Part shown: positions 1 through 64,000 of the stretch, in pieces | Numbering within the stretch: the stretch's first letter is position 1 | Layout: each line of letters opens with the position of its first letter | Source: Geoglobus acetivorans | GTDB lineage: Archaea; Halobacteriota; Archaeoglobi; Archaeoglobales; Archaeoglobaceae | Length of the DNA stretch: 64,000 bases | Assembly (NCBI RefSeq): GCF_000789255.1 | Contig: NZ_CP009552.1 | Location: 992,001 to 1,056,000, forward strand | Direction: 5' to 3' | The notes under the pieces: generated by a model | Seen by the model: the letters and a program-made list of their open reading frames with translations, nothing else | What the model was told of the DNA's origin: nothing | Database searches by the model: none | Made by a program: the position numbers and the translations under genes

Positions 1-165
1 CACTCCGATGAAATCGTATTCTGAAGACATGACATCGACGACATCCATTGTGGTGTAGTCCCCTGCATGGACGACCATATCGGCAGCGTCAAATAAACCG
101 ATCAGCGAATCCGGAAGGTCCCGGAAATTCTCAGCATGCGTATCCGAGACTGCAACAATTCGCAT
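1..165 (-). CDS. Metallophosphoesterase, YfcE/MJ0936 type (N-terminal part only)
   Basis: Only the first 55 codons lie in the window. The N-terminus has the calcineurin-like metal motifs SDTHAE (residues 7-12) and VVHAGDYT (about 31-38), which place Asp8, His10 and Asp36 as metal ligands. The family consists of small cytosolic phosphodiesterases of mostly unknown physiological substrate. The ATG overlaps the stop of the MscS gene by one base (TGATG), so it is the last visible member of the minus-strand operon and probably translationally coupled. Substrate cannot be judged from this fragment. Confidence 0.85.
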   Translation of the reverse strand, partial: MRIVAVSDTHAENFRDLPDSLIGLFDAADMVVHAGDYTTMDVVDVMSSEYDFIGV

Positions 166-992
166 CACTCATCTCTCCCGTGTTTCAGTTCAGGCTCATT
201 CGCAAACCAGATTACTCTCTGAGGGAACGGAATTTCAATACCATTCCTCTCCAGCTCCTCCTTAATTCTGCTCAGCAGGGCCATCTTCACATCATACCAC
301 ACCTGCACGGGAGACCATATCCTCACGACGATGTTCACTGAGCTATCACCGAGATCGTTCACAAATACCGCCGGTGCCGGATTTTTAAGAGCGAATGGTT
401 CCTTTTCTATGACTCCCTTTATTATTTCCACAGCCCGGTCAATATCATCCGAATACCTTATCCCTATGACGTACTCGAACCTTCTCGCCACATTTCCGGT
501 GAGGTTCGTTATTTCACTTGTGAAGAGAGTATTGTTGGGTATCCGGACATAAAGCCCGTCATACGTTCTGACGATTGTTGACATTATCCCAATATCTTCC
601 ACATAACCCGATATGCCTGCAACGCTGATCTGGTCCCCAATTTTCACGGGCTTCTCCCACAGGATGAAGATGCCTGAGATGAAGTTGGACACCACACTCT
701 GGCTTGCGAAACCGAGAACTATACCGGTAATCCCACCTGCAACAAGAAGTCCTGATGGATTCAGACCCAGAAACGGCAGAGCCGTGAGAAACGCAACAAG
801 AACTATGATGTAGTAAACCACCTTTAATATAAGCTCCCTCTGATTTTTCTCAATCCTGTCGCCAAGCGTCCTCCTCAGATTGGTGGTAAGCACTTTTGCC
901 AGAAAAACACCGAACGAGATTATGAATATGGCAATCAGGAAATTCCCGATGGTTACATCGCCGTATATTTTGACACCGAGCAGGTCTATCAT
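165..992 (-). CDS. Small-conductance mechanosensitive channel, MscS family
   Basis: About 275 residues. There are two N-terminal membrane helices, then a Gly/Ala-rich pore helix (LLVAGGITGIVLGFASQS, roughly residues 82-99), followed by the beta domain with KIGDQI and VRIPNN and a C-terminal alpha/beta vestibule. This is the standard short MscS layout, a tension-gated channel that releases osmolytes on hypo-osmotic shock. I chose the ATG at 992, which overlaps the DUF432 stop as ATGA; a GTG at 1001 would add three residues. It sits directly behind a DUF432 gene, a pairing that suggests a functional link. Confidence 0.93.
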   Translation of the reverse strand: MIDLLGVKIYGDVTIGNFLIAIFIISFGVFLAKVLTTNLRRTLGDRIEKNQRELILKVVYYIIVLVAFLTALPFLGLNPSGLLVAGGITGIVLGFASQSVVSNFISGIFILWEKPVKIGDQISVAGISGYVEDIGIMSTIVRTYDGLYVRIPNNTLFTSEITNLTGNVARRFEYVIGIRYSDDIDRAVEIIKGVIEKEPFALKNPAPAVFVNDLGDSSVNIVVRIWSPVQVWYDVKMALLSRIKEELERNGIEIPFPQRVIWFANEPELKHGRDE

Positions 993-1708
993 ACGCCCCA
1001 CTCCATGAAAAATCTCTTGGTAACCACAGGCACTTTTCTCGGCGTGAACACTTCCACGCTCTTCCTCATACCATCCCTCATCGTGTCCATCAGGAACTTC
1101 GTTTCGGCAGAGGCCTTCGAGAGAATCTCCATCTCGGCATTTGAGAACACCATCTCGTCGCTGTAGTAAATCTTCATGAGATAGACGTTGAATACCGCAC
1201 GGCTCACCTCAACCCATTCGCCGAAGTTGTTCCTTATCGATATCCTCATGACCCCCTCTTCAAGCGGATTCCGTTCCGGCAGGTTGGTGAACAGTTCACT
1301 CTCCCAGTACCTGCACACCACCCCGTTTCTCGGGTCTCCGTAAAGACTGTACTTCAGACTGACATTGGAGAAAACATCAATCAGCTCGATATCACCCTTT
1401 CCAGTTGTGAAAACCCCAATTTCCACAGGAAAAGTCGTGAAAAAAGTTTTCCTGTGGCCCGGTTCGATTAAAAGCGTATTTCTGAAATTTATTTCAAGAT
1501 AATTGGTAACGTTTTTAGGGAGATTCACGGGTTCCACCGGATTCACTGCAATTTTACCCTCCCTCGATGCGAGAACCTTTTCCACCCGGCCGTCATCAGA
1601 TTCCCTGATGTACCTGAAAACCTCTGACTCCTTTTCGATCCTGAGTGTGTGCCTTCCAAACTTCAGTTCCATTTCCTGCAGGGGATACACCCCGTAACCC
1701 ACCTTCAT
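989..1708 (-). CDS. DUF432 family protein
   Basis: A 239-residue predicted cytosolic protein with no obvious membrane helix or signal. The start MKVGYGVYPL at 1708 matches the compact family start better than an upstream ATG at 1741, which would overlap the preceding gene; a purine-rich stretch (GAGAAG) precedes it. The family is archaeal and of unknown function. The C-terminal part overlaps the MscS start by four bases, so the two are probably made together. Inference: an accessory or regulatory partner of the channel. Nothing in the sequence shows catalytic residues. Confidence 0.8.
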   Translation of the reverse strand: MKVGYGVYPLQEMELKFGRHTLRIEKESEVFRYIRESDDGRVEKVLASREGKIAVNPVEPVNLPKNVTNYLEINFRNTLLIEPGHRKTFFTTFPVEIGVFTTGKGDIELIDVFSNVSLKYSLYGDPRNGVVCRYWESELFTNLPERNPLEEGVMRISIRNNFGEWVEVSRAVFNVYLMKIYYSDEMVFSNAEMEILSKASAETKFLMDTMRDGMRKSVEVFTPRKVPVVTKRFFMEWGV

Positions 1709-1712
1709 CTTC

Positions 1713-3701
1713 TCAGAACCCCACGCCGACAAAATACACAAAAACCAGCAGTGCAGAAACCACCATGAAAATTGAGTGCTTTATTCCAGACCTCAAGCTT
1801 CCTGACCCCATGACTCCGGCAACAAGTCCACTGAAAAGCCCGTTAAGGAGGCTTGCGTGGTAGAAGAGAGTTGTGGTTTCAGAGACGTTAAGGGAGGCAA
1901 AGTAAACTCCTGAAACAGACTGGGGAACCGAGATATTCGAGAAAACCTTGATGAAATTCTGGTTGAGTATCACAATCGTGAACAGGAAGACATAGAAGGT
2001 GACGTAGACTATAACGGTGTAGACAAACATCTCGTTCGCAACCCTCTTTCTGAATTCAAGGAACATCTCCGCATCCGTTGCTGCGGTGAAAATGGCAGCC
2101 TTTACATTGTCCGTGGCTTCAAGCGCTTTCACGAGGATGGATATGACCTTCCCCACGACCGGGCTGCCCACCCTCTCTTCAAACCTCAGAAAGGCTTCGG
2201 TGGCGAGCCTTCCCCACTCTATGTCCTTCCTTATGTTGGATATCTCCCTCGTCAGGGCCCCGAGGTCAGACATGGAGAGGACCTTGAGGGCGTTCACAAG
2301 TGTTAGACCGCTTTCGTTAAGACTGCCCAGCTGCTTCAGAAGATCCGGCAGTTCATTTTCCATTTTTCTGAGTTTTACAATCCTGATTTCATAAAGTATC
2401 GTATATGGTATTGCCACAATCAGAAGCACGGCCACAAGAAGGGTTTCTATTCTCAATTTACCGAATGCAATCGCAGAAAACAGCAGTGCCGCCGGAATGG
2501 TTGCTGCAAGAGTGTAATGGGGGTTTCTCAGAATTAGGTCGATATTGAAAATCTTTTTCAGATCAGACTTCAGCCTCTTCAGCAACCTTGCCAGCCTGCC
2601 CTTTGACCGGTATCCTGAGACTCTGTCCACAGAGATTATCTTTGCCCCGATGAAGAGGGGAGTCGCTACCCTCTCGACCCATCCTCCCTCCTCACGCTTC
2701 ATCATGGAGTTTATGAGCCAGATGAACATGACCGCACCGATGGGTATGTAGCCATACACAATCAGCTTCGAAAAAGACGATTCCGCTCCACCCATCATAC
2801 CCAGAAGTATGAACACGATCAGCGAGAACAGGGGGGCAACAACGAACATGGCCACATACACTTCCCCGAAAATTTCAAGCGTGTTGATGAATATCTCGTA
2901 GTATCTCTCCCTTTCCTCAATGAAGTGGGATGATTTGAACTCGAGGAACTCACTGACCTTCCCGCCACCCTCAACAACGCCAATCATGTCCTCAAGAAAC
3001 TCGGAGAGTTTCGAGGATGGTGTGGTGTTGGAAACAAACCTCATTGCAGATATGAGATCCCTGTGAAAAACGCTCACCTCCCTGTAGATTATCGAGAACT
3101 CCTTTCCCACTTCTCCGGTTATCGATCTTTCCTCAGCAATTGTCTTTATGATCTCGAGCAGCGAAGCCCCTCCCTTGGACATTCCCAGCATTATGTTCAC
3201 AACATGGGGGAGGGTTGATTCTATCTTGGACCTTCTCTGTACCAGAATGAGTCTCGGGTAATACAGAATGGCGAGCCGGGATAGTATGAAGAGAAGCGCT
3301 GTCATGGCTGTCAGCACGATAAGTTCGAACACGAAAACATCCGGTTTCTGAAATGAAAGCCTGATGGGTATTTCACGGTAGCTGACGATGTCAACCGGGA
3401 GAAATGACAGGCCACCGGTGTAGCTGGCGTAATAATAACCGAGAACCTTGGCCACCGAGTAGGAGAACATTATGTACAGCGGGAGAAAGACGAGAGGATA
3501 AAATGTGGCTATCGCAAGATATCTCGGGACGGTCACGGGCAATCTCGAGGAAACCAGTGTCTTTTCAAGATTGTGATATCTATCCCTGTCCCTCTCATAC
3601 CTCTTCCTGAAATACCTGACAAATGGTCTGGGAGCGTAAACTGCAAATTTTTCCCTGAAAGTGTCCTCAGAGTTGGATCGCCTGTCCTGCATCAGTGTCA
3701 T
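1713..3701 (-). CDS. Archaeal type II/IV secretion membrane platform protein (TadC/GspF/FlaJ-like)
   Basis: A 662-residue integral membrane protein with two GspF-type repeats. The first cytoplasmic repeat lies near residues 160-290 (ESTLPHVVNIMLGMSKGG, then VVEGGGKVSEFLE) and the second near 430-550 (MENELPDLLKQLGSLNESG). Hydrophobic helices lie around 65-90, 125-150, 300-345, 400-440 and at the C-terminus. Such proteins form the inner-membrane platform of archaeal pili and secretion machines, powered by the GspE-type ATPase encoded just upstream with a 35-base overlap. No pilin or prepilin peptidase gene is in the window, so the exported product is unknown. Confidence 0.9.
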   Translation of the reverse strand: MTLMQDRRSNSEDTFREKFAVYAPRPFVRYFRKRYERDRDRYHNLEKTLVSSRLPVTVPRYLAIATFYPLVFLPLYIMFSYSVAKVLGYYYASYTGGLSFLPVDIVSYREIPIRLSFQKPDVFVFELIVLTAMTALLFILSRLAILYYPRLILVQRRSKIESTLPHVVNIMLGMSKGGASLLEIIKTIAEERSITGEVGKEFSIIYREVSVFHRDLISAMRFVSNTTPSSKLSEFLEDMIGVVEGGGKVSEFLEFKSSHFIEERERYYEIFINTLEIFGEVYVAMFVVAPLFSLIVFILLGMMGGAESSFSKLIVYGYIPIGAVMFIWLINSMMKREEGGWVERVATPLFIGAKIISVDRVSGYRSKGRLARLLKRLKSDLKKIFNIDLILRNPHYTLAATIPAALLFSAIAFGKLRIETLLVAVLLIVAIPYTILYEIRIVKLRKMENELPDLLKQLGSLNESGLTLVNALKVLSMSDLGALTREISNIRKDIEWGRLATEAFLRFEERVGSPVVGKVISILVKALEATDNVKAAIFTAATDAEMFLEFRKRVANEMFVYTVIVYVTFYVFLFTIVILNQNFIKVFSNISVPQSVSGVYFASLNVSETTTLFYHASLLNGLFSGLVAGVMGSGSLRSGIKHSIFMVVSALLVFVYFVGVGF

Positions 3702-5268
3702 GGGCCTCTACCTCTCTATATATCATTTCGAACGGCTGGCCTGGGTTGAGATAGTACGCTTGGAACATGTGGGTCAGCTTGATGTAGTCCCTGACGTTAT
3801 TTTTATCGAGGAACTTCAAAAATTCCGCCCTTCTCTTCAGCTCTTCCTGCACCTCATCATAGCTTTCACCCCTTATCATCGCAATTTTCTCCAGCTTCTT
3901 TGAGGGGTTTATGAGGTAATAGGCATCATCGTAAGACGACCAGCGGACGAATTCATTGATGAGAAGCTCCTTCTCATTCGGATCTATTCCGAGGAACTCG
4001 TAAATTGCTTTCGCTCTCCTTCTTCTAACACTCTCCTTCGTCCACTGGGTCTGAACCACCACTATGTCGAGGAACTGTATCAGGCTCCTCGGGACATTCA
4101 GAGGCTCACTCTCAAGCCTGTAGATCACCTGATACACATCACCTGCGTGGAGCGTCGAGTAGGCCGCATGACCCGTCGACATAGCCTGAAACAGAGTCTG
4201 TGCCTCTATACCTCTAATCTCTCCCACGACGATGTACTCTGGCCTCTGCCTCATCGCAGCCTTGAGCAGGTCGTACATGGAAATAACGTTCTCATCACCT
4301 GTGGTAACCTCTCGAGTAACTCCTGCAATCCAGTTTTCATGATAGAGGACGATTTCCCTTGTGTCTTCTATGGACACAACCTTCACGTCCGGAGGGAGAA
4401 ACATCAGTATTGCGTTGAGGGTTGTTGTTTTCCCCGCTGCAGTTTCACCGACTACCAGAATGTTCAGCTTGTTCTCTATTGCGAGCCAGAAATACGCCAT
4501 CTGCTCGTAGGTATAGGTGCCGAACCTTATGAGGTCTATGGGCGTGAGTGGCTCCTCAGTGAATTTTCTGATCGTGAATGAAGAACCTCTCGGAGTTATT
4601 TCGGTACCGTATGTGGCCTGCAGCCTGCTGCCATCGGGCAGTGTCGCATCGATTATGGGGTTTCCGTAGCTTATGTGCTTGCCGGACATCTGAACGAGTG
4701 ACTGGACGGTTCTGTCAAGCTCCACATCGCCAAAAATGATGTTTGTGGGTATGTTGCCATACCTCTTGTGGTACACGTAAACTGGTATGTTGTATCCATC
4801 ACAGCTTATATCCTCGATATACGGGTCATTGACAAGTGGATCGATCTGCCCAAAGCCAATAAAATCCCTGTACAGATAGTAAAGGTACTTCAATCTCAGA
4901 ACCGGGTCGAGTTCAACCGCAAATTCATCGACAACCTCATTGAATGCAGAGAGGAGAATCTTCTCCTTCTGAAACAGGTCAGTAACCACGTCCTTCAAAA
5001 CCAGGATGTTCGTAAGCTCAAAATAAATCCTTTCAAGGAGCTGAAACTCGTCAGGGTTCAGCGTTGGCTCCATCGTGTTGTACTTCAGTTTGTTCGTATC
5101 CCTGTCAAGTATAATCTCAGCCGCAACAAATGGTCTGAAAATCCAGTAACCCTCTCTGATTACCCCCTGAGCCTCCTCTCCCAGATCCTCGATTATCTCC
5201 TCTTCAGACACATACTCCAGAAGATGCTTTTTGAGAAGCGGATAATACTTGGTACTAAGCGTAAACAT
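3667..5268 (-). CDS. Archaeal type II/IV secretion system ATPase (GspE/VirB11-like)
   Basis: A 533-residue hexameric motor ATPase. Walker A is VGETAAGKTTT (about residues 271-281), the Asp box follows as VVSIEDTREI, Walker B is YIVVGEIRG, and the His box is STGHAAYSTLHAG. The roughly 200-residue N-terminal region preceding the core is typical of archaeal pilus/secretion ATPases. It is the first gene of a tight minus-strand operon with the membrane platform, DUF432 and MscS. A TATA-like ATATATAA lies 25-32 bases before the ATG, pointing to a leaderless mRNA. It probably drives assembly of a type IV-pilus-like filament whose subunit is encoded elsewhere. Confidence 0.93.
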   Translation of the reverse strand: MFTLSTKYYPLLKKHLLEYVSEEEIIEDLGEEAQGVIREGYWIFRPFVAAEIILDRDTNKLKYNTMEPTLNPDEFQLLERIYFELTNILVLKDVVTDLFQKEKILLSAFNEVVDEFAVELDPVLRLKYLYYLYRDFIGFGQIDPLVNDPYIEDISCDGYNIPVYVYHKRYGNIPTNIIFGDVELDRTVQSLVQMSGKHISYGNPIIDATLPDGSRLQATYGTEITPRGSSFTIRKFTEEPLTPIDLIRFGTYTYEQMAYFWLAIENKLNILVVGETAAGKTTTLNAILMFLPPDVKVVSIEDTREIVLYHENWIAGVTREVTTGDENVISMYDLLKAAMRQRPEYIVVGEIRGIEAQTLFQAMSTGHAAYSTLHAGDVYQVIYRLESEPLNVPRSLIQFLDIVVVQTQWTKESVRRRRAKAIYEFLGIDPNEKELLINEFVRWSSYDDAYYLINPSKKLEKIAMIRGESYDEVQEELKRRAEFLKFLDKNNVRDYIKLTHMFQAYYLNPGQPFEMIYREVEAHDTDAGQAIQL

Positions 5269-5292
5269 ACAATCTTTTATTTTCTGTTAACA

Positions 5293-5300
5293 ATATATAA
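5293..5300 (-). promoter_or_regulatory. TATA box of the secretion ATPase operon
   Basis: ATATATAA centred about 28 bases upstream of the ATG at 5268 on the minus strand. This is the spacing of an archaeal TATA box for a leaderless transcript. Confidence 0.55.
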
Positions 5301-5342
5301 ATGTTACATTATCCTCACAGCATAACGCGTTTTGGAGATTAA

Positions 5343-5351
5343 TTTTTTATA
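5343..5351 (+). promoter_or_regulatory. TATA box of the citramalate/isopropylmalate synthase-type gene
   Basis: TTTTTTATAG about 28 bases before the ATG at 5375. It is back-to-back with the minus-strand ATPase promoter in the same 106-base intergenic region. A second AT-rich run (TTTTTAAATG) lies nearer the start. Confidence 0.45.
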
Positions 5352-5374
5352 GCATTTTTAAATGGCTTAAAGAG

Positions 5375-6847
5375 ATGACTGTGAGAATCCTTGACACAAC
5401 CCTGAGGGATGGGGAACAGACGCCGGGCGTTTCACTCAGCGTTGAGCAGAAACTGATGATAGCCGAAGCTCTTGACAAGATGGGCGTTGACATAATTGAG
5501 GCTGGCACGGCGATAGCCTCAGAAGGAGAGTTCCGGGCGATAAAGGCGATAAGTGAAGCGGGTTTGAACGCTGAAATTTGCAGCTTTGGAAGGATTAAAT
5601 TCGAAGACATTGATGCTGCCGCAGATGCGGGAGCAGATTCAATCTTCATGGTAGCACCCTCATCAGATATTCACATCTCAAGCAAGTTTCCCGGAAAAAC
5701 GAGAAGTGAAATTGTTGAGATGTCTGTAAAAGCCATAGAATACGCAAAGGAGAGAGGTTTGATAGTCGAGTTCGGTGGAGAGGATGCATCAAGAGCAGAT
5801 TTTGAGTTTCTGATAAAGCTGTACGACAGTGCCGTTGAGGCCAGAGCAGACCGCCTTACATTCACAGACACCGTTGGTGTATTCACCCCAGAAAGGGCAT
5901 TCGAAACCATGCAGAAGCTCAGTGAAAGATACAGCATCCCGGTGGCATTTCACGGCCACGACGATTTTGGGCTTGCAACGGCAAACACCGTTTTTGCTGT
6001 GAAGGGTGGAGCAGACGAAATACACGTTGCTGTGAACGGTCTTGGAGAGAGAGCAGGAAACGCAGCACTGGAAGAGGTGGTCATGGCTCTTGAGTTCCTC
6101 TACGGTGTCAAAACGAAAATCAACAAGCAGATGATTTATCCCGCATCTCAGCTCATAGAAAAGCTCAGCAGGGTGAAGGTGCCTCCAAACAAGCCCATTG
6201 TTGGAGATAACGCCTTTACACACGAAAGCGGGATACACACATCCGCACTTCTCAAAAACTCACAGACCTACGAGCCCATATCTCCCGAGATTATCGGAAG
6301 AAAGAGGCTCATCGTCCTCGGAAAGCATGCCGGCAGGGCAAGTGTTGAGATGATAATGAAAGAACTCGGTTACAAGGCAACTCCAGACCAGATGAAGGAG
6401 ATACTTTCCAGGATAAAGGAGGTCGGAGACAGGGGCAAGAGGGTAACGGATGCGGACATCAGAACAATAATAGAGACTGTCCTCCAGATCAGAAAGGAGA
6501 GAAAGGTGGAGCTTCTCGATTTATCGATCGTCAGCGGTGTGAACCTGATGCCCACCGCCAGCATAAAGCTGAAAATCAACGGCAAGGAAGTGATAGAGGC
6601 AGGGGTCGGAACGGGCCCGGTAGATGCAGCCATAAACGCAATAAAGAAAGCAATAAAGGATTTTGCAGACATAGAACTTGTGGGGTATCACGTCGATGCG
6701 ATCACCGGCGGGACTGATGCGCTTGTTGATGTGATAGTCCAGCTGAAAAAAGAGGACAAGGTTGTAACTGCGAGAGGCGCGAGGACCGACATAGTGATGG
6801 CGAGCATTGAGGCATTCATCGAGGGTCTGAACATGCTGATAGACTAA
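5375..6847 (+). CDS. 2-isopropylmalate synthase / (R)-citramalate synthase family enzyme
   Basis: A 490-residue acyl-CoA-dependent Claisen condensing enzyme. The TIM-barrel starts with ILDTTLRDGEQTPG (Arg and Asp catalytic/metal positions), has the metal site HGHDDFGLATAN and the conserved NGLGERAGNA. A LeuA-type regulatory domain fills roughly residues 370-490. It condenses acetyl-CoA with pyruvate (citramalate, isoleucine pathway) or 2-oxoisovalerate (leucine pathway). The start MTVRILDTTLRDGEQTPGVS resembles the methanogen CimA start as I recall it, but motifs alone do not separate CimA, LeuA and AksA. It is monocistronic and its stop overlaps the convergent DUF2284 gene by four bases. Confidence 0.92.
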   Translation: MTVRILDTTLRDGEQTPGVSLSVEQKLMIAEALDKMGVDIIEAGTAIASEGEFRAIKAISEAGLNAEICSFGRIKFEDIDAAADAGADSIFMVAPSSDIHISSKFPGKTRSEIVEMSVKAIEYAKERGLIVEFGGEDASRADFEFLIKLYDSAVEARADRLTFTDTVGVFTPERAFETMQKLSERYSIPVAFHGHDDFGLATANTVFAVKGGADEIHVAVNGLGERAGNAALEEVVMALEFLYGVKTKINKQMIYPASQLIEKLSRVKVPPNKPIVGDNAFTHESGIHTSALLKNSQTYEPISPEIIGRKRLIVLGKHAGRASVEMIMKELGYKATPDQMKEILSRIKEVGDRGKRVTDADIRTIIETVLQIRKERKVELLDLSIVSGVNLMPTASIKLKINGKEVIEAGVGTGPVDAAINAIKKAIKDFADIELVGYHVDAITGGTDALVDVIVQLKKEDKVVTARGARTDIVMASIEAFIEGLNMLID

Positions 6848-7329
6848 TCGAGCAGTATCACCGCAACGCTCCTGCTATCGCCAATCCTGATACCAAACTG
6901 GGAGACAATGATACCCATCGATGAAACGGACGGCCTGACCCTCTCTTTTTTCACACACTCTCCTGTTTTCTCATAGGAACATTCATCACACAGGTCGCAT
7001 CCTCCGGGGAACAGGGCAAAGGCAAGCGGATACTTTTCGAGCAATCTGGACTCCAGCTCAGGCAAGAGCTCCTGCATTCTTTTTTTGTCCTCCATGTAAT
7101 CCCTGAAGGAGTACGTGATGACCACAGCCTTCCTGTAAGAGCCTATAAATTCGGTGAAGTTTTCAGGCACCTCTGGCGGGCAGGAATACCTCTTACCGTA
7201 ATACATGCAGCCGAATTTGCACTTCCACCTTGTTCTCGAATCCGTTTTGATTTTTTCAATCACTGAGATGCTATCAACCCTGATTCCCTTCCTTTCTGCC
7301 ATTTCTGCAATAAGCTCTACCAGATCCAT
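6844..7329 (-). CDS. DUF2284 predicted metal-binding protein
   Basis: 161 residues and Cys-rich. Cys occur at CKFGCMYYGKRYSCPP (about residues 37-52) and in a CDLCDECSYEKTGEC cluster (about 112-126), giving eight or so potential Fe-S or metal ligands. The family is a predicted metal-binding (possibly Fe-S) protein of unknown function, common in anaerobes. The gene is a single unit between the convergent synthase gene and the divergent DUF151 gene. The exact cofactor cannot be told from sequence alone. Confidence 0.85.
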   Translation of the reverse strand: MDLVELIAEMAERKGIRVDSISVIEKIKTDSRTRWKCKFGCMYYGKRYSCPPEVPENFTEFIGSYRKAVVITYSFRDYMEDKKRMQELLPELESRLLEKYPLAFALFPGGCDLCDECSYEKTGECVKKERVRPSVSSMGIIVSQFGIRIGDSRSVAVILLD

Positions 7330-7370
7330 GGAGAAGGTTTTATGCGAATTAAAAAAAATAACGCAGGAAG

Positions 7371-7380
7371 TTTTTAATAC
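7371..7380 (+). promoter_or_regulatory. TATA box of the DUF151 gene
   Basis: TTTTTAATAC centred about 28 bases before the ATG at 7403. No Shine-Dalgarno sequence is seen, which fits a leaderless transcript. Confidence 0.45.
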
Positions 7381-7402
7381 TTCAAAAACCGAAATTCCTT
7401 AA

Positions 7403-7849
7403 ATGAAAAAAGTTGAGATCGTGGGGGTGTATCTCGCCCCAAGCATATTCGGAGGAACCCCTGTGGTGCTGCTCAGAGAGGATACCGGAAGGATTCTCCA
7501 GATATTCATAGGGGCTCCCGAAGCCCTTGCAATCCATTCCGCCATACAGGGCATAACTCCCCCCAGACCCATGACTCATGATCTGACGGCCGAAATACTG
7601 GAAAGGCTGAACGCCAGAATCGAGAAAGTTGTTATCGACGACCTCATCGAAAACACATTTTATGCGAGAATATTCATAAAGATGGACGAAATGGAGCATG
7701 AGATAGATGCAAGGCCGAGCGACAGCATAGCTCTCGCTTTGAGGTTCGACGCAGAGGTGTTTGTGGAGGAAAAGGTATTCGACGAGGCAGGGTACATTCG
7801 GGATGTACCTGAAGATTACGTCCCCTTTGAGCAGCTCACCATAGAGTGA
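7403..7849 (+). CDS. DUF151 / bifunctional nuclease (BFN) domain protein
   Basis: 148 residues forming a single BFN domain: VYLAPSIFGGTPVVLLRE at the start, IFIGAPEALAIHSAI in the middle and IDARPSDSIALALR near residue 110. The last is the most conserved family signature. Plant members show RNase/DNase activity, while archaeal and bacterial members are mostly uncharacterised. It has its own TATA box, and the genes that follow (NFU and a Cys-rich protein) also have theirs, so the three are neighbours rather than one clear operon. Confidence 0.9.
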   Translation: MKKVEIVGVYLAPSIFGGTPVVLLREDTGRILQIFIGAPEALAIHSAIQGITPPRPMTHDLTAEILERLNARIEKVVIDDLIENTFYARIFIKMDEMEHEIDARPSDSIALALRFDAEVFVEEKVFDEAGYIRDVPEDYVPFEQLTIE

Positions 7850-7854
7850 GAAAA

Positions 7855-7864
7855 CTTTTTAACA
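7855..7864 (+). promoter_or_regulatory. TATA box of the NFU-domain gene
   Basis: CTTTTTAACA about 26 bases before the ATG at 7886, right after the DUF151 stop. Confidence 0.45.
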
Positions 7865-7885
7865 TGCCTAAAAGACCATGTTTCT

Positions 7886-8119
7886 ATGAGTCTGAAGGAA
7901 AAGGTTGAAGAGGTTATCGAAAAGGAGATTCGCCCGGCTCTGATAAGGGATGGAGGCAATATTGCAGTTATCGATGTTGACGAGGAGAGTGGAGAGGTCA
8001 AGGTTAAGCTTCTCGGTTCATGCCACGGCTGTCCGATGTCCCAGCTCACACTGACAATGTTCGTCGAACAGCACCTCAGGAGCAGAATACCAGAAGTGAA
8101 AAAAGTAACCCCGGTGTAA
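7886..8119 (+). CDS. NFU (NifU C-terminal) Fe-S scaffold/carrier protein
   Basis: 77 residues, a stand-alone NFU domain. The two cluster-binding cysteines are in GSCHGCPMS (about residues 44-52, a CxxC). The preceding IRPALIRDGGNIAVIDVD is the usual N-terminal half of the domain. NFU proteins assemble or carry 4Fe-4S clusters to apo-proteins in the cytosol. A compact carrier of this kind is expected in an anaerobe rich in Fe-S enzymes. No neighbouring SUF genes are visible. Confidence 0.93.
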   Translation: MSLKEKVEEVIEKEIRPALIRDGGNIAVIDVDEESGEVKVKLLGSCHGCPMSQLTLTMFVEQHLRSRIPEVKKVTPV

Positions 8120-8120
8120 A

Positions 8121-8130
8121 CTTTTTAATC
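8121..8130 (+). promoter_or_regulatory. TATA box of the unknown Cys-rich gene at 8151
   Basis: CTTTTTAATC about 26 bases before the ATG at 8151. It closely resembles the box preceding the NFU gene. Confidence 0.45.
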
Positions 8131-8150
8131 TCTGCCTTTAATTTTCCCCA

Positions 8151-8564
8151 ATGATAGCATACATTGAACCTCTGAAGGTTCTTATTTACGGCGGAAAGGC
8201 TTTGAAAGGCGAAGAGGGCAGTGGGTTCGGTGGTTTCTGCTCCTGCGGTGGTGAAATGCAGCAGATTACCTGGCACAGTGATCAGGACACAAGAATACTG
8301 ATCGCAGAATGTGAAACCTGCTGGAAAACCGAAGCCATTGTTTTCAGAGACAGACAGTTTGTCGAAAGGTGTGAGGTAAAGGTATTCAAGAGAAACGAGC
8401 TGAAAGACCTGCTTTCAGAGCTGCTATCCGGCTCAGAGTATGAAGCACTCATGGCAAAAAGGCTTGGTGAACAGTACAACTACTCTGCATTCAGCAGAGC
8501 TAAAAAGAAGCTCGAAGAAATTGGATTTGATGCTGAAGAGCTGCTGTCAGAGCTTATTTTTTAA
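8151..8564 (+). CDS. Unknown archaeal protein with N-terminal zinc-ribbon-like cysteines
   Basis: 137 residues that I do not recognise. Two Cys pairs, GFCSCGGEM (about residues 28-36) and CETCWKTE (about 55-62), could form one zinc or Fe-S site of the zinc-ribbon type. The rest is a charged helical C-terminus (RAKKKLEEIGFDAEELLSEL) that could be a helical hairpin or interaction module. A proper TATA box at leaderless spacing supports it as a real gene. The last 18 bases overlap the convergent membrane-protein gene. The neighbouring NFU gene is the only hint at function. Confidence 0.8.
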   Translation: MIAYIEPLKVLIYGGKALKGEEGSGFGGFCSCGGEMQQITWHSDQDTRILIAECETCWKTEAIVFRDRQFVERCEVKVFKRNELKDLLSELLSGSEYEALMAKRLGEQYNYSAFSRAKKKLEEIGFDAEELLSELIF

Positions 8565-9518
8565 ATAATACACTGCAGACACCAGCCCCACAAGAATGTT
8601 GGACACGTAGGTTATTATCCTCCACAGCCCCGCAACTGCCCCTATCCTGCACGATGCAAAGCTCGAGTAGAGGTAGAAAAAGCCGAACTCGGCTATACCG
8701 CTGCTTCCGGGCGTCAGGGGGACGAGAGACACGATGACAAGTATCGCCTGGGAGGTCAGAGACAGAATCCAGTGAGGCTCGCACGAGAACGCCATTAAAA
8801 GAACAGAGGGAATCAGAAACTCTGACAGCCATATGAAGCCTGTCAGGAGGAAAAGAACAAACGCCATCCGTCTGTTTTTCAGCATTTCTGAAATCGCATT
8901 TCTGAAACTCCAGATTTCTCTTTCCAGTCTCTCGATCAGATCTCCCCTGAATCTCTTTTCGAGAAAGCCGAGAAGTCTCCCTATGCGTTCTGGAGACTTG
9001 AAAAGCTCGTACAGGAATACGAAGAAGAGAATGAGCAGAGCGGTGAATATTATGCCCACTTTCAACCCGAGTCCCACAGCGAATCCCGAAATGGATATCA
9101 TGGCAAGGAGAAATACGGAAAAGAAGAGAGCATCGAGGAACCTTTCAACCATTATGCAGGCTGTGGCGGAACCTGCACTCATTCCTGAGTCAACAAGAAC
9201 CTTGATCCTCACCGGCTCCCCGCCTGCGGAAGAGGGAGTTATTGCTGCCACAAAGTTGCTCGAAAGGACTCCAGCGAAAAGACGGGATATTCTGGCTCTG
9301 TGTTCTAGAACTCTCACAATGACCCACAGTCGAATCGTCCAGAAAATCCAGAAGAACGCGTGAAGGATTAGCGCAATAACAATGAAGCTGAGTTTCGCCC
9401 CTGCGAAATCCTCAACGCTGACATTTCCGATTTTCGTGATTGCCGCAATCGATAGTACTGTTATCGTTACTGCAAGTATCAGCTTTTTAGCTGTTCCATT
9501 CTTTTCACTGCCTTCCAC
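8547..9518 (-). CDS. LPG synthase-type flippase domain membrane protein (UPF0104)
   Basis: 323 residues with about eight membrane helices. Family features are TPSSAGGEPVRIKVLVDSG (about residues 95-113) and LVPLTPGSSGIAEFGFFY near residue 270, the signature of the lysylphosphatidylglycerol-synthase transmembrane domain. Stand-alone archaeal versions are found with glycosyltransferases and are thought to act in lipid or polyprenol-sugar export; that role is inference here. It overlaps the GT2 gene by 40 bases and is the last gene of the ileS-mptE-GT4-GT2 run. Confidence 0.88.
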   Translation of the reverse strand: MEGSEKNGTAKKLILAVTITVLSIAAITKIGNVSVEDFAGAKLSFIVIALILHAFFWIFWTIRLWVIVRVLEHRARISRLFAGVLSSNFVAAITPSSAGGEPVRIKVLVDSGMSAGSATACIMVERFLDALFFSVFLLAMISISGFAVGLGLKVGIIFTALLILFFVFLYELFKSPERIGRLLGFLEKRFRGDLIERLEREIWSFRNAISEMLKNRRMAFVLFLLTGFIWLSEFLIPSVLLMAFSCEPHWILSLTSQAILVIVSLVPLTPGSSGIAEFGFFYLYSSFASCRIGAVAGLWRIITYVSNILVGLVSAVYYLKNKL

Positions 9519-10501
9519 TCGACACCCTTGTTCCTCAGGAAGTTAAAAATTGCGGAAATTGATGCTGCCTGTAGCACAAGTGAATAAACAATGAACCCAA
9601 CAAAAGTCCCGAATCCATCCTTCCCGTAATACAAAAGCAGGGAAGGGAGAGATAGCAGAATGAACGGAATGAACAGAGATGGGAAGAAGGTCAGGGTCAG
9701 TGCCGAAATCCAGGAGGTGACGAATGCGGCATTCCCGGATTTAAGCACGTCAGGAAGATACTTCCAGAGTTCAAGTCCGCCGTAATACCACCTCTTCCTC
9801 TGTTCAAAAAAGTCTCTCCAGGTCAGAGGAGATTGTTCGTAAAAAAACCCGTCCACAAGCTCCGCTTTAAGTCCCTTACAGTGCATCCTTGTTGAGAAGT
9901 CGGCATCCTCGGTCAGTGCATCCTCATTCAACCTGTGCCTGAACAGAGTATCTCCATCAAGAACGCCTATCAGCCCGTTGAACTGCCTGAAACCGGAGTG
10001 TTTGAGAAGAAAGCCGATAAGCCGGTATTCAAACTCCACCGCCCTTGTTGTGCTGTTCACGGGATTGGATATTCGCCGCCTGGCAGAGGCGATGAAGACG
10101 CCATTCCGTACAGCATCAGCACACCTTGGGATAACACCTTCTTCAGGCCGGGAATCCACGTCGAGTATGGCCACAAAATCAGGCTTAAATTTCCTCAGAT
10201 GATCGAGAGCATCGTTTATCGCTCCCGCCCTCTTACCCCTTCTGGTATTCCTGGCAAGAACCTCGAAACCGTACTTTCTGAGCATCCTTGCCCTGTCATC
10301 ACTCTCATCGCCATCGAAAGAGAAAACAATCATGCACTCCATTCCACCAAAATCGAGGTTATTGAGGTATTCAGCACATTCCTGCAGAGTTTCAGCAGGT
10401 TCAAAGACCGAAACGGGAACGATCAGTGCAATTCTTTTCCTCACATCCGATGCTGAATTTTTCGGAATTTTAGTGTTTCGAATGACACCTGACTCCACCA
10501 T
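9479..10501 (-). CDS. Family 2 membrane glycosyltransferase
   Basis: 340 residues. A GT-A fold fills about residues 20-250, with the DxD metal site in AILDVDSRPE, the acceptor motif LTEDADFSTR and the processive-type QRKRW motif in FFEQRKRWYYGG. Three hydrophobic helices follow at the C-terminus (about 260-325). This is the layout of polyprenol-phosphate or polysaccharide GT2 enzymes acting at the cytoplasmic face of the membrane. It follows a GT4 enzyme and overlaps a flippase-like protein, which together suggests a glycolipid or surface-glycan pathway. Confidence 0.9.
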   Translation of the reverse strand: MVESGVIRNTKIPKNSASDVRKRIALIVPVSVFEPAETLQECAEYLNNLDFGGMECMIVFSFDGDESDDRARMLRKYGFEVLARNTRRGKRAGAINDALDHLRKFKPDFVAILDVDSRPEEGVIPRCADAVRNGVFIASARRRISNPVNSTTRAVEFEYRLIGFLLKHSGFRQFNGLIGVLDGDTLFRHRLNEDALTEDADFSTRMHCKGLKAELVDGFFYEQSPLTWRDFFEQRKRWYYGGLELWKYLPDVLKSGNAAFVTSWISALTLTFFPSLFIPFILLSLPSLLLYYGKDGFGTFVGFIVYSLVLQAASISAIFNFLRNKGVEWKAVKRMEQLKS

Positions 10502-10543
10502 CAGGTAAAAGCCGTCTAATTCTTGAGTGTGTCCTGCAGGAGT

Positions 10544-11560
10544 CTAAATGAGAGACATATACAGCTTCTCCACCTTTCTGGCGATTATGCTCCAGTCGTG
10601 CATCTCCGCAAATTTTCTGCCCCTCTTTCCAGCCTTAACGACTGTCATGTCATCCAGATTTTCAATGATTTCCCTGAGTTCCAGCTCATTGCGGAAAACA
10701 AAACCACCATGACTGGCAACATATCTAACCCCTGGAGTGCTGTACGCTATTACCGGAGTGCCGGACGCCATTGCTTCGAGGAGAACGATGCCAAACGCCT
10801 CGAGCCTGGTTTTTGATGGCAGAACCAGAGCTTTTGCTCTCCCCATCAGCCCCACCAGTTCCGAATAACCAATCCTTCCAAGAAAAGTTGCATCAACATT
10901 TTTCTTCCCGGCAAGAGATTTGAAATACTCCCTGTCCTCGCCATCGCCCGCAACAACCAGTTTCACTCCTGATCCCTCAAGAGCATTCAGCAGTGTTCCG
11001 AGACCCTTGTATTCCACAAGCCTCCCTGCATAGAGGATGAAGTCCTCCTTCTCCTTAGAGTAGGCAAAGTCATTCACCCAGATGCCGTTCGGGATGACGT
11101 GCAGTTTTTCAGCATATTCCTTCAGGACAGGCGAGGTCAATGCGTAATCAAGGGTTGTTGCAATTACCGCATCGGCTTTATCGAGAATGTCCCTCGTTAT
11201 CTTCCAGTTTACATTCTCGCTCATTGATGCAAAAAATCGAGGCATGGTGTAACCGGAAACCCTGTTCGGGACCTCAACATCGTTGTGATATGTTACAACA
11301 AAAGGGCCTTCGTCAGCATACATGCGGGCAAAAAAGGGGCTTGGAATGTGAGCGTGATACACATCTGCCTCAACATTCACCTTCTGCAGGGGGATGGGAG
11401 AATACGGCACGGGAATGCTCTTCAGAACGACCTCTCCCGAGTTTGATGAAATCGTTATTACCTCGTGCCTGAACTTCAGTGCCTTTGAAAGGTTTTTCAC
11501 ATGGATTTCAACTCCCCCAATGTGAGGATATGCATAGGGAGTGATCTGAGCAATTTTCAA
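10544..11560 (-). CDS. Family 4 glycosyltransferase (GT-B fold)
   Basis: 338 residues. The N-terminal glycine loop is YPHIGGVEIHVKNL (about residues 12-25). The C-terminal nucleotide-sugar half carries YAGRLVEYKGLGTLLNAL and the E-x7-E motif EAFGIVLLEAMASGTPVIA near residue 265. These are soluble or peripheral retaining enzymes using GDP- or UDP-sugars. It overlaps mptE by four bases and lies 42 bases upstream of the GT2 gene. Sugar donor and acceptor cannot be deduced. Confidence 0.92.
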   Translation of the reverse strand: MKIAQITPYAYPHIGGVEIHVKNLSKALKFRHEVITISSNSGEVVLKSIPVPYSPIPLQKVNVEADVYHAHIPSPFFARMYADEGPFVVTYHNDVEVPNRVSGYTMPRFFASMSENVNWKITRDILDKADAVIATTLDYALTSPVLKEYAEKLHVIPNGIWVNDFAYSKEKEDFILYAGRLVEYKGLGTLLNALEGSGVKLVVAGDGEDREYFKSLAGKKNVDATFLGRIGYSELVGLMGRAKALVLPSKTRLEAFGIVLLEAMASGTPVIAYSTPGVRYVASHGGFVFRNELELREIIENLDDMTVVKAGKRGRKFAEMHDWSIIARKVEKLYMSLI

Positions 11561-12174
11561 ATCAGACCCTCTTTTTCAAGGATTTTTCTGGCCCATACAA
11601 GTTTCCTCCCCTTGATCCCTTCGGCACTGAAGTCAAATCCGTGCAGGGTTATTTTTTCAGCACCAAACCTCTTTGCGATTATCGCAGCCCTGTCTCCATC
11701 TGTAAACCCCCCAAAGTTATAGACTCTGTCGAAAGGCACATTCTGGGTCGTGCCGACAAATCTCCTCACCCTCGGAACCACCTCTCTGATTCGATCCATG
11801 TTATCCCCGTGAGCATGAAGAACGAGCAGTGTACCGTTTTCCTCGAGGGAAATCAGGAGACTGGCAGATTCCTCCATGTCGGTTACGTGAACATCCGGAG
11901 TTCTGTCCGACAACCCCAGCCACTTCACAATGGCCTTTCCCGCCGTTATGATTACCTCGCCGTCTATCTCGCTGTCCACCGCCCCACCAACAACCACAAC
12001 ATCCCTGCCTTCAATTTTCTCTCTGAGAGACTCTGCGTCGAGCAGCTTGTCCTTTCCAAGCTCATGCATCAATCTTGCAGCTTTCGCATCACCCTCGGCA
12101 GAAAAATTAAAGTCAGACAGGATTTGCCTGTACAGTTCAAACCATTCCTCAGGCCTCATACCTCTCAATGCCAA
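11557..12174 (-). CDS. mptE: 6-hydroxymethyl-7,8-dihydropterin pyrophosphokinase, MptE type
   Basis: 205 residues. MptE transfers pyrophosphate from ATP to 6-hydroxymethyl-dihydropterin in tetrahydromethanopterin synthesis. Family signatures are the DVVVVGGAVDSEID segment, VHVTDMEES (metal-binding Asp/Glu) and LHAHGDN near residue 120, followed by FGGFTDGDRA. It replaces bacterial FolK in methanogens and Archaeoglobales. The ATG at 12174 overlaps the end of ileS by 26 bases; a second ATG at 12159 is an alternative. Beta-RFAP synthase of the same cofactor pathway lies at 28308-29246. Confidence 0.9.
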   Translation of the reverse strand: MALRGMRPEEWFELYRQILSDFNFSAEGDAKAARLMHELGKDKLLDAESLREKIEGRDVVVVGGAVDSEIDGEVIITAGKAIVKWLGLSDRTPDVHVTDMEESASLLISLEENGTLLVLHAHGDNMDRIREVVPRVRRFVGTTQNVPFDRVYNFGGFTDGDRAAIIAKRFGAEKITLHGFDFSAEGIKGRKLVWARKILEKEGLI

Positions 12175-15100
12175 TCTTTATCGTTCTTCCATCAATGTCC
12201 CACTCCCTGACGTAGCCCTCTGCCCTGCCAAAGACCATTTCCCTAGATCTCGTTTCCTCCTTAACGTAACCAACCCATCCCTCAAGCTCGTCAGGGCTCA
12301 AATCAATATACGTCCTGATGAACTCATCCACCTCGAGGTCCATCTCCTTCCTCATTTCCTGAATTCTCCTGACCACTTCCCTGGCGAAAGCCTCTCTCTT
12401 CAGTTCCTCATCAATTACAGTGTAGAGATAAACCGTTCCCCTGCCAAACTCCGCCACCTCGTAACCTTCCTGGGATTTGTAAGATACCTCAAGGGCCTCA
12501 CTAACCTTCAACAGGGTACCATCAAACTGAATCTCGCCGTTTTTGACAATCTCTCTCAGCTCATCCTGGGACAGAGAGCTTACATACTTTGCAAAATCGC
12601 CCACCCTGTCCTTCAGTACCGGTCCGAGTTTTCTGAAGTTCGGTTTTGCAACAACAATCTTTTCGAATTCCTCCACATGCTCAACTTCCTTGACATTGCA
12701 CTGGTTGAGTATTATCTCCCTCAGTGCCTCAACGGCCTTTCTGACACTCTCATCCCCCTCAACGACCAGCTTTCTCAGTGGCCACCTCAGCTTGATTCCG
12801 GCTTTCTGCCTTGCGTTATAGCTCGCCTCGCTCACGTCCCTCACGATGGCCATCATCTCATCCAGCTCATCGTTTATCCAGCTCTCATCGGCATGCGGAT
12901 ACTCTTCGAAGAAAACCGACTCCTCTCCTTTGCCGAACTTTCTGACAAAGTTCTGATAGATGTACTCAGAGATGAAGGGTGCGACAGGAGATACCGCAAG
13001 AGTCGTCCTCTTGACGACCCTGAACATCGTTGCATAGGCAGAAATCTTTGCAGGGCTGTCCTTCTCCTCCCATACCCTTCTTCTGACAAGCTGCACATAC
13101 CATCTGCTGAAGTCCTCGACAACGAATCTGGAGAACTCCTTGACAAGCCTGTGAAGCTGGTAATTCTCGAGTGCATCTCGAGCAGTTTTCACGAACCTTT
13201 CCAGCCTTGAAAGGATCCACCTGTCCTCCACTCTCAGCTCGGTGCTCTCAACATCGACTTCCCTGAAATCGTCAAGCTCCATGTATGTGTGGGCAAACCT
13301 CACAGCATTCCAGAAGATGTTCAGCACCCTGAGGTAATTTTCAGCTTCATTCCAGCTGAACTTCAGATCCTCCCAGAGTGCAGATGAGAGGACATACAGT
13401 CTGAAGCCGTCAACACCTATCTTCTCAACCACCTTCTCAGGTTCAACCACATTGCCCAGACTCTTGCTCATCTTCCTGCCCTTCTCATCGAGAGTGAAGC
13501 CGTGCATCAGCACCGTTTTGTACGGAGCCTTTCCAAAGGCAATGACGCTTGTACCAAGCTGTGAATAGAACCAGCCTCTCGTCTGATCGTGGCCCTCCGT
13601 GATGAAGTCAGCGGGCCAGAGCTTTTCAAACATCTCACGCTCAAAGGGATAGCTGAGAGTCCCCCAGCTCGCAACTCCGCTGTCGAACCAGACATCAAAC
13701 ACATCCTCAACTCTTCTCATTGTCCCTCCGCATTCGCACTCAAAGGTAACCGCATCTATTCTGGGTCTGTGAAGGTCAAGGTCTTCCTTCCAGTCAATCT
13801 CGTTTATATCTCCAACAACCTTTTCCTTACCGCACTTTTCACAGATCCATACCGGGATCGGAATCCCCCAGTATCTCTGCCTGCTTATGCACCAGTCCCT
13901 TGCGTTGCTCACCCAGTCTCTGAATCTCGCCATTCCCGCCCAGTCCGGAATCCACCTTACACCATCCACTTCCTCAAGCATTCTGTCCCTGACCTCGCTG
14001 ACCTTCAAAAACCACTGTTCAGTGGCTCTGTAAATTATGGGAGTCTTGCACCTCCAGCAGTGTCCATAGCGGTGTGTGATCTTTTCCTCGGCAAGCAAAA
14101 GACCCTTGTTCCTCAGATCCTCAATTATGACCTTGTTGGCCTCTTTCACATTCAACCCAGCATACTTGCCTGCCTCCTCCCTGTAAACGCCCCGGTCATC
14201 AACAGGATTGAACACCTCAAGCCCCTGCTTCATGCCCAGCTCGTAATCCTCAAGACCGTGTCCCGGTGCAACGTGGACGCATCCCGTATTTTCGGCTGAG
14301 ACGAAATCGGCCATGAAGACCTGATGTTTCTTTTCCTTCTGCACAGGCACCTCATCAGCCAGGGGATGCTCATATTCCAGCCCAACCAGGTCCTCTCCAA
14401 GCTTGGTCTCAATTATCTCCCAGAGTTCGTAACCTCCCTTCCTGAGAATATCCTCCGCAAGCTCCTTTGCCATGATGAGGTACTCTATCCTCCCCTCCCT
14501 GTAGGCCTTGATGAGAGCATATTCAAGGGAGGGATGGACGGCAACGGCCATGTTTGCCGGCAGGGTCCAGGGAGTTGTGGTCCAGATGACAATGAACGTG
14601 CTGTCCTCGCCCCTGATGGGGAACTTGACATATATGGAAGGGTCAGTCTCCTCCCAGTACTCAACCTCAGCATCGGCCAGTGCGGTTTCACACCTCGGAC
14701 ACCAGTTCACGACCATCAGCTTTCTCTCGAGAAGGCCCTTTTCATGGGCTTTTTTGACGGTCCACCATGCAGAGTTTATGTATTCGGCTTTGATTGTCAT
14801 GTAGGGATTTTCCCAGTCCATCCACACGCCCAGCCTTTTGAACTGTTCAGTCATAGCGTCCCTGTTCTCTATGGCATATTTCATGCATTTTTCAACGAAC
14901 TTCTCTATTCCATAGCGCTCAATCTCCTTTTTTTCCCTGATTCCGAGCTCCTGTTCAACCTTGACCTCGATTGGCAAACCGTGCATGTCCCATCCGGGCC
15001 TGTCTGTAACCCTGTACCTCTGCATTCTCCTGAACCTCAGCACGGTATCCTTGATAACCTTGTTCCACGCAGTTCCGAGGTGAATCCTTCCAGTTGTGTA

Positions 15101-15235
15101 TGGGGGACCATCAACAAAGAAAAACGGCTTTTTTCCCCTCTCCTTAGCCTTCTGATAAATCTTATTTTCATTCCAGAAATTATTCACCCAGTTCTCCACA
15201 TCCCTGAAGGAGTAAACATTAGTGAAGAGCGTCAT
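12149..15235 (-). CDS. ileS: Isoleucyl-tRNA synthetase
   Basis: 1028 residues, normal for the class I archaeal/eukaryotic-type enzyme. The HIGH motif appears as GRIHLGTAWNK (about residues 50-60) and KMSKS as GRKMSKSLGN (about residue 590), with the CP1 editing domain between. Cys motifs CPRCET and CEKCGKE are seen. The C-terminal anticodon-binding region contains RWPLRKLVVEGD. It is the promoter-proximal gene of the run ileS-mptE-GT4-GT2-UPF0104. An AT-rich TATA candidate overlaps the 3' end of the neighbouring regulator gene. Confidence 0.97.
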   Translation of the reverse strand: MTLFTNVYSFRDVENWVNNFWNENKIYQKAKERGKKPFFFVDGPPYTTGRIHLGTAWNKVIKDTVLRFRRMQRYRVTDRPGWDMHGLPIEVKVEQELGIREKKEIERYGIEKFVEKCMKYAIENRDAMTEQFKRLGVWMDWENPYMTIKAEYINSAWWTVKKAHEKGLLERKLMVVNWCPRCETALADAEVEYWEETDPSIYVKFPIRGEDSTFIVIWTTTPWTLPANMAVAVHPSLEYALIKAYREGRIEYLIMAKELAEDILRKGGYELWEIIETKLGEDLVGLEYEHPLADEVPVQKEKKHQVFMADFVSAENTGCVHVAPGHGLEDYELGMKQGLEVFNPVDDRGVYREEAGKYAGLNVKEANKVIIEDLRNKGLLLAEEKITHRYGHCWRCKTPIIYRATEQWFLKVSEVRDRMLEEVDGVRWIPDWAGMARFRDWVSNARDWCISRQRYWGIPIPVWICEKCGKEKVVGDINEIDWKEDLDLHRPRIDAVTFECECGGTMRRVEDVFDVWFDSGVASWGTLSYPFEREMFEKLWPADFITEGHDQTRGWFYSQLGTSVIAFGKAPYKTVLMHGFTLDEKGRKMSKSLGNVVEPEKVVEKIGVDGFRLYVLSSALWEDLKFSWNEAENYLRVLNIFWNAVRFAHTYMELDDFREVDVESTELRVEDRWILSRLERFVKTARDALENYQLHRLVKEFSRFVVEDFSRWYVQLVRRRVWEEKDSPAKISAYATMFRVVKRTTLAVSPVAPFISEYIYQNFVRKFGKGEESVFFEEYPHADESWINDELDEMMAIVRDVSEASYNARQKAGIKLRWPLRKLVVEGDESVRKAVEALREIILNQCNVKEVEHVEEFEKIVVAKPNFRKLGPVLKDRVGDFAKYVSSLSQDELREIVKNGEIQFDGTLLKVSEALEVSYKSQEGYEVAEFGRGTVYLYTVIDEELKREAFAREVVRRIQEMRKEMDLEVDEFIRTYIDLSPDELEGWVGYVKEETRSREMVFGRAEGYVREWDIDGRTIKIGIERYEA

Positions 15236-15267
15236 GTTGGAATGACTGGTTGCTTGATTAAAATAAT

Positions 15268-16305
15268 TTATTGGTTCTCCCCCTCAACCAGCCTGTAGCC
15301 GGGAAGGAACTCAATCATACCCACAAACCATCTGGAGTTCAGCAATTCCTGCAATTTTTTCACCCCGTTTTTGTACAGGCAATCTCTGAGAGCAAAGCAT
15401 TCGTATCTCTCCCACCTCAGATGATATGCCTGCAATCCGTATTTTTCAGCCACATACCTGAGCAGAATGCCGGCATCAGCATCGCCATTCGCAATTCGGT
15501 AAGCCACATCCTCATGAGTCCTGCACTCGTATTCAAGACCCCTGATCGACGCTTCACGAATTCCAAAAGTTCTGGCATACCTCTCAAACAGAGACCGGGC
15601 GAGTTCTCTCGTTCCAGAGCCAAGGTTTCTCGCTGCAAACCTGAGTTTACCTTCAAGAATCTTTCTTATGCCGTCTTCCAGTCCAGCAATACCCGAATCC
15701 CGCCGGAATGCAAAAACAAGTTCCCTCTCGAATCCGCCCAGTCGGACGACCCTGTCGAGAAGCCAGAACTTCTCAAGGAACGGAATGTTGTACTCTCCGC
15801 TTTCAGCATCATACAGATGGCAGCATGCCACGTCCGCCTCATTCAGGGTCAGCATGGCAAGCGCCATTCCCGAGCCGGGTGAAATGCTTTCCACATTCTC
15901 CTCACCGGCAAGCCTGTCAACAACCATCGCAAACAGAGGGTCGTTGCTGTATGCGATGAAGACAGACTCGGAGTGTCTTTCAGCCATAACTGTTCTTTTT
16001 TCAAGGTCCATTTTCGCCTTCATGTAAACAGCAAGCAGCCTATCACCAAAAGCCGTGAGGTGCGCACCTCCTCCACTCCTCCCGCCTCTCCTGGTCTCAA
16101 CCACCTTTCTTCCAGAGATTCTCTCGATTCTGGAGAGTATTTCCCACGCTTTTGAATAGGGAATGCCGAGCGAGTGTGATGCTGAGAGAATTGAGCCTTT
16201 CTCCTTTATAGCCCTCAAAAGTTCGGCCGCATCGCTGTCAGCAACCTTTTTCCCATCATATTCAAGAAAAATCTCGATTCTGGGTGTTACGGTTCCGAAG
16301 TCCAT
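15268..16305 (-). CDS. ModE-type HTH regulator fused to a PBP-like ligand-binding domain
   Basis: About 345 residues. The N-terminal winged helix is the ModE/LysR type (AELLRAIKEKGSILSASHSL, then SYSKAWEIL-like helix, ERISGRKVVETRRGG). The C-terminal 220 residues resemble a periplasmic-binding-protein fold, as in the PBP_like family (GSGTRELARSLFERYA; VAYRIANGDADAGIL). It is divergent from wtpABC with a ModE-like palindrome between, so it probably represses or tunes that operon in response to molybdate or tungstate. I prefer the ATG at 16305 because a TATA-like TTTTAAATTT sits about 25 bases upstream; a GTG at 16320 is also in frame. Confidence 0.87.
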   Translation of the reverse strand: MDFGTVTPRIEIFLEYDGKKVADSDAAELLRAIKEKGSILSASHSLGIPYSKAWEILSRIERISGRKVVETRRGGRSGGGAHLTAFGDRLLAVYMKAKMDLEKRTVMAERHSESVFIAYSNDPLFAMVVDRLAGEENVESISPGSGMALAMLTLNEADVACCHLYDAESGEYNIPFLEKFWLLDRVVRLGGFERELVFAFRRDSGIAGLEDGIRKILEGKLRFAARNLGSGTRELARSLFERYARTFGIREASIRGLEYECRTHEDVAYRIANGDADAGILLRYVAEKYGLQAYHLRWERYECFALRDCLYKNGVKKLQELLNSRWFVGMIEFLPGYRLVEGENQ

Positions 16306-16330
16306 GACATCTTTTTTCACCGAAATTTAA

Positions 16331-17427
<1,097 letters not shown>

Positions 17428-17428
<1 letters not shown>

Positions 17429-17441
17429 TTTTTTATTTTTT
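17428..17441 (+). terminator. T-rich run between wtpA and wtpB (possible attenuator)
   Basis: Two T-tracts (TTTTTT and TTTTTT separated by TA) directly after the wtpA stop. U-runs are typical archaeal termination signals. Here one would act as a partial terminator inside the operon, because wtpB and wtpC have no other clear promoter. Confidence 0.35.
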
Positions 17442-17462
17442 AACCAGCCAGACAGTGGTAAC

Positions 17463-18206
17463 ATGAGGGACTACGTAAATTCATTCTTCGCCCTCATCGG
17501 AAGCTTCATAGTAATCTACATCGCTCTGCCAATCGGTACGCTCATCGGAAAACAGATGCTCAATTTCGGAGCGCTTTTAAAGGCTCTGCAGGATGAGACG
17601 GTTCTTGAAGCCCTGAGAAACTCACTGATGACCTCGACCATCACGGCAGTTATCGCACTTCTGCTTGGAGTTCCCCTCGGATATATTCTTGCGAGAAAGG
17701 AGTTCAGGGGGAAAAGCATAATCCAGGGAGTTGTGGATGTTCCCATTGTCATACCCCACTCAGTCGTCGGAATCATGCTTCTCGTAACCTTTTCCAGCAA
17801 AATTCTCGACAGCTATCTCGGAATAGTCATGGTAATGCTGTTCGTCTCTGCCTCATTCACAATAAACTCTTCGAGAGATGGATTCAGGGCTGTTGACGAG
17901 AAGCTTGAGCACGTGGCGAGAACACTCGGGGCGAGCAAGCTGAAATCGTTTTTCACCGTCTCGCTACCGATAGCCATGCCCGCAATACTGAGCGGCGCAA
18001 TAATGACGTGGGCCAGAGCAATAAGCGAGGTCGGGGCAATACTGATAGTCGCATACTATCCCAAAACGGCCCAGATACTCGTCATGGAATACTTCAACAA
18101 TTACGGTCTGAAGGCCTCACAGCCGGTATCGGTGATTCTGATCATCATCAGTCTCGGTGTCTTCATCTCTCTGAGATGGCTCATAGGGAGGTCGAACAAT
18201 GCTTGA
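17463..18206 (+). CDS. wtpB: Tungstate/molybdate ABC transporter permease WtpB
   Basis: 247 residues from the ATG at 17463. The upstream GTG/ATG extension would start inside the T-rich run and lacks a ribosome site. There are about six membrane helices. The EAA loop is [21 protein letters not shown] with the conserved EAA-like glycine, contacting the ATPase. It is homologous to ModB. It overlaps wtpC by eight bases. Confidence 0.93.
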
Positions 18207-19233
18207 AGTGAAAAACCTGAGCAAGAGCTGGATGGAATTCGAACTGAGAAATATATGCCTGAAGGTTGAAAAGCAGGAATATTTCGTGATTCTGGGTCCG
18301 AGTGGTGCGGGGAAAACGCTGCTGCTCGAGACCATAGCCGGGATATTCGTTCCCGATCAGGGGAGGATCCTTCTCAGCGGGGAGGATATAACCGAACTTC
18401 CGCCGGAAAAAAGAGGAATTGCATACATCCCTCAGAATTACGCCCTTTTCCCTCACCTCAATGTTCACGATAACATAGCCTTCGGACTGAAACTGAGAAA
18501 AACGCCCAGAAACGAAATGGAGCGAAAAATCGCAGAAATATCGGAAGTGCTTGGAATCTCTCACCTGCTGAAGAGGAATCCAAAAACCCTGAGCGGCGGG
18601 GAACAGCAGAGGGTTGCAATAGCGAGAGCGCTTGTGTTACGGCCAGAAATACTTTTGCTTGATGAACCGTTCTCAAATCTCGACGTGGAAACAAGAAACA
18701 GACTTATTGCTGAAATGAAGGAGTGGAAGAAAGAACTTGAATTCACGGCACTGCATGTAACCCATTCATTTGAGGAGGCGATCAGTCTCGGAGACAAAAT
18801 CGGAGTGATGGTCGATGGAAGGCTCGAACAGGTAGGAGATGTCAAGGAGGTCTTTTCCAGGCCCAAAAACGAAAGGATTGCCAGATTTCTCGGTTTTGAG
18901 AACATAATCGAGGGGCATGCCTCGGAAAAGGTCCTCATAATAAATGGCACCGAGATCGAGCTGCCATTTGAGGCCGACGGTCGCATAAGGGTGGGGATAA
19001 GACCTGAAGACATAATCATCTCCCGCGATGCGGTCAGAACATCTGCCAGAAATGTGCTGAAAGCGAAAGTGAAGAGCATTGAGGAGACCGGTGCATTGGT
19101 CAAGCTCACACTCGATGCCGGGGATGTCGAGCTGAGGGCATACATCACCAGATCGTCGTTACTCGAAATGGGGATAAAGAGAGATGAAGAGATTTATGTC
19201 AGCTTTAAGGCATCAGCAATACACATATTCTGA
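18199..19233 (+). CDS. wtpC: Tungstate/molybdate ABC transporter ATPase WtpC
   Basis: 344 residues. Walker A is [12 protein letters not shown] (about residues 34-45), the signature is [15 protein letters not shown], Walker B is [12 protein letters not shown] and the switch is [11 protein letters not shown]-terminal TOBE/MOP-like regulatory domain fills about 250-344 ([27 protein letters not shown]). Such domains can bind oxyanion and inhibit transport. A good ribosome site GGGAGGT lies 6-8 bases before the ATG, within wtpB. A T-run follows the stop. Confidence 0.95.
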
Positions 19234-19250
19234 GATTTTTTCATGACAAG

Positions 19251-19260
19251 TTTTATATTT
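19251..19260 (+). promoter_or_regulatory. TATA box of the Fe-S protein gene at 19281
   Basis: TTTTATATTT centred about 26 bases before the ATG, separated from wtpC by a T-run. Confidence 0.5.
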
Positions 19261-19280
19261 GTTTAATCCGGTAAAACTCC

Positions 19281-19961
19281 ATGCTGAATCTCGAAGAGAT
19301 GAAGGAGAGGCTCGGTATTGATGTTATGGGTGTTGCAGATCTCGATTCTCTCAGGAGCTACTCCACATATCCTGAAAACCTCCTTGAAAAGTTCACAAGA
19401 GGAATAGTCATAGGTGTGAGGCTGAACGATGCTGTTTTCGATGGGCTGCCTGAAAGCAGGTCAATCTACGCAAGACAGTATCAGATCGCCAACGACAGGC
19501 TGGATCATGCTGCATTTGAAATCTCAAGAGAGATTGAAAAACAGGGCTTTAAAGCAATGCCCGTTCCCGCTTCAAGGATAATAGAGGGGCTGCACTGGAG
19601 AAGCTACATATCTCACAAGGCCATAGCCAGAGCCGCAGGCGTGGGATGGATCGGAAAAAATCTCCTGCTGGTTACAAAGGAGCATGGTCCGAGAATAAGA
19701 ATGGCAAGCATTCTCACGGACATGCCCCTTGTAACCGGAGAGCCCGTCAAGAGAAGATGCGGTAAATGCAGAGAGTGCATTGAAAACTGCATAGTCGGAG
19801 CGCTAAGAGATTCCGAGTTTGAGGACTATCCTGTGAGAGAGGATGTCTTCGATGTCGACAGGTGTGCCGGAAAACTGAAGGAGTTCGCCTCGGACAGAAA
19901 CATAGGGGCTATGGTCTGCGGGATATGCATAAAGGTGTGCCCGTGGGGAAAAAGAAGGTAA
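19281..19961 (+). CDS. 4Fe-4S protein of the QueG-like/COG1600 family
   Basis: 226 residues. The N-terminal part resembles the cobalamin-site domain of epoxyqueuosine-reductase-like proteins (YQIANDRLDHAAFEISREI; HKAIARAAGVGWIGKNLLLV). The C-terminal third has two 4Fe-4S motifs, CGKCRECIENC (about residues 165-175) and CGICIKVCPWG at the end. It is shorter than canonical QueG (about 350 residues) and lacks the HEAT-like tail. Archaea do not make queuosine, so the substrate is unknown; a cytosolic electron-transfer or B12-linked reductase role is inferred. Confidence 0.82.
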   Translation: MLNLEEMKERLGIDVMGVADLDSLRSYSTYPENLLEKFTRGIVIGVRLNDAVFDGLPESRSIYARQYQIANDRLDHAAFEISREIEKQGFKAMPVPASRIIEGLHWRSYISHKAIARAAGVGWIGKNLLLVTKEHGPRIRMASILTDMPLVTGEPVKRRCGKCRECIENCIVGALRDSEFEDYPVREDVFDVDRCAGKLKEFASDRNIGAMVCGICIKVCPWGKRR

Positions 19962-19992
19962 AGTTTAATAATGACATGACAGTGGAAAAGAT

Positions 19993-20181
19993 ATGCCCGG
20001 TATAATACCCCACAGGCACTGTATTGTTTGCGGGAAAGCAATCGAGCCAGAAGATGTCTTCTGCGGCAAAGACTGTCAGCAGAAGTACGAAGAGGATAAG
20101 AAAAGACAGAGAAACTACATGATATTCATGTTTGCCATGCTGTTTGGAATTCTGTTCCTGATGATGTTCTCTGCTCGCTGA
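19993..20181 (+). CDS. DUF2116 zinc-ribbon membrane protein
   Basis: 62 residues. An N-terminal zinc ribbon HCIVCGKAIEPEDVFCGKDC (about residues 9-28) is followed by a charged linker (KKRQRN) and one C-terminal membrane helix (MIFMFAMLFGILFLMMF). This is the layout of the archaeal DUF2116 family, of unknown role. The last 56 bases overlap, convergently, the end of the trifunctional aromatic gene. Confidence 0.82.
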   Translation: MPGIIPHRHCIVCGKAIEPEDVFCGKDCQQKYEEDKKRQRNYMIFMFAMLFGILFLMMFSAR

Positions 20182-22033
20182 AGACATCAAGCTTATCTAT
20201 TTTTCTGAAGATTCCTGCAATCCTGCAAAATGCGGTTTTTTCTTTCAGTTCAGATAGAATGCTGTCATCGAGTTTTCTTTCAGCCTCTGCGAAAAAGACG
20301 TAATCCCCCAACTTTGTCCCCGCAGGCCTGCTCTCAAGCTTCCTGAGATTGATGCCGTGCCTGTAAAACACCTCAAGAACCCTGAATAGTGCACCGGGCT
20401 CATCCTCGACTCCAAAGAAAAGGCTTGTTATATCTCCATCTCCGTTTTCACCCGTTTTTCGTATAAGGTAAAACCTCGTCCTGTTATTATTTGCGGTCTG
20501 AATGCTCCTCTTTATCACATGCAGTCTGTAAAGTCTTGCTGCAAGCTCGGAAACTATTGCTGCAGAGCTGTCGTCGAGCATCTCCACCGCCTCACTGGTG
20601 CTTCTCGTGTACCTGATTTCAGCATGGGGAAGATAGTTGTTGATGAATTCAGAACACTGGGCAATTGCCTGGGGATGCGAGTATATGGTCTTTATCTCCT
20701 TCAGAGGTAGATCCCTCCTCGCAGCCAGATTGTGCCTGATGTCATGCTCATACTCTCCGAAAACCTGAACGTTGTATTTCAAAAGCGCATCCAGAGTGTT
20801 CAGCACGGTGCCGTAGGTTGAATTCTCAATCGGCACGATACCGCAATCCACCTCTTCCCTCTCAACTGCCCTGAAAATTTCATCCACGCTGCTCTTGTAG
20901 ATCAGCGGCAATCTCGAGCCCGTAAGCCTGAGCGCAGCCTCCTCAGAAAAGCTGCCCATTGGCCCAAGGACTGCAACTTTTCTGCTGATGCCCAGAACCC
21001 TGTATTCCCCCTCCTTGGTGAGTTCCATGATCTTTTCAAATATTTCTGACACCCGCACAGGATTGAGACCTGTCCTCTTCAGAATCTCCCTCATCTTGAC
21101 ATCTTCAACGCGAGATATCTCTATCGGTTCGTTCAGCTTTATTTTTTCCATGGCAACCTTTCTACCGGCGTTCACTCTTCTCTCAATCAGCTCTAAGATG
21201 AGCGAGTCCAGCGCCCTGATGTAACCCCTGAGTTCATCTATCCCCTGTGCATCCACCGTGGCCTTGTATGACTCAAGAATGAGGGTGGAGTCTCTGAAGT
21301 TTCTGAATGAGTCTCTCAGACTGTAAACCAGTTCTCTGAACCTATCCCTGTCGCTGAGAGTTTCATCAAGAATTTTCGCATTCTCAACAACAGCCTTCCT
21401 CAGCTCTTCAGCGTTTTTCTGGATCAGGTAATACATCTCCCAGTTCTGGTTGATGATCCTGCTGGCAAGCTTGTGAAGAACGAGAAACACGGGACTGGCA
21501 ATTTCAAAATCGTCACGGAACCTGTTCTTCAGGGAGAGGGCGAAGAGGAACAGAACGAAATGAGCAACACCCTGTATTTCAGCCATCCTTCTGTCATGCT
21601 CCTCAACCGACATCTCAGTTATGACTGCTCCGGACTTCCTGAATTCGTCGAGAATGGTCTTTTCCTCGGGAACTCCGCTTTTCCTCACAACTATAATGTT
21701 TGACAGTCCCAAATCACTGCCGGGACCGAACATCGGATGGATGCTGAGATACCTCAGCCCGTATTTTTCGAGAATGTCTATCGTATTTTTCTTAACGCTT
21801 GATATATCCACCACAAGCTTTGGAGCGGAAATACTGACAATCGTCTTCACTGCCTCTTCAATCCTGTCCATCGGGACGCAGAGAAAAACGACATCAAAAT
21901 TTCCAGTCTCCTCAACTGGCACGTCGGCCTTCGATTCATCAACATCATAGCTCCTGACGTAATATCCTCTCGCCTCAAAGAAATCTCTGAAAATCCTGCC
22001 CATCCCGCCATGACCAAATACAAGAATCCTCAT
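20126..22033 (-). CDS. Trifunctional prephenate dehydrogenase / chorismate mutase / prephenate dehydratase
   Basis: 635 residues joining three enzymes of Tyr and Phe synthesis. An N-terminal TyrA Rossmann domain has GHGGMG (residues 8-13) and SIHPMFGPGSDL. An AroQ-type chorismate mutase helix set lies near 265-350 (LRGYIRALDSLILELIERR). A PheA dehydratase domain starts with VAVLGPMGSFSEEA (about 360) and holds NNRTRFYLI, the catalytic Thr-Arg-Phe. A C-terminal ACT domain has FGVEDEPGALFRVL and the Phe-binding ESRP. It is the last gene of the aromatic operon. This fusion is known from Archaeoglobus. Confidence 0.95.
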   Translation of the reverse strand: MRILVFGHGGMGRIFRDFFEARGYYVRSYDVDESKADVPVEETGNFDVVFLCVPMDRIEEAVKTIVSISAPKLVVDISSVKKNTIDILEKYGLRYLSIHPMFGPGSDLGLSNIIVVRKSGVPEEKTILDEFRKSGAVITEMSVEEHDRRMAEIQGVAHFVLFLFALSLKNRFRDDFEIASPVFLVLHKLASRIINQNWEMYYLIQKNAEELRKAVVENAKILDETLSDRDRFRELVYSLRDSFRNFRDSTLILESYKATVDAQGIDELRGYIRALDSLILELIERRVNAGRKVAMEKIKLNEPIEISRVEDVKMREILKRTGLNPVRVSEIFEKIMELTKEGEYRVLGISRKVAVLGPMGSFSEEAALRLTGSRLPLIYKSSVDEIFRAVEREEVDCGIVPIENSTYGTVLNTLDALLKYNVQVFGEYEHDIRHNLAARRDLPLKEIKTIYSHPQAIAQCSEFINNYLPHAEIRYTRSTSEAVEMLDDSSAAIVSELAARLYRLHVIKRSIQTANNNRTRFYLIRKTGENGDGDITSLFFGVEDEPGALFRVLEVFYRHGINLRKLESRPAGTKLGDYVFFAEAERKLDDSILSELKEKTAFCRIAGIFRKIDKLDVFSEQRTSSGTEFQTAWQT

Positions 22034-22039
22034 AGCCCT

Positions 22040-22648
22040 TCAGATCATTTTCAGTATTTTTCTCGCCGTGTAAATGTCGTACTGTCCGGGAGCTACCGCA
22101 TTGTATAGCGAGCAGTAAATGAGCGGAGAACCCATAAGCAGGGACAGAATTCTGGTAAACGAATACTTCCTGCCCATGAGAAACGCAACAACGTTGTCGT
22201 ATTCTGTGAGAAGTTTCATTATTTTAATCACGTCCTCCTTACTCCGCCCCATGGTCGCTATCTTGATAATGTCCCCTCTCCTGCCCTCAACTATGTCCTT
22301 AAGGACATCATAATCTGGCGTTTCAGCAAAGTTGTGATACGACTCAATAATGTTATTTTTCTCGAACTTCAGAAAGACCTCGTCATCAAGCTCATGTTCA
22401 AGGTCCACGTAACTGGCATACCGGGAATATTTCCTGAGAAGCTCAAGCCTGTCCTCCTCCTCACCATCAAACTGACCCCCATCTTCTTTCCTTCTGATGG
22501 TGACTATGTTTTCCTTCTCGGTCTGAATTCTATCGTACTCCGGATAAGATGGAAACAGATCAAGTCTGAACTCAATGATGTCTGCAACCCTCAGTGCCTG
22601 TGAAGCTTCCGCAAAGTTTCTGACAGTCACAACAAACCTACCCTTCAA
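22040..22648 (-). CDS. aroD: 3-dehydroquinate dehydratase, type I
   Basis: 202 residues, a class I (Schiff-base) TIM-barrel enzyme of the shikimate pathway. The catalytic His is in IESYHNFAETP and the Schiff-base Lys in DIIKIATMGRS. The product end VAPGQYDIYTARKIL carries the usual substrate-loop Gly-Gln. The start appears to be TTG at 22648, overlapping the dehydroquinate synthase stop by 11 bases; no in-frame ATG is near. It is shorter than bacterial AroD (about 250) but normal for archaea. It sits between dehydroquinate synthase II and the trifunctional enzyme. Confidence 0.94.
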   Translation of the reverse strand: MKGRFVVTVRNFAEASQALRVADIIEFRLDLFPSYPEYDRIQTEKENIVTIRRKEDGGQFDGEEEDRLELLRKYSRYASYVDLEHELDDEVFLKFEKNNIIESYHNFAETPDYDVLKDIVEGRRGDIIKIATMGRSKEDVIKIMKLLTEYDNVVAFLMGRKYSFTRILSLLMGSPLIYCSLYNAVAPGQYDIYTARKILKMI

Positions 22649-23615
22649 TTATGCTCTCCTCCACCGCCATGCCAAAATGTCTGGCCTTCTCGCCCATGTA
22701 CGCAAGCACCCTGTCTCCCACCTTCAGCTCCGCTACACTGACGTGTTTCCCTTCAGGGGTTACCAGCTTTATCGTTTCGGCGTTTTGCAGGATTACCGAG
22801 CCTGAAACGCCGTTAAACCTCGCCCTGAGAAGAATCATTGGTCTCTTTTCTATCTTGACCCTTCCAACAAAGCTTTTCCTCGTTTTTCCGTCAAACCTCA
22901 CTATCTCGACTTCGTCCCCAGCCCTGAGCTCGGCCAGATACCTGGTTCTCGACCCAACCCTGATGTAGGCATTCACACTTCCGGCGTTGACCCGAAACGG
23001 TCTGGAGGCAACATACTCGCTTTCCTCACTTTCACTTGCGACGAGGAACATGAACTCCGCCGAGTTTCCCACAAGCATGCCTTCTCCGGGTGACATTAGT
23101 GTGATGGTGTCCACACAGACCCTGTCCCCCACTCCAAGCTTTTTTATTTCAAAAATCTCTGCCTCAACAAGACTGAGGTCTTCAGACCTTTCCACTATCC
23201 CGGCGAACTCCCTCATCAGCTCTCTGCTTTTCGGTCTTATGGCAAAACCATCCGCACCCCTCTCAAGAGTTGTGAGAACCACCTCGGCCTCATCAGGTGT
23301 CTCTACAACGGGAATTATCTTCCCCTTCCTCCTCATCGCTATCAGGTTCTCAAGGGGAATTATTTTCCAGTTTTCGAATTCAATGAAGACCCTTTTACCC
23401 GCCTCAAGCATCTCAGCAACCCGGTTTTGATCATCCGCATCTGAAATTGCTTCAATTGTGGACTCCTCAACCTCAATATTTCCGAGCTTTCTGGCAAACT
23501 CCATAAAATCCCGTCTCACAGCCACACCCGTAAATCCTGTTTCTATTGCGTCTATCACGTGATCCCTTACATCCTCCCAGCTATCGCCATTATCGATTAA
23601 CCATACCTCTTTCAT
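22638..23615 (-). CDS. 3-dehydroquinate synthase II (archaeal AroB' type)
   Basis: 325 residues, the archaeal enzyme that converts 2-amino-3,7-dideoxyheptulosonate (ADH) to 3-dehydroquinate with NAD. It is unrelated to bacterial AroB. Recognisable features are MKEVWLIDNGDSWEDV at the start, SPGEGMLVGNSAEFMFLVAS near residue 175, and RPFRVNAGSVNAYIRVGS shortly after. It overlaps the ADH synthase gene by 26 bases and aroD by 11, so the three early steps are co-translated. The family was defined on methanogen MJ1249. Confidence 0.94.
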   Translation of the reverse strand: MKEVWLIDNGDSWEDVRDHVIDAIETGFTGVAVRRDFMEFARKLGNIEVEESTIEAISDADDQNRVAEMLEAGKRVFIEFENWKIIPLENLIAMRRKGKIIPVVETPDEAEVVLTTLERGADGFAIRPKSRELMREFAGIVERSEDLSLVEAEIFEIKKLGVGDRVCVDTITLMSPGEGMLVGNSAEFMFLVASESEESEYVASRPFRVNAGSVNAYIRVGSRTRYLAELRAGDEVEIVRFDGKTRKSFVGRVKIEKRPMILLRARFNGVSGSVILQNAETIKLVTPEGKHVSVAELKVGDRVLAYMGEKARHFGMAVEESIIEG

Positions 23616-24357
23616 ATATCACACCATGAACTATTTCAGAGATTTTCATCGCAAGATTTCTTGGATTTCTGCTTTGAAAAACATTTCTGCCTATTGCTAC
23701 TCCTCCAGCACCGGCAGATATCGCCTCCTCAATCGTCTTCAGCAGGGATGCCTCATCGGTCTTGCTTCCACCGGCTATCACAACTGGGACCTTTGAGAAC
23801 TTCAGCACATCCCTGAAGGATTCAGCATCACCGGTGTAGTTGGTTTTAACGATGTCCGCACCTATTTCATTTGCAACCCTCACAGCAAGCTTGATTTCAT
23901 CGGCACCGAACTCGTTTATCCCCACACCTCTCGGGTAAGCCATCACAAGCAACGGCATTCCATAATCGTCGCATTTTTCGGAGATGAGTGAGGCTTCCCG
24001 TATCTGCTCTATATCCCTCTCACACCCGATGTTTACGTGAACGCTAACCGCATCTGCCCCAAGCTGTATGGCCTTTTCAACGCTCGTGATCACCCTCTTG
24101 TCTAAGGGGTCGGGGCTGAGATATGTGGATGCAGAGAGATGGATAATGAGAGCCGATTCAAGCTCTTCCACCATGCTGGAGTTTTTTGCCATACCCTTGT
24201 GAAGAATGAACGCATCTGCAATGCCATCAAGCATTGCGATAATTCTGTCCACATCCTCAAGCCCATTTTCCGGTTTAGTCATTCCGTGATCCATAGGTAT
24301 TATTATGGCTCTACCGTTTTTCATTATCCTTTTCAACCTTCGTTTTTTTCCCTGCAA
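23590..24357 (-). CDS. ADTH-synthase/class I aldolase family enzyme, first gene of the aromatic operon
   Basis: 255 residues. A class I aldolase barrel with PMDHGMT near residue 21, VHVNIGCERDIE, and KTNYTGDAESF, where the Lys is the Schiff-base residue. Its place at the head of the aromatic operon points to 2-amino-3,7-dideoxy-D-threo-hept-6-ulosonate synthase. However, the paralogue at 45654-46448 looks closer to methanogen MJ0400 as I recall it, so the division of labour is open. The start is TTG at 24357, supported by GAGGTGA about seven bases upstream. Confidence 0.85.
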   Translation of the reverse strand: MQGKKRRLKRIMKNGRAIIIPMDHGMTKPENGLEDVDRIIAMLDGIADAFILHKGMAKNSSMVEELESALIIHLSASTYLSPDPLDKRVITSVEKAIQLGADAVSVHVNIGCERDIEQIREASLISEKCDDYGMPLLVMAYPRGVGINEFGADEIKLAVRVANEIGADIVKTNYTGDAESFRDVLKFSKVPVVIAGGSKTDEASLLKTIEEAISAGAGGVAIGRNVFQSRNPRNLAMKISEIVHGVIYERGMVNR

Positions 24358-24363
24358 TTTTAT

Positions 24364-24370
24364 TCACCTC
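24364..24370 (-). promoter_or_regulatory. Ribosome binding site that decides the TTG start of the aldolase-family gene
   Basis: GAGGTGA on the minus strand, about seven bases before TTG at 24357. No ATG is available upstream of the conserved region, so this site fixes the start. Confidence 0.6.
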
Positions 24371-24385
24371 TTATATTCAAATTGC

Positions 24386-24396
24386 TTATATATACT
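24386..24396 (-). promoter_or_regulatory. TATA box of the aromatic operon
   Basis: TATATATAAG on the minus strand, 30-40 bases before the TTG start. This leaves room for a short leader containing the GAGGTGA site. The surrounding 270-base region to 24627 holds no convincing gene. It has a second TATA-like run near 24535-24548 and an AT-rich run before the gene at 24628. Confidence 0.5.
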
Positions 24397-24627
24397 GACG
24401 CACAGACCATGGCAGCAACCATACCAGAACACCTCCCAGAACCGATCAGTAGCTAAAGCTATACGAGAAAAAGCCAAAGAATCCAGATTCCCAGCCTCTG
24501 CAAAAGGACAGCGACATTTCAGAATAAGGTTAGCATATCAGTATTTAAAGATTGCGAACATTATGAAGGCACGAACCACAGAAACCCCTGGCATTAAAAT
24601 TAAAATCAGCACAAAATTATATCCGCT

Positions 24628-25104
24628 ATGCTCAAAAAAACACATCTGATCGCATCATTTACACCTGTGTTCATATTCACCGGAAACCTGGAATACGCAC
24701 TCATTGCATCCACATTTGGAGTTATCAGCGATCTGGACCTGGTTATTGGAATAAAACACAGAACAGTGACGCACTCACTGATCTTTGCAATACTGGTTGC
24801 ATTGCTTTCAGGCATCATCAACCCGGCATACGGAATTCTTGCCCTTTACGGAATCCTGAACCACATAATTCTGGACATGCTCACAAGATCAGGAGTCGAA
24901 CTTTACTGGCCCCTTAAACGAAGGGTCAGGATATCCGGATTCTCCTACAACAGTGTCATTCCAAATTACACCATAATCCTCGCCTGCATACTGGCACTTT
25001 ATTACTATTCGGCAGAAAAAATTGAAGTGATTTCAGGTCTCTCTATTTTCAAAGAAGCTCTCAAGTTCCCCAATATCAACATCAATCTGTTCTTCCGTCC
25101 TTAA
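24628..25104 (+). CDS. Membrane-bound metal-dependent hydrolase-like protein (DUF457/YdjM type)
   Basis: 158 residues with about four membrane helices. Conserved His/Asp positions are KKTHLIAS (residue 5), SDLDLVIGIKHRTVTHS (about 34-50) and HIILDMLTRSGVELYWPL (about 78-95). This pattern, TH...D.D...HR..THS...H...D, is the signature of the DUF457 family, assigned as membrane metal hydrolases with unproven activity. The 3' end overlaps hisS convergently by about 70 bases, so its last two dozen residues may not be constrained. Confidence 0.8.
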   Translation: MLKKTHLIASFTPVFIFTGNLEYALIASTFGVISDLDLVIGIKHRTVTHSLIFAILVALLSGIINPAYGILALYGILNHIILDMLTRSGVELYWPLKRRVRISGFSYNSVIPNYTIILACILALYYYSAEKIEVISGLSIFKEALKFPNININLFFRP

Positions 25105-26253
25105 ATCTTTGATTCTGACTGTTCCCTTTTCAAACTCCTCTCCCGCAAAGACTGCATAATCTGCATTGATTGAATTTGCAAAGCTCAGTTGCTTTCTGAC
25201 GTTCCGGCCCATGACATCCACAACAGCATCTATTCCCATGTTCCTCAAAAGCTCGGCAACCTTCTGACCTCTGACGAAGTCCCCAAAGCTCACAACCACA
25301 GCCACCGGTCTTTTCGGAATTTCAGCACTGCATACCTCTACCACCCTGTCAAATCCTATGGCAAACCCGGTTGACGGCACATCCTCGCCACCAAAAAGTC
25401 TTGCGAGTCTGTAAGACCCCCCGCCACATATCTGCTTCTGCGCTCCAAGACCTTCAGCATAAACCTCAAAGACTATCCCCGTGTAGTAGTCCAGACCCCT
25501 CGCTATCCCGAAATCCAGACTGAATTCAACTCCGAGTTCTGTGAGAATCTCAGAAACTTTTTCAACGTGAGAGTAGTCAAATTCCGGATAAACCTCTTTT
25601 GCCTCCTCTACGGTGCTGCATCCTGAAAGTCGAACCACAGTCTCGAACAGGTCTGCTGATTTTCCCCTTTCATCCAGCAAAACCTTCAGCCCATCAAAAT
25701 CCTTTTTATCGATCAGCCTCATTGCACTGTCAGCGTTGTCAAGACCCTCAAGCACCTTTCTCAGCAACCCCACGTGTCCAACATGCAGCCTGAAATCTAT
25801 GCCGAGACCTCTTAAAATCCTGTATGCCAGATAAATGACCTCAGCATCACTTTCAGGTTTATCGCTCCCTATCAGCTCAACTCCGAACTGCCAGAATTCC
25901 CTGTATCTCCCTCTCTGCGGCCTCTCATACCTGAAGCAGTTTCCAAAGTAGTAAAACCTGAGGGGTCTCGGCATAACCGAGCATTCGTTAACGAACATTC
26001 TCATAACTGGAGCGGTAAGCTCAGGCCTCAGAGCGAGATCCCTGCCTCCCTTGTCCCTGAAGGCATAAATTTCCTCTACGATACCCTCCCCGGATTTCAG
26101 GGTGAAAAGCTCTAAATGTTCAAAGGTCGGAGTCTGAATTTCCCTGTACCCAAAACTTTCGGCAACCTTTCGCATCAGGTTTTCAATATGTCTCCTCTTC
26201 TCCATCTCCTGAGGTAAAAAATCCCTCGTCCCCCTCGGCTTTTCGATTTTCAT
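25033..26253 (-). CDS. hisS: Histidyl-tRNA synthetase
   Basis: About 406 residues from the ATG at 26253 (MKIEKPRGTRDFLP); an upstream start at 26271 is less family-like. Class II motifs are visible: motif 2 region FRYERPQRGRYREFWQ, the His-specific ARGLDYYTGIVFEV and motif 3 GFAIGFDRVVEV. A C-terminal anticodon-binding domain (VAVVVSFGD...GRNVRKQLSFA) completes it. It is the last gene of the seven-gene operon and its start lies inside the PIN-protein gene (71-base overlap). Confidence 0.96.
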   Translation of the reverse strand: MKIEKPRGTRDFLPQEMEKRRHIENLMRKVAESFGYREIQTPTFEHLELFTLKSGEGIVEEIYAFRDKGGRDLALRPELTAPVMRMFVNECSVMPRPLRFYYFGNCFRYERPQRGRYREFWQFGVELIGSDKPESDAEVIYLAYRILRGLGIDFRLHVGHVGLLRKVLEGLDNADSAMRLIDKKDFDGLKVLLDERGKSADLFETVVRLSGCSTVEEAKEVYPEFDYSHVEKVSEILTELGVEFSLDFGIARGLDYYTGIVFEVYAEGLGAQKQICGGGSYRLARLFGGEDVPSTGFAIGFDRVVEVCSAEIPKRPVAVVVSFGDFVRGQKVAELLRNMGIDAVVDVMGRNVRKQLSFANSINADYAVFAGEEFEKGTVRIKDLRTEEQIDVDIGELESFFENRET

Positions 26254-26914
26254 CAAATTCACCCTCCACAAGCCTCAGATACTCTCTCAGCATTCTCGGA
26301 AACATTTTCGCCTCAACAAACCTGAGACCCATTTTTTCGGCCCACTTCTTTATACCCTCGTCGCTTGAAACCACCGCAGCGTCAAGTTCCTTCGCAAGAA
26401 GGAGCACATCAAGGTCTGGCGAGGAATCGAGAACCCCGTGCCTCGTAACCTCCCTGAACTTGTCCCTGAATCTGGAGATGATGTCGCCAACCTCATCTCT
26501 CACCTCGTCTTTTCGCTCATACTTCAATCCAGCTGCAGAACTCTCCCAGATGTGCTCCTCAGCAACCCTCATGGCCTTGTTTATTTTCTGCCGTACGGTG
26601 GTGATGTACTCATGAAAGATTTCGGCAGGTATCTTGACCTCGAACCTGTTGGGGGTCTTTTTGATGAGCCAGGTGTCAAGCTTCACGAAGACCTCTTTTT
26701 CACAGCCATATCTCTTCATGAAGCTGACAAGCTCGGAATAAACGGACGGATACGGTACGTAGCAGCTTATCTCAAGCTTCAACCTCGCCTTTGCTATTAA
26801 ATCGAGAATCGTATTTGCGGATACGCATATATTTTCAAAACCTTCCTTGGACCTCATCCCGGTATCCGTGATGGCTGTCGTGTCGAGAACAAAGCGCTGC
26901 TTCAACCTCTCCAC
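26183..26914 (-). CDS. RNA-ligase partner protein, PIN domain (UPF0278)
   Basis: 243 residues. PIN-fold acidic positions are FVLDTTAITD (about residues 8-17), PSVYSELVSFM, DSSPDLDVLLLAKELDA and VVSSDEGIKKWAEKMGL, then FVEAKMFPRML. It matches the archaeal protein family usually encoded with a Pab1020-type RNA ligase. No RNA ligase gene is in this window. A charged tail of about 25 residues extends into hisS. It overlaps flpA by 13 bases. The genomic setting with nop5/flpA suggests RNA processing or repair. Confidence 0.87.
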   Translation of the reverse strand: MERLKQRFVLDTTAITDTGMRSKEGFENICVSANTILDLIAKARLKLEISCYVPYPSVYSELVSFMKRYGCEKEVFVKLDTWLIKKTPNRFEVKIPAEIFHEYITTVRQKINKAMRVAEEHIWESSAAGLKYERKDEVRDEVGDIISRFRDKFREVTRHGVLDSSPDLDVLLLAKELDAAVVSSDEGIKKWAEKMGLRFVEAKMFPRMLREYLRLVEGEFDENRKAEGDEGFFTSGDGEEETY

Positions 26915-27564
26915 CTCACGTGAATGAATATGTGGTCCCTGTGGTATGGCTCGAGGCTCGCATGCTTTAGTATCTCAAAACCATCCTCAAGTTTGCGGAT
27001 TACTTCCCCGTAAATTTCCTTAGGCTCTTTTGTCGAGTCGATGCTCCTCGCCTTAACAAAAATCAGACCCTCAGCATTTTCTTCTGCAAAAAACTCGAAA
27101 TTCTTTCTGAATATTTCGACCTGATTCCTCTGAGCTATGTCCTGGTAGATGAAGTCCACCTTCTCGACAATCCCGCTGTACATCTCTGGCTGGGAAGCAT
27201 CTCCGAGAATTGAGATTATGTTCTTCCTCTCCATCGCAAGCTTCAGAAACTTCTGAAACGGCTTCGCAGAATACTCCACCGCATAGATTATCCCGGAATC
27301 AAGTATATCCGAAAGGTGGCTAACGGTAGTTCCGCTTGCAGCCCCGAGATACAGGAGCCTGATATTTTCTCCAAAATCAATGCTATAGCCTTTCATGTAA
27401 AGTGCGCCAAGCTTGCTCCGCTGGGGTATCCACTCCCGGTATTCGCCCACTTTCCTTTCCCCGTAGTGCGGGGGATATGCAGATTTTGTGAAAATCCTCT
27501 TTCTTCCTTCAATTTCCGCCATAAACACATTATGGGCAATCTCACTTCCTTGAAAGCTGCTCAT
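26902..27564 (-). CDS. flpA: Fibrillarin-like rRNA/tRNA 2'-O-methyltransferase
   Basis: 220 residues, the catalytic subunit of archaeal box C/D ribonucleoproteins that 2'-O-methylate rRNA and tRNA. The SAM site is LLYLGAASGTTVSHLSDI (about residues 70-87), VYAVEYS-type Glu follows (IIYAVEYSAKP), and the fibrillarin-specific KARSIDSTKEPKEIY is near residue 175. The C-terminal YHRDHIFIHVR is typical. It overlaps nop5 by 23 bases, the usual nop5-flpA pair. Confidence 0.96.
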   Translation of the reverse strand: MSSFQGSEIAHNVFMAEIEGRKRIFTKSAYPPHYGERKVGEYREWIPQRSKLGALYMKGYSIDFGENIRLLYLGAASGTTVSHLSDILDSGIIYAVEYSAKPFQKFLKLAMERKNIISILGDASQPEMYSGIVEKVDFIYQDIAQRNQVEIFRKNFEFFAEENAEGLIFVKARSIDSTKEPKEIYGEVIRKLEDGFEILKHASLEPYHRDHIFIHVRWRG

Positions 27565-28318
27565 ACTTCTTTCTTACCTCCTCAGAAAGTTTTTCATCAA
27601 GTTCACCCTTAAAGTAATCCATCCTCGCAGCTATGGCAATTTTATTTGCAATGAATCTTGCCATCTTTCCTCTTTTCTTTTTCGGCAGGTTCCTTATGAA
27701 CGGATGCTGGAATATCACGCCGTGCTTTGGCACCTTGGCTTTCTTCCCCTTCCTTATCCTTGAGAGAGCCTTGAAAAGGGACTTCTCAGCTCCTATAACC
27801 TGTATGGTGCTTGCTGGAAATTCCGCCAGCCTCTCGAGGCTACCTGCCTTCTCAAGAAGTCTTGCCCCAATTTTTTCTCCGACAATTTCGCTTACGTTTG
27901 GAGCAATCTTCCGCATAACATCTTCGATTTCCCTTTCTATCTCCATCCTGAATTTTTCAAGCTCCCTGATTCTCTGCTCGAAAACTTCCACAACCTCACT
28001 TTCCCTTATCTCTTTCAGATCCCTGAGCTTCTCTCTCAGGAGATTTATCGAATTGTTCAGCTCGTCCAGAGTCCTTACGAGGGCTATGACGTATCTATCT
28101 TCCCGCCTCAGCTCTTTCTCAACAAGGTCTCTGCACACCTCAATGGCAGTTTTTCTCAAAATTCCGTAATAATCATCTCCGAAGACTTCCCTGCCGACAT
28201 CAGCAGGTGAGAATGGCAGAGGCTCAGGGTTGCGTGCTGTGATAAACGATTTCTTCAGATTTTCAGACTTTCTGAGTTTTCCATCTTCGTAAACTCCAAA
28301 CCAGAGATTATATTTCAA
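27542..28318 (-). CDS. nop5: Nop5/Nop56-58 family C/D RNP scaffold protein
   Basis: 258 residues, close to the short Archaeoglobus Nop5 (about 268) rather than the longer 400-residue forms. A central coiled coil spans about 100-150. The Nop domain shows IAPNVSEIVGEKIGARLL-like sequence (here KIAPNVSEIVGEKIGARL), ASTIQVIGAEKSLF and HGVIFQHPFIRNLPKKKRGK. It bridges fibrillarin, L7Ae and guide RNA. It lies between beta-RFAP synthase (11-base overlap) and flpA. Confidence 0.95.
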   Translation of the reverse strand: MKYNLWFGVYEDGKLRKSENLKKSFITARNPEPLPFSPADVGREVFGDDYYGILRKTAIEVCRDLVEKELRREDRYVIALVRTLDELNNSINLLREKLRDLKEIRESEVVEVFEQRIRELEKFRMEIEREIEDVMRKIAPNVSEIVGEKIGARLLEKAGSLERLAEFPASTIQVIGAEKSLFKALSRIRKGKKAKVPKHGVIFQHPFIRNLPKKKRGKMARFIANKIAIAARMDYFKGELDEKLSEEVRKKYEQLSRK

Positions 28319-29246
28319 CTTCAGCCCCCCTGTTTCTCGCTTTTGTTTTTATAATTTCAACTCCTATTTCCTTTTCCTTGAAATAACTTTTCGCGGCGTC
28401 AATGCCATCTCTGTCCCCCACGAAATAAACCGTTGGTCCGGTTGACGACATTCCCGCAGCACCATAGTCTCTCAAAACCTCTATGAGGTCGAAGATAAGC
28501 GTTCCATACTGGCTGACCTCTGCCCTCTTGAATCCCAGGTACTGAATCGCGTGAATTGCGTTGGCGAATTCATCAAGGTCATGTTCAACCACGGCAGGAA
28601 GGAGTTTCATGAGAATTATGTGAGCAAGCTCCCTCACGTCCTGCAGGGAGACGGGCGTATTTTTTTCAAACAGATGCTTTTCCCGCATACCTGCAAAACC
28701 CTTTTCGTCAGGGATTATCAGATACACATCCCAGTCCGGAAAGTCGTGCCTCGCAATAACGGGTGCCGGCTTTGCCCTGCTGAATGACGACGGGAGAAAA
28801 CTGTTTTTCTCCTTCATGGCGTGTCCGCCGTCCACGATGAAACCACCAAGCTCAAATGCCGCGACTCCTATACCGGATGTTCCACCTCTGCCAGCAAGCT
28901 CCGCAATCTCCCTTACACTCAGCTCAATTCCATTAACCAGACTGTACGCCTTTCCAACCGAAAGGGCAAGCTGGGTCCCGCTCCCCAGACCGATGTGAGA
29001 GGGGTAAGCTCTCTCAATTTCCACCTCAAGGCCATAACCGAATTTTTTCTGAAATTTCTCGAGAACAGCTTTGCCCCTTTCAGCAAATTCTGCTTCACCC
29101 TCAACCCGAACCTCATCGCCTTTCCTGGCTCTGATAACAAACCCGGGACTCTCCAGAGTCAGACCAACGCCACCATCGACCCTTCCAACGGCTCCGTTGA
29201 GGTCCACAAGCGTTATGTGGATCCTTGACGGGGCTTTAATCCTCAT
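28308..29246 (-). CDS. Beta-ribofuranosylaminobenzene 5'-phosphate (beta-RFAP) synthase
   Basis: 312 residues. It catalyses condensation of PRPP with a 4-hydroxybenzoate/p-aminobenzoate-type substrate, the first committed step to the arylamine part of tetrahydromethanopterin. It belongs to the GHMP-kinase fold: SHIGLGSGTQLALSVGKA (about residues 82-99) is the glycine loop and RGGTSGIGVAAFELGGFIVDG follows in two parts. GMSSTGPTVYFVGD lies near residue 275. It overlaps both neighbours (E1-like by four bases, nop5 by 11). Confidence 0.93.
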   Translation of the reverse strand: MRIKAPSRIHITLVDLNGAVGRVDGGVGLTLESPGFVIRARKGDEVRVEGEAEFAERGKAVLEKFQKKFGYGLEVEIERAYPSHIGLGSGTQLALSVGKAYSLVNGIELSVREIAELAGRGGTSGIGVAAFELGGFIVDGGHAMKEKNSFLPSSFSRAKPAPVIARHDFPDWDVYLIIPDEKGFAGMREKHLFEKNTPVSLQDVRELAHIILMKLLPAVVEHDLDEFANAIHAIQYLGFKRAEVSQYGTLIFDLIEVLRDYGAAGMSSTGPTVYFVGDRDGIDAAKSYFKEKEIGVEIIKTKARNRGAEVEI

Positions 29247-29854
29247 TCTTTCACCCTCAGCCGGATTTTCTTGAGGTAATACTGGGAACGGGTATCAACG
29301 ATGTACGCATCCGGAGCTATTGTCGGCATGTGGTAACCAGTAAAAATCCTGAGTATCTCTCCAGCCTGGAGGGAACATGTGAGAGCATACGAAATCGGAT
29401 CAAACTTAACCCTCGGCATCTCCACTTCCCAGAATTTCACCCCATCGGGCAGGAAGGTGGTAATCAGATTGGGTATGAAGGGTGATCCAAGCTCTTCGGC
29501 TATTCTGGCGGCAACATCAATGTGTTTGTGAGCCACAATCACGTCTATCCCCTTCAGCTGTCTTTTAAGCTCGTCGTAATCATCAGGATACGGATAGCTT
29601 ATCACACAGGAGTCGCTGCTCATCGGGTGGACTGCATCATAGTCATTCGCCTCAAGGGGATGCACGGTGCAGTCAATCCTCGAATCGTTCGGAGTGATGA
29701 AGTCGCCGATGTACCTCACACAGCCCACTCCGCCCCTCCAGAGGAGCTCCATGAGCATTCTGCTCCCGATTACCGCTACGCTGAACTTCCTTAAGTAGTC
29801 AATCTTCTCCTCCTCCGCCATCCCGTGCCAGAAAATCTGCGGAAAGTTCATCAT
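29243..29854 (-). CDS. Degenerate E1/ThiF-like protein
   Basis: 203 residues. The region FSVAVIGSRMLMELLWRGGV (about residues 24-43) lines up with the Rossmann GAGGLGSELA segment of ThiF/MoeB/E1 enzymes but lacks the GxGxxG pattern. The C-terminal CSLQAGEILRIFTGYHMP and the DTRSQYYLKKIRLR ending match E1-like proteins. No adenylation Arg/Asp pattern and no CxxC zinc sites are seen. It may be a non-catalytic binder. It sits between an XRE-CBS regulator and beta-RFAP synthase, overlapping each by four bases. Function unknown. Confidence 0.7.
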   Translation of the reverse strand: MMNFPQIFWHGMAEEEKIDYLRKFSVAVIGSRMLMELLWRGGVGCVRYIGDFITPNDSRIDCTVHPLEANDYDAVHPMSSDSCVISYPYPDDYDELKRQLKGIDVIVAHKHIDVAARIAEELGSPFIPNLITTFLPDGVKFWEVEMPRVKFDPISYALTCSLQAGEILRIFTGYHMPTIAPDAYIVDTRSQYYLKKIRLRVKE

Positions 29855-30408
29855 TTCTCCCTCATGGCCTTCATGACATCGTGTTTGGTAACTATCCCCA
29901 CTATCTTGCCCTCTTCAACCACAAGGAGAGCGGGGTTATTTAAAAGCATTTTTGAGATGCTGTCCAGGGACTCATTAGGTGAGATCTCCGGCAGGGGTTC
30001 TTCCATCACATCCCTGACACGCATGTCTTCACAGCCATCGAGCCCCTTCATCATGATGACCCTGAGAATCGAGCTTTCAGTGATGCATCCGAGATTCGCC
30101 CCATCCTTCACTACCGGTAACTGAGAGATTCCCTTCTCCCGCATAACGTCGATTGTGTCCACAATCAGTTCATCAGGACTGGCGAAAATGATGTCGGTCG
30201 TCATAATCTTTTTCGCAGTTATGCCTCTGCCCTCAAGCTCCCCGAGGACCTCAAAAATTTTTTTCACGAGAGACAGTTTGGGATCGAGATCGCCGCTTTC
30301 AATCCTCGCTATGAGCGGCTGACTGACGCCCACAAGTTCTGCGAGCTTTTTCTGAGTGATGCCAAGCTTTTTCCGTCTTCGCTTGATCTCCTCAATTTCA
30401 TAAAACAT
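29851..30408 (-). CDS. XRE-family HTH regulator with paired CBS domains
   Basis: 185 residues. An N-terminal Cro/C1 HTH (ITQKKLAELVGVSQPLIARI, about residues 18-37) is joined to two CBS motifs (about 65-185; ITAKKIMTTDIIFASPDE and MRVDVMEEPLPEISPNES-like, here MRVRDVMEEPLPEIS). CBS pairs bind adenosyl nucleotides, so DNA binding may respond to energy state. This is a common archaeal architecture. It is the first gene of the seven-gene run ending in hisS, and may control the operon. Binding sites were not found with confidence. Confidence 0.92.
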   Translation of the reverse strand: MFYEIEEIKRRRKKLGITQKKLAELVGVSQPLIARIESGDLDPKLSLVKKIFEVLGELEGRGITAKKIMTTDIIFASPDELIVDTIDVMREKGISQLPVVKDGANLGCITESSILRVIMMKGLDGCEDMRVRDVMEEPLPEISPNESLDSISKMLLNNPALLVVEEGKIVGIVTKHDVMKAMREK

Positions 30409-30441
30409 GAGTACAACTATGTACCGGGTCCATTTAAATTA

Positions 30442-30966
30442 TTAACTATCGTAATTTGATTCCCTGAACATATCAAGACATGTTGGGCAGCAGAAGACGT
30501 AAACCCGGTTATGTCTCTTGTACATCAGGGGCCTCTCGAAAGCCTCCTTTCCACAGTAATCGCACCTGAAGCTCAGAGGTATTTTCGAAAGTTCATTACC
30601 TCTGCGCCTCTCAATGACCGGAAAAATCTGTTCGAACTCGTATTTTTCACAGAGCTTTGCAAGTTCATCGGCCTTCTCCACCAGCGCCCTCACAAGGTAT
30701 TTCCTCTTGCCTATCCTGAAAATCTCCACAAAGTCCTTCTCATCAGGCACATCATTTAAAATTGCAAGAAATTCATTGCCCTTCCCCGCACTTATCTCGA
30801 TCTCGATCGTGTACTTCCTGATTATTCCTTCCTGCTCAAGCTTCTCTATCCTGGATTTCACGGTCTGTCTTGTCATCCCAAGAGCCTTTCCAATATCGCT
30901 GTAGGATAGCCTTGAGTTCTCCCTGAGCAGTTCGAGTATTTTCAGGTCATATTCGTCAAGCCGCAC
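30442..30966 (-). CDS. Lrp/AsnC-type HTH regulator with C-terminal TRASH metal-sensing domain
   Basis: About 174 residues from GTG at 30966; an ATG at 30978 would overlap the likely TATA-proximal transcript start. The N-terminal AsnC HTH is YDLKILELLRENSRLSYSDI. A short linking domain follows. The C-terminal TRASH zinc-finger-like motif is RCDYCGKEAFERP then VFCCPTCLDMF (about residues 135-165). Archaeal relatives (CopR/CopT type) sense copper or other thiophilic metals. It is divergent from a CxxC heavy-metal-associated protein, its likely target or partner. Confidence 0.88.
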   Translation of the reverse strand: MRLDEYDLKILELLRENSRLSYSDIGKALGMTRQTVKSRIEKLEQEGIIRKYTIEIEISAGKGNEFLAILNDVPDEKDFVEIFRIGKRKYLVRALVEKADELAKLCEKYEFEQIFPVIERRRGNELSKIPLSFRCDYCGKEAFERPLMYKRHNRVYVFCCPTCLDMFRESNYDS

Positions 30967-31066
30967 ACATAACACCATGTTTACAGATACTTAAATCTTA
31001 CCTTACATGCTGTTAGAAGTGAACTATATTACCAGTTAAATCAATTAAGCAGTAGTAAAACCGGAG

Positions 31067-31276
31067 GTGGTTGAAATTAAGGTGAAACTTGAGCTTTCAG
31101 GACTGACCTGCCACGGATGTGTTATGACAGTCAGGAACGTTCTCACAAAGGAGGGCGCCAAAGTACTGTCCATAGACCTGAAGTCTGCTGAGATAGAAGT
31201 CGATGGTGATGTCGAGAAATACCTGAAGGCCATCGAAAAATTCGGGTATTCGGCAAAGGTCGTCGCAACGGAGTAA
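31067..31276 (+). CDS. Heavy-metal-associated (HMA) domain protein, copper-chaperone-like
   Basis: 69 residues, one HMA domain. The metal site is GLTCHGCVMTVRNVL (CxxC at about residues 13-16) and the C-terminal strand YLKAIEKFGYSAKVV is typical. It probably carries Cu(I) or a similar ion to a P-type ATPase that is not in the window. GGAGGTGG at 31063-31070 overlaps the annotated GTG at 31067, so translation might begin at the GTG at 31082 (VKLELSGLTC). It is divergent from the TRASH regulator. Confidence 0.88.
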   Translation: MVEIKVKLELSGLTCHGCVMTVRNVLTKEGAKVLSIDLKSAEIEVDGDVEKYLKAIEKFGYSAKVVATE

Positions 31277-31357
31277 GCGGAGAAATCCAGATATAATTTT
31301 GAAACTTCAATTTAATATTTTAATTTAAAATTTGGATCAAAATGGAAACAACGGGAA

Positions 31358-31708
31358 CTATTCTAAATACTTCTCAATTTTTGCTATAAGTTCTGTTTTT
31401 CTTATGGGTTTACCAACGACATCGAGGGCACCCACTTTCAGCATATCCTCACCTTTGGTTGACGCATAAGCTGTGATCGCAATGATTTTCGCATCAGGAT
31501 CAAAAGCTTTTATTTCCCTGGTTGCAGTTATGCCATCCATCTCCGGCATGAGAATGTCCATAAGAACGATATCGGGCTTAGACTTCCTGTAGGCCGCTAC
31601 GGCCTCCTTCCCATTTGATGCGGAGATTATCCTACAGTAACTTGACAGCATAATCCCAAGAACCTCCCGAACCATGGGGTCGTCGTCAACAATCAGAACC
31701 TTTCTCAT
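31358..31708 (-). CDS. Stand-alone response regulator receiver domain
   Basis: About 116 residues starting at MRKVLIVDDDPMVREVL; a seven-residue upstream extension is possible. All CheY-fold landmarks are present: acidic pair DDD (residues 8-10), phospho-acceptor Asp in PDIVLMDILMPEMDG (about residue 54), Thr/Ser in IIAITAYAS and Lys in VVGKPIRK. There is no output domain. It lies 55 bases downstream of a PAS/GAF sensor that has no kinase domain, so its phosphodonor is probably another kinase, possibly the one at 55640. Confidence 0.94.
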   Translation of the reverse strand: MRKVLIVDDDPMVREVLGIMLSSYCRIISASNGKEAVAAYRKSKPDIVLMDILMPEMDGITATREIKAFDPDAKIIAITAYASTKGEDMLKVGALDVVGKPIRKTELIAKIEKYLE

Positions 31709-31784
31709 GATAATGGAAATTGTAATCATTAAATATAAGATTTTCGAAATGTCAGGAAACAGAAAAGGGAATCAAAGAAAAAAA

Positions 31785-33323
31785 TTACACATATTTTTTC
31801 AGGAATTTTTTAAGCTTCTCGGACTCAATCCACCCATTATCTATCTCATCCAAGATTTTTTTAATTCTATCAACCTGTTCGAGAATTTTTGCCGACTCGA
31901 CACCGGAAATTTTCAGTTCAGCAATGCCGGAGATTACCGTCAGCGCATTTTTAATCTCATCCGTGAGAATTGCAGAGCGATAGACGATGTCCTCGATTTT
32001 CTCATAAGCCTTCATTCTGATTTCCTCCAGTTCAAACGCCCGTAAAGCAAATGATATGTCCGCAGACAGTGTTTCGAGTATCGCCAGTTCTTCCTGACTC
32101 AGACTGCCGGAATGAAATACGGTGAGGGCTCCAGAGACCCCATCTGCTCTGAGAGGCAGGGAGGTTATCCAGATCTCATCACTCCCGGACAGATTCCTCA
32201 GAGTGCAGTTTTCGTCACAAACATCAACCTTCATGCTGACAGATACTCCGTGCCGGATTGCCCTTTCCATCACCCTGCAGTGCATGTCGCCAGCAGCATC
32301 CGCAAGGTTTCCAGAAACGACACTCAGTCGATCCTTCCCGACAAGGTCAATGCGAACAAGGAGATAATTCGGAAAAGAAGACAGTTCACTGCATACTTCT
32401 TCAAGCAGTTTTTTCCTATCTTTTTCGCTGTCAACCAGCATCTCTATTCTGATGAGAGTTCTGAGAAGCATTTCCCTGTGTTTCATCTCCGTAACATCTC
32501 TGCCGATTAAAAGGCAGTGTCTTTCGCCTGCGAGATCGACAGGAACCATGCTCACGAGATAGTGTCTGCCGTTGCAGCTGAATTCAAATGCGATTCTCCT
32601 TCTCCTCTCTACCACATTCGCAATATAATTCATCCACTTCTCCGAAACCTCCTTAGGAAGCACATCTTTTATGTTCCTGCCGGCCAGATCAGGACCGAAA
32701 CACTCGGCCATCACGGCGTTGGCATCTACAATTACACCATCGCCCGTAAATATGCCGACCATGTTGGGTGTGTTATCGAATATCGCCCTGTAGATTTCCT
32801 CATTTCTCTTCAGCTCACCTTTAAGCAGTTCATTCAGCTTTGCCTCATGGGGGTCCCAGAAAATGCAAAGAAACAGCCTCTTTTCATTCTGATTTTTTGT
32901 ATGCAGCGGACACACAGCTGTTGCCAGCCATAGATTTCTGGAAAAATCGCGCAATTCAAATTTAACCGGAACATATCCTTTTCTGATGGATTCGCACAAC
33001 GGACAGTCCTGGGGGTGAGACGCACCGTCTGAGGCATCGGGACAGTACCGGGATATCACGCCCTTCAGCTTCCCGTCAATGTCATTTCTGAGGATCCTGT
33101 TCATGTAAACAAGAGAATGGTCCTCATCAACAAGCATCGTGTAGAGAGGAAAATTCTCAAACACCTGACTGATTGGCTCCATTATGCGTTCAGAACGAAA
33201 TTCATCCCCTTCTGTAGATTCTCCGGCCATCCAGTCCATCACACTCTCCGGCAATAAAAAGTTTTCCATGAGAAATAATGGTTGTGAGTATGAGAACACG
33301 TGAAAAAAATCCTGACATAACAA
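31785..33323 (-). CDS. PAS-PAS-GAF sensor protein with a degenerate histidine-kinase dimerisation segment
   Basis: Up to 512 residues; the true start may be the ATG at MENFLLPESVMDWM (about 19 residues in). A PAS-like domain with two Cys pairs (YCPDASDG, CPLCESI) lies near 55-160, a PAS domain near 170-290 (YRAIFDNTPNMVGIFTGDG), and a GAF domain near 295-430. The C-terminus has a DHp-like helix, LTDEIKNALTVISGIAEL, where the usual HEIKN phospho-acceptor His is Asp. No HATPase domain follows before the stop. A response regulator gene lies directly downstream. Confidence 0.85.
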   Translation of the reverse strand: MLCQDFFHVFSYSQPLFLMENFLLPESVMDWMAGESTEGDEFRSERIMEPISQVFENFPLYTMLVDEDHSLVYMNRILRNDIDGKLKGVISRYCPDASDGASHPQDCPLCESIRKGYVPVKFELRDFSRNLWLATAVCPLHTKNQNEKRLFLCIFWDPHEAKLNELLKGELKRNEEIYRAIFDNTPNMVGIFTGDGVIVDANAVMAECFGPDLAGRNIKDVLPKEVSEKWMNYIANVVERRRRIAFEFSCNGRHYLVSMVPVDLAGERHCLLIGRDVTEMKHREMLLRTLIRIEMLVDSEKDRKKLLEEVCSELSSFPNYLLVRIDLVGKDRLSVVSGNLADAAGDMHCRVMERAIRHGVSVSMKVDVCDENCTLRNLSGSDEIWITSLPLRADGVSGALTVFHSGSLSQEELAILETLSADISFALRAFELEEIRMKAYEKIEDIVYRSAILTDEIKNALTVISGIAELKISGVESAKILEQVDRIKKILDEIDNGWIESEKLKKFLKKYV

Positions 33324-33459
33324 GAAATATAAAATTTAAAAATTTAATTTTCGACAGTTCACACCCTCCAAGATTACAACCTGCAATTACTGGGCAATAT
33401 CACCATCTTGAAGCAGGAGAATCAGGCAGTCGTAAATGCTGTTCGGGATAGAGGACGTC

Positions 33460-34338
33460 TCAGACCTGCTTCAGAACCCGTACAAGATTTTTCCTGAATT
33501 CAACCGTCACGCTTTCTCTGAAAGCAAATGGATTTCCATCTGCAGAGATGACAGTCTCTGCATAAAGACTGATCGAGCTGTCAAAACTCATCGTCTCTGT
33601 TCTGACCGGCTCCATGTTCCTGAGAATCTCCTTCGTTATCGAACCAAGAACGATTGTGTGGCTCAAACACGCAACGAGACAGTTGAAGCCAGCAAATGCT
33701 GAAATTGACGCACCTCCGGAGATTCCCTTTGCCAGATACCGCTGATCAAGCATCGAAACGAAAACATTGCCGTAAACGCCCTCAATGGTCCTTTCGCCTT
33801 CTGAAACTCTCACATAGAACTTGTCCGGATTGCCCTTCTTCATTTCCCCCCTCATGTAGCTCAGAGCATCGAGCTCAGCAATTTCGCCATCTACAGTTCC
33901 AAGAATCGTGGGACCGGCAACAACATCGTTGAAAGCCACTCTCCCGTACTCGGGGATGTAAAGCCCATCCACCTCCACAACCTCAAGGGATTTGAACTCC
34001 GGATTGCACATCAGAGGCCCGGCATTCGTTGTCCCCATGGGTATGCAGAGCAGCGGTTTTTCGGGGAATGCAGATGCTGCATCGCTTGCCGTGCCGTCTC
34101 CCCCAAAAACAGCTATGACGTCCACAGCACTGTCAAGCTCCTTAACAAGCCTGATGGTATCGTTCCTGTCGAAAGTGCGGTGTATCTCAACAATGTCTGC
34201 GTTATCAAGGTAATCCTGGCCAAGATCATCCTGTCCGGTAACCACTCTGTCAGGCTCAAGCCTCGATACCACGTTTCGTACAAGCTCCGGATCCGGCCCA
34301 TCACCCGCCTTAGGGTTCACGACCACGCCGAGTTTCAT
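33460..34338 (-). CDS. ATP-NAD kinase-like protein (COG3199 type)
   Basis: 292 residues. The start MKLGVVVNPKAGDGPD and the nucleotide motif VIAVFGGDGTASDAASAF (about residues 73-90), followed by LLCIPMGTTNAG, place it in the NAD-kinase/diacylglycerol-kinase superfamily. The specific COG3199 branch has uncertain substrate (NAD, or another diphosphate acceptor). The gene is divergent from the MEMO1-family gene with only 38 bases between start codons. About 136 bases before it (33324-33459) hold AT-rich sequence and no gene. Confidence 0.85.
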   Translation of the reverse strand: MKLGVVVNPKAGDGPDPELVRNVVSRLEPDRVVTGQDDLGQDYLDNADIVEIHRTFDRNDTIRLVKELDSAVDVIAVFGGDGTASDAASAFPEKPLLCIPMGTTNAGPLMCNPEFKSLEVVEVDGLYIPEYGRVAFNDVVAGPTILGTVDGEIAELDALSYMRGEMKKGNPDKFYVRVSEGERTIEGVYGNVFVSMLDQRYLAKGISGGASISAFAGFNCLVACLSHTIVLGSITKEILRNMEPVRTETMSFDSSISLYAETVISADGNPFAFRESVTVEFRKNLVRVLKQV

Positions 34339-34341
34339 GAC

Positions 34342-34371
34342 AATATTTATTAGGTTGCATTCACATATTTA
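34342..34371. promoter_or_regulatory. Bidirectional promoter, NAD-kinase-like gene and MEMO1-family gene
   Basis: Two opposed TATA elements in a 38-base gap. ATATTTATTA near 34343-34352 is 25-30 bases before the plus-strand ATG at 34377. Minus-strand TTTTAAATATG near 34361-34371 is about 25-30 bases before the minus-strand ATG at 34338. Each box lies next to the other gene's start. Confidence 0.5.
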
Positions 34372-34376
34372 AAACC

Positions 34377-35165
34377 ATGAGATACCCCAGATTTGCGGGC
34401 TCATTTTACCCCTCCAACCCGGAGTCCCTGCTTGCCATGCTCAACGATTTTACCGACAGGGGTAGAAAGGACGATGACGTTATTGGAATTGTTTCCCCTC
34501 ACGCAGGATACATGTATTCGGGAAGAACTGCGGGAAAGGTTCATTCCCTGCTGAGGGACGCCGAAACCTACATCATCATAGGCCCAAACCACACCGGACT
34601 GGGAATGCCCGTGGCGGTGTCAACGGACGAATGGGGCACACCGATTGGAGTTTCAAAACCGGATTCAGAGTTTACGGATGCGATGCCAAAGGTTGCTGTC
34701 GTACCTGATGAGATGGCCTTTGCCGAAGAGCATAGCCTTGAAGTTCAGCTTCCGTTTTTGCAGTTCCTCCATTCGGATTTTGAGATTGTCCCGATATGCA
34801 TGGGTCTGCAGGATGAGGAGAGTGCAAGAGAGGTGGCCAGAGAATTAATCCAGGCTTACGAGGAGACGGGAAAAAAGATCGCCGTTGTGGCTTCCAGCGA
34901 CATGCACCACTACATACCCGACGAGGAGTGCAGAAGAAGGGACGAGATCATAATTGAGGCTGTGGAGAGCATGGACGTGAGGAAATTTTACAGAACGATC
35001 TACGACACGCAGGCAAGTGTGTGTGGATACGGGCCCATAGCCGTGGCAATGCTGATTGCCGAGTATTTCGGTGCAGGTGCCGAGCTTGTGCATTACTCCA
35101 CGAGTGGAGACGTGGCAGATAAGAGCTACGTTGTTGGATATGCGGGAATCGTTTTCAGGATTTAA
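34377..35165 (+). CDS. MEMO1 family protein (AmmeMemoRadiSam system protein B type)
   Basis: 262 residues. Family landmarks are FAGSFYPSNPESLLAML at the start, GIVSPHAGYMYSGRTAG (about residues 40-56), IIGPNHTGLG, LEVQLPFLQFLH and VVASSDMHHYIP (about 170-181). The conserved His residues resemble the metal site of LigB-type dioxygenases, but human Memo1 shows no such activity, with more recent work pointing to copper or iron handling. Its AmmeMemoRadiSam partners are not adjacent. It is transcribed from the shared promoter with the NAD-kinase-like gene. Confidence 0.93.
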   Translation: MRYPRFAGSFYPSNPESLLAMLNDFTDRGRKDDDVIGIVSPHAGYMYSGRTAGKVHSLLRDAETYIIIGPNHTGLGMPVAVSTDEWGTPIGVSKPDSEFTDAMPKVAVVPDEMAFAEEHSLEVQLPFLQFLHSDFEIVPICMGLQDEESAREVARELIQAYEETGKKIAVVASSDMHHYIPDEECRRRDEIIIEAVESMDVRKFYRTIYDTQASVCGYGPIAVAMLIAEYFGAGAELVHYSTSGDVADKSYVVGYAGIVFRI

Positions 35166-35281
35166 GTGTTACCCGCTGCATAACCTGAAAAAGTGCCATT
35201 TTTGTTTGGAGAGGTTTGTTCACGCGCACAGTGAATAATTCGCAAAAAATACGTCGGCCCATGAAGATTTCAATACCAAAT

Positions 35282-35291
35282 GATTATATAT
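35282..35291 (+). promoter_or_regulatory. TATA box of the acyl-CoA ligase gene
   Basis: ATTATATATG centred about 27 bases before the ATG at 35313, in a 147-base intergenic region otherwise without recognisable features. Confidence 0.5.
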
Positions 35292-35312
35292 GACCTTTAG
35301 ACAAACCTAGGT

Positions 35313-36860
35313 ATGGTTGAGGAGTTTGATTTTCTTTGGGAATACCTGGATTACTGGGCAGAAGTCGACAGGGATTACACGGCCATAAAATTCGGAGACA
35401 GAATGATCAGCTATGGAGAGCTGAAAGATTCCGTTGACGCTCTGGCATCAGCTTTTCTATCTCTCGGTGTTGAAAAAGGTGACCGGATTGCAACAATCCT
35501 TCCAATGAGTCCGGAGTACGTTTATACCTTTCTCGCATGCACGAAAATAGGGGCGATATGCGTTCCCATGGATGTAAGATACAGAATAGCCGAGCTGAGG
35601 CGATTTCTCGGCCATGCGGAGCCAAAAGTGGTGGTATCGATCAACACTTTCCAGGACAATAACGTGAAGGCGACTCTTGAAGAGATCAAAAACGAAATTG
35701 GAAATCCTGAGATGTTTTTCCTCAATTCAGAACGATCTTTCTACGAGCTGCTGAAAGAAAAGCCCTTAGAAAATCCGGTGGAACAGTCTCCAGATGACGA
35801 TATTCTGATAATTTTCACGGGGGGCACAACAGGTGTCCCAAAAGCCACGCTGCTGTCCCACAGAAACGTCATTTCAATGGCAGCTGGCGAGCTGAGGAGC
35901 ATACTCGGATATCTGGAGAGGGAGGAAAGGCTGAATTCACTCATTCACCTCCCGCCAAGCCACGTTGGGGGAACCACTGAGCTTCTCGCCGTTGGAATCA
36001 TCAACGGATCAAAAATGATTCTGATTGACCACTGGAGACCGGACGCTGTCATCAAAGAGCTTTCAGATGAAAGGATACCGTTTTTCGGTGCGGTTCCGAC
36101 GATGTTCGCACTGGTGTTTTCCTTCGCAGCCCAGAACAAAATACCCCTGCCTCCGGTTGAGATGCTCGTAACTGCCGGTGAGAAGCTGAACCCAGAGATG
36201 CTCAGGAGAATGATGGGCTGGTGCAGCAAAATAGGTATAGGATATGGCTCGACAGAGACGTCAGGGTTCGCGACGTTTTCCCGGCCTGAAGATGACCCTG
36301 ACAAATTCACAGAGGGGTACGTCGGCGTGCCTTTTGAGGGCGTCGAGGTGAGGATTGTGAACGACAGCGGAGAAGAGCTGAAGGATGGCGAGATCGGAGA
36401 AATCCTTGTTAAAGGACCAATGGTGAGCAAGGGCTACTTCAACCAGCCGGAAGAAACTGAAAAGGGTTTCAAAGACGGATACTGGATAAGCGGAGACCTC
36501 GGATACATGAAAGGCGGAGAACTGTATATTGTTGGCAGAAAAAAGGAGGTCATAAGGGTGGGGAGCTACACGGTACTGCCGTCCGAAGTTGAGGAGGTCG
36601 CAATGAAAAATCCGAAAGTGGCCATTGCTGCAGCATTTGGGGCTCCACACGAAATTTACGGAGAGGTTGTATGGCTTGCAGTCGTTCCAAAGCCGGGTGC
36701 TGAGATAGATGCAGAGAAAATTCTTGCAGCGTGTAAAGAAGAGCTTGCTGACTTTAAAGTTCCGAGAAAAGTACTGGTAAGGGATTCGATACCCCTCACG
36801 CGCCTCGGCAAGGCAGACAGAATAAAATTGAAGGAGATTATTCTGCAGGAGATTTCCTGA
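35313..36860 (+). CDS. Acyl-CoA ligase (AMP-forming), ANL superfamily
   Basis: 515 residues. It activates a carboxylic acid to acyl-AMP and then acyl-CoA. Adenylation motifs are FTGGTTGVPKATLLSH (about residues 168-183, P-loop), YGSTETSG (about 310), SGDLGY (about 390) and GRKKEVIRVG (about 410). The C-terminal catalytic Lys is in LTRLGKADRIKLKE. This is the fatty-acid/aromatic-acid branch. Archaeoglobales have many such enzymes for beta-oxidation. It converges, with a 23-base overlap, on a MaoC-type gene. Confidence 0.94.
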   Translation: MVEEFDFLWEYLDYWAEVDRDYTAIKFGDRMISYGELKDSVDALASAFLSLGVEKGDRIATILPMSPEYVYTFLACTKIGAICVPMDVRYRIAELRRFLGHAEPKVVVSINTFQDNNVKATLEEIKNEIGNPEMFFLNSERSFYELLKEKPLENPVEQSPDDDILIIFTGGTTGVPKATLLSHRNVISMAAGELRSILGYLEREERLNSLIHLPPSHVGGTTELLAVGIINGSKMILIDHWRPDAVIKELSDERIPFFGAVPTMFALVFSFAAQNKIPLPPVEMLVTAGEKLNPEMLRRMMGWCSKIGIGYGSTETSGFATFSRPEDDPDKFTEGYVGVPFEGVEVRIVNDSGEELKDGEIGEILVKGPMVSKGYFNQPEETEKGFKDGYWISGDLGYMKGGELYIVGRKKEVIRVGSYTVLPSEVEEVAMKNPKVAIAAAFGAPHEIYGEVVWLAVVPKPGAEIDAEKILAACKEELADFKVPRKVLVRDSIPLTRLGKADRIKLKEIILQEIS

Positions 36861-37302
36861 CGAGCGCAGAATATCTGGCGACCAGCACCACCTCATTTTT
36901 TTGGTTCACCACCTCAAGCCTGTAGGTTACAATCCCTGATTTCTCTCCGGCATCTCTCTTCTCAACCACCTCTGCCCTTGCTCTTATCGTATCTCCGATG
37001 AAAACCGGTTCGAGAAATCTGACGTCCTCTATCCCGTAAAAAGCCACAACGGAGCTTACATCATACCTGGACAGAAGCACCTGATCAACCATCCCGAGCG
37101 CAACTGAGAGAACAAGCATCCCCTGAGCAATTCTCTCTCCAAAAACCGTGTTCTTGGAGAACTCCACATCCGTGTGGAGTGGAAAGAAGTCGCCGGTGAG
37201 ATATGCAAACATCCAGATGTCAGACTCGACAATCGTTCTCGGAATCGACTCCACTGCATCTCCAACACTGATTGCTTCAAAATACATGGGCTCCCGATTC
37301 AT
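36838..37302 (-). CDS. MaoC-like hotdog-fold (R)-specific enoyl-CoA hydratase family protein
   Basis: About 154 residues. The hydratase motif is YLTGDFFPLHTDVEFSK (Asp and His catalytic positions), then FGERIAQGMLVLSVALGM; this is the MaoC signature. ATGs at 37317, 37302 and 37287 are all possible. A TATA-like TTTAAATA near 37327-37334 suits a leaderless start at 37302. It may act with the convergent acyl-CoA ligase in acyl-CoA metabolism. Confidence 0.87.
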   Translation of the reverse strand: MNREPMYFEAISVGDAVESIPRTIVESDIWMFAYLTGDFFPLHTDVEFSKNTVFGERIAQGMLVLSVALGMVDQVLLSRYDVSSVVAFYGIEDVRFLEPVFIGDTIRARAEVVEKRDAGEKSGIVTYRLEVVNQKNEVVLVARYSALVRKSPAE

Positions 37303-37447
37303 CGATTTTACTGTCATTTCCAAAATATTTAAACATTGGTAACCGTGTAAAGCAGTGAGCCGAGAGTATTGATGAACTGAGTGCACTGAATCCTTCCCGG
37401 CCATGCTGGCAGTAATGACTATAAAGAACTCCGGAGTAGTTCAGTTA

Positions 37448-38596
37448 ATGGGATTCGGATTTTTTAAAAGAAAAAAGGTGGAGCATCCAACACTGGAGGA
37501 AGCTGAGGTTAGAGTTCTGAACATGATAAGCTCTGCCGAAAGAGGTATTGAAACATTCATCTCAGAAAAAGAGGCGGAAATACGTGCAGAAATTGACAAC
37601 CTGGTCTCGGCTCTCGAGATGTTTGACGTGGATGCGGTGCACCCGAGGCTGAGAAATCAGGCCCGCAACTTTGTTTCAGCCATGCTGACGCTGTGGAGAA
37701 CTGGGCCAGATGGTGGCACGGGTGATGTGTTCCTTGAAGCATCGAAAAAGCTCGAAAAAGTGGCGTCCATGAAGGCAGGGTATTTCAGAATGCTTTTTGC
37801 GGTAAATCCTCAGGAGATTGAACAAATTGACAGCCACCTCAGAGGCATAGCAGGCATCATCGCGGATGTTGAAGGAAAGAGGAAGGAGGCAGGAATTGTC
37901 GACCTTGAGGACGCACTCCGGCTGATCGAAAACACAAAAAGCCTCACTGAAGAAAGGAACAGGGCGAGTCGTGAGCTCTCTGAACTGCTGTCTGAAATTG
38001 AGCGTGTCAGGGCAGAAGTGGAATCTGAAGACGAAGAAGGAGCTGATGGACTCCTCGCAAACCTGAGGGCAGAAATAGAGGCGATAGGACATGAGATCAA
38101 TATTAGAGAGAACGAGGTGCACAGAAAAATTGCCCGCGTTAAAAAGCCAATCAGGCTTTACGCCCACGCGATAGGAGTTAAGGTCAACACAGACACCCGC
38201 AACCTTCTGCTCAACATGGATGATCTCAAGAGCCTCGCCTCTGGTGCACTTTCTGAGGTGAAAAAGGGAAACATAAAGCTGAAGGAGAAAAAGCTGGATA
38301 CCACACTCAGATACCTTGAAGAAATTTTGAATGGGAGTCTCGAGCTCGAGGTTGAAAAAGTCGATGAGCTTAAAAGAAGGCTTAAGGCTCTGGAATCTGA
38401 GGTCAGAAAACTGGAGTCGCAGTGTGAGAGACGCAATCCTGCCGAAAGACAGAGAGCACTTGAGAGAAGGATAACATCGCTCGAAGAAACGATAAGCCTG
38501 CTGGATGGTGAGGTTGCGAAGTCTGAAGAGAGTCTTGAGAGGGTACTATCGGTGCTGTGGGACTGTGAAGTAAGATTGCAGACCGGGAAGCTGTAG
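37448..38596 (+). CDS. Unknown coiled-coil protein
   Basis: About 382 residues, not recognised. It begins with a short hydrophobic-basic stretch GFGFFKRKKVEH that could bind membrane. A mixed helical region of about 150 residues follows, then long heptad-rich coiled coil (NTKSLTEERNRASRELSELL; LRAEIEAIGHEINIRENEVH; KVDELKRRLKALESEVRKL). A globular break near residues 235-275 contains IRLYAHAIGVKVN. The start at 37448 is preceded by CTATAAAG at leaderless spacing. It borders the accessory island, and no function can be proposed beyond structural or scaffold. Confidence 0.7.
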   Translation: MGFGFFKRKKVEHPTLEEAEVRVLNMISSAERGIETFISEKEAEIRAEIDNLVSALEMFDVDAVHPRLRNQARNFVSAMLTLWRTGPDGGTGDVFLEASKKLEKVASMKAGYFRMLFAVNPQEIEQIDSHLRGIAGIIADVEGKRKEAGIVDLEDALRLIENTKSLTEERNRASRELSELLSEIERVRAEVESEDEEGADGLLANLRAEIEAIGHEINIRENEVHRKIARVKKPIRLYAHAIGVKVNTDTRNLLLNMDDLKSLASGALSEVKKGNIKLKEKKLDTTLRYLEEILNGSLELEVEKVDELKRRLKALESEVRKLESQCERRNPAERQRALERRITSLEETISLLDGEVAKSEESLERVLSVLWDCEVRLQTGKL

Positions 38597-38600
38597 AGCA

Positions 38601-38822
38601 TTCTGTGGGCAGAAGCTGATTTGGAGGTGCGAACGTGACTCTCAGACATTCATCAGTCCCCATACCACAACCTCTCGAAACAGCCATCCACTCCAGAACC
38701 CCGGTTCTGGTGGATGTCTGTGGAAGAAACTGTCTTTTTGAGAAGTGAAGAAGACTGGTGTAAAGCTTTCCCCAGGAATGGAGATTGAATACGTGGTTGT
38801 TGATTTTAGTAAAAAGCTCGTC
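38601..38822. other. Gene-free scar with hairpins and protein-like fragments
   Basis: About 220 bases between the coiled-coil gene and vapC. It has a small hairpin TTCTG-N4-CAGAA (38601-38614) and a strong one at 38685-38716. From GTG 38745, a plus-strand reading frame gives GVKLSPGMEIEYVVV then DVNYYRKLLEK, which looks like a real protein tail (weakly like the end of family B DNA polymerases). It then runs into the antisense of vapC. This is probably a deletion or insertion remnant. Confidence 0.45.
38685..38716. repeat. Imperfect inverted repeat (hairpin)
   Basis: CATCCAC-T-CCAGAACC followed by CC and GGTTCTGG-TGGATG. The two arms pair over about 14 bases with a two-base bulge. It is GC-rich, unlike a T-run terminator, and could be the end of a lost insertion element or a structured transcript end. 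Confidence 0.5.
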
Positions 38823-39293
38823 TCAGTCAGAAATTCTGAGAGCATTGATGTGAATTACTACAGAAAACTGCTTGAGAAGGATACAGGGAGGTTGATCCCC
38901 ATCCAGCGTAACCAAAGCATCAACTCCGTGCTTTATGCAGGTCGCGAGTATAATTGCATCGTTTGGGAGAAGGCCATAATCTTTCATCAGGTCATAGGAC
39001 TTTTCCACCACTTCTTCATCCACCTGAAGGATGCTGAACTGGTTTATGAACTCGAGTGGATCCTTCTCATCAATGTACTCCGAAATCACTCCCTTTCCCT
39101 TCATCGTCAATGGAGATTTTCCCGATTTAAGAGACAGATAGTGAAATACGAACTCGCTGAAAACGATGTCATTTATGTACGTATCGACATCAACATTCTT
39201 GAGCTTTTTGAGAATCGCTCCAGCTTCAGAATTACCCTTTACAAACTCGACGAGAACTGACGAGTCTACGAAAACCCTTACTGGAGATACCAC
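38823..39293 (-). CDS. VapC-type PIN-domain toxin with unusual C-terminal tail
   Basis: 156 residues. PIN acidic residues are FVDSSVLVEF (Asp near residue 9), DIVFSEFVFHY (Glu) and PNDAIILATCIKHGVDALVTLDGD (Asp). It would cleave RNA, typically tRNA or rRNA. Family members end soon after the LDGD-type motif. Here a further 24 residues (ILLKQFSVVIHINALRISD and before) read through sequence whose other strand looks like a different protein, so the tail seems to have been replaced. The GTG start at 39293 overlaps the antitoxin by 16 bases. Confidence 0.85.
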   Translation of the reverse strand: MVSPVRVFVDSSVLVEFVKGNSEAGAILKKLKNVDVDTYINDIVFSEFVFHYLSLKSGKSPLTMKGKGVISEYIDEKDPLEFINQFSILQVDEEVVEKSYDLMKDYGLLPNDAIILATCIKHGVDALVTLDGDQPPCILLKQFSVVIHINALRISD

Positions 39294-39457
39294 TCCTCTT
39301 CCCTCACTTCACCCTGATACCTTCCAAAATACCTGTCGAGAACGTCATCTCTGAGTTTTTTCTGCCGGAGAACACTCTTCACGGCATCCTCAACAGCTTT
39401 CCTAACTTTCTCTTCCATTCCGTCGGGGACCTTCAGCCTGATGGTTATTTCGGCCAT
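39278..39457 (-). CDS. VapB-like antitoxin
   Basis: 59 residues, too short for many gene callers. It begins MAEITIRLKVPDGMEEKVRK and ends GEVREEEWYLQ. An N-terminal beta strand and following helix fit a ribbon-helix-helix-like dimer, and the acidic C-terminus fits a toxin-binding tail. It is immediately upstream of vapC and overlaps it, the usual antitoxin-first order. It probably represses its own promoter. Confidence 0.8.
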   Translation of the reverse strand: MAEITIRLKVPDGMEEKVRKAVEDAVKSVLRQKKLRDDVLDRYFGRYQGEVREEEWYLQ

Positions 39458-39506
39458 AACTGATTACAGTTCAGTCATGGAAGTATTTAAGGGTGTTGAT
39501 GTTTGT

Positions 39507-39660
39507 CTAACCCTCCATCAGAGCTTTCAGCATCAGCTCTCTATCGCATCTCCTGAGAATGTACCTGGTCCTCCCCCTGCCCTTCTTTCCTGTCTGTCTC
39601 AAATATTCGCGCAGATTGGCTCATCCATTCTCGCTCTGGATATTCCCGTCTTTGGAGGCA
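39507..39660 (-). pseudogene. Possible frameshifted small gene remnant
   Basis: On the minus strand a frame ending at 39507 reads LREYLRQTGKKGRGRTRYIL and RRCDRELMLKALMEG, a plausible basic protein end, but it is closed upstream by a stop. Shifting one frame continues it as MEYSLDCLQRREYPEREWMS. Together they would make about 57 residues with one frameshift near 39611. I do not recognise the family. It lies in the roughly 300-base gap between vapB and the next small gene. Confidence 0.35.
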
Positions 39661-39756
39661 GTCCAGACTGTACTCCATTGCGAAAGTAAAACAGATCCTT
39701 AATTTGATTTATTTACCACACAAAACAGACAAATTTTCCAGTTAAACGGACTTAAT

Positions 39757-39948
39757 TCATTTTTCATTCTCAATTCTCTTCAAATCCCTTTCTATCAACC
39801 TGATCCAGAGGTCTATTTTGCTCATGCACTCCCTAAAAGGTAATTTATCTCTCTCATCAAGGATTATTTCTCTCGATACTGCATCTTCAGGTAATGTCTT
39901 GACGAACTTTTTCAGCTCGTGCAGTTTTACATAACCGCATTCTCGCAT
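39757..39948 (-). CDS. Small unknown protein, 63 residues
   Basis: MRECGYVKLHELKKFVKTLP and a helical charged C-terminus (LWIRLIERDLKRIENEK). Not recognised. A TATA box ATATTTATAAGC (39971-39982) lies about 28 bases upstream of the ATG, which supports expression. It could be an orphan antitoxin or regulator given the surroundings, but no DNA-binding motif is clear. Confidence 0.6.
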   Translation of the reverse strand: MRECGYVKLHELKKFVKTLPEDAVSREIILDERDKLPFRECMSKIDLWIRLIERDLKRIENEK

Positions 39949-39970
39949 ATCTTAATCTTATCTCTCGGCT

Positions 39971-39982
39971 TATAAATATTTT
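39971..39982 (-). promoter_or_regulatory. TATA box of the small gene at 39757-39948
   Basis: ATATTTATAAGC on the minus strand, at leaderless spacing from the ATG at 39948. Confidence 0.5.
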
Positions 39983-40041
39983 CGGTGATATATATTTTGC
40001 ACGAAATTAAATAATCTCATGATTTATCATAACAGATCCCC

Positions 40042-40119
40042 ATGGCCCTTTGGAGGATGGAGAAGCTGGCGGGAAAAATTAAAGAAGTTCTGGATTCATT
40101 AGGTTATAGGCCGGGATGA
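40042..40119 (+). CDS. Very short ORF coupled to the MNT gene
   Basis: 25 codons beginning MALWRMEKLAGKIKEVLDSL; its stop overlaps the ATG of the nucleotidyltransferase gene as ATGA. It may be a leader peptide, a remnant of an upstream domain, or chance. Only the overlap supports it. Confidence 0.3.
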   Translation: MALWRMEKLAGKIKEVLDSLGYRPG

Positions 40120-40412
40120 TTATGAAGCTCGATGATGTTGTTCAAAAAATCAGAGATAACGAAGGCATACTGAAAAAGAGGTTCAAAATCAAGAGTATTG
40201 GCCTTTTTGGCTCTCTCGCAAGAGAGGAGGAAGTAATCCACGACGTAGATATAATTGTGGAGTTCAGCGAGCCAGTTGGGTGGGAAATTGTGGATCTGAA
40301 GGAGTTCCTTGAAGATCTGCTTGGGATGAGAGTTGACATCCTCACAAAGAAAGCAGCCATGAGCAAACCTCTGCTCTGGAAGTCAATTGAAAGGGAGATT
40401 GTGTATGTCTAA
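40116..40412 (+). CDS. MNT-type nucleotidyltransferase (MntA-like antitoxin)
   Basis: 98 residues. The minimal nucleotidyltransferase motif is IGLFGSLAREEEVIHDVDIIVEF in two parts: GSxAR near residue 32 and DVDIIVEF with the two catalytic Asp near residue 44. A third acidic position is MRVDILTKK. Proteins of this size form MNT-HEPN toxin-antitoxin modules in which MNT AMPylates the HEPN RNase. Here the HEPN partner directly downstream is truncated, so the MNT may be an orphan. The ATG at 40122 is an alternative start. Confidence 0.9.
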   Translation: MIMKLDDVVQKIRDNEGILKKRFKIKSIGLFGSLAREEEVIHDVDIIVEFSEPVGWEIVDLKEFLEDLLGMRVDILTKKAAMSKPLLWKSIEREIVYV

Positions 40413-40521
40413 GAGGAGCCCTGAGCTTTTCGTTCGGGATATGCCTGAAGAAATGGAGGAATAGTACGTGGGTTTGATTACACAGTTTGTGTTTGGCAGG
40501 CTGAGAATTGCTGAAATGTGA
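40405..40521 (+). pseudogene. Truncated HEPN-domain toxin gene
   Basis: The frame overlapping the MNT stop reads MSKRSPELFVRDMPEEMEE and then a TAG at 40462. The opening matches the typical HEPN start (MSKRSPELFVRDILEAIE-like). Past the stop the same frame gives YVGLITQFVFGRLRIAEM then another stop. The Rx4-6H active site of HEPN RNases is absent. This is the decayed partner of the MNT gene. Confidence 0.6.
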
Positions 40522-40570
40522 TATCTCTCGCCTTTTCTGATCGCCATCAATTAAGGATGCAGGGGGCAAC

Positions 40571-40580
40571 AGTTTTATAA
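40571..40580 (+). promoter_or_regulatory. TATA box of hicB
   Basis: GTTTTATAAAG about 28 bases before the GTG at 40605. Confidence 0.5.
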
Positions 40581-40604
40581 AGCACCAAAACCAGAACATC
40601 TATC

Positions 40605-40832
40605 GTGACAACGCTGACAGCTCTCGTGTGGAAGGAAGGAGATCAGTACGTTTCAAAATGCCCCGAGCTTGAGGTTGCGAGCTGTGGTGATACAATAGAG
40701 GAGGCTCTTGAGAACCTCAAGGAGGCCGTGGAGCTTTACATCGAGAACGCAAAAGAGCTCGGCATACTTGATGATGAGCTTGAGGCTGTTTTCAGTAAAA
40801 AGTTTGTGACAACATTTGAGGTTACTATCTGA
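40605..40832 (+). CDS. hicB: HicB-family antitoxin
   Basis: 75 residues with a GTG start. The partial RNase-H-like fold of HicB is clear: TALVWKEGDQYVSKCPELEV, then ASCGDTIEEALENLKEAVEL. No C-terminal DNA-binding domain is present. It would bind and block HicA. Unusually it faces the hicA gene tail to tail, with an eight-base 3' overlap, instead of lying in one operon. Confidence 0.88.
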   Translation: MTTLTALVWKEGDQYVSKCPELEVASCGDTIEEALENLKEAVELYIENAKELGILDDELEAVFSKKFVTTFEVTI

Positions 40833-41064
40833 GAAGCTCCAGAAATTCCTCCTTGCTCAATCCTGCCTGTTTTAAAATTGACAGGAGCGTACCTTTTGGG
40901 ATGTTCTTTTTCCTCGGAATTATCACCAATCTTGCTTTTCCTTCATCATCCACTCTGTACATGGCAATGTGGCTACCCTTGCCTCTTTTTGGTGCATAAA
41001 TGAATCCGGCTTTTGATAGAGCCTTTATGACATCGCTGTAAGACACTGCTGGCAGTTTAGCCAT
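40825..41064 (-). CDS. hicA: HicA-family mRNA interferase toxin
   Basis: 79 residues in a double-stranded-RNA-binding-like fold. The active His is in KRGKGSHIAMYR (about residues 26-37) and the C-terminal IPRKKNIPKGTLLSILKQAG is characteristic. It is somewhat longer than minimal HicA (about 60). It is encoded on the opposite strand to hicB with overlapping 3' ends. Confidence 0.9.
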   Translation of the reverse strand: MAKLPAVSYSDVIKALSKAGFIYAPKRGKGSHIAMYRVDDEGKARLVIIPRKKNIPKGTLLSILKQAGLSKEEFLELLR

Positions 41065-41192
41065 GAAGTTTTAACCAAACAAGAAAATAAAACAGTTGTG
41101 GAGAATGCTGGAAAATGCATAGAAAGTTCGGTTTATCTCATTTATCGCTTTCTCCAAAATCCTCATATAATCTGTGAATCAAATTTACAAAC

Positions 41193-41357
41193 ATGGATGC
41201 CGAACTCCTCAGAAGAGTTGAAAGACTGGAGGAGAAACTTGACAGAATCCTTGAAATTCTTGAGGATGAATTAACTGAAGACGAAATCGAAGAACTCAAC
41301 AGAATGAGCGAGAGAATGAGGAAGGGTGAAAAAGTTCCTTTGGACGATCTTTTATGA
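41193..41357 (+). CDS. RelB-like antitoxin
   Basis: 54 residues, MDAELLRRVERLEEKLDRIL and then acidic helix EDELTEDEIEELNRM, ending KVPLDDLL. Small, charged and helical. It precedes a RelE-type toxin and overlaps it as ATGA. A TATA-like CATATAATC lies about 28 bases upstream. Assigned as antitoxin by size, order and overlap. Confidence 0.8.
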   Translation: MDAELLRRVERLEEKLDRILEILEDELTEDEIEELNRMSERMRKGEKVPLDDLL

Positions 41358-41605
41358 AGATTTACCTTGATAGAGATGCAGCAAAACAGGTAAAGAAACT
41401 TAAAGAGGATGAAAGATCAAGAATCTTAAGACGAATCAAAGCCCTTGAAGTTGATCCATTTCTCGGAAAGAAACTTAAGGGGCGAGAAAACACATACTCC
41501 CTGAGAGTTGGCAAATTCAGGGCTATATACGAAATCCATGCGGATCGGGATGAAATCTGGGTTTTAAAAATTGATTTAAGAAGTAGAGTTTACGACAGAA
41601 TTTGA
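41354..41605 (+). CDS. RelE/ParE-family toxin
   Basis: 83 residues. The RelE fold is shown by KIYLDRDAAKQVKKLKEDER, GKKLKGRENTYSLRVGKFRA and IYEIHADRDEIWVLKIDLRS. The conserved basic residues of ribosome-dependent mRNA interferases (K, R and R near residues 46, 52 and 55) are present, and the end is RVYDRI. Translationally coupled to the antitoxin. Confidence 0.92.
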   Translation: MKIYLDRDAAKQVKKLKEDERSRILRRIKALEVDPFLGKKLKGRENTYSLRVGKFRAIYEIHADRDEIWVLKIDLRSRVYDRI

Positions 41606-41717
41606 GTTTCTGACAATTTAGAATCCTGTTACTGCCAACATGTTTATGCTTTTTCAATCCGATTATTCTAAGTTGAAGAAAAAGAGTTTTTATAGTATCG
41701 AACAAAATTGTAAACGC

Positions 41718-41856
41718 ATGCAGGTTCAGGCTGGGCTGGGCGAGAACAGAGCTGACGGAAGAACGATTGATGTGATTGCAGAGTACATCGGACTGAAAAG
41801 AGAGGATGCGAAAGAGTTTTTTCGATTATGCGGAGTGGTATTTGTTTAATGGGTGA
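41718..41856 (+). CDS. Small gene of about 45 residues, possibly frameshifted at a T-run
   Basis: From ATG 41718, after a TATA box TTTTTATAG (41685-41692) at leaderless spacing, the frame reads MQVQAGLGENRADGRTIDVI then AEYIGLKREDAKEFFRLCG and stops at 41849. If the six-T run near 41818-41823 had one T fewer, the end would be KEFFDYAEWYLFNG with a stop at 41856, which looks more protein-like. This is either a real -1 difference, a sequencing artefact or decay. Family unknown. Confidence 0.4.
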
Positions 41857-41868
41857 AGGTGGTTTCAA

Positions 41869-42876
41869 ATGAGGTGGAAAGAAAAAGTAGTAGCTGGCTA
41901 CCTCGTTTTTATTATAGTCAATCTTGCGATTATAGATTATCTTGTATGGAAAGGGGTAGAACCTCAAGTGTTGAATGAGGGCTTACCGCCAGATGTTGCA
42001 GAGGCTCTTCTTCTTTCGTTTTCAATACTGTTGACAATATTCCTATTGGTAGTTTATTTAGAGCAGTCTAAATTCATGGAGAAGCAAACTAAAATTTTTG
42101 AAGTTGATAAACTGCCTATGCTTATCTTTAAAAAAATAAAAGAAGGAGAACGGGCTTTTGAGATATTTAATGCTTCTAAATATCCAGTTAAAATAGAGTT
42201 TGATAGCTTCATACCGGAAGAACACTACGAAAAGAGGTTCAATGAACAGCAAAGAGGGAAAGAGGGACAAAATCCACCACAAGAAGTTCGTTTTCGTCAA
42301 ATGCTAAGAGAGGTTTATATCTATCCAGATCAAAAAAGAACAGTTCCTGATAAAAGCAAATCAGAAGCTGATATTGATGTTCCGGGAGTTTTGAGAATAA
42401 AAGCATCAAATGTGTTTTATCCGGATGATTTCACTCTCACGTATGAGTATGATATAAAATCCGGAAGATTTAGGCTGGTTGGAAATGGTTTTCAAATTGG
42501 TTATAGGGGGTGGAATAACACAGGTGCGAGTGTGGAACATTTTTATGAGTTTGCAAATAAATTTACACCATACTTAGTGATCTATTCAGCTATGATGAAT
42601 ATATCCATCGCACTCATGGCATTTTCAGATAAGTTGGCAAAGCTTACTTCTATCGGAAACTGGGTGTTTGCTCTCATAGGATTCTTGTTTGGCATATCTG
42701 GGATTTTAACACTAATAGGGTTGGCATCTCGTATATGGTCGGAGATTAAACTTTTCAGACCGTTGAGAGAAAATCTTGTGAGGTTCTTCGCTTTCTTAGC
42801 GGTTCTCCTTCCTTCTGGTGGGTTAATTTTGTTCTTTTTACTTTTATTTAAAGAAGTTCTTGTAAAGTTTTTTTAG
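41869..42876 (+). CDS. Unknown membrane protein, AT-rich, accessory
   Basis: 335 residues. Two N-terminal membrane helices (about 8-28 and 48-68), a cytoplasmic or external domain of about 160 residues with many charged residues (RFNEQQRGKEGQNPPQEVRF), and two to three C-terminal helices (MNISIALMAFSD; VFALIGFLFGISGILTLIG; FFAFLAVLLPSGGLILFFL). Base composition is visibly richer in A+T than neighbouring core genes, which suggests transfer. Not recognised. It lies next to the tRNA end of the island. Confidence 0.7.
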   Translation: MRWKEKVVAGYLVFIIVNLAIIDYLVWKGVEPQVLNEGLPPDVAEALLLSFSILLTIFLLVVYLEQSKFMEKQTKIFEVDKLPMLIFKKIKEGERAFEIFNASKYPVKIEFDSFIPEEHYEKRFNEQQRGKEGQNPPQEVRFRQMLREVYIYPDQKRTVPDKSKSEADIDVPGVLRIKASNVFYPDDFTLTYEYDIKSGRFRLVGNGFQIGYRGWNNTGASVEHFYEFANKFTPYLVIYSAMMNISIALMAFSDKLAKLTSIGNWVFALIGFLFGISGILTLIGLASRIWSEIKLFRPLRENLVRFFAFLAVLLPSGGLILFFLLLFKEVLVKFF

Positions 42877-42920
42877 GCTTATTTTTGTTCCTACCCTTTT
42901 ATATACTACCTTCGCCCCTT

Positions 42921-43310
42921 ATGTTCCACATGGAACAATCTGGAACACACTCTGAATCAACCTCTGTAAAGAGACTTTCCGCCAAAAACAGCCAGCAGAG
43001 GGTTGATTTGCATATAAGAATTTCAAAGGAGAATTATATATTTTTAAAAGAAAATTTCAGAAATCGATTTTCTGAGACTATTGACAAACTTCTGGACTCC
43101 CTTAGGACTGGAGACCCTGTAAGAATTGAAATTTTAAGAATTGGAGGTTATGAGTGGGTCCGGCCGGATTCGAACCGGCGACCTCCTGCGTGTGAGGCAG
43201 GCGTCATAACCACTAGACCACGGACCCTCAAAACTTGGGAAACGGTAGGGTTTATGATTTTTATGGTGGCAATCCCTTTGCAAGACTGGAGTCGGGGGCA
43301 GCAAAAATAA
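42921..43310 (+). CDS. Ribbon-helix-helix-like ORF truncated by or fused through the tRNA-Val gene
   Basis: The frame starts MFHMEQSGTHSES about 20 bases after a TTTTATATAC TATA box. The part up to about residue 75 (QQRVDLHIRISKENYIFLKE and SETIDKLLDSLR) looks like a DNA-binding ribbon-helix-helix protein. It then runs into the antisense of tRNA-Val, giving the well-known artefact DSNRRPPACEAG, so the original 3' end has been replaced. It may be a fragment of an integrated element. Confidence 0.5.
   Translation: MFHMEQSGTHSESTSVKRLSAKNSQQRVDLHIRISKENYIFLKENFRNRFSETIDKLLDSLRTGDPVRIEILRIGGYEWVRPDSNRRPPACEAGVITTRPRTLKTWETVGFMIFMVAIPLQDWSRGQQK
43156..43227 (-). tRNA. tRNA-Val (anticodon CAC)
   Basis: 72 bases on the minus strand. 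The acceptor arms GGGTCCG and CGGACCC pair, the D arm is GTCTAGTGGTTATGAC, the anticodon stem CCTGC/GCAGG encloses CTCACAC (anticodon CAC), and the T arm GCCGG-TTCGAAT-CCGGC is perfect. No intron, and CCA is not encoded. Its 3' end faces the toxin-antitoxin island, the usual side for integration. Confidence 0.96.
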
Positions 43311-43359
43311 CACCGGTGCGAAAAAACAGTTAAATACACGGTAATGAATAAATATTCAA

Positions 43360-43680
43360 ATGCCCAGAAGGAAAAGAAAGAGATTCGTCGAGTTCAGCTT
43401 TCTCGAAAAAGGAGGAGAAGTGGCAGTTTATCCAGATGAAGCCGAAGCTGTCAGACTCGTTGACGTTATGGGATTCAGCCAGAAAAAGGCAGCCGAGCTT
43501 ATGGGGGTTTCCCAGCCAACGATAAGCAGGTTGCTCGAATCCGCCAGAAAAAAGCTGGGCATTGCGATGCTCGAATCCCGAAAGATAAGAATTGTGTTTG
43601 ATGACTGTTTTATCGAGGTTAAAAGGTGTGGGAAGTGCTTTAAACCGGTTGAGAAATGCAGGTGTGAAAATGGCTGTTAA
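43360..43680 (+). CDS. DUF134 / UPF0251 predicted DNA-binding protein
   Basis: 106 residues. A sigma-70-region-4-like HTH is seen: DEAEAVRLVDVMGFSQKKAA then ELMGVSQPTISRLLESARKK (about residues 26-66). The C-terminus has CGKCFKPVEKCRC, a possible metal site. The family is a conserved archaeal/bacterial regulator of unknown target. A TATA-like GTTAAATAC lies about 28 bases upstream. It overlaps the RNase P subunit gene by 11 bases. Confidence 0.9.
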   Translation: MPRRKRKRFVEFSFLEKGGEVAVYPDEAEAVRLVDVMGFSQKKAAELMGVSQPTISRLLESARKKLGIAMLESRKIRIVFDDCFIEVKRCGKCFKPVEKCRCENGC

Positions 43681-43969
43681 AAGAAAAAAAGGTCTTGAAA
43701 GGAAGATAGCCAGAGAGAGGATAGGTTACCTGCTTGATCTTGCCGACAGGGTAAAGCTCGAGGACTACGATCTCTCCAGGAGGTATGTTGAGCTTGCAAC
43801 TAGGATTGCGAGAAAGTACAGAATCAGGCTGAGAAAAAAGAAGCTCAGATTCTGCAAAAAGTGCCTGTATCCATACAGAAGCGACAGGGTCAGGGTGAGG
43901 ACAAGCAAGGGCGTCGTCAGGATAACGTGCCTGAACTGCGGAAATGTCAGGAGGTTCAGAATAAAATAA
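43670..43969 (+). CDS. rnp4: RNase P protein component 4 (Rpp21/Rpr2)
   Basis: About 99 residues from the ATG at 43670 (MAVKRKKGLERKIARERIGY). Archaeal Rpp21 has an N-terminal helical part and a zinc ribbon; here FCKKCLYPY and CLNCGNVRRF supply four Cys (about residues 63-90). It works with Rpp29 on the RNase P specificity domain in tRNA 5' processing. The following minus-strand gene ends at the very next base. Confidence 0.9.
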   Translation: MAVKRKKGLERKIARERIGYLLDLADRVKLEDYDLSRRYVELATRIARKYRIRLRKKKLRFCKKCLYPYRSDRVRVRTSKGVVRITCLNCGNVRRFRIK

Positions 43970-44917
43970 TCAGTCCTTGAAGCTCTTCAGACTGTACAGA
44001 ATCTCAAGCTTTTCAACGCCTTCAACTCTTCTTGCCCTGTCTGCTATCTGCTCTATAATTTCTCTGTTCACAGCATGAATCATAAAGTACACCGGATAAT
44101 TCCATTTCTCCGGTACCTCCCTCTGGACCAGGTGAGTTATTTCGGGAATATCTTTCAGGAGCTTCTTCGCAACTTTCTCCGGCTCGCCTGTCTTTATCAG
44201 GTTCATACCGTTCTCCCTGAAACCCGCATTGTAACCGTTCAGCACCGCATAGAAATCCCTCACAACCCTTTTCTCGATGAGCTCTGAAATCAGATCAGCA
44301 AGCTCAGCCTCTGAATATCCGTACCTTTCGGCAAACTTCCTGAATGGTCTTTCCTCTACGCTGAAGTTTCGCTCCATGTCTCTGAGCATTTCTCCATCAA
44401 TGCCAAGCTCCTCGACCCCCGGCACATCTGCCCTTTCCTCCACTCTCGTGCTGAATGAAACCCCTCTGAACAGGTCATACTTGACATCCATCTTGTAAAC
44501 CCGGACACTCGGCAGGACTACGTAATTTTCAACCCCGCATCTCTCCATCAACTCTCTCGCCTTCTCAAAAAGCTCCTCTTTCGTGGGAGCCTTAATCGTG
44601 AACCAGATGTTGTAAGTCTCATGCTCTCTGAGAAAGTTATGCTTCACCTTCTTTTCAGCGTTTATTATTCTGACTGCTTTCTCCACATCTTTAACCTCCG
44701 CACCCACAAGGGCGGCATGGCTTATACCCCTGAAGGCTTTGTAGTTGAGCTGGGGACCGATTTTTTTCACGATGCCATTTTTCAGGTATTCTTTCAGAGT
44801 TTCGACCACATAATCTGCAGGCTTACCAAGGCTGTCAGCCATATCAGCAAACGGAGTTTCACTTACGGGCATTTCGTACTGGGCCTTCATCAGAAGCTCT
44901 CTGTCCAAGATTACCAC
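43970..44917 (-). CDS. Siroheme decarboxylase, AhbA-AhbB fused in one chain
   Basis: 315 residues made of two AsnC/Lrp-type halves. The first (about 1-155) resembles AhbA: PQLNYKAFRGISHAALVGAE, HNFLREHETYNIWFT and LPSVRVYKMDVKYDL. The second (about 170-315) resembles AhbB: RDFYAVLNGYNAGFRENGMN, then THLVQREVPEKWNYPVYFMI. AhbA and AhbB decarboxylate siroheme to 12,18-didecarboxysiroheme in the alternative haem pathway of archaea and sulfate reducers, usually as separate subunits. Follows the SirC/Met8-like gene by one base. Confidence 0.88.
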   Translation of the reverse strand: MVILDRELLMKAQYEMPVSETPFADMADSLGKPADYVVETLKEYLKNGIVKKIGPQLNYKAFRGISHAALVGAEVKDVEKAVRIINAEKKVKHNFLREHETYNIWFTIKAPTKEELFEKARELMERCGVENYVVLPSVRVYKMDVKYDLFRGVSFSTRVEERADVPGVEELGIDGEMLRDMERNFSVEERPFRKFAERYGYSEAELADLISELIEKRVVRDFYAVLNGYNAGFRENGMNLIKTGEPEKVAKKLLKDIPEITHLVQREVPEKWNYPVYFMIHAVNREIIEQIADRARRVEGVEKLEILYSLKSFKD

Positions 44918-44918
44918 C

Positions 44919-45620
44919 TCAGAATTTTATCCTGACGACACTTTCGTCGATTTCCCTTCTGCCTTCCATATATTCCTCAATGAACTTCACCGCAAAGTCC
45001 TTTGCCTCCTCGACCCTTCCATCCCTGACGAGTTTTCTGAAATGTTCATCACTGCTTACAGCAAAGTACATCTTCATTCTCACGTTTACAGGGACATTAT
45101 TCTCCTTCATGTATTTCTTGAGGAAATCCATCGCCTTCAGCAGATTCAGAACCTCTTCATCTTCCTGAAGCAGTTTCAAAAATTTGTCTCTCACAGCCCT
45201 GGCAACCACTCCGCTCTTACCCTCGGTCGTAACCGCAAATCTGATACCATCAACTTCTCCGTCAAAAGGAACAACCACCTCTGTTTTATCAGCATCATTT
45301 GCGAGATTGACAAGGGCTTTGTGCTTTCTCGCAAGCTCAATGACCGTGTCGTTTATTCCAATGTCGGGAATTGCGACGGTTACCAGATCGCACCACATGA
45401 TGTTTTTCTCAAGAACATCTGCGTCCCTCGCATCCCCCATAACAAGCTCAATCCCCTCAATCCTCCTAAGCTCATCACTGAAGTCGAGGCTTAAAACTCT
45501 CACGTTTGCTCCGGCGTTCAGAAACTTCCTGACCCTGCTTGTCCCGACTCCACCCCCACCGATGACCAGGACATTTTTACCCTTAAACTCAATGTAAAGA
45601 GGTATTCTCAAACTCACCAC
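44919..45620 (-). CDS. Precorrin-2 dehydrogenase / sirohydrochlorin ferrochelatase (SirC/Met8 type)
   Basis: 233 residues. The N-terminal Rossmann motif is VLVIGGGGVGTSRVRKFLNA (about residues 16-35), NAGANVRVLS follows, and LVNLANDADKTEVVVPF lies near residue 115. Asp-rich TTEGKSGVVARAVRDKFLK follows as in CysG-B. It oxidises precorrin-2 to sirohydrochlorin and may insert iron. With the fused Ahb protein it covers consecutive steps to siroheme-derived haem. The start is ATG at 45620, after the aldolase-family gene ending 33 bases upstream. Confidence 0.92.
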   Translation of the reverse strand: MVSLRIPLYIEFKGKNVLVIGGGGVGTSRVRKFLNAGANVRVLSLDFSDELRRIEGIELVMGDARDADVLEKNIMWCDLVTVAIPDIGINDTVIELARKHKALVNLANDADKTEVVVPFDGEVDGIRFAVTTEGKSGVVARAVRDKFLKLLQEDEEVLNLLKAMDFLKKYMKENNVPVNVRMKMYFAVSSDEHFRKLVRDGRVEEAKDFAVKFIEEYMEGRREIDESVVRIKF

Positions 45621-45653
45621 CTGAAAAACAGAGAGAAAGAGGGATTGATAAAA

Positions 45654-46448
45654 TTAACCTTGCAGATGTTTTATCGCTTCTCTCCAGCCCATATTTTCAT
45701 GAACGATTATTGAGATGGCTTCAGTCATCCTCCTTGGGTTTTCCGCCTGAAACACATTCCTGCCTATTGCCACACCTCTTGCCCCGGCATCCATCGCCAT
45801 ATCTATCATCTTCAGTATCTCCTCAGTCGAATTCATTTTTGGACCTCCTGCAACCACTACAGGCACTGGACTGCCTTCAACCACCTTCCTGAATGATTCC
45901 ACACTGCCCGTAAAATTCGTTTTGATTATGTCGGCACCAAGTTCGGCCCCAACTCTGACTGCGAGAGACACGGTCTTTTCGTCAAACTGGTTTATTCCGT
46001 TACCTCGCGGGTACATCATCGCAAGCAGCGGCACACCCCACTCCCTGCAGTCCCTGCTTATTCTGCCAAGCTTCATGAGCTGTTCCGCCTCGGTGTTGCT
46101 CCCGATGTTGATGTGAACGCTCACCGCATCCGCTCCAAGCTTTATCGCCTCCTCTACGGTCGCCACAAGCACCTTTTCGTCAGGGTCCGGGGAAAGCATG
46201 GTTGATGCAGAAAGGTGAAGTATCAGACCAACATCCTTGCCGTACCCCCGGTGGCCCTCAGCCACAATGCCCTTATGAACAACAACAGCATTTGCCCCGC
46301 CCTCCGCCACCTCGTTTATCGTTTTCCGGAGATCAACAATGCCCTCAATTGGTCCCATGCTCACACCATGATCCAGAGGGACTATCACTGTATTTCCGCT
46401 GTCCCTGCTCATTATTCTCTCAATCCTGATCCGTTTCCCAATCTCCAT
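45654..46448 (-). CDS. ADTH synthase / class I aldolase paralogue (MJ0400-like)
   Basis: 264 residues. Barrel motifs [65 protein letters not shown] and [13 protein letters not shown] (Schiff-base Lys) match methanogen 2-amino-3,7-dideoxyheptulosonate synthase MJ0400 closely as I remember it, more so than the aldolase gene in the aromatic operon. It is clustered with haem-pathway genes instead. It could be the true ADTH synthase, or a fructose-bisphosphate-type aldolase. Confidence 0.87.
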
Positions 46449-46555
46449 GTCACCACCTTGTTAGTATGAGACACAGTAGCAATAATTTAAAAAAATTTCG
46501 GTTTGAGTTCAGGAGAGAGGATACTCAAGATCAGAAAAGGGAAAAACAACACAAT

Positions 46556-48403
46556 CTATGAGCTATCCAGTGCCTGTTTTATTGCATTCCTGAGTTTCTC
46601 TGCAATGACCTTTCCATCAACCTTACCTCTGAATTCCTTCATCACAAGCCCCATAAGCGGTTTGAACGCATGTTCGCCCCTCTCCGCTATGAAATCCTTT
46701 TTTTCTTCCACAAGCCTTGCAATGAATCCGTCCAGATCTTCGGCAGGAGACAGTCTCGCAAGTATCTCATCCTCTCCAAGCTTTTCCTGGGTGAGGAGCC
46801 TGAGCACCTCCTCTGCTCCCTCCTTCGCAATCTTCCCGTCCCTGATCATGGAAAGTGTGAGTCTGAAATCATCCTCGTCCAGCCTTTCAACATCGTAACC
46901 ATCTCTCCTGAGCTGAGACGGCAGGATGTGCAGAACCCTCGCAACAACGGTTGGCTCCATCTGCCCCGCAAATTCCTCGAAGATTTTCGCATTTGATGGT
47001 TCCGCCATGATAACCGCAAGGTCTTCCGGCAGAGCGTAATCCCGGACAAACCTCCCAGCCCTTTCTTCTATGAGTTCGGGAATCTCCACTGACCTCAGTT
47101 CTTCATCGATTAAAACTGGCGGCACATCCGTTTCAGGATACATTCTCGCTGATCCCGGGAGAGGCCGCATGTACGACGTGGTGCCATCCTCGTTTGCTCT
47201 TCTTGTTTCCTCGGGGACACCCACAAGACAGTACCTTGCCCGTTCGATGATTCTTTCGAGAGCGCTCCTGACATTCTCCCTCTCACCCGAAGCGATGATT
47301 ACTGCATCGCTATCCTCGGCTCCAACCGTCTCCCTCAGCCTCGCAACCTCCTCCTCGCTTATACCATAGGCAGGAAGTTCATCAGTGTGGAATATGCCTC
47401 CAAGGCCAAAGGTTTTTGCAATGTCTGCAAATTCAGTGCCGAGCCTTCTTCCGGGCTGTATTTCCATACCAACAAGTCCAGCAAATCCTGAAAGCCTTAT
47501 TGCCATTATTGACTTCGCTCTCCTCAAAATCTTGGATTTCGTGTCTGCAAAAACATCTTTAACGTCATATATCTCATCAAAAACCTTCGCACCCCTTTCC
47601 CTGAGCTCATCTCTTATTTTCAGAAGGTTCAGCTGTCTCTCCACCTCATACTCAACGATTTTGTCAAGAATGTCCAGATTCTGAACGCCCTTGATCTCAA
47701 CCCTCGCACCATCCCTGATTGAAATGTTCACATCCTGTCTTATCGTGCCGAGACCTCTTTTAACCTTCCCCGTGCTTCTCAGAATCATTCCCAGCTTCCA
47801 TGCAGCTTTCCTGGCGAGTTCAGGACTGTCGATGTCTGGCTCAGTCCCGATCTCGACAAGAGGTATGCCGAGTCTGTCCAGAGAGTACACGGTTTCACTG
47901 CCCCTCTCCTCCACCTTTCTGGCAGCCTCTTCCTCAATGCAGAGTGTTGCTATGCCTATTCTCTTACCGTCAACGTCAACGTGACCGCCGAAAGCGAGAA
48001 GGGCTGTGCGCTGGAACCCCGTCGTGTTGCTGCCGTCGATCACGATCTTCCTCATGACATGCAGTTCATCAACAAGCTCCATGTTCAGCATCCTTGCAAT
48101 CTGAATCCCAATTTTTATCGCTTCTCTGTTTATTTCTCTCGGTGGCTCTTCATCCGCCTCAACAAGACATGTTGTATCGTAAAACTTGTAGATGAATTTC
48201 TTTCTCCTCATCACTTCCTCTCTCGCTGCTCTGTCCACATCTCCAAGCTCGCTCCGTTTTGACCTCAAAAATCTGATGAACTCAAAATTCGATTCCTCCA
48301 CCTCTCTCAGCACGGTTGGACAGTTGCAGAAGAGTTTGTGCCTCGTGTCAAGCTGCTGGTGAATTTCAATCCCAACCCTGAGACCAATATCAGCGTAATT
48401 CAT
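46556..48403 (-). CDS. gatE: Glutamyl-tRNA(Gln) amidotransferase subunit E
   Basis: About 615 residues from the ATG at 48403 (MNYADIGLRVGIEIHQQLDT). GatDE converts Glu-tRNA(Gln) to Gln-tRNA(Gln) in archaea. Features are the GatB-like core (VGIEIHQQLDT, CLVEADEEPPREINREAI, GIPLVEIGTEPDI), an inserted GAD-like domain (about 275-410) and a C-terminal YqeY-like tail (FIARLVEEKKDFIAERG; LMGLVMKEFRGKVDGKVI). GatD is not in the window. It is divergent from the alpha/beta hydrolase gene. Confidence 0.95.
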   Translation of the reverse strand: MNYADIGLRVGIEIHQQLDTRHKLFCNCPTVLREVEESNFEFIRFLRSKRSELGDVDRAAREEVMRRKKFIYKFYDTTCLVEADEEPPREINREAIKIGIQIARMLNMELVDELHVMRKIVIDGSNTTGFQRTALLAFGGHVDVDGKRIGIATLCIEEEAARKVEERGSETVYSLDRLGIPLVEIGTEPDIDSPELARKAAWKLGMILRSTGKVKRGLGTIRQDVNISIRDGARVEIKGVQNLDILDKIVEYEVERQLNLLKIRDELRERGAKVFDEIYDVKDVFADTKSKILRRAKSIMAIRLSGFAGLVGMEIQPGRRLGTEFADIAKTFGLGGIFHTDELPAYGISEEEVARLRETVGAEDSDAVIIASGERENVRSALERIIERARYCLVGVPEETRRANEDGTTSYMRPLPGSARMYPETDVPPVLIDEELRSVEIPELIEERAGRFVRDYALPEDLAVIMAEPSNAKIFEEFAGQMEPTVVARVLHILPSQLRRDGYDVERLDEDDFRLTLSMIRDGKIAKEGAEEVLRLLTQEKLGEDEILARLSPAEDLDGFIARLVEEKKDFIAERGEHAFKPLMGLVMKEFRGKVDGKVIAEKLRNAIKQALDSS

Positions 48404-48428
48404 TGCTGGCATTTTTGGCAGGAGGGTA

Positions 48429-48441
48429 TTAATTTTTAACT
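48429..48441. promoter_or_regulatory. Shared AT element in the gatE/hydrolase divergent promoter
   Basis: ATTAATTTTTAAC lies about 27 bases before the hydrolase ATG (48463). Its complement GTTAAAAATTAAT lies about 32 bases before the gatE ATG (48403). One near-palindromic TATA-like element may serve both genes. Confidence 0.4.
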
Positions 48442-48462
48442 GATGACGTGGATAATGCAACC

Positions 48463-49017
48463 ATGGAAATCATCCACGCTGGAATAAGGGCAAGCTACAG
48501 AGAAGCGGGAAATGATGCTGTGCTTCTCTGCCCTCCACATCCTTTAATGGGGGGCAACAGATTCGACATCCGTCTTGAAAGGGTCTCAAATGCCCTGAAT
48601 GAGATTGGTATTTCCACGCTTTCATTTGACTATAAACAGCCATTCAGAATGGGCACAGGAGAGATAGAGGATGCAAAAATCATGCTTGATTATCTGAAGG
48701 AGAGACACAACAGCGTTTCGGTCTTCGGCTACTCTTTCGGATCCGTAGTTGCGAGCAACATTGCTGAGGAAACAAAAGCCCTGATACTGGTCTCACCTCT
48801 GAAAAAAATCAACAGCATATCACTCAGGGACAGCCCGGTCCCAAAGCTCATTGTTTATGCCGTAAGAGATGAATTTGTACCCTACAGTGAAAGCAGGAAG
48901 ATAATCGAAATGATGAGCGGGCCAAAAAGGATTGTTGAGCTTGACACGGACCATTTTTACACGGGAACGATGGATCAGCTCGTGAACTCTGTCGTGGAGT
49001 TCATGAAAAGCGTCTGA
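48463..49017 (+). CDS. Alpha/beta-hydrolase fold protein
   Basis: About 184 residues from the ATG at 48463. The catalytic triad is apparent: nucleophile Ser in FGYSFGS (about residue 87), Asp in VRDEFVPYSES and His in DTDHFYTGT. The start VLLCPPHPLMGGNRFD, a dihydroxy-like oxyanion PHPLMGG motif, is characteristic of the COG2945-type small hydrolases. Substrate unknown, probably a small ester or thioester. Its 3' end overlaps the OB-fold gene on the other strand. Confidence 0.88.
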   Translation: MEIIHAGIRASYREAGNDAVLLCPPHPLMGGNRFDIRLERVSNALNEIGISTLSFDYKQPFRMGTGEIEDAKIMLDYLKERHNSVSVFGYSFGSVVASNIAEETKALILVSPLKKINSISLRDSPVPKLIVYAVRDEFVPYSESRKIIEMMSGPKRIVELDTDHFYTGTMDQLVNSVVEFMKSV

Positions 49018-49654
49018 CGTCAATGTACGAATTCCTGCCAGCATGAATGTTCTTTTTTCCCCTGAATTCATTCACATAAGCATTGAAGATGATCACCTCA
49101 TCACCCGGTGATAGAATCTCCGCAAACTCCACCTTGTCATCCCACAGAATGAGAGGCGTAAACTCTTTACCATCCGTTATCACGAACGAGGCGAGCTTCT
49201 TTCCATCTCTTGTCTTCCTTATCCCTTCTATTCCTGCAATACGTCCCCTCACATTCACGGTGCCATTCTCTATTTCGGACACGGTCTTTATCCGGCTCTC
49301 GTCAACCTCCACCCTGACAAGCTCAGCACTCCTGACGTGGTACCCGCTCTCGCCCCTTGACGCCTCAACCTCCACATCCATTCCCGGAAAGATGTCATTC
49401 AGTGCGACCTCATAGGCCTCGTCCCAGAAGTACACGTTCACATCGCCATCCTCGGTCTCCACCACAAGTCTGCAGTATCCCCTATCCCTGTAAATTCTCT
49501 TATCCTTGACGGGGCCCTTTACTCTGCCCTTGCGGGTGTCCGGTACGAACTTTCCGAGGCTGTATTCTGCAAGCAGTCTCGCAGTATCGTCATCGATAAG
49601 CTCTCCGAAATGCTCCTTAATTTCCCTCAGCCTTTCCTCGACATTCATACCCAT
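49001..49654 (-). CDS. OB-fold single-stranded nucleic-acid-binding protein (RPA-like)
   Basis: 217 residues. Two OB-type regions are apparent: residues about 60-115 (RLVVETEDGDVNVYFWDEAY) and about 130-215 (VRGRIAGIEGIRKTRDGKKL, then ASFVITDGKEFTPLILWDDK). This resembles archaeal RPA-like proteins. It starts one base within the stop of the Lhr-type helicase gene (TGATG), suggesting a joint role in DNA repair or unwinding. An ATG two codons later is an alternative start. Confidence 0.83.
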   Translation of the reverse strand: MGMNVEERLREIKEHFGELIDDDTARLLAEYSLGKFVPDTRKGRVKGPVKDKRIYRDRGYCRLVVETEDGDVNVYFWDEAYEVALNDIFPGMDVEVEASRGESGYHVRSAELVRVEVDESRIKTVSEIENGTVNVRGRIAGIEGIRKTRDGKKLASFVITDGKEFTPLILWDDKVEFAEILSPGDEVIIFNAYVNEFRGKKNIHAGRNSYIDVRRFS

Positions 49655-52347
49655 CAGTCCCAGAATGCCCTTGATTTTATGTAATTCTTTTCCGCCTCAA
49701 GCAGAGCCTTAAGAAAGCTTTCCTCATCGGGATAAAAATTGAGCAAAACTCTGGTTGCAGTCTCAACCCCAATACCATACGTGTTCATGGCGTAAACGGC
49801 CTTCATGCCGTGCACCATTACAAGATTCGCTATTCTGTAAAGCTCACCCCTGTCAATTTTGCTCAGGTCCCTTCTTCCGTTCACAACCGCAACCATTCTC
49901 GATTTGCATCTGGGACACTGCAGGGAGTCGATCATCCTGACCTTCAGTGTTATCGTATAACCACAATTCAGGCAGTGAAAGTGGCAGTCCTCATTCTCTA
50001 TCCTTTTCCTGAAAGTTTCAATGACGGCACGTATTGGTCTGGACGTGAAGAGAACGTCGAAACTCTGTTTTGATGATGCACTGCCAACAGGAGTGATTGT
50101 GTGATATGTTACAACCTCAAAATCATCAAAATTCGCAAGAATCTCATAAATCTTTTCGAAGTCGATTTTCTCGACGAGAATTTCTCTCATCGCCTCCCTG
50201 AATATAGGCGTCTCATAGAGCCTCTGAACCAGCTTTTTAACGTTGACTCTGTTCACCTCCACATCCTTGCTGAGATAGCCTGTTTTTCTCGCCACATTTA
50301 TGATCTTCCAGTGAAACAGTCTGGTGTCTGCAAGGGAAAGCTCGAGAAGTTTCACCAGTTCATCCCTGTTCAGATTGCGCAGAGACTCGAGAGCGTTCAG
50401 AACGTCCTCACACGTGGCAGGGATGAGCCTTATTCTGTAGGGGTCTATCTCCACTCCAACGTTTCTGCCCTTCCTGTTTGAAATCAGCAGGGCAAGGACT
50501 CTTCCAAGCCCCTCATTCACCTTGTGACCAAAACAGGCGTTAAGGATTGCGGCATCATCACTGCACTCAATTACGAGCCGGGTATCTGTCGGCAGTCTGA
50601 AGCCCTTTTCAACGTGTTCTTTTATAATTCCCACAACGTATCTCGCACCATCCTCATTTATCCTGTAGTTTTCCATCAGGTATCTCACAGCCCTCTCCTC
50701 TCCCTCCCCCACCAGCAGATCCCCAATGATTCTCCTGACCCGCCCAACATCCTGGGCAACCTCATAGGGAACAGGTATTTCCTCTCCCGTCCACGAGGGT
50801 ACTTCCGCATCAACACCCGCTGGCAAAACCCTGACAAACTCGTCAACGGATATTACTCTCCACACCTCGCCCCTCATTGCAAAAAGCTCACCCGAAAATG
50901 TCTGGAGGAAAGACTCATCAAGGACTCCTATGATTTTCCCGGTTGTGATCTCCTTTACGGGATAGTGCCGCTCATCAGGAATCATGGATATGTTGTCGTA
51001 AAAATACCTCCTCGTTCTCCTCCTTGCTCTCACCACGCCGTCACCATAAAACACAAGTCCCATTCCAGCCAGAAAATCCAGGAACTGGGTGAAAAACTCA
51101 TAGTCGAGATTTCTGAATGGATATGCCCTTGTAATGATCTGATACAGCTTTACATCTTCAATTCTCCCATACTCCAGAGCAATGGCGGAAATCTGATTCG
51201 CAAGGGTGTCGAGACTGTTCTCATGCACATCCGTTTTTTCGACCTTCCTCTCCTCCGCCCTTCTCACAATCACAATGGACTCGAGGAGGTCGTCAAAGCT
51301 GCTGGCAATAATGTATCCCTTCGAAACCCTTTCAAGCCTGTGTCCCGCTCTTCCCACCCTCTGAATGAGCCTCTTAACTTCCCTCGGGCTGTTGTACTGA
51401 ATAACACAGTCCACATGTCCAATATCGATTCCAAGCTCAAGAGATGAAGTGCATATCAGTGCCTTAACCTCACCCTCCATGAACTTCCTCTCGTTCTCGA
51501 TCCTCACGTCCTTTGAAAGCGAACCGTGATGCACCTCTACATCCATAACCTTCTTAAGGTGTAGAGCGAGAGCCTCAGCGGTCTGCCTGGTGTTAACGAA
51601 AATAAGTGTGGAGCGATGACTTTCCGAAATCTCTTTTATTTTCATCAGTTCTGCGGAGAATCCGGCATCTCTTTCCAGCAGCTCTTCAGCCCCATTTTCA
51701 CCGGCTTCAGCCTTCACAACGCTGAACTCATAGCGCTTCTGCCCGTAGAATTCAATCACATCCTCACAGCCGAAGTATTTCGCAATCGTTTCCCTGTCAC
51801 CAACCGTGGCTGAAAGAGCAACAGTCTGAAAATTTGAGTATTCCCGCAGCCTTTCGAGTGCTACCGAGAGCTGGACTCCCCTCTCGCTGTCAGCAAACTC
51901 ATGAACCTCATCAAGAACGACGAATTTTACGTTTTTCAGGGCTTTTCTCAGATTTTTTCCGAGAAACAGTAGCTGGAACGTCTCCGGCGTCGTTATGAGA
52001 ATCTGGGGCGGCTTAAGAGACTGTCTTCGCCTCTCCCCCTCTCCAGTATCACCATGCCTTACGGCTATGCTTATTCCAAGCTCCTTTGCAATCTGTTCAA
52101 TCCTCCTGAGCATGTCCCTGTTCAGAGCTCTGAGAGGAGTAATGTAAAGCAGGGCTATGCCCGGAAGATTTTCCTCATATATTTTCTCAATAAGGGGTAT
52201 AACAGCAGCTTCAGTCTTTCCACTACCGGTTGGTGCAATAATCAGACAGCTTTTACCCCCAGTTATTTCAGAATAAGACATCCTCTGCAGTTCGTTCAGT
52301 TCCCTGATACCGAGCTTTTCAAGTACCTCTTTCAGCCTGCTGTTCAT
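49654..52347 (-). CDS. lhr: Lhr-type superfamily 2 helicase
   Basis: 897 residues. SF2 motifs in order are the Q-motif-like LNELQRMSYSEI, Walker A APTGSGKTEAAVIP (about residues 39-52), DEVHEF (motif II), LSATVGD (motif III), TSSLELGIDIGHVD (motif V) and QRVGRAGHR (motif VI). A winged-helix/Lhr-specific C-terminal region follows, ending with a four-Cys zinc-finger (CLNCGYTITL; CPRCKSRM). Lhr helicases unwind DNA:RNA and DNA in repair and stress. It is co-transcribed with the OB-fold gene. Confidence 0.93.
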   Translation of the reverse strand: MNSRLKEVLEKLGIRELNELQRMSYSEITGGKSCLIIAPTGSGKTEAAVIPLIEKIYEENLPGIALLYITPLRALNRDMLRRIEQIAKELGISIAVRHGDTGEGERRRQSLKPPQILITTPETFQLLFLGKNLRKALKNVKFVVLDEVHEFADSERGVQLSVALERLREYSNFQTVALSATVGDRETIAKYFGCEDVIEFYGQKRYEFSVVKAEAGENGAEELLERDAGFSAELMKIKEISESHRSTLIFVNTRQTAEALALHLKKVMDVEVHHGSLSKDVRIENERKFMEGEVKALICTSSLELGIDIGHVDCVIQYNSPREVKRLIQRVGRAGHRLERVSKGYIIASSFDDLLESIVIVRRAEERKVEKTDVHENSLDTLANQISAIALEYGRIEDVKLYQIITRAYPFRNLDYEFFTQFLDFLAGMGLVFYGDGVVRARRRTRRYFYDNISMIPDERHYPVKEITTGKIIGVLDESFLQTFSGELFAMRGEVWRVISVDEFVRVLPAGVDAEVPSWTGEEIPVPYEVAQDVGRVRRIIGDLLVGEGEERAVRYLMENYRINEDGARYVVGIIKEHVEKGFRLPTDTRLVIECSDDAAILNACFGHKVNEGLGRVLALLISNRKGRNVGVEIDPYRIRLIPATCEDVLNALESLRNLNRDELVKLLELSLADTRLFHWKIINVARKTGYLSKDVEVNRVNVKKLVQRLYETPIFREAMREILVEKIDFEKIYEILANFDDFEVVTYHTITPVGSASSKQSFDVLFTSRPIRAVIETFRKRIENEDCHFHCLNCGYTITLKVRMIDSLQCPRCKSRMVAVVNGRRDLSKIDRGELYRIANLVMVHGMKAVYAMNTYGIGVETATRVLLNFYPDEESFLKALLEAEKNYIKSRAFWD

Positions 52348-52383
52348 CCAGATTAACCGCTTGATGCTCAGAATTTTTAACGT

Positions 52384-53019
52384 TTACTCAGTCTCTGCAA
52401 AATACCTTGAAATTATCTTGCAAAGCCCTTCCTGGATGTGCTTGTGGACAGCACTTTTGGAGACGTTCAAGGCGGTGGCAATGTCCTCAAGGGTTACCTT
52501 CCGCTTTCTGTCGAAATATCCCATTTCGTACGCCGCCTTCAGCACTGCGTACTGCCTTTCAGTGAGAGTCTCACCCTTTTCACCGATTATGCTCCTCACC
52601 TCGAGGACCTCCCAGTTGCCGACCTTCCTCAGCTTTTCATAGGCATTTCTGAGAAACTTGAGTTCAGGAGCATAAACCGTGTAAAGTTTTGAACCGTTTT
52701 CAACGATGATTGGTGGCTTTATGAAGCAGTATGATTCCTCAAAGGCTTTAATGCCGGTTGTATCTCGTATAACCGCAAGGAAATCCAGGTTCGTCTTGGT
52801 CTTCTCAAGAATTTGAAAAAATCTCGTGCTGGGATGGTTTTCTATTGCATTGAAGCACTTGCTTGGATCTCCGTCCATTCTTGTTATCCTTCCGAGAAAA
52901 AGAGCTTCCTCGTCATTCAAAAGAATGTACTCAAGAAGTTCAATCGTTGCGTTACCCATTGTCGTGGCAACTGCGAGAGAACAGGTGTGCTGATTCACCC
53001 TGATTTTTGCGAGATACAT
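52384..53019 (-). CDS. HTH transcriptional regulator, bacterio-opsin-activator (HTH_10) type
   Basis: 211 residues. The C-terminal HTH_10 domain reads TLTERQYAVLKAAYEMGYFD then RKRKVTLEDIATALNVSKSA (about residues 150-190), as in Bat-family regulators. The N-terminal 140 residues are a divergent sensor/ligand region. It is transcribed away from the DUF2193-DUF2180-aqpM operon across a 120-base gap with three GTCAAC elements, one pair of which flanks its own TATA box, so it is likely to control both itself and that operon. Confidence 0.88.
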   Translation of the reverse strand: MYLAKIRVNQHTCSLAVATTMGNATIELLEYILLNDEEALFLGRITRMDGDPSKCFNAIENHPSTRFFQILEKTKTNLDFLAVIRDTTGIKAFEESYCFIKPPIIVENGSKLYTVYAPELKFLRNAYEKLRKVGNWEVLEVRSIIGEKGETLTERQYAVLKAAYEMGYFDRKRKVTLEDIATALNVSKSAVHKHIQEGLCKIISRYFAETE

Positions 53020-53026
53020 GGTGTAT

Positions 53027-53093
53027 ATGTCAACTTAATCATATTTAACAATGAGCGTTGACATTTCCACGCACAAAGGGTAGATTTGTCAAC
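53027..53093. promoter_or_regulatory. Three GTCAAC-type motifs: putative operator
   Basis: ATGTCAAC (53027-53034) and its exact inverse GTTGACAT (53057-53064) are separated by 22 bases containing an AT-rich TATA candidate for the regulator. A third direct copy TGTCAAC (53087-53093) abuts the TATA box of the plus-strand operon. Such repeats in a divergent intergenic region are typical of regulator sites. Confidence 0.6.
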
Positions 53094-53096
53094 CAG

Positions 53097-53107
53097 AGTA
53101 TATATTT
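53097..53107 (+). promoter_or_regulatory. TATA box of the DUF2193-DUF2180-aqpM operon
   Basis: AGTATATATTTA, 33-43 bases before the ATG at 53140. This leaves a short leader with a ribosome site GGTGATT about 8 bases before the ATG. Confidence 0.6.
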
Positions 53108-53139
53108 ATCATTAATGATTATATTATTTCGGTGATTAG

Positions 53140-54639
53140 ATGAAGGAAGTCATTGAGAAGATGGTCGAGGAGGCCATCGCCGCCCAGTGGGCGGATGTGA
53201 ACGTGATTAAGGAGAAGAGAGGAGGAGAGTTTGTTATAGATGATGTAAAGCCGTATGTGGATGCGGTAAACAACATGAAGGCAGTTGGAAACCAGAGCAA
53301 GGCAGTAATAAGACTGCACGTGGACAGCGTGAATGCCCACTTCGAAATTTTGAGAAGTCTGACAAAGACCGTAAGGCCGGAAGACGACCCGTTCGTGGAG
53401 CATTACCAGACGCCGGCAATTCTTGAAATCCTGTACGAGGAAGATGAAAGTTTCAGAAAGAGTGTGGACAAGTTTATTGAGGCCATAGGGAAAGCCGAAG
53501 CCCTGATAGGGCTGGAGGTTGTCAGGAGATATGGCGGTTTCTACGGCCCCACCTGTGTTGTGGACTTTGCCCTCATACCGGGAAGCACAAGCAACATCGT
53601 GAACAGAATTTTAAAAACGGTTGACATACCGAAGGAGCATGCACAGGCAATCCTTGCCTCTAAGTCGTGGGGAATGAACACTTCCTACGGCTTTGGAGAG
53701 GTTTTTGCAAACGAGATTGAAAAGGGCGCAACACTGAGCGATGCTATAAAGAAGGAAATCGAGATGATCAAGCTCGTTTACGACCAGCCAATAGAAGCCC
53801 AGGCAAGGCTGATGGATGAGCACGGCCACGAGAGCTTCGACGTGAGGAAATACATGAGCGAATACAAGAACAGGATGAGAGGAGCGGTTAAGGAGGCAAT
53901 GGATGACGGTGTGCATTACGGCAACATTGTAACCGTGCCGGCATACTGTGTTGGAGATGCCGCCCACCACATTGCCCAGTCAACATTCAACATGTGCAAG
54001 GATGACGTTGTCATGGCAGTCATCGAAGCTGTCAGCAATGTCATGGAATCGACTCTCAGGGCAAATCTCGACAGATTCACAAGCGAGTATCAGCCACTGA
54101 CTCTGGCAACAGGCTCAACAGCAGTTGCAACAGAGTACATCTTAGAGCTTGACGGGTTCAACGCCCCGATGATCGTTGATCTGCTCACCAAGAGGTACCA
54201 CAACTACGTCCAGCTTTATCCGACGAGGGGTGGTGCTGCCGAGCTGCACAACCACGACTTCATGGACATGATATACAGGGGATGGAAGTACCTCGACAAG
54301 GCAAGAAGAGACAGAAACGGCCTTTCAGACAAGCTCGTGCCAAAGGTCTCGGGCTTCGAAGTGAACCTCGACCCAATCCACGAGAATGAGGTCCTGATGA
54401 ACCCGCAGCGCTATGCATATCCGGGATGTGCCATCAGCGTAAGGTTCTCGGCTCTGATGAGACTGGCAGACTATCCATGTCTGCTCACGAGCGAGCCAGT
54501 TACGGCAACCATGATGACCAACATCATCGCGCTGCACAAGGATACACCTGCATCACCGGCAAGAGTCTGTAAGGACTGTGCCACGGCAGCGCTTGTGGAC
54601 TTCAGACACTCATATTGCCAGTGGAAAGAGGCTGTTTAA
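53140..54639 (+). CDS. DUF2193 family protein
   Basis: 499 residues. Best matched, from memory, to the archaeal DUF2193 family, found mainly in methanogens and Archaeoglobales and of unknown function. It has several conserved-looking polar patches: VRRYGGFYGPTCVVDFALIP, DEHGHESFDVRKYM, DAAHHIAQSTFN and AAELHNHDFMDMIYRG, with His and Asp/Glu able to bind metal. A C-terminal Cys pair is seen in CKDCATAALVD. No signal peptide. It is the first gene of an operon with DUF2180 and an aquaporin. A T-run follows its stop. Confidence 0.85.
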   Translation: MKEVIEKMVEEAIAAQWADVNVIKEKRGGEFVIDDVKPYVDAVNNMKAVGNQSKAVIRLHVDSVNAHFEILRSLTKTVRPEDDPFVEHYQTPAILEILYEEDESFRKSVDKFIEAIGKAEALIGLEVVRRYGGFYGPTCVVDFALIPGSTSNIVNRILKTVDIPKEHAQAILASKSWGMNTSYGFGEVFANEIEKGATLSDAIKKEIEMIKLVYDQPIEAQARLMDEHGHESFDVRKYMSEYKNRMRGAVKEAMDDGVHYGNIVTVPAYCVGDAAHHIAQSTFNMCKDDVVMAVIEAVSNVMESTLRANLDRFTSEYQPLTLATGSTAVATEYILELDGFNAPMIVDLLTKRYHNYVQLYPTRGGAAELHNHDFMDMIYRGWKYLDKARRDRNGLSDKLVPKVSGFEVNLDPIHENEVLMNPQRYAYPGCAISVRFSALMRLADYPCLLTSEPVTATMMTNIIALHKDTPASPARVCKDCATAALVDFRHSYCQWKEAV

Positions 54640-54642
54640 CCC

Positions 54643-54658
54643 TTTCCCTTTTTTTGGG
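54643..54658 (+). terminator. T-rich run between the DUF2193 and DUF2180 genes
   Basis: CCCTTTTTTTGGG (54649-54658 region) with a short GC flank. It may cause partial termination so that the DUF2193 protein is made in excess over the two downstream genes. Confidence 0.3.
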
Positions 54659-54667
54659 TGAGCGCTT

Positions 54668-54877
54668 ATGAAATGTTATATTTGTAAAGAGCAGGGGAAA
54701 GATACCGAGGCTGTTGCGATCTGCATTGTCTGCGGAATGGGAGTCTGCATGGAGCATCTTGTGAGGAAGGACGTCGAGCTCTGGAAAGGAGATTACCCCT
54801 TCCCATCAAGAAAGCTGAAAAAGACCGTGCCGAGAATCCTGTGCTCCATCTGCAATGAAGCGTACGAGGAGGGCTGA
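54668..54877 (+). CDS. DUF2180 zinc-finger-like protein
   Basis: 69 residues. Cys pairs are CYICKEQG (residues 3-6), CIVCGMGVCMEH (about 18-29) and CSICNEAY near the end, with a His in CMEH, a treble-clef or B-box-like zinc motif. The family is archaeal and of unknown function. It lies between the DUF2193 gene and aqpM, two bases from the latter, so it is almost certainly co-transcribed with it. Confidence 0.85.
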   Translation: MKCYICKEQGKDTEAVAICIVCGMGVCMEHLVRKDVELWKGDYPFPSRKLKKTVPRILCSICNEAYEEG

Positions 54878-54879
54878 GG

Positions 54880-55614
54880 ATGACACTTGTAAAGAAATGC
54901 GTCTCCGAGCTCGTGGGAACTGCTCTGCTCGTTTATTTCGGTGCAGGTTCTGCAGTAATCACGCTCATGATCTCCAACAAAGCCCAGACACCAAACGAAT
55001 TCAATATCGGCATTGGAGCTCTGGGTGGACTTGGGGACTGGCTCGCAATAGGAATGGCCTTCGCGCTGATAATATCTGCCGTCATATACTCACTTGGGAG
55101 GGTCAGTGGAGCCCACATCAACCCCGCCGTAACCATTGCGCTCTGGGCAACAAAGAGGTTTCCAACCTCTGAAGTCGCACCGTACATCGTTGCACAGCTG
55201 ATTGGGGCGAGTCTTGGCAGCATTCTCTTCCTGGCAAGTGTCGGGAGCAACGCAGCGCTTATCGGAGGAATGGGTGCCACCGCACCATTTCCGGGAATAA
55301 GTTATGGGCAGGCCATCATTACAGAGGCGATCGGAACTTTTGTGCTGATGCTGGTCATAATGGGTGTCGCAGTTGATGAACGTGCCCCACCGGGGTTTGC
55401 AGGGCTTATAATCGGCCTTACAGTCGGAGGAATAATCATAACAATCGGAAACATCACAGGCTCATCACTGAACCCTGCAAGAACCTTCGGACCTTACCTC
55501 GTGGATTCGATGTATGGTATAAACCTCTGGCAGTACTTCCCGATATACATCATCGGCCCGATACTGGGGGCAGTTGCTGCAGCATTCCTTTACGACTATC
55601 TGGCAGGCAAGTAA
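54880..55614 (+). CDS. aqpM: Aquaporin M (MIP family channel)
   Basis: 244 residues with six membrane helices and two NPA boxes: GAHINPAVTIALW (about residues 80-92) and GSSLNPARTFGPYL (about 195-208). An Ile or Val at the selectivity filter, as in archaeal AqpM, fits a channel for water and small neutral solutes. The order DUF2193-DUF2180-aqpM hints at transport of a neutral gas or metabolite linked to the upstream unknown protein. T-rich sequence follows the stop. Confidence 0.96.
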   Translation: MTLVKKCVSELVGTALLVYFGAGSAVITLMISNKAQTPNEFNIGIGALGGLGDWLAIGMAFALIISAVIYSLGRVSGAHINPAVTIALWATKRFPTSEVAPYIVAQLIGASLGSILFLASVGSNAALIGGMGATAPFPGISYGQAIITEAIGTFVLMLVIMGVAVDERAPPGFAGLIIGLTVGGIIITIGNITGSSLNPARTFGPYLVDSMYGINLWQYFPIYIIGPILGAVAAAFLYDYLAGK

Positions 55615-55617
55615 AGG

Positions 55618-55636
55618 GCTCTTTTTAATTTTTTCA
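55618..55636 (+). terminator. T-rich terminator after aqpM
   Basis: GGCTCTTTTTAATTTTTTCAG and a following T-run. It lies between the convergent ends of aqpM and the histidine kinase gene and could serve both strands. Confidence 0.45.
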
Positions 55637-55639
55637 GCA

Positions 55640-57433
55640 TCATTTTTTAATTCTGATGATGAACCTTGCCCCCTGCTCTGACCTCTCGATGGTAATCTCG
55701 CCATCGTACCTCGTGAGCATAAGCTTCACAATGTACAGTCCAAACCCACCTCCAGACGTGCTGAAACCTGGATCGAAGATTTTGTCCGCAATTTCATCAG
55801 GTATGCCCCTTCCATTATCATGATACTCGATTATGCAGTATTCCGGAGTCTCTTCAATCCGTATGTCCACTCTGGTAGCATTCCCGTGTTTTATGGAGTT
55901 CTGTATGAGGTTGTCAAACACGACCTCTATGCCACTATCAACACTAACCCTGCAATCGCCCTCCACGTTGATTTCAATTTCCGGATAAAGCCTGCCCACC
56001 TTCACCAGCACGTCTCTGAGGTTTACCTCTCGTTTCTCGCCCTCCTTGAGAACAGCTTCCAGAACTCTTGAAACATCCAGCACCTTTTTCAGCCTTTCGA
56101 GTGATGCTTCCAGCCTTAAGAGGTAATCTTTCTCTCCAGTCTCCTCATACATCTCGAGATAGATCAGTGCGGAGGTGAGGTGGTTTGCTATGTCGTGCCT
56201 GATTATGGAATTAACAAGCCTGACCCCATCCCCATACTCCTCAAGCCTCTTGGAATACTTGTACAGGTTTTCCTTCATTTCACCAATGGCCTCTGAAAGC
56301 AGCCTCGCTTCCCTGTAATCTCTTCTCGGTCCGATTTTCATTTCATACAGTCCTCTGGATATCAGCCTGGATTTCTGAATGAGGTCCTCAATTGGCCTTA
56401 AAATGAAGTTCGAGAGAACGAGCCCCAGTATGGCAAATATCCCCGCAATACCAACGGCACTTATCATCGCACCCCTGTAAGACTCATAGAGAAGCCCGGT
56501 AAGAACATCCGACTTCACGGCGCTGATAATGAGATAATCTCTCCCGTTCTTGAGTCTGGCCCACTTGTAATACCCGTAAAACTCAGTCTCGTTGCCATAA
56601 GAGAATTTAACGAAACCCTCTTTATCCCGAAAATCAGCGAGATTCAGCAGCGGACACACCGGACAGGATTCGTTAAACTCCCTGGACGGATCGACAGTAT
56701 TCACAATGAACCTCGGTCCCAGGATTTCGCCCTCGGCGTTTTCATAATGCGGATCTACAATGAAGATATGCTCAGACCCGTTCATGTAAAGCTCCTTAAT
56801 AATCGAAAAAGACTTTTCAAAGTTGTAATTTGCAATAAGCAGGCCCATTACCTGACCATCATAGTAGAGTGGCATTGTGTATCTTATAGCCGGTGTTTCC
56901 GTGTGTCTCGCAATGTTTATCGGAGATATGTAGATGTCGGAAACGTTGCCGGATATTGTCTCCTCAAACCACTTTTTATCGCCCTTGTAATCAAAAAAAT
57001 CCTCTCGTTCGTAAACGGTCCCCGCAACCACGTAGCCATCCTTCCAGAAGATCCTCAGCATTTCAATGTCATCACTCGAATTGCCCACAGACAGGAAAAG
57101 TTCGATTAATCTGCGGTATTCAGAGCTGTTACTGAACTCGGAAGGATAGGGAGGACTCAAATTTCCGGACATTTTGGTTTTTGCGAACCTGTTGAAAAAA
57201 GAAGAGACTTCCCTATGTGATGCGACAAACATGAACTCCTTCTTCTGAGCATCTATTTTGCTGTTGAGAAGTTTCTCAATGGAGTTCACCTTAGTCTTCA
57301 TTTTTTCTTCAATCTGAGTGCTGAAATGTGTGGTATAGGTGTCCAGATTGATGTAAGCGACGGTAATTGCAGCCGAAATTACGGAGGATATGAGAATGGC
57401 GGTGATCAAAAATGCGAGAGTAACTTTGTCCAT
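55640..57433 (-). CDS. Membrane sensor histidine kinase (Cache-type sensor, HAMP, HisKA, HATPase)
   Basis: About 597 residues from the ATG at 57433 (MDKVTLAFLITAILISS), preferred over an upstream start at 57535 because the membrane helix then begins immediately. A long extracytoplasmic segment (about 30-330) contains Cache-like DGYVVAG and YTMPLYYDGQVMGLLIANYN. A second helix, then HAMP (SNFILRPIEDLIQ), DHp IRHDIANHLTSALIY (phospho-His) and HATPase boxes DNLIQNSIKHG, YHDNGRGIP, FGLYIVK follow. No response regulator is adjacent; the one at 31358 is the only receiver in the window. Confidence 0.93.
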   Translation of the reverse strand: MDKVTLAFLITAILISSVISAAITVAYINLDTYTTHFSTQIEEKMKTKVNSIEKLLNSKIDAQKKEFMFVASHREVSSFFNRFAKTKMSGNLSPPYPSEFSNSSEYRRLIELFLSVGNSSDDIEMLRIFWKDGYVVAGTVYEREDFFDYKGDKKWFEETISGNVSDIYISPINIARHTETPAIRYTMPLYYDGQVMGLLIANYNFEKSFSIIKELYMNGSEHIFIVDPHYENAEGEILGPRFIVNTVDPSREFNESCPVCPLLNLADFRDKEGFVKFSYGNETEFYGYYKWARLKNGRDYLIISAVKSDVLTGLLYESYRGAMISAVGIAGIFAILGLVLSNFILRPIEDLIQKSRLISRGLYEMKIGPRRDYREARLLSEAIGEMKENLYKYSKRLEEYGDGVRLVNSIIRHDIANHLTSALIYLEMYEETGEKDYLLRLEASLERLKKVLDVSRVLEAVLKEGEKREVNLRDVLVKVGRLYPEIEINVEGDCRVSVDSGIEVVFDNLIQNSIKHGNATRVDIRIEETPEYCIIEYHDNGRGIPDEIADKIFDPGFSTSGGGFGLYIVKLMLTRYDGEITIERSEQGARFIIRIKK

Positions 57434-57510
57434 TGAACTCAGATTTTTCAGTGAGCAAATAAATCTTTTTATTTCATGCTTCCTGAGGGAATGTTCAACA
57501 GAAGAAGGAT

Positions 57511-57518
57511 ATTTATAC
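57511..57518 (+). promoter_or_regulatory. TATA box of the 2-hydroxyacid dehydrogenase operon
   Basis: ATTTATAC about 27 bases before the ATG at 57541. Confidence 0.5.
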
Positions 57519-57540
57519 ATGCAAATCATCAGCATTAATC

Positions 57541-58548
57541 ATGACACAGGAAGAGTATGTTGTCGTTTCCATGAGCCCGCTGCCGGAGTCTTTTGTGGAG
57601 AGCCTTTTTGCACCCTTTAAAAGCCAGCTGAAAGGAGACCTGAAAATTATAGGGGTGTTCGGGAAACCGAGAGACGAGGTGCTTGAAATTCTTGAAAACG
57701 CAGATGTCGTGCTTGGGGACTACAGCTTCCAGATGAAGATTGACGAGGAGATGGTTGAACACATGAAAAAAGTCAGGCTGATTCAGCAGCCGAGCACGGG
57801 TTTTGACCACATAGACCTCGAGGCATGCAGAAAGCATGGCATTCCCGTCGCAAATGCAGGCGGAGCCAATACAGCAAGTGTTGCCGAGTGGTCAGTCATG
57901 GCGGCCCTCATGCTTATGAAGAGAATTCTCTACGCCCACGAAACAACGAAAAACTGGGAATGGGCACAGTGGAAGCTCATGGACATGGGCACATTTGACC
58001 TCTTAGGCAAAACATGGGGGATTATCGGTTTCGGACGGATTGGGAGGGAGACTGCCAGAAGGGCAAGAGCTTTCGGCGCGAGAATAGTATATCACGACAA
58101 ATTCAGAAATGAACAGGCCGAGAGTGAGCTTGAGGCCGAGTTCTCAGACCTCGGAAAGCTTTTGAGGATGAGCGACGTCATTTCAATCCACGTCCCCCTG
58201 ACCCCCGAAACAAAGGAAATGATCGGCCAGAAGGAGCTTAGAATGATGAAGCCAACGGCCATTTTCATAAATCCATCGAGAGGCGAGCTTGTGGATGAAG
58301 AAGCTCTTGCCAGAGCATTGAAGGAGAAGTGGATCATGGGCGCTGCGATTGACGTGTATTCCAAAGAGCCTCCCGACAGGGACCATCCTCTGCTTAAACT
58401 TGCGAAGGAGGCGAAGGTTAACCTGCTCCTGACACCGCACATAGCCGGAGCAAATGCTGATGCACGAGCGAGAATCATTCAGCACAGCGTTCAGAACATA
58501 CTGAGGGTGCTTGCCGGTGGTCAGCCCGAGTCAGTCGTGAACATGTGA
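57541..58548 (+). CDS. D-isomer-specific 2-hydroxyacid dehydrogenase
   Basis: 335 residues. The NAD motif is GIIGFGRIGRETARRARAFG (about residues 159-178). Catalytic residues are Arg in NPSRGELVDEEAL, Glu in YSKEPPDRDHP and His in LTPHIAG. There is no ACT or serine-type regulatory domain, so it is not a long-form phosphoglycerate dehydrogenase. It reduces a 2-oxoacid or oxidises a D-2-hydroxyacid. Its stop overlaps the ThDP-enzyme ATG (TGATG). Confidence 0.93.
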   Translation: MTQEEYVVVSMSPLPESFVESLFAPFKSQLKGDLKIIGVFGKPRDEVLEILENADVVLGDYSFQMKIDEEMVEHMKKVRLIQQPSTGFDHIDLEACRKHGIPVANAGGANTASVAEWSVMAALMLMKRILYAHETTKNWEWAQWKLMDMGTFDLLGKTWGIIGFGRIGRETARRARAFGARIVYHDKFRNEQAESELEAEFSDLGKLLRMSDVISIHVPLTPETKEMIGQKELRMMKPTAIFINPSRGELVDEEALARALKEKWIMGAAIDVYSKEPPDRDHPLLKLAKEAKVNLLLTPHIAGANADARARIIQHSVQNILRVLAGGQPESVVNM

Positions 58549-60221
58549 TGGATATGAAGACGGTTGCAGAGTTTCTCGCAGAGGCACTTATAGCGGCAGG
58601 AGTGGAAAGGGCCTACGGCATCGTCGGGACTTCGGTCCTGGATTTTTATGACGCTCTATCCTCCCATTCCGGTAAACTTGAGGTTATAACGGTAAGGCAC
58701 GAGCAGACAGCAGTCTCTGCGGCTGATGCAGAGTTCAGGAGTTCCGGAAAGCTTTCCTGTGCGATAGTGCATGCCGGTCCCGGATTCCTCAATTCTGCAA
58801 TTTCTCTGGGCATAGCGATGAAGGACAGGGTTCCTCTCCTCCTGATTTCCGGAGGTGTAAAGAGGAGGCTCAGGGGAACAGATGCGTGGCTTGAGGTCGA
58901 GCAGAAGAGCGTTGCAGATGGTCTGGTTAAGGTTTACGAAGTTGTAGACGACGAAAATGACCTTCCTGAGGTATTTTCAAAGGTTTATGAAAGCATGCTT
59001 ACCTGGCCGTACGGGCCGGGAGTAATAGAAATCCCGGAAGACCTGTGGGATGCCGAGCTATCGTCAGTCGAACATGTTGAACCACCTCAGTTCCAGGTTC
59101 CCAAAGAGGCTCCGGAAACACATGACCTAATTGAAAAAATGAGGAATGCAAAGCAGCCTGCAATCCTTGCATGTGGGGAGCTTGTCAGAAGACCCGACTA
59201 CAATCCCGAGAGCCTGAAGGTTCTGAGTGAGAGATTATCAGCGTACGTGATAACATCGGGGAATGGCAGGGGTGCAATTCCGGAAGATGATGCGATGTGT
59301 GCCGGGAGGGTGGGATTTGGAGGAGGATCGCTAACAGCTGACAGGATACTGGAAGACTGTGATTTTCTGCTTGTACTGGGCAACGAGCTTGATGATGTAA
59401 CAACGTACGGCTACACCCTACTGCCTCGAGGAGATGTTGTTGTCGTCTCCGAGGATCCTTCGGCAGATGTGCGACCCCTGTATTACACCCGGATAAGAGC
59501 CGACCCGGCCCACGTTCTCAACGAGCTTGCCAGGAAAGCCCTGAATGCAGAAACAGCAGACAGAGAGGAGTGGGTAAAAAGGGTCAGGTCCTACACAGAA
59601 ATGTGGAATTCAACACTTTCGAGCTTCAGTTCCAAGGAAACAAAGCTTGTAAACCCGGCAAGATTCTTCGATGTTCTCAACGAAAAACTCGGCAGAGAGA
59701 GGATTGTTGTGGGTGGCCAGGGGACACACGTCATATTCGCCAACAACAATCTGAAGGTCTTCAGCCCCGGCACATACCTTGCAGCCACGAACCTCGGAGC
59801 CATGAGCTATGCACTTCCTGCCGGCATAGGTGCCAAAAAGGCAAATCCCGAAAGAGATGTCGTGGTCGTTGCTGGTGACGGAGAGATAATGATGACCATT
59901 CAGGAGCTTGAGACTGTGAAAAGAGAGAACCTGAACCTGAAAATCGTGATAGTCAACGATAACTCGTACAGAGTGCTTTACATAAAGCAGCTACTTCAAA
60001 AGCAGGGAAGAGTCTTCCAGACCATCCTGGAAAACCCTGACTTCGTCATGCTTTCAGAGTCGTTCGGAATTCCGGCGATGAAGGTCGACAGCAACGACCA
60101 GATCGAGGAGGGGGTAGAGTTTATAATCCGGGATGGACCAAGGCTGGTCGAACTGGTCATAGACAGGGACGAGATTCCTCCCCTCAACCTGAATGCAACG
60201 CTGAAGATGGGGTCAGTCTGA
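58548..60221 (+). CDS. Thiamine-diphosphate-dependent enzyme, acetolactate-synthase-like
   Basis: About 557 residues with the three-domain ThDP layout. The N-terminal PYR domain has the catalytic Glu in TVRHEQTAVSAAD (about residues 46-58). The central domain binds FAD or is structural. The C-terminal PP domain has GDGEIMMTIQELETVKREN with the GDG...N motif ending VIVNDNSY. Enzymes of this shape include acetolactate synthases and 2-oxoacid decarboxylases. Coupled to a 2-hydroxyacid dehydrogenase, it may act on the same 2-oxoacid. A start codon GTG at 58545 is the alternative. Confidence 0.88.
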   Translation: MDMKTVAEFLAEALIAAGVERAYGIVGTSVLDFYDALSSHSGKLEVITVRHEQTAVSAADAEFRSSGKLSCAIVHAGPGFLNSAISLGIAMKDRVPLLLISGGVKRRLRGTDAWLEVEQKSVADGLVKVYEVVDDENDLPEVFSKVYESMLTWPYGPGVIEIPEDLWDAELSSVEHVEPPQFQVPKEAPETHDLIEKMRNAKQPAILACGELVRRPDYNPESLKVLSERLSAYVITSGNGRGAIPEDDAMCAGRVGFGGGSLTADRILEDCDFLLVLGNELDDVTTYGYTLLPRGDVVVVSEDPSADVRPLYYTRIRADPAHVLNELARKALNAETADREEWVKRVRSYTEMWNSTLSSFSSKETKLVNPARFFDVLNEKLGRERIVVGGQGTHVIFANNNLKVFSPGTYLAATNLGAMSYALPAGIGAKKANPERDVVVVAGDGEIMMTIQELETVKRENLNLKIVIVNDNSYRVLYIKQLLQKQGRVFQTILENPDFVMLSESFGIPAMKVDSNDQIEEGVEFIIRDGPRLVELVIDRDEIPPLNLNATLKMGSV

Positions 60222-60228
60222 CACACTC

Positions 60229-60236
60229 GAGGTGAG
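60229..60236 (+). promoter_or_regulatory. Ribosome binding site of the M42 peptidase gene
   Basis: GAGGTGAG, four bases before the ATG at 60240. A strong site for this genome, where many genes lack one. Confidence 0.6.
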
Positions 60237-60239
60237 AGA

Positions 60240-61250
60240 ATGGAGCTTGTGAATAAGCTGAAAGAGCTGGCATCAATACCCGGAATATCCGGATATGAGG
60301 ATCAGGTCAAGGAAAAACTCAGAGAATGGCTCAAACCGTACACAGACGTTAAGGAGGACAGGATAGGAAATCTCATAGTTGAAGCAGGTAGTGGTGATGA
60401 AAGAATCGTTTTTATGGCACATGTTGACGAGATTGGTCTTCTGATAACAGGAATAACACCCGATGGAAAGCTCACGTTCAGAAAGATCGGCGGAATTGAT
60501 GATCGACTGCTGTATGGACGGCACGTTGATGTCATAACCGAAAATGGAAAGATAGATGGCGTGATTGGGGCAATACCGCCCCACCTCAACATAGAGGGGA
60601 GATCAGACACGGTTCCCTGGCATCAGCTCACCATCGATATAGGTGCTGAAAACAGGAACGAAGCTGCAGACCTCGGAGTCAAAGCACTTGATTTTGCAGT
60701 ATTCAAAAAGCACTTCTCAATCCTGAATGGCAGATACGTTTCCTGCAGATCCCTTGATGACAGGTTCGGTGCGGTTGTGCTTTTCGAGGTTATCCGGAGA
60801 ATTTTCACTGAAAACCTTGAACCCGGGCTGAACGGTAAAATTGTTTTTGCATTCACGGTTCAGGAAGAGAACGGACTTAAGGGGGCCAGATTTCTTGCAA
60901 ACAGCTACTCCCCAGATTACGCCATTGCAATAGACTCTTTCGGCTGCTGTAATCTTCTGACTGGAGATGTCAGACCTGGGCAGGGGCCGGTAATACGAGC
61001 GGTGGACAACTCAGCAATTTATTCACGAAAACTCGCTTTAAGGGTAAGGGACATTGCCACGAAGGCAGACATCCCCGTGCAGGTGGGTACCACAGGAGGA
61101 GGTACGGATTCCTCGGCGTTCGAACATAAAAGCGAAATTCTGACCCTGAGCGCTCCGATAAAATACCTGCACAGCGAGGTCGAGATGATGAATCTGAAAG
61201 ATATAGAAGCTCTGGCCAATCTCCTTACCCTTGTGGCACTGAAGCTCTGA
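60240..61250 (+). CDS. M42-family glutamyl aminopeptidase-type peptidase
   Basis: 336 residues. Co-catalytic metal ligands and active site: FMAHVDEIGLLITGI (His and Asp near residue 62), RSLDDRFGAVVLFEV (Asp), FTVQEENGLKGARF (general-base Glu) and ALAIDSFGC-like IAIDSFGCC. The start GYEDQVKEKL and end LHSEVEMMNLKDIEAL are usual for tetrahedral aminopeptidases. It degrades short peptides in the cytosol. It follows the ThDP enzyme in the same operon. Confidence 0.94.
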   Translation: MELVNKLKELASIPGISGYEDQVKEKLREWLKPYTDVKEDRIGNLIVEAGSGDERIVFMAHVDEIGLLITGITPDGKLTFRKIGGIDDRLLYGRHVDVITENGKIDGVIGAIPPHLNIEGRSDTVPWHQLTIDIGAENRNEAADLGVKALDFAVFKKHFSILNGRYVSCRSLDDRFGAVVLFEVIRRIFTENLEPGLNGKIVFAFTVQEENGLKGARFLANSYSPDYAIAIDSFGCCNLLTGDVRPGQGPVIRAVDNSAIYSRKLALRVRDIATKADIPVQVGTTGGGTDSSAFEHKSEILTLSAPIKYLHSEVEMMNLKDIEALANLLTLVALKL

Positions 61251-61261
61251 AATTACCCAAA

Positions 61262-61269
61262 TTTTATAT
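61262..61269 (+). promoter_or_regulatory. TATA box of the half-ferritin-like gene
   Basis: TTTTATAT about 25 bases before the ATG at 61291, supporting an independent leaderless transcript. Confidence 0.5.
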
Positions 61270-61290
61270 CCTTCAACATTCCAATTCAGG

Positions 61291-61485
61291 ATGATGGGCC
61301 CGGAGGAGATACTGGAGAAAGCGAGGGAAATGGAAAGAGATGCAATCAAAATATACACTGAAATGAAAAAGAATGCAGACCACGAAACCAGCGAACTTCT
61401 GGATTATCTCATCAATCAGGAAAAGGAGCACCTTCGAATGATTTCCGAGAGATTGAAGGCTCTCAGAATAATCAAAAGAAAATAG
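61291..61485 (+). CDS. Small half-ferritin-like (rubrerythrin-type) two-helix protein
   Basis: 64 residues. Two helices: EEILEKAREMERDAIKIYTE and then LLDYLINQEKEHLRMISERL. The Glu at about residue 16 with the ExxH (EKEH) in the second helix is half of a diiron ferritin-like site, so two copies would be needed to form a site, as in encapsulated-ferritin-type proteins. Its own TATA box supports it as a real gene. An alternative is a degenerate rubrerythrin fragment. It ends within the convergent gene by 14 bases. Confidence 0.75.
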   Translation: MMGPEEILEKAREMERDAIKIYTEMKKNADHETSELLDYLINQEKEHLRMISERLKALRIIKRK

Positions 61486-62503
61486 TGTAAAGGATTATCG
61501 CAATGCACAGGCTGATTAGCATCAAATACACTACAAGTTTCCTTCCAACCCTCCTTTCAAGGAGGTATTCACCAAACGCCTCAGTCAAGAGCGGCACTGT
61601 CGCCGAAAGCACCGTGAGTGTCAGGAGTGACAGCCATTTCGGAAGCATGCTAAGATCCGCATATTTGCTCCAAATGCCCATTGTGTAGTAAAATACCACA
61701 ATAAACTCGATTACTGCCGCTGCGACCTGAAGCGCAGAGGTCCTCTTCTGCAATTCCAGTGTTTCCCTCCTCTGTATGGATTCCAGCTTGAGATGTATTG
61801 TTTCCAGTGAGTCCCTCACCGACCTGAGCGTCTGATCAAAGCTCATTTCGTAGTACCTGAGGTTGGAAAGTACATCCTCATATTCAGGAGTCAGCTCATA
61901 CAGAAAATGTCCGTACTTCCTTGAGAGGCTCTTGAATCTTATCAGAGACTGTCCGATCTCCTCTATTTCGTCCTTGAATTTCATGTATCTGGAAATGAAC
62001 TTCCCCTTCAGAGAAGACAGCTCAAACGCCAGGTCTTCCAGCACTGATATGTCCATTGTTCCCGCATTTTCCAGAATTCTGACTGTGCGGTCTATGATCT
62101 TCGTCTCCTCCTTCGACAGGAATTCACCTCTGTTTCCCGCATCTATGGAAAGTGTCTTCAGAGCTGCAAGCTCCGAGAATATTGGTGACAGCTCGAGAAA
62201 ATCCATTTCCCGCTCAGGCTGAATCTCCACAGTGTTTTCTTCAAAACGGTAGGTTCCGAACTGGAAATCCCTGCCGTTCTCAAGCTCCCTCAGAACTATC
62301 CTGAAAGTCTCAATCGGAGCGTTCTCAAATTCCAGCTCTCCGGATGAAAGCACGATAACATAGTTCCTGTATTTCCCAACTCTGACCTCTTTGTTTTCCG
62401 CAATAACCTCCACGTTGCCCAGTTTTCTGAAACTCGGCTTTAAATCTGGTATGCTGTTCAGAACGTCTTCCAGCTCTTCTGCATGGAAAATGCTGAGCTC
62501 CAC
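61472..62503 (-). CDS. Unknown coiled-coil protein with C-terminal membrane helices
   Basis: 343 residues, GTG start with GAGGT about 8 bases upstream. The N-terminal about 125 residues may be a small alpha/beta domain. A long helical part (about 125-250, SLETIHLKLESIQRRETLEL) leads into two or three membrane helices (AAVIEFIVVFYYTMGIWSKY; LSLLTLTVLSATVPLLTEAF; VVYLMLISLCIAIILYTIFF). The layout recalls CorA/Rmd1-type membrane helices but without a GMN motif. Not recognised. Divergent from the actin-like gene. Confidence 0.7.
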   Translation of the reverse strand: MELSIFHAEELEDVLNSIPDLKPSFRKLGNVEVIAENKEVRVGKYRNYVIVLSSGELEFENAPIETFRIVLRELENGRDFQFGTYRFEENTVEIQPEREMDFLELSPIFSELAALKTLSIDAGNRGEFLSKEETKIIDRTVRILENAGTMDISVLEDLAFELSSLKGKFISRYMKFKDEIEEIGQSLIRFKSLSRKYGHFLYELTPEYEDVLSNLRYYEMSFDQTLRSVRDSLETIHLKLESIQRRETLELQKRTSALQVAAAVIEFIVVFYYTMGIWSKYADLSMLPKWLSLLTLTVLSATVPLLTEAFGEYLLERRVGRKLVVYLMLISLCIAIILYTIFF

Positions 62504-62631
62504 AGGAATAACCTCTCTTCATATTTAAAAATTTGATGAATCGATTTTCTCTATAACTCTCCGCTGTAATTCAAAAAACCCATGCTGGTTGATTGGTAAA
62601 TTTTAAAAACGCATAACCATAGCAATTATAC

Positions 62632-62637
62632 GGAGGT
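62632..62637 (+). promoter_or_regulatory. Ribosome binding site of the actin-like gene
   Basis: GGAGGT, seven bases before the ATG at 62645. One of the strongest in the window, suggesting high expression. Confidence 0.6.
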
Positions 62638-62644
62638 AATTATT

Positions 62645-63688
62645 ATGGCAGAAGGTAATGGTGGCAACGAAACAAACAAAAAGCCAGGCGTTATTCCTGT
62701 GGGTATAAAGGTCGGTTCTCAGAAAACCGTTATTGCGATGGGAGACGAGATACACGTTGAGGAGACCTGCATTAGAGAAAAGGAGAATCCCGTTACCGGA
62801 GCAAAGGACTACATCATCGGTAACGATGCTTCCGAGCTTTATGGAGATGACGTCACATACATGCTCAGAGGAGGTTTGCCGGCAACAGAAGAGGAGGCTG
62901 AACTGCTCAGAATCTTTCTCGGAGAGGTGGCCAAGAAGTACGGGATTCCTGAAAACTCCTACGTCACGTATGCCATCCCATCCACGGAGCTGGAAGAGGG
63001 CATCGCACTTTTCAAGAAGGTTGTGAGTCAGGTTCCAATCGGATGGTCGGGGAAAGAAGTCTGGAATGACTCATTTCTGGCATCACTCGCCCTTCCAGAG
63101 GGTCTGGGAATTCTCGACAGGACATACGCAGTTATAAACCTGGGCTCCACAACCACGGAATTTGTTGCCGTGAGAAAGGGTGAAATCGTATTCAGCATGG
63201 TTACCGGAGAGGTTTCGGGAGACGTGGTTGACAGGTGGATAAAGAACGAAATCATGAACCTCACGAGAGGTGCGGTTAACGTTGACCTGTCCACCGCAAG
63301 AGAATACAAGGAGAGGTATGCAAATCTGCTCGAGTGGAAAAACATAAAGGAGACGGTTCAGCTCTTCGAAAAGGGTCAGTTCACATTCAGACTTGATGAG
63401 GCTGTGAACAGACCTGTGGAAAGATATCTTGATGGACTGATAGACTTCGTGACCCTTGAGGTACTGCCATCCCTTGCAGAGTTCAATTTCAAGATTTACA
63501 GGCTGGTAACGGGTTCAGAATTCGTGCTGACCGGCGGTATGGCGAGGATTCCAGGACTCAAGGAGAAGTTCGAAACCAAACTGTCAGATGCTCTGGGAAG
63601 TGCCATAAAAATCAGAGTTCCGGATGACCCGCTGACAGCCTCAGCAAGAGGTGCACTCACGATAAGCACTCTGAGAATCAAAAAGTGA
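62645..63688 (+). CDS. Actin-like ATPase, resembling haloarchaeal salactin
   Basis: 347 residues with an actin/Hsp70-fold nucleotide site. Phosphate 1 is VGIKVGSQKTVIA (about residues 19-31), phosphate 2 is YAVINLGSTTTEFVAVRKGE (about 162-181), and the adenosine loop is EFVLTGGMARIPGL (about 302-315). ATREYKERYANL is also conserved-looking. A flexible Gly/Asn-rich start (AEGNGGNETNKKPG) precedes it. By recollection it resembles haloarchaeal salactin-type proteins more than crenactin or MreB. Followed 12 bases later by a coiled-coil gene, its likely partner. Confidence 0.82.
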   Translation: MAEGNGGNETNKKPGVIPVGIKVGSQKTVIAMGDEIHVEETCIREKENPVTGAKDYIIGNDASELYGDDVTYMLRGGLPATEEEAELLRIFLGEVAKKYGIPENSYVTYAIPSTELEEGIALFKKVVSQVPIGWSGKEVWNDSFLASLALPEGLGILDRTYAVINLGSTTTEFVAVRKGEIVFSMVTGEVSGDVVDRWIKNEIMNLTRGAVNVDLSTAREYKERYANLLEWKNIKETVQLFEKGQFTFRLDEAVNRPVERYLDGLIDFVTLEVLPSLAEFNFKIYRLVTGSEFVLTGGMARIPGLKEKFETKLSDALGSAIKIRVPDDPLTASARGALTISTLRIKK

Positions 63689-63700
63689 GCGTGAAAGGTG

Positions 63701-64000
63701 ATGTCCGCTGAAATCCTGAAAAAATGGGACCATCTGTTTGAACAGCTGAAAAAATTCGTTGAAGAGGATTTGCCGGCCCTTGAAGAAGCAATAATACAAT
63801 CTACAGAACAGATAAAACATATAGATTCCAAAACCGAAGAATTGAGGTCAGAATTCCTTGAAGAACTTGAAAAAAGAGATGATCAGATAAAGAAGATTAC
63901 GGAAAGAGTCGAAAACCTTGAAAAACTGGTAGACAGTTCAAAAATCAGTGAGCTCATCAAACAAGTGCTTTCATCAATTTCTTTCCAGAAAAAATACAAG
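63701..64000 (+). CDS. Coiled-coil protein downstream of the actin-like gene (cut by the window edge)
   Basis: The first 100 codons are in the window. The sequence is nearly all helix: MSAEILKKWDHLFEQLKKFV, then LEEAIIQSTEQIKHIDSKTE, LEKRDDQIKKITERVENLEK, rich in heptads. No catalytic or membrane feature is visible so far. It is 12 bases after the actin-like stop, so the two are probably co-transcribed; a filament regulator or adaptor is inferred. Confidence 0.75.
   Translation, partial: MSAEILKKWDHLFEQLKKFVEEDLPALEEAIIQSTEQIKHIDSKTEELRSEFLEELEKRDDQIKKITERVENLEKLVDSSKISELIKQVLSSISFQKKYK

Follow-up and report, generated by a model that had tools for sequence, protein, structure and literature searches.

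What might a large protein and a small Cys/His-rich one, both from families that Pfam lists without function, be doing upstream of an archaeal aquaporin gene? The question is raised by a locus in the window analysed here, a stretch of 64,000 nucleotides from the closed genome (1,860,815 bp) of Geoglobus acetivorans. The features of this locus are as follows, in window coordinates:

53099-53109, + strand: putative archaeal TATA element TATATATTTAT, assigned by eye and unscored, 41 bp 5' of the DUF2193 start codon
53140-54639, + strand: DUF2193, A-type, 499 aa (Pfam PF09959, alignment, model)
54649-54655, + strand: run of seven T residues 3' of DUF2193, possible internal terminator (from the sequence)
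54668-54877, + strand: DUF2180, 69 aa (Pfam PF09947, ligand alignment)
54880-55614, + strand: AqpM, MIP channel, 244 aa (Pfam PF00230, structure match, filter)
55622-55634, + strand: T-rich tract 3' of aqpM, probable terminator (from the sequence)

The open reading frames and Pfam matches agree with an earlier note on this DNA, in which three closely spaced genes had been read at these places. All three lie on the same strand with intergenic gaps of 28 bp and 2 bp, a spacing which makes co-transcription likely. A GGTGA ribosome-binding site, seen by eye, precedes DUF2193, and the oligo-T run at 54649-54655 might serve as an archaeal internal terminator ending some transcripts between DUF2193 and DUF2180. 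The DUF2180 and MIP genes are the only ones in this genome, while DUF2193 is encoded a second time at C1:1121833-1123287. The opposite strand encodes a sensor histidine kinase, convergent with aqpM (55640-57535, - strand), in which a Cache domain is weakly matched; it is not conserved with the operon.

When 84,980 species genomes were searched, 80 relatives were obtained from Archaeoglobi, methanogens, Methanoperedens and other Euryarchaeota, with identities of 64-92% over the best segment. Linkage was counted in one genome per species at 74 loci, that of the window among them, where the sequence extends 1.1 kb or more downstream, and was scored if a MIP gene lay on the same strand no more than 420 bp 3' of DUF2193. 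A MIP gene directly follows A-type DUF2193 in 70 of these loci, or in 71 if a frameshifted contig (L020) is included, and the linkage spans Archaeoglobi and many methanogen genera. DUF2180 was scored in 67/74 loci, to which L059 adds one inside a longer ORF. In the full set of A-type loci retrieved, where species overlap, AqpM is found in 136/139 and DUF2180 in 110/139. As the genomes hold just one or two MIP genes each, the adjacency of DUF2193 and AqpM goes beyond chance. The remaining neighbours differ by lineage, and neighbour clustering revealed no further widely conserved one. Within the window's phylum, DUF2193 itself was found in 85 of 295 genomes; for the phylum to which a Methanobacteriaceae genome belongs, the count is 82 of 152.

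The operon idea of the earlier note is thus upheld as a conserved unit. The co-occurrence check in archaeal genomes that it proposed has been run: the order DUF2193-AqpM is kept, usually with DUF2180 in between, and the random neighbourhoods which it named as the opposing case were not seen, AqpM following DUF2193 in 71/74 loci. Its description as a three-part system needs correction, the parts being unequal. DUF2180 is dispensable, since it is absent from many loci, among them those of Methanobrevibacter-type and Methanosarcinaceae genomes, at which DUF2193-AqpM stays. A merely inherited arrangement without functional coupling between DUF2193 and AqpM would be in keeping with the few genomes in which DUF2180-AqpM persists without intact DUF2193 (G116, G243). 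However, the pair has been kept in 71/74 loci with all other neighbours differing, the genes are closely spaced, and in some genomes a divergent MIP channel occupies the same place, so that this explanation is very improbable.

Decay of the operon was observed in several forms, namely fragments in G102, an eroded DUF2193 in G243, DUF2180-AqpM alone in G116, and DUF2180 with a broken AqpM in G258 (decay loci L179:3184-3596, L182, L183 and L184). At another locus an isochorismatase-family hydrolase is encoded 3' of DUF2193 in place of DUF2180-AqpM (L041:7517-8128), and PNPOx-like small flavin-binding genes adjoin DUF2193 at two loci where AqpM is absent (L180:4660-5070, L069:7794-8237).

The window channel matches the MIP family (PF00230) with 168 bits, carries two NPA motifs and an AqpM-type filter, and can be aligned over nearly its full length with the solved AqpM structures 3ne2 and 2evu/2f2b. 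Solutes on record for AqpM are water and, slowly, glycerol. Read at the positions of F62, I187, S196 and R202 of Methanothermobacter AqpM, the filter of the operon channels is F-I-[S/A/G/T]-R in 116 of 117 sequences and F-V-S-R in one; the divergent MIP channels found in AqpM's place at L013, L014 and L063 keep the F-I pattern. Judged from these residues, the filter is narrow and hydrophobic. In a molecular-dynamics simulation of AqpM, the minimum radius was 1.4 Å and the filter narrower than that of GlpF (PMC3287591). H2S was considered as a solute and judged unlikely, evidence against its transport being cited in a passage of the same paper.

DUF2193 matches PF09959 with 923 bits over 498/498 positions (curated cut-off 25 bits), its sole Pfam match. 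With a GRAVY of -0.2 and no 19-residue window above 1.2, it looks like a soluble protein. The AlphaFold2 model is almost all helix (pLDDT 92.6, pTM 0.92). A Foldseek comparison of this model with solved structures in the PDB gave no match at E <= 0.001, the best probability being 0.15 among the 50 matches listed, and a fold search of viral libraries gave no match either. Searches of solved structures with the single sequence returned no match, and those with a profile weak unrelated hits only. The alignment of 55 members has 52 invariant columns, among them those of His67, His276, His277, His370, Asp373, Asp376 and Cys447. The aligned members include a second clade, B, whose identity to the window protein is no more than 33-39%, and since the 52 columns are invariant despite an identity of about 35% between the clades, catalysis is suggested and DUF2193 may well be an enzyme.

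Clade B, which the earlier note did not cover, forms a monophyletic sister of the A-type (FastTree support 1.0), and its operons provide the best functional lead. A MIP neighbour is found in none of its 13 loci. Instead, DUF2193-B lies directly 3' of MtrH in 10/13 loci and in the same operon in 12/13; in Archaeoglobaceae it starts within the end of the MtrH-family gene or a few bases past it. One operon reads MtrH - Mer - AOR - DUF2193-B (L121), with MtrH (321 bits, cut-off 271) and Mer (445 bits, cut-off 349) both above the NCBI equivalog cut-offs, and another MtrH - MtaA-like - AOR - DUF2193-B - Mer (L120). At L124 an AOR gene, recognised by eye, overlaps DUF2193-B by 4 bp and is followed by the start of Mer, where the contig ends. 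The gene for AOR, aldehyde:ferredoxin oxidoreductase, overlaps DUF2193-B in all three of these genomes, each of which also has a gene for Mer, methylene-tetrahydromethanopterin reductase, at the locus. In the window's own genome an MtrH-like gene overlaps the second DUF2193 (G000 C1:1121028-1123287; L113:6005-8294), and a PNPOx-like-looking gene without Pfam match lies 3' of it (L113:8314-8733).

The neighbour of DUF2193-B is the sole MtrH-family gene both in the window genome and in G034. For Geoglobus ahangari a lone MtrH has been reported, the remaining Mtr subunits being absent (PMC4600277), and pairing with DUF2193-B is a possible explanation of this orphan MtrH of Geoglobus. For the A-type, an obligatory MtrH partner was rejected, since 8 of 24 DUF2193-positive Archaeoglobaceae lack any MtrH. 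Mer over the cut-off is present in 24/24 Archaeoglobaceae with DUF2193 and in 18/27 without it (51 genomes; Fisher p = 0.0015, relatedness uncorrected). Because several genomes hold Mer without DUF2193, the function of the latter would be accessory. In G102 no Mer over the cut-off was found, and AqpM/DUF2180 are present only as decayed remnants.

The proximity to MtrH raises the possibility that DUF2193 acts at the methyl level, shuttling methyl groups between tetrahydromethanopterin (H4MPT) and a small donor, for example methanol, in clade B via MtrH and in replacement of a corrinoid protein. Such a role would suit the overlapping or abutting MtrH in 10/13 loci, the MtaA-like gene in L120 and the fact that no corrinoid-protein gene was recognised in the MtrH/Mer/AOR-DUF2193-B operons, and would account for the Geoglobus orphan MtrH (PMC4600277). 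It is nevertheless unlikely: some A-type genomes are without any MtrH, the AOR overlap in three loci better suits an aldehyde, and DUF2193 matches no known corrinoid-binding fold, searches by Pfam, profile or fold having revealed no homology to corrinoid/methanol methyltransferases of the MtaB or MtrA type.

A metal is suggested by a Cys/His site at the C-terminus of DUF2193, CX2CX9HX2C in the window protein (residues 477-493). The pattern CX2CX8-9[H/C]X2C is present in 54 of the 55 aligned homologues and is predicted to form a conserved metal site. The structure prediction called for by the earlier note hence supplied a confident all-helical model, to which the alignment adds this site, and did not lead to a solved relative. 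Within the open library, the literature search found DUF2193 named in an iron/sulfur proteomics paper alone (PMC9431491) and DUF2180 in none; searching by locus tag added nothing relevant. That paper, on growth with pyrite, also holds the only expression data found for DUF2193: the abundance of Mvol_0354, a family member, was higher on FeS2, and a role as ligand of a labile cluster was proposed for it. The motif given there is refined here, as its Asp is not kept in the B clade.

DUF2180 matches PF09947 with 131.5 bits over 68/68 positions. Its eight Cys/His ligands (C3, C6, C19, C22, C27, H30, C59 and C62) are each at least 97% conserved across 109 sequences, in which species overlap, and the layout CxxC-CxxC-CxxH-CxxC is typical of two-zinc cross-brace domains, the fold predicted here. 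Given these near-invariant ligands, the metal-binding helper envisaged by the earlier note is a reasonable description. Tandem pairs of DUF2180 genes also occur in Methanosarcinaceae, in the vicinity of mer. At L164, L166, L169, L171 and L172 such pairs stand beside a CMD/AhpD-like gene, a multihaem cytochrome and flavoprotein genes (AfpA); four of these loci also have mer nearby, and the cluster is redox-looking.

These findings bear on a role of DUF2193 in iron/sulfur handling, in which the C-terminal site would hold a labile cluster or iron, the operon would answer metal or sulfide supply and AqpM would move H2S or water. The abundance of Mvol_0354 on FeS2 and its proposed ligand role (PMC9431491), the site in 54/55 homologues and the flavoprotein genes and haem cytochrome adjoining Methanosarcinaceae DUF2180 pairs all agree with it. 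On balance this role is doubtful. The Cys/His cluster is shaped like a structural zinc or rubredoxin-type site, many other invariant residues of DUF2193 and the occurrence of clade B among MtrH/Mer/AOR genes are left unexplained, and the AqpM paper cites, in the passage mentioned above, evidence against H2S transport (PMC3287591).

Upstream of the operon lie a divergent regulator gene and an array of repeats, neither of which figured in the earlier note:

52384-53019, - strand: HTH_10 transcription regulator, 211 aa (Pfam HTH_10, 70.9 bits), divergent from the operon
53021-53034, no strand assigned: operator-like repeat I, GTGTATATGTCAAC, adjoining the regulator start codon; in relatives GTGGACATGTCCAC-like copies are found there
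53057-53070, no strand assigned: operator-like repeat II, GTTGACATTTCCAC, in inverted orientation with respect to repeat I
53080-53093, no strand assigned: operator-like repeat III, GTAGATTTGTCAAC, immediately 5' of the TATA element

The regulator carries its HTH_10 domain, which scores as a family member, at the C-terminus and an N-terminal sensor domain with Cys13 and Cys98 invariant in the alignment. Its model (pLDDT 88) gave weak hits in a fold search (Ta1207, sigma region 4), none at E <= 0.001. An orthologue adjoins DUF2193 in 38 loci, divergently in 29 (species overlap), all in Archaeoglobi except for one Methanosarcinaceae locus. The three repeats lie in and beside the 120 bp between regulator and DUF2193. 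They are palindrome-like; the consensus is roughly GTGGACATGTCCAC among relatives, and the window copies resemble GTTGACATTTCCAC. The spaced pair of repeats I and II is present at the DUF2193 operon in about 10 of 17 Archaeoglobaceae genomes scanned, and no other recurring intergenic place was seen for it in these 17 genomes. Regulator and repeats probably constitute a dedicated, autoregulated switch, and from the two invariant cysteines a redox or metal signal is plausible. A wider regulon was sought through the operator motif and rejected, exact GGACATGTCC being no commoner than a reversed control in 12 genomes. A paralogue of the regulator is encoded near an MtrH-DUF2193-B pair (L114:4172-4843), which suggests related regulation.

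The two cysteines would also be compatible with a stress operon responding to turgor, pressure or oxidants, with AqpM passing water or peroxide and DUF2193 as its partner or a protectant. The fourfold increase of aqpM at 25 MPa in a Methanocalculus strain (PMC12727201) and the CMD/AhpD-like and flavoprotein genes adjoining DUF2180 in Methanosarcinaceae point in the same direction. Yet this would leave the C1 operons of clade B unexplained, along with the enzyme-like invariance of DUF2193, and DUF2193 and DUF2180 are absent from the table of that paper, which lists named functions only; a stress role is accordingly improbable.

We favour, with a probability of roughly 0.4, that DUF2193 is an H4MPT-linked one-carbon metalloenzyme acting on a small neutral compound moved by AqpM. 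This reading draws on the conservation of the operon, the channel filter, the regulator with its operator array, the lack of a solved-structure match, the B-clade context and the co-occurrence with Mer; that DUF2193 is an enzyme, together with its cofactor, solute and direction, is what we infer. As a soluble, metal-containing enzyme, DUF2193 would exchange a C1 unit between H4MPT and a small uncharged C1 compound, which AqpM would pass across the membrane, while DUF2180 would be an accessory two-zinc protein. In Archaeoglobi the HTH_10 regulator, perhaps redox- or metal-sensing, would switch the operon via the three repeats. The suggestion of the earlier note that DUF2193 makes, uses or senses a neutral solute moved by AqpM fits the tight pairing of the genes, its chemistry and solute being matters of inference.

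The likeliest solute, a tentative choice with odds well short of even, is formaldehyde/methanediol, exchanged at the methylene-H4MPT level; methanol, exchanged at the methyl level, ranks second and is rather unlikely. In B operons a methyl group could pass to methyl-H4MPT (MtrH), methylene-H4MPT (Mer), formaldehyde (DUF2193-B) and formate (AOR). In the A operon DUF2193 would connect methylene-H4MPT with formaldehyde/methanediol passed by AqpM, so as to scavenge, detoxify or release it. The constant MtrH of clade B would suit the methyl/methanol variant better, the AOR would not. No conserved C1 gene adjoins A-type DUF2193, whose connection to C1 chemistry is drawn from the paralogue, DUF2180 and the co-occurrence with Mer. 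The sister genes among C1 genes point to an overlooked step involving a small one-carbon molecule.

The chemistry of C1 metabolism in methanogens is thought to be near-complete, yet a highly conserved large protein without solved relative is tied to the aquaporin in many of these organisms. If the C1 reading is true, the methane pathway would have an extra entry or exit point, archaeal AqpM a physiological solute, and the lone MtrH of Geoglobus and its relatives an explanation. The fullest form of this proposal, a new enzyme fold catalysing H4MPT-linked exchange of a C1 unit with a small neutral molecule that AqpM carries, as a so far unrecognised C1 gateway of many methanogen lineages and Archaeoglobi, with the B clade as the missing partner of the orphan MtrH in Archaeoglobi, is possible but speculative.

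Comparison with known systems places the operon as follows. Its channel shares the F-I-S/A-R filter, the NPA motifs and a near full-length match with the AqpM aquaporins of Methanothermobacter (2f2b/2evu) and Archaeoglobus (3ne2), whereas the prior papers found treat AqpM alone, without its near-invariant DUF2193 partner. Fae, the formaldehyde-activating enzyme, catalyses the conversion of formaldehyde to and from methylene-H4MPT. The step proposed for DUF2193 is the same, by analogy only, since no homology to Fae was found by Pfam, single-sequence, profile or fold search (E <= 0.001). MtrH-family operons (Mtr; MtgA-type) are alike in that DUF2193-B is co-encoded with MtrH, but DUF2193-B has no recognised corrinoid gene adjacent and the A-type has no MtrH. 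MIP channels are encoded together with enzymes in glpF-glpK and, as LarD, in the lactate racemase operon. DUF2193, the enzyme candidate here, is unrelated to those enzymes and stands outside every known enzyme family tested; by analogy, the operon may nonetheless work like these channel-plus-enzyme operons, pairing a passive channel for a small neutral solute with a soluble, probably enzymatic protein.

Follow-up and report, generated by a model that had tools for sequence, protein, structure and literature searches.

The Gap between the Regulator and the Operon

What protein, if any, reads the hexamer GTCAAC that recurs in the gap between a gene for an HTH_10 regulator and the operon that diverges from it? 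In what follows, the window is the whole stretch of DNA analysed (64 kb), and coordinates are those of the window. The regulator (211 amino acids; Pfam PF04967, E 7.7e-20; 26 orthologues aligned) is encoded on the minus strand at 52384..53019. The operon, on the plus strand, comprises genes for a DUF2193 protein (53140..54639; 499 amino acids; PF09959, E 3.8e-278), a DUF2180 protein (54668..54877; 69 amino acids; PF09947, E 1.2e-38) and a MIP-family aquaporin of the aqpM type (54880..55614; 244 amino acids; PF00230, E 3.2e-49; TIGR00861 above its cut-off). A ribosome-binding sequence, GGTGAT (53131..53136, plus strand), precedes the DUF2193 gene, and its GGTGA is conserved in most divergent gaps. 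Convergent with the operon is a gene for a histidine kinase (55640-57535) with a HATPase match and a weak Cache match; kinase matches beside the operon were found only in genomes G000 and G025-G027.

The first-pass annotation had pointed to three GTCAAC motifs in the gap, and all three were confirmed. Two of them, ATGTCAAC (53027-53034) and GTTGACAT (53057-53064), are separated by 22 bases, and the third is the TGTCAAC at 53087-53093. Both TATA candidates were read from the sequence. The regulator's, TTAAATAT on the minus strand (53041..53048), sits between the first and second copies, about 25 bp from the regulator's ATG, a distance that would fit a leaderless transcript. That of the operon, TATATATTTA on the plus strand (53099..53108), starts 5 bp past the third copy, and its TATA-like columns are conserved in the alignment of orthologous gaps.

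Counting the motif, which the first-pass annotation had proposed as a check, gave an answer in two parts. As a bare word TGTCAAC is ordinary and common, with 304 copies in the 1,860,815 bp of the genome; 10 of the 13 copies within the window lie in coding DNA, and at least 13 copies turn up in 14 of 100 shuffled versions of the window. Its clustering in the gap is nonetheless beyond chance (Poisson P ~1.1e-6 for at least three copies in a gap of 120 bp). One might still hold that the hexamers are functionless products of chance or composition, citing how common the word is, its mostly coding location within the window and the P of ~0.015 for three copies within 60 bp somewhere in the genome. 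The comparative data given below refute this, leaving it a vanishingly small probability: the positions are conserved across genera while the surrounding letters change, and promoters that played no part in building the model fit it.

The Repeated Unit

Orthologues of the regulator, defined as full-length proteins with at least 50% identity to it, were found in 26 of the 57 genomes of the order. Twenty of these have the divergent arrangement, and their gaps align throughout (19 of the 20 were included, G050 being left out). GTCAAC is present in only two of the 20, and the hexamer was therefore rejected as the unit. By the wording of the first-pass annotation, which had looked to the conservation of GTCAAC in relatives, its absence from 18 of 20 divergent gaps would have amounted to refutation; yet the sites persist in the same places with altered letters, usually GTCCAC but also GTCTGC and similar. 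What had been overlooked is that each copy of the hexamer is half of an imperfect inverted repeat of 14 bp, whose consensus in relatives is GTGGACATGTCCAC.

The window thus has three predicted operator sites, none assigned to a strand: site 1, GTGTATATGTCAAC (53021..53034); site 2, GTTGACATTTCCAC (53057..53070); and site 3, GTAGATTTGTCAAC (53080..53093). Their centres lie 36 bp (sites 1 and 2) and 23 bp (sites 2 and 3) apart. Site 1 falls downstream of the regulator's TATA and ahead of its start codon. Site 2, the strongest of the three, adjoins the regulator's BRE/TATA, with about 8 bp separating it from the TATA on the upstream side. Site 3 abuts the operon promoter at its BRE region and shares some 3 bp with the likely BRE. 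Scored with a symmetric 14-column matrix, which was trained on the 26 promoters and seeded after inspection of the gaps, the sites reach 13.2, 15.5 and 9.8, respectively; a matrix trained without this genus gives 11.3 for site 1 and 13.5 for site 2.

The right half of site 2 is TCCAC, although every other half that can be recognised in this genome is GTCAAC; judging from these letters, the change of C to A is not fully concerted across the sites. A matching change in the recognition helix was considered as its cause and rejected, as the HTH differs little from those of relatives in the same genus that use GTCCAC.

The matrix finds 70 sites in the 26 promoters, as compared to a mean of 4.5 in mononucleotide shuffles (the matrix having been trained on these same sequences), and the best score is at least 12.4 in all 26 DUF2193 promoters. 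The usual layout is a pair of sites, separated by 22-23 bp, ahead of the operon TATA, a spacing that recurs in four of the genomes with tandem arrangement, plus a third site further up, at a distance of 33-38 bp in divergent promoters and 44-46 bp in tandem ones. At the threshold applied, three sites in this layout occur in 14 of the 20 divergent promoters, two in four, one in G054, and G050 has only weak, scattered sites. Amongst the six tandem promoters, four have three sites and two have two. In G050 (L113, 5559-5723), an extra DUF2180-like gene lies between the regulator and DUF2193; the array is largely lost, and the best remaining site scores 12.4.

Tests of the Motif Model

With the matrix trained without this genus, the site at 53057 ranks first in the 64-kb window, and the best triple of sites anywhere in the window is the set of three described here (32.6, against 23.2 for the next best elsewhere). 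When each genus was left out in turn, 25 of the 26 promoters exceeded all 200 dinucleotide shuffles, and that of G050 was matched by one of 200, in a procedure that is not fully blind, since the core used as seed was drawn from viewing all the gaps.

Only three promoters are blind, having first been read once the model was complete. Among 392 genomes of the phylum that were searched, the regulator was found outside the order in G275 and G138, which belong to one family and are called methanogens here on the basis of kinship and gene content. Scanning GTDB genomes, which gave 21 loci, yielded a third case on a contig of Candidatus Methanoperedenaceae. The regulators in all three are about 40-43% identical to that of the window and lie beside DUF2193; the one on the Methanoperedenaceae contig (43%) precedes DUF2193 and an aquaporin in tandem arrangement, and that of G138 is frameshifted. 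Each of the three promoters holds TAGGACATGTCCTA, with a score of 13.4. Each also has a weaker site 46 bp further along (the mean score at offset +46 is 5.1, as compared to a median over offsets of -18.1), although the one in G275 scores only -0.4. The spacing is that found in the tandem promoters of the order.

DUF2193 promoters without a regulator behave differently. Of 28 such promoters from 27 genomes, none reaches 9, the maximum being 8.0. Three of these genomes share a genus with G275 and G138, and the other, regulator-less copy of DUF2193 in G275 itself has a promoter that scores 1.9.

The regulator is carried by three of the 111 genomes of the family to which G275 and G138 belong. In the third, G409, it lies beside a gene other than DUF2193, and the best site scores only 10.8. 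This relative of the regulator (L236) contains one in-frame TAG, which may be read as pyrrolysine or may mark a break, and the product of the neighbouring gene begins, by eye, like an iron-sulfur protein of the heterodisulfide-reductase type.

Association of the Sites with the Regulator

Within the order, the regulator and the non-paralogous DUF2193 gene occupy an identical set of 26 of 57 genomes (a contig end truncates DUF2193 in G012 and G024). G022 has only a paralogue of DUF2193 and lacks a close regulator, and in G007 the regulator is a pseudogene with six in-frame stops (L128, ~4739-5266), with no DUF2193 found. The order regulator-DUF2193-DUF2180-aquaporin recurs: aquaporin and DUF2180 were each found in 23 of the 26 regions, the misses falling mostly at contig ends.

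The two arrangements of the locus bear on what is controlled. In 18 of the 20 divergent gaps (the exceptions are G050 and G054), the usual array is present, with sites 1 and 2 flanking the regulator's TATA, and the predicted operators flank both promoters of the shared gap. This is lost in the six tandem genomes, where the sites stay before DUF2193, and five of the six regulator promoters have no sites (best score 3.0 or less), that of G002 having one of 11.4. Because the sites stay with the operon in the tandem genomes, the operon appears as the conserved target and autoregulation as something that the divergent layout adds. The suggestion in the first-pass annotation that the regulator controls the operon is strongly supported by these comparisons: the co-occurrence in 26 of 57 genomes, the fit of the three blind promoters and the lack of fit of DUF2193 promoters without the regulator. 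Its further suggestion, that the regulator controls itself, holds up as a prediction for the 18 divergent gaps with the usual array and is not supported for the six tandem genomes.

Paralogues of DUF2193, present in 14 genomes, proved uninformative as evidence on operators: in the 13 upstream regions that were read, the DNA by eye runs on as coding, with no separate promoter. In two cases (L116 of G023, 2143-5319; L124 of G024, 3-3024) a diverged paralogue lies near another HTH_10-like gene, and given this proximity the pairing of regulator and DUF2193 may be older than the present operon.

Is the array one of many in the genome? An initial pattern that allowed three mismatches matched 636 times in this genome and was too loose to be of use. 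Within one mismatch of GTKGACATNTCMRC there are 25 rows, representing 22 places. Sites 1 and 2 are intergenic, and the other 20 places, two of them in the window (63281 and 61002), are inside reading frames, as judged by greedy and approximate ORF calls and in a search that weak or degenerate sites would escape. The near-match at 989868 was assigned by the greedy call to the wrong strand, yet a glycosyltransferase-like frame covers it. Exact KRGACATRTCCRC occurs 26 times in 14 other genomes, seven times in the DUF2193 promoter; a few of the other matches are intergenic (e.g. G003 C19, G021 C120), and no target recurs among those 14 genomes. A wider regulon was therefore rejected, these searches having given neither an intergenic near-match beyond sites 1 and 2 in the genome at hand nor a recurrent target in the other 14.

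These results also bear on whether some DNA-binding protein other than the adjacent one reads the sites. Global factors can act on operons, and binding by the HTH_10 protein is a prediction here. Against this, presence of the motif tracks that of the regulator, in the order, in the methanogens and even between duplicate DUF2193 genes within one genome, and a global factor would be expected to have further intergenic near-matches in this genome. Another protein thus seems distinctly improbable, and the three sites are very probably operators of the adjacent HTH_10 regulator. The first-pass suspicion of an operator array was correct, although the unit has had to be redefined, and the predicted link to the neighbouring regulator is well supported comparatively.

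The Regulator and Its Relatives

The regulator consists of an N-terminal sensor-like domain (residues ~1-145) and a C-terminal HTH (152-203). The HTH_10 domain scores 70.9 bits against a Pfam cut-off of 23.1, and all 26 orthologues match it at E up to 1. An AlphaFold model (pLDDT 88) gave fold matches for both the HTH and the N-terminal part. By sequence, the latter resembles HVO_A0563_N (PF24280) weakly, the window protein giving E 0.0033, below the cut-off, and 23 of the 26 members E up to 1 (best 5e-6). Of the 20 families that match the window protein at E up to 1, none is PAS or GAF. In structure, residues 1-145 match chain residues 173-325 of Thermoplasma acidophilum Ta1207 (PDB 5m86), with a Z of 10.9 and an rmsd of 3.1 for 138 residues, well above the other matches for this part; identity, however, is 12%, and a shared fold shows no function. 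The literature on AqpM operons in Archaeoglobus, on AF locus tags and on Ta1207, including its function, yielded nothing relevant.

Two cysteines, Cys13 and Cys98, are invariant in all 26 orthologues, and their equivalents are the sole cysteines in the proteins of G275 and the Methanoperedenaceae contig. NarO has a cysteine cluster in its N-terminal part. It is a fair supposition, and not a stronger one, that the regulator may be a thiol or metal sensor.

Amongst known proteins, Halobacterium Bat, the bop activator, shares the Bat-family HTH DNA-binding domain and differs in having PAS and GAF domains, according to the available text of PMC11218638. Closer in architecture are haloarchaeal regulators of the NarO/DmsR type, which the same text describes as Bat-like HTH proteins without PAS or GAF. 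It reports for the haloarchaeal denitrification system a short palindrome-like motif, CGAAYATDKTYG, repeated in promoters, and, as far as that text goes, the protein that binds this motif is undisclosed. At the level of sequence, the predicted target promoters here likewise carry short palindromes. In register, eight of 12 letters of CGAAYATDKTYG agree with the present consensus, including the central ACATGT, as compared to three to five when shifted. The outer letters differ (GTGGAC...GTCCAC here), as do the lineage and the target operon. The common ACATGT core suggests, though it is suggestive only, that the family shares a recognition code. In the CC-licensed literature searched, no HTH_10 operator was described outside the haloarchaea.

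Proposed Mechanism

The sites, their symmetry, spacing and conservation, and their co-occurrence with the regulator are directly established. The best reading of them is that the array would provide dedicated operators for the adjacent regulator, of Bat/NarO type, serving DUF2193-DUF2180-aqpM and, where the genes diverge, the regulator itself. Each inverted repeat would be bound by one dimer of the regulator. With a spacing of 23 bp, or roughly two helical turns, between sites 2 and 3, two dimers would sit on nearly the same face of the DNA, directly upstream of the operon's BRE and TATA, the strong site 2 probably assisting the weak site 3 through cooperativity. The N-terminal domain may sense a redox- or metal-linked signal via Cys13 and Cys98. 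Sites 2 and 1, flanking the regulator's own TATA, would serve autoregulation, and site 1, downstream of that TATA and in a blocking position, could act as a self-limiting brake.

Control of the operon is most likely by activation, a preference held with modest confidence because the available text of PMC11218638 presents Bat, NarO and DmsR as activators and because several operon promoters (e.g. that of G001) match TATA poorly by eye. The same sites could be those of a repressor, which at site 3 would cover the BRE and block TFB, at site 1 would block its own promoter, and would release both upon a signal. The overlap of site 3 with the likely BRE and the placement of site 1 between TATA and start codon suit such a protein, and autorepressed divergent regulators are common. 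Set against the activators amongst the best-studied HTH_10 proteins and the poor TATA boxes, which fit a need for activation, repression is a real contender and the less probable one.

DUF2193 and the Significance of the Array

Mvol_0354 of Methanococcus voltae belongs to the same family as the DUF2193 protein of the window, with which it shares a C-terminal cysteine cluster. It is more abundant on pyrite, according to the available text of PMC9431491, the one paper among those searched that names DUF2193; that report concerns abundance rather than regulation, and in that text no operator is described. Against PDB, neither a sequence search with DUF2193 (matches below E 0.1) nor Foldseek (E up to 0.001) returned anything, a family's absence from such results being no proof against it.

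In a small tree of 21 selected DUF2193 sequences, the regulator-linked copies from G275, G138 and the Methanoperedenaceae contig cluster with support of 1.0, apart from the regulator-less copy of G275. The G275 copy is 86.6% identical to that of the Methanoperedenaceae contig, whereas the two copies within G275 are 64.3% identical to each other. This regulator-linked clade (L195, L196, L256) suggests horizontal transfer of the cassette. A more speculative proposal, on balance doubtful, is that a self-contained cassette of a two-cysteine HTH_10 sensor, a GGACATGTCC array, DUF2193 and an aquaporin moves among Archaeoglobales, methanogens and anaerobic methane oxidisers, bringing a second copy of DUF2193 that is regulated, and sensing a small redox-active solute that would pass the aquaporin and be handled by DUF2193.

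The array is of a known kind, predicted to the base and with one clear target, and the system has its own built-in controls in the regulator-less and tandem copies. Through it DUF2193, a conserved archaeal protein, becomes approachable: the condition that switches the promoter would point to its role.
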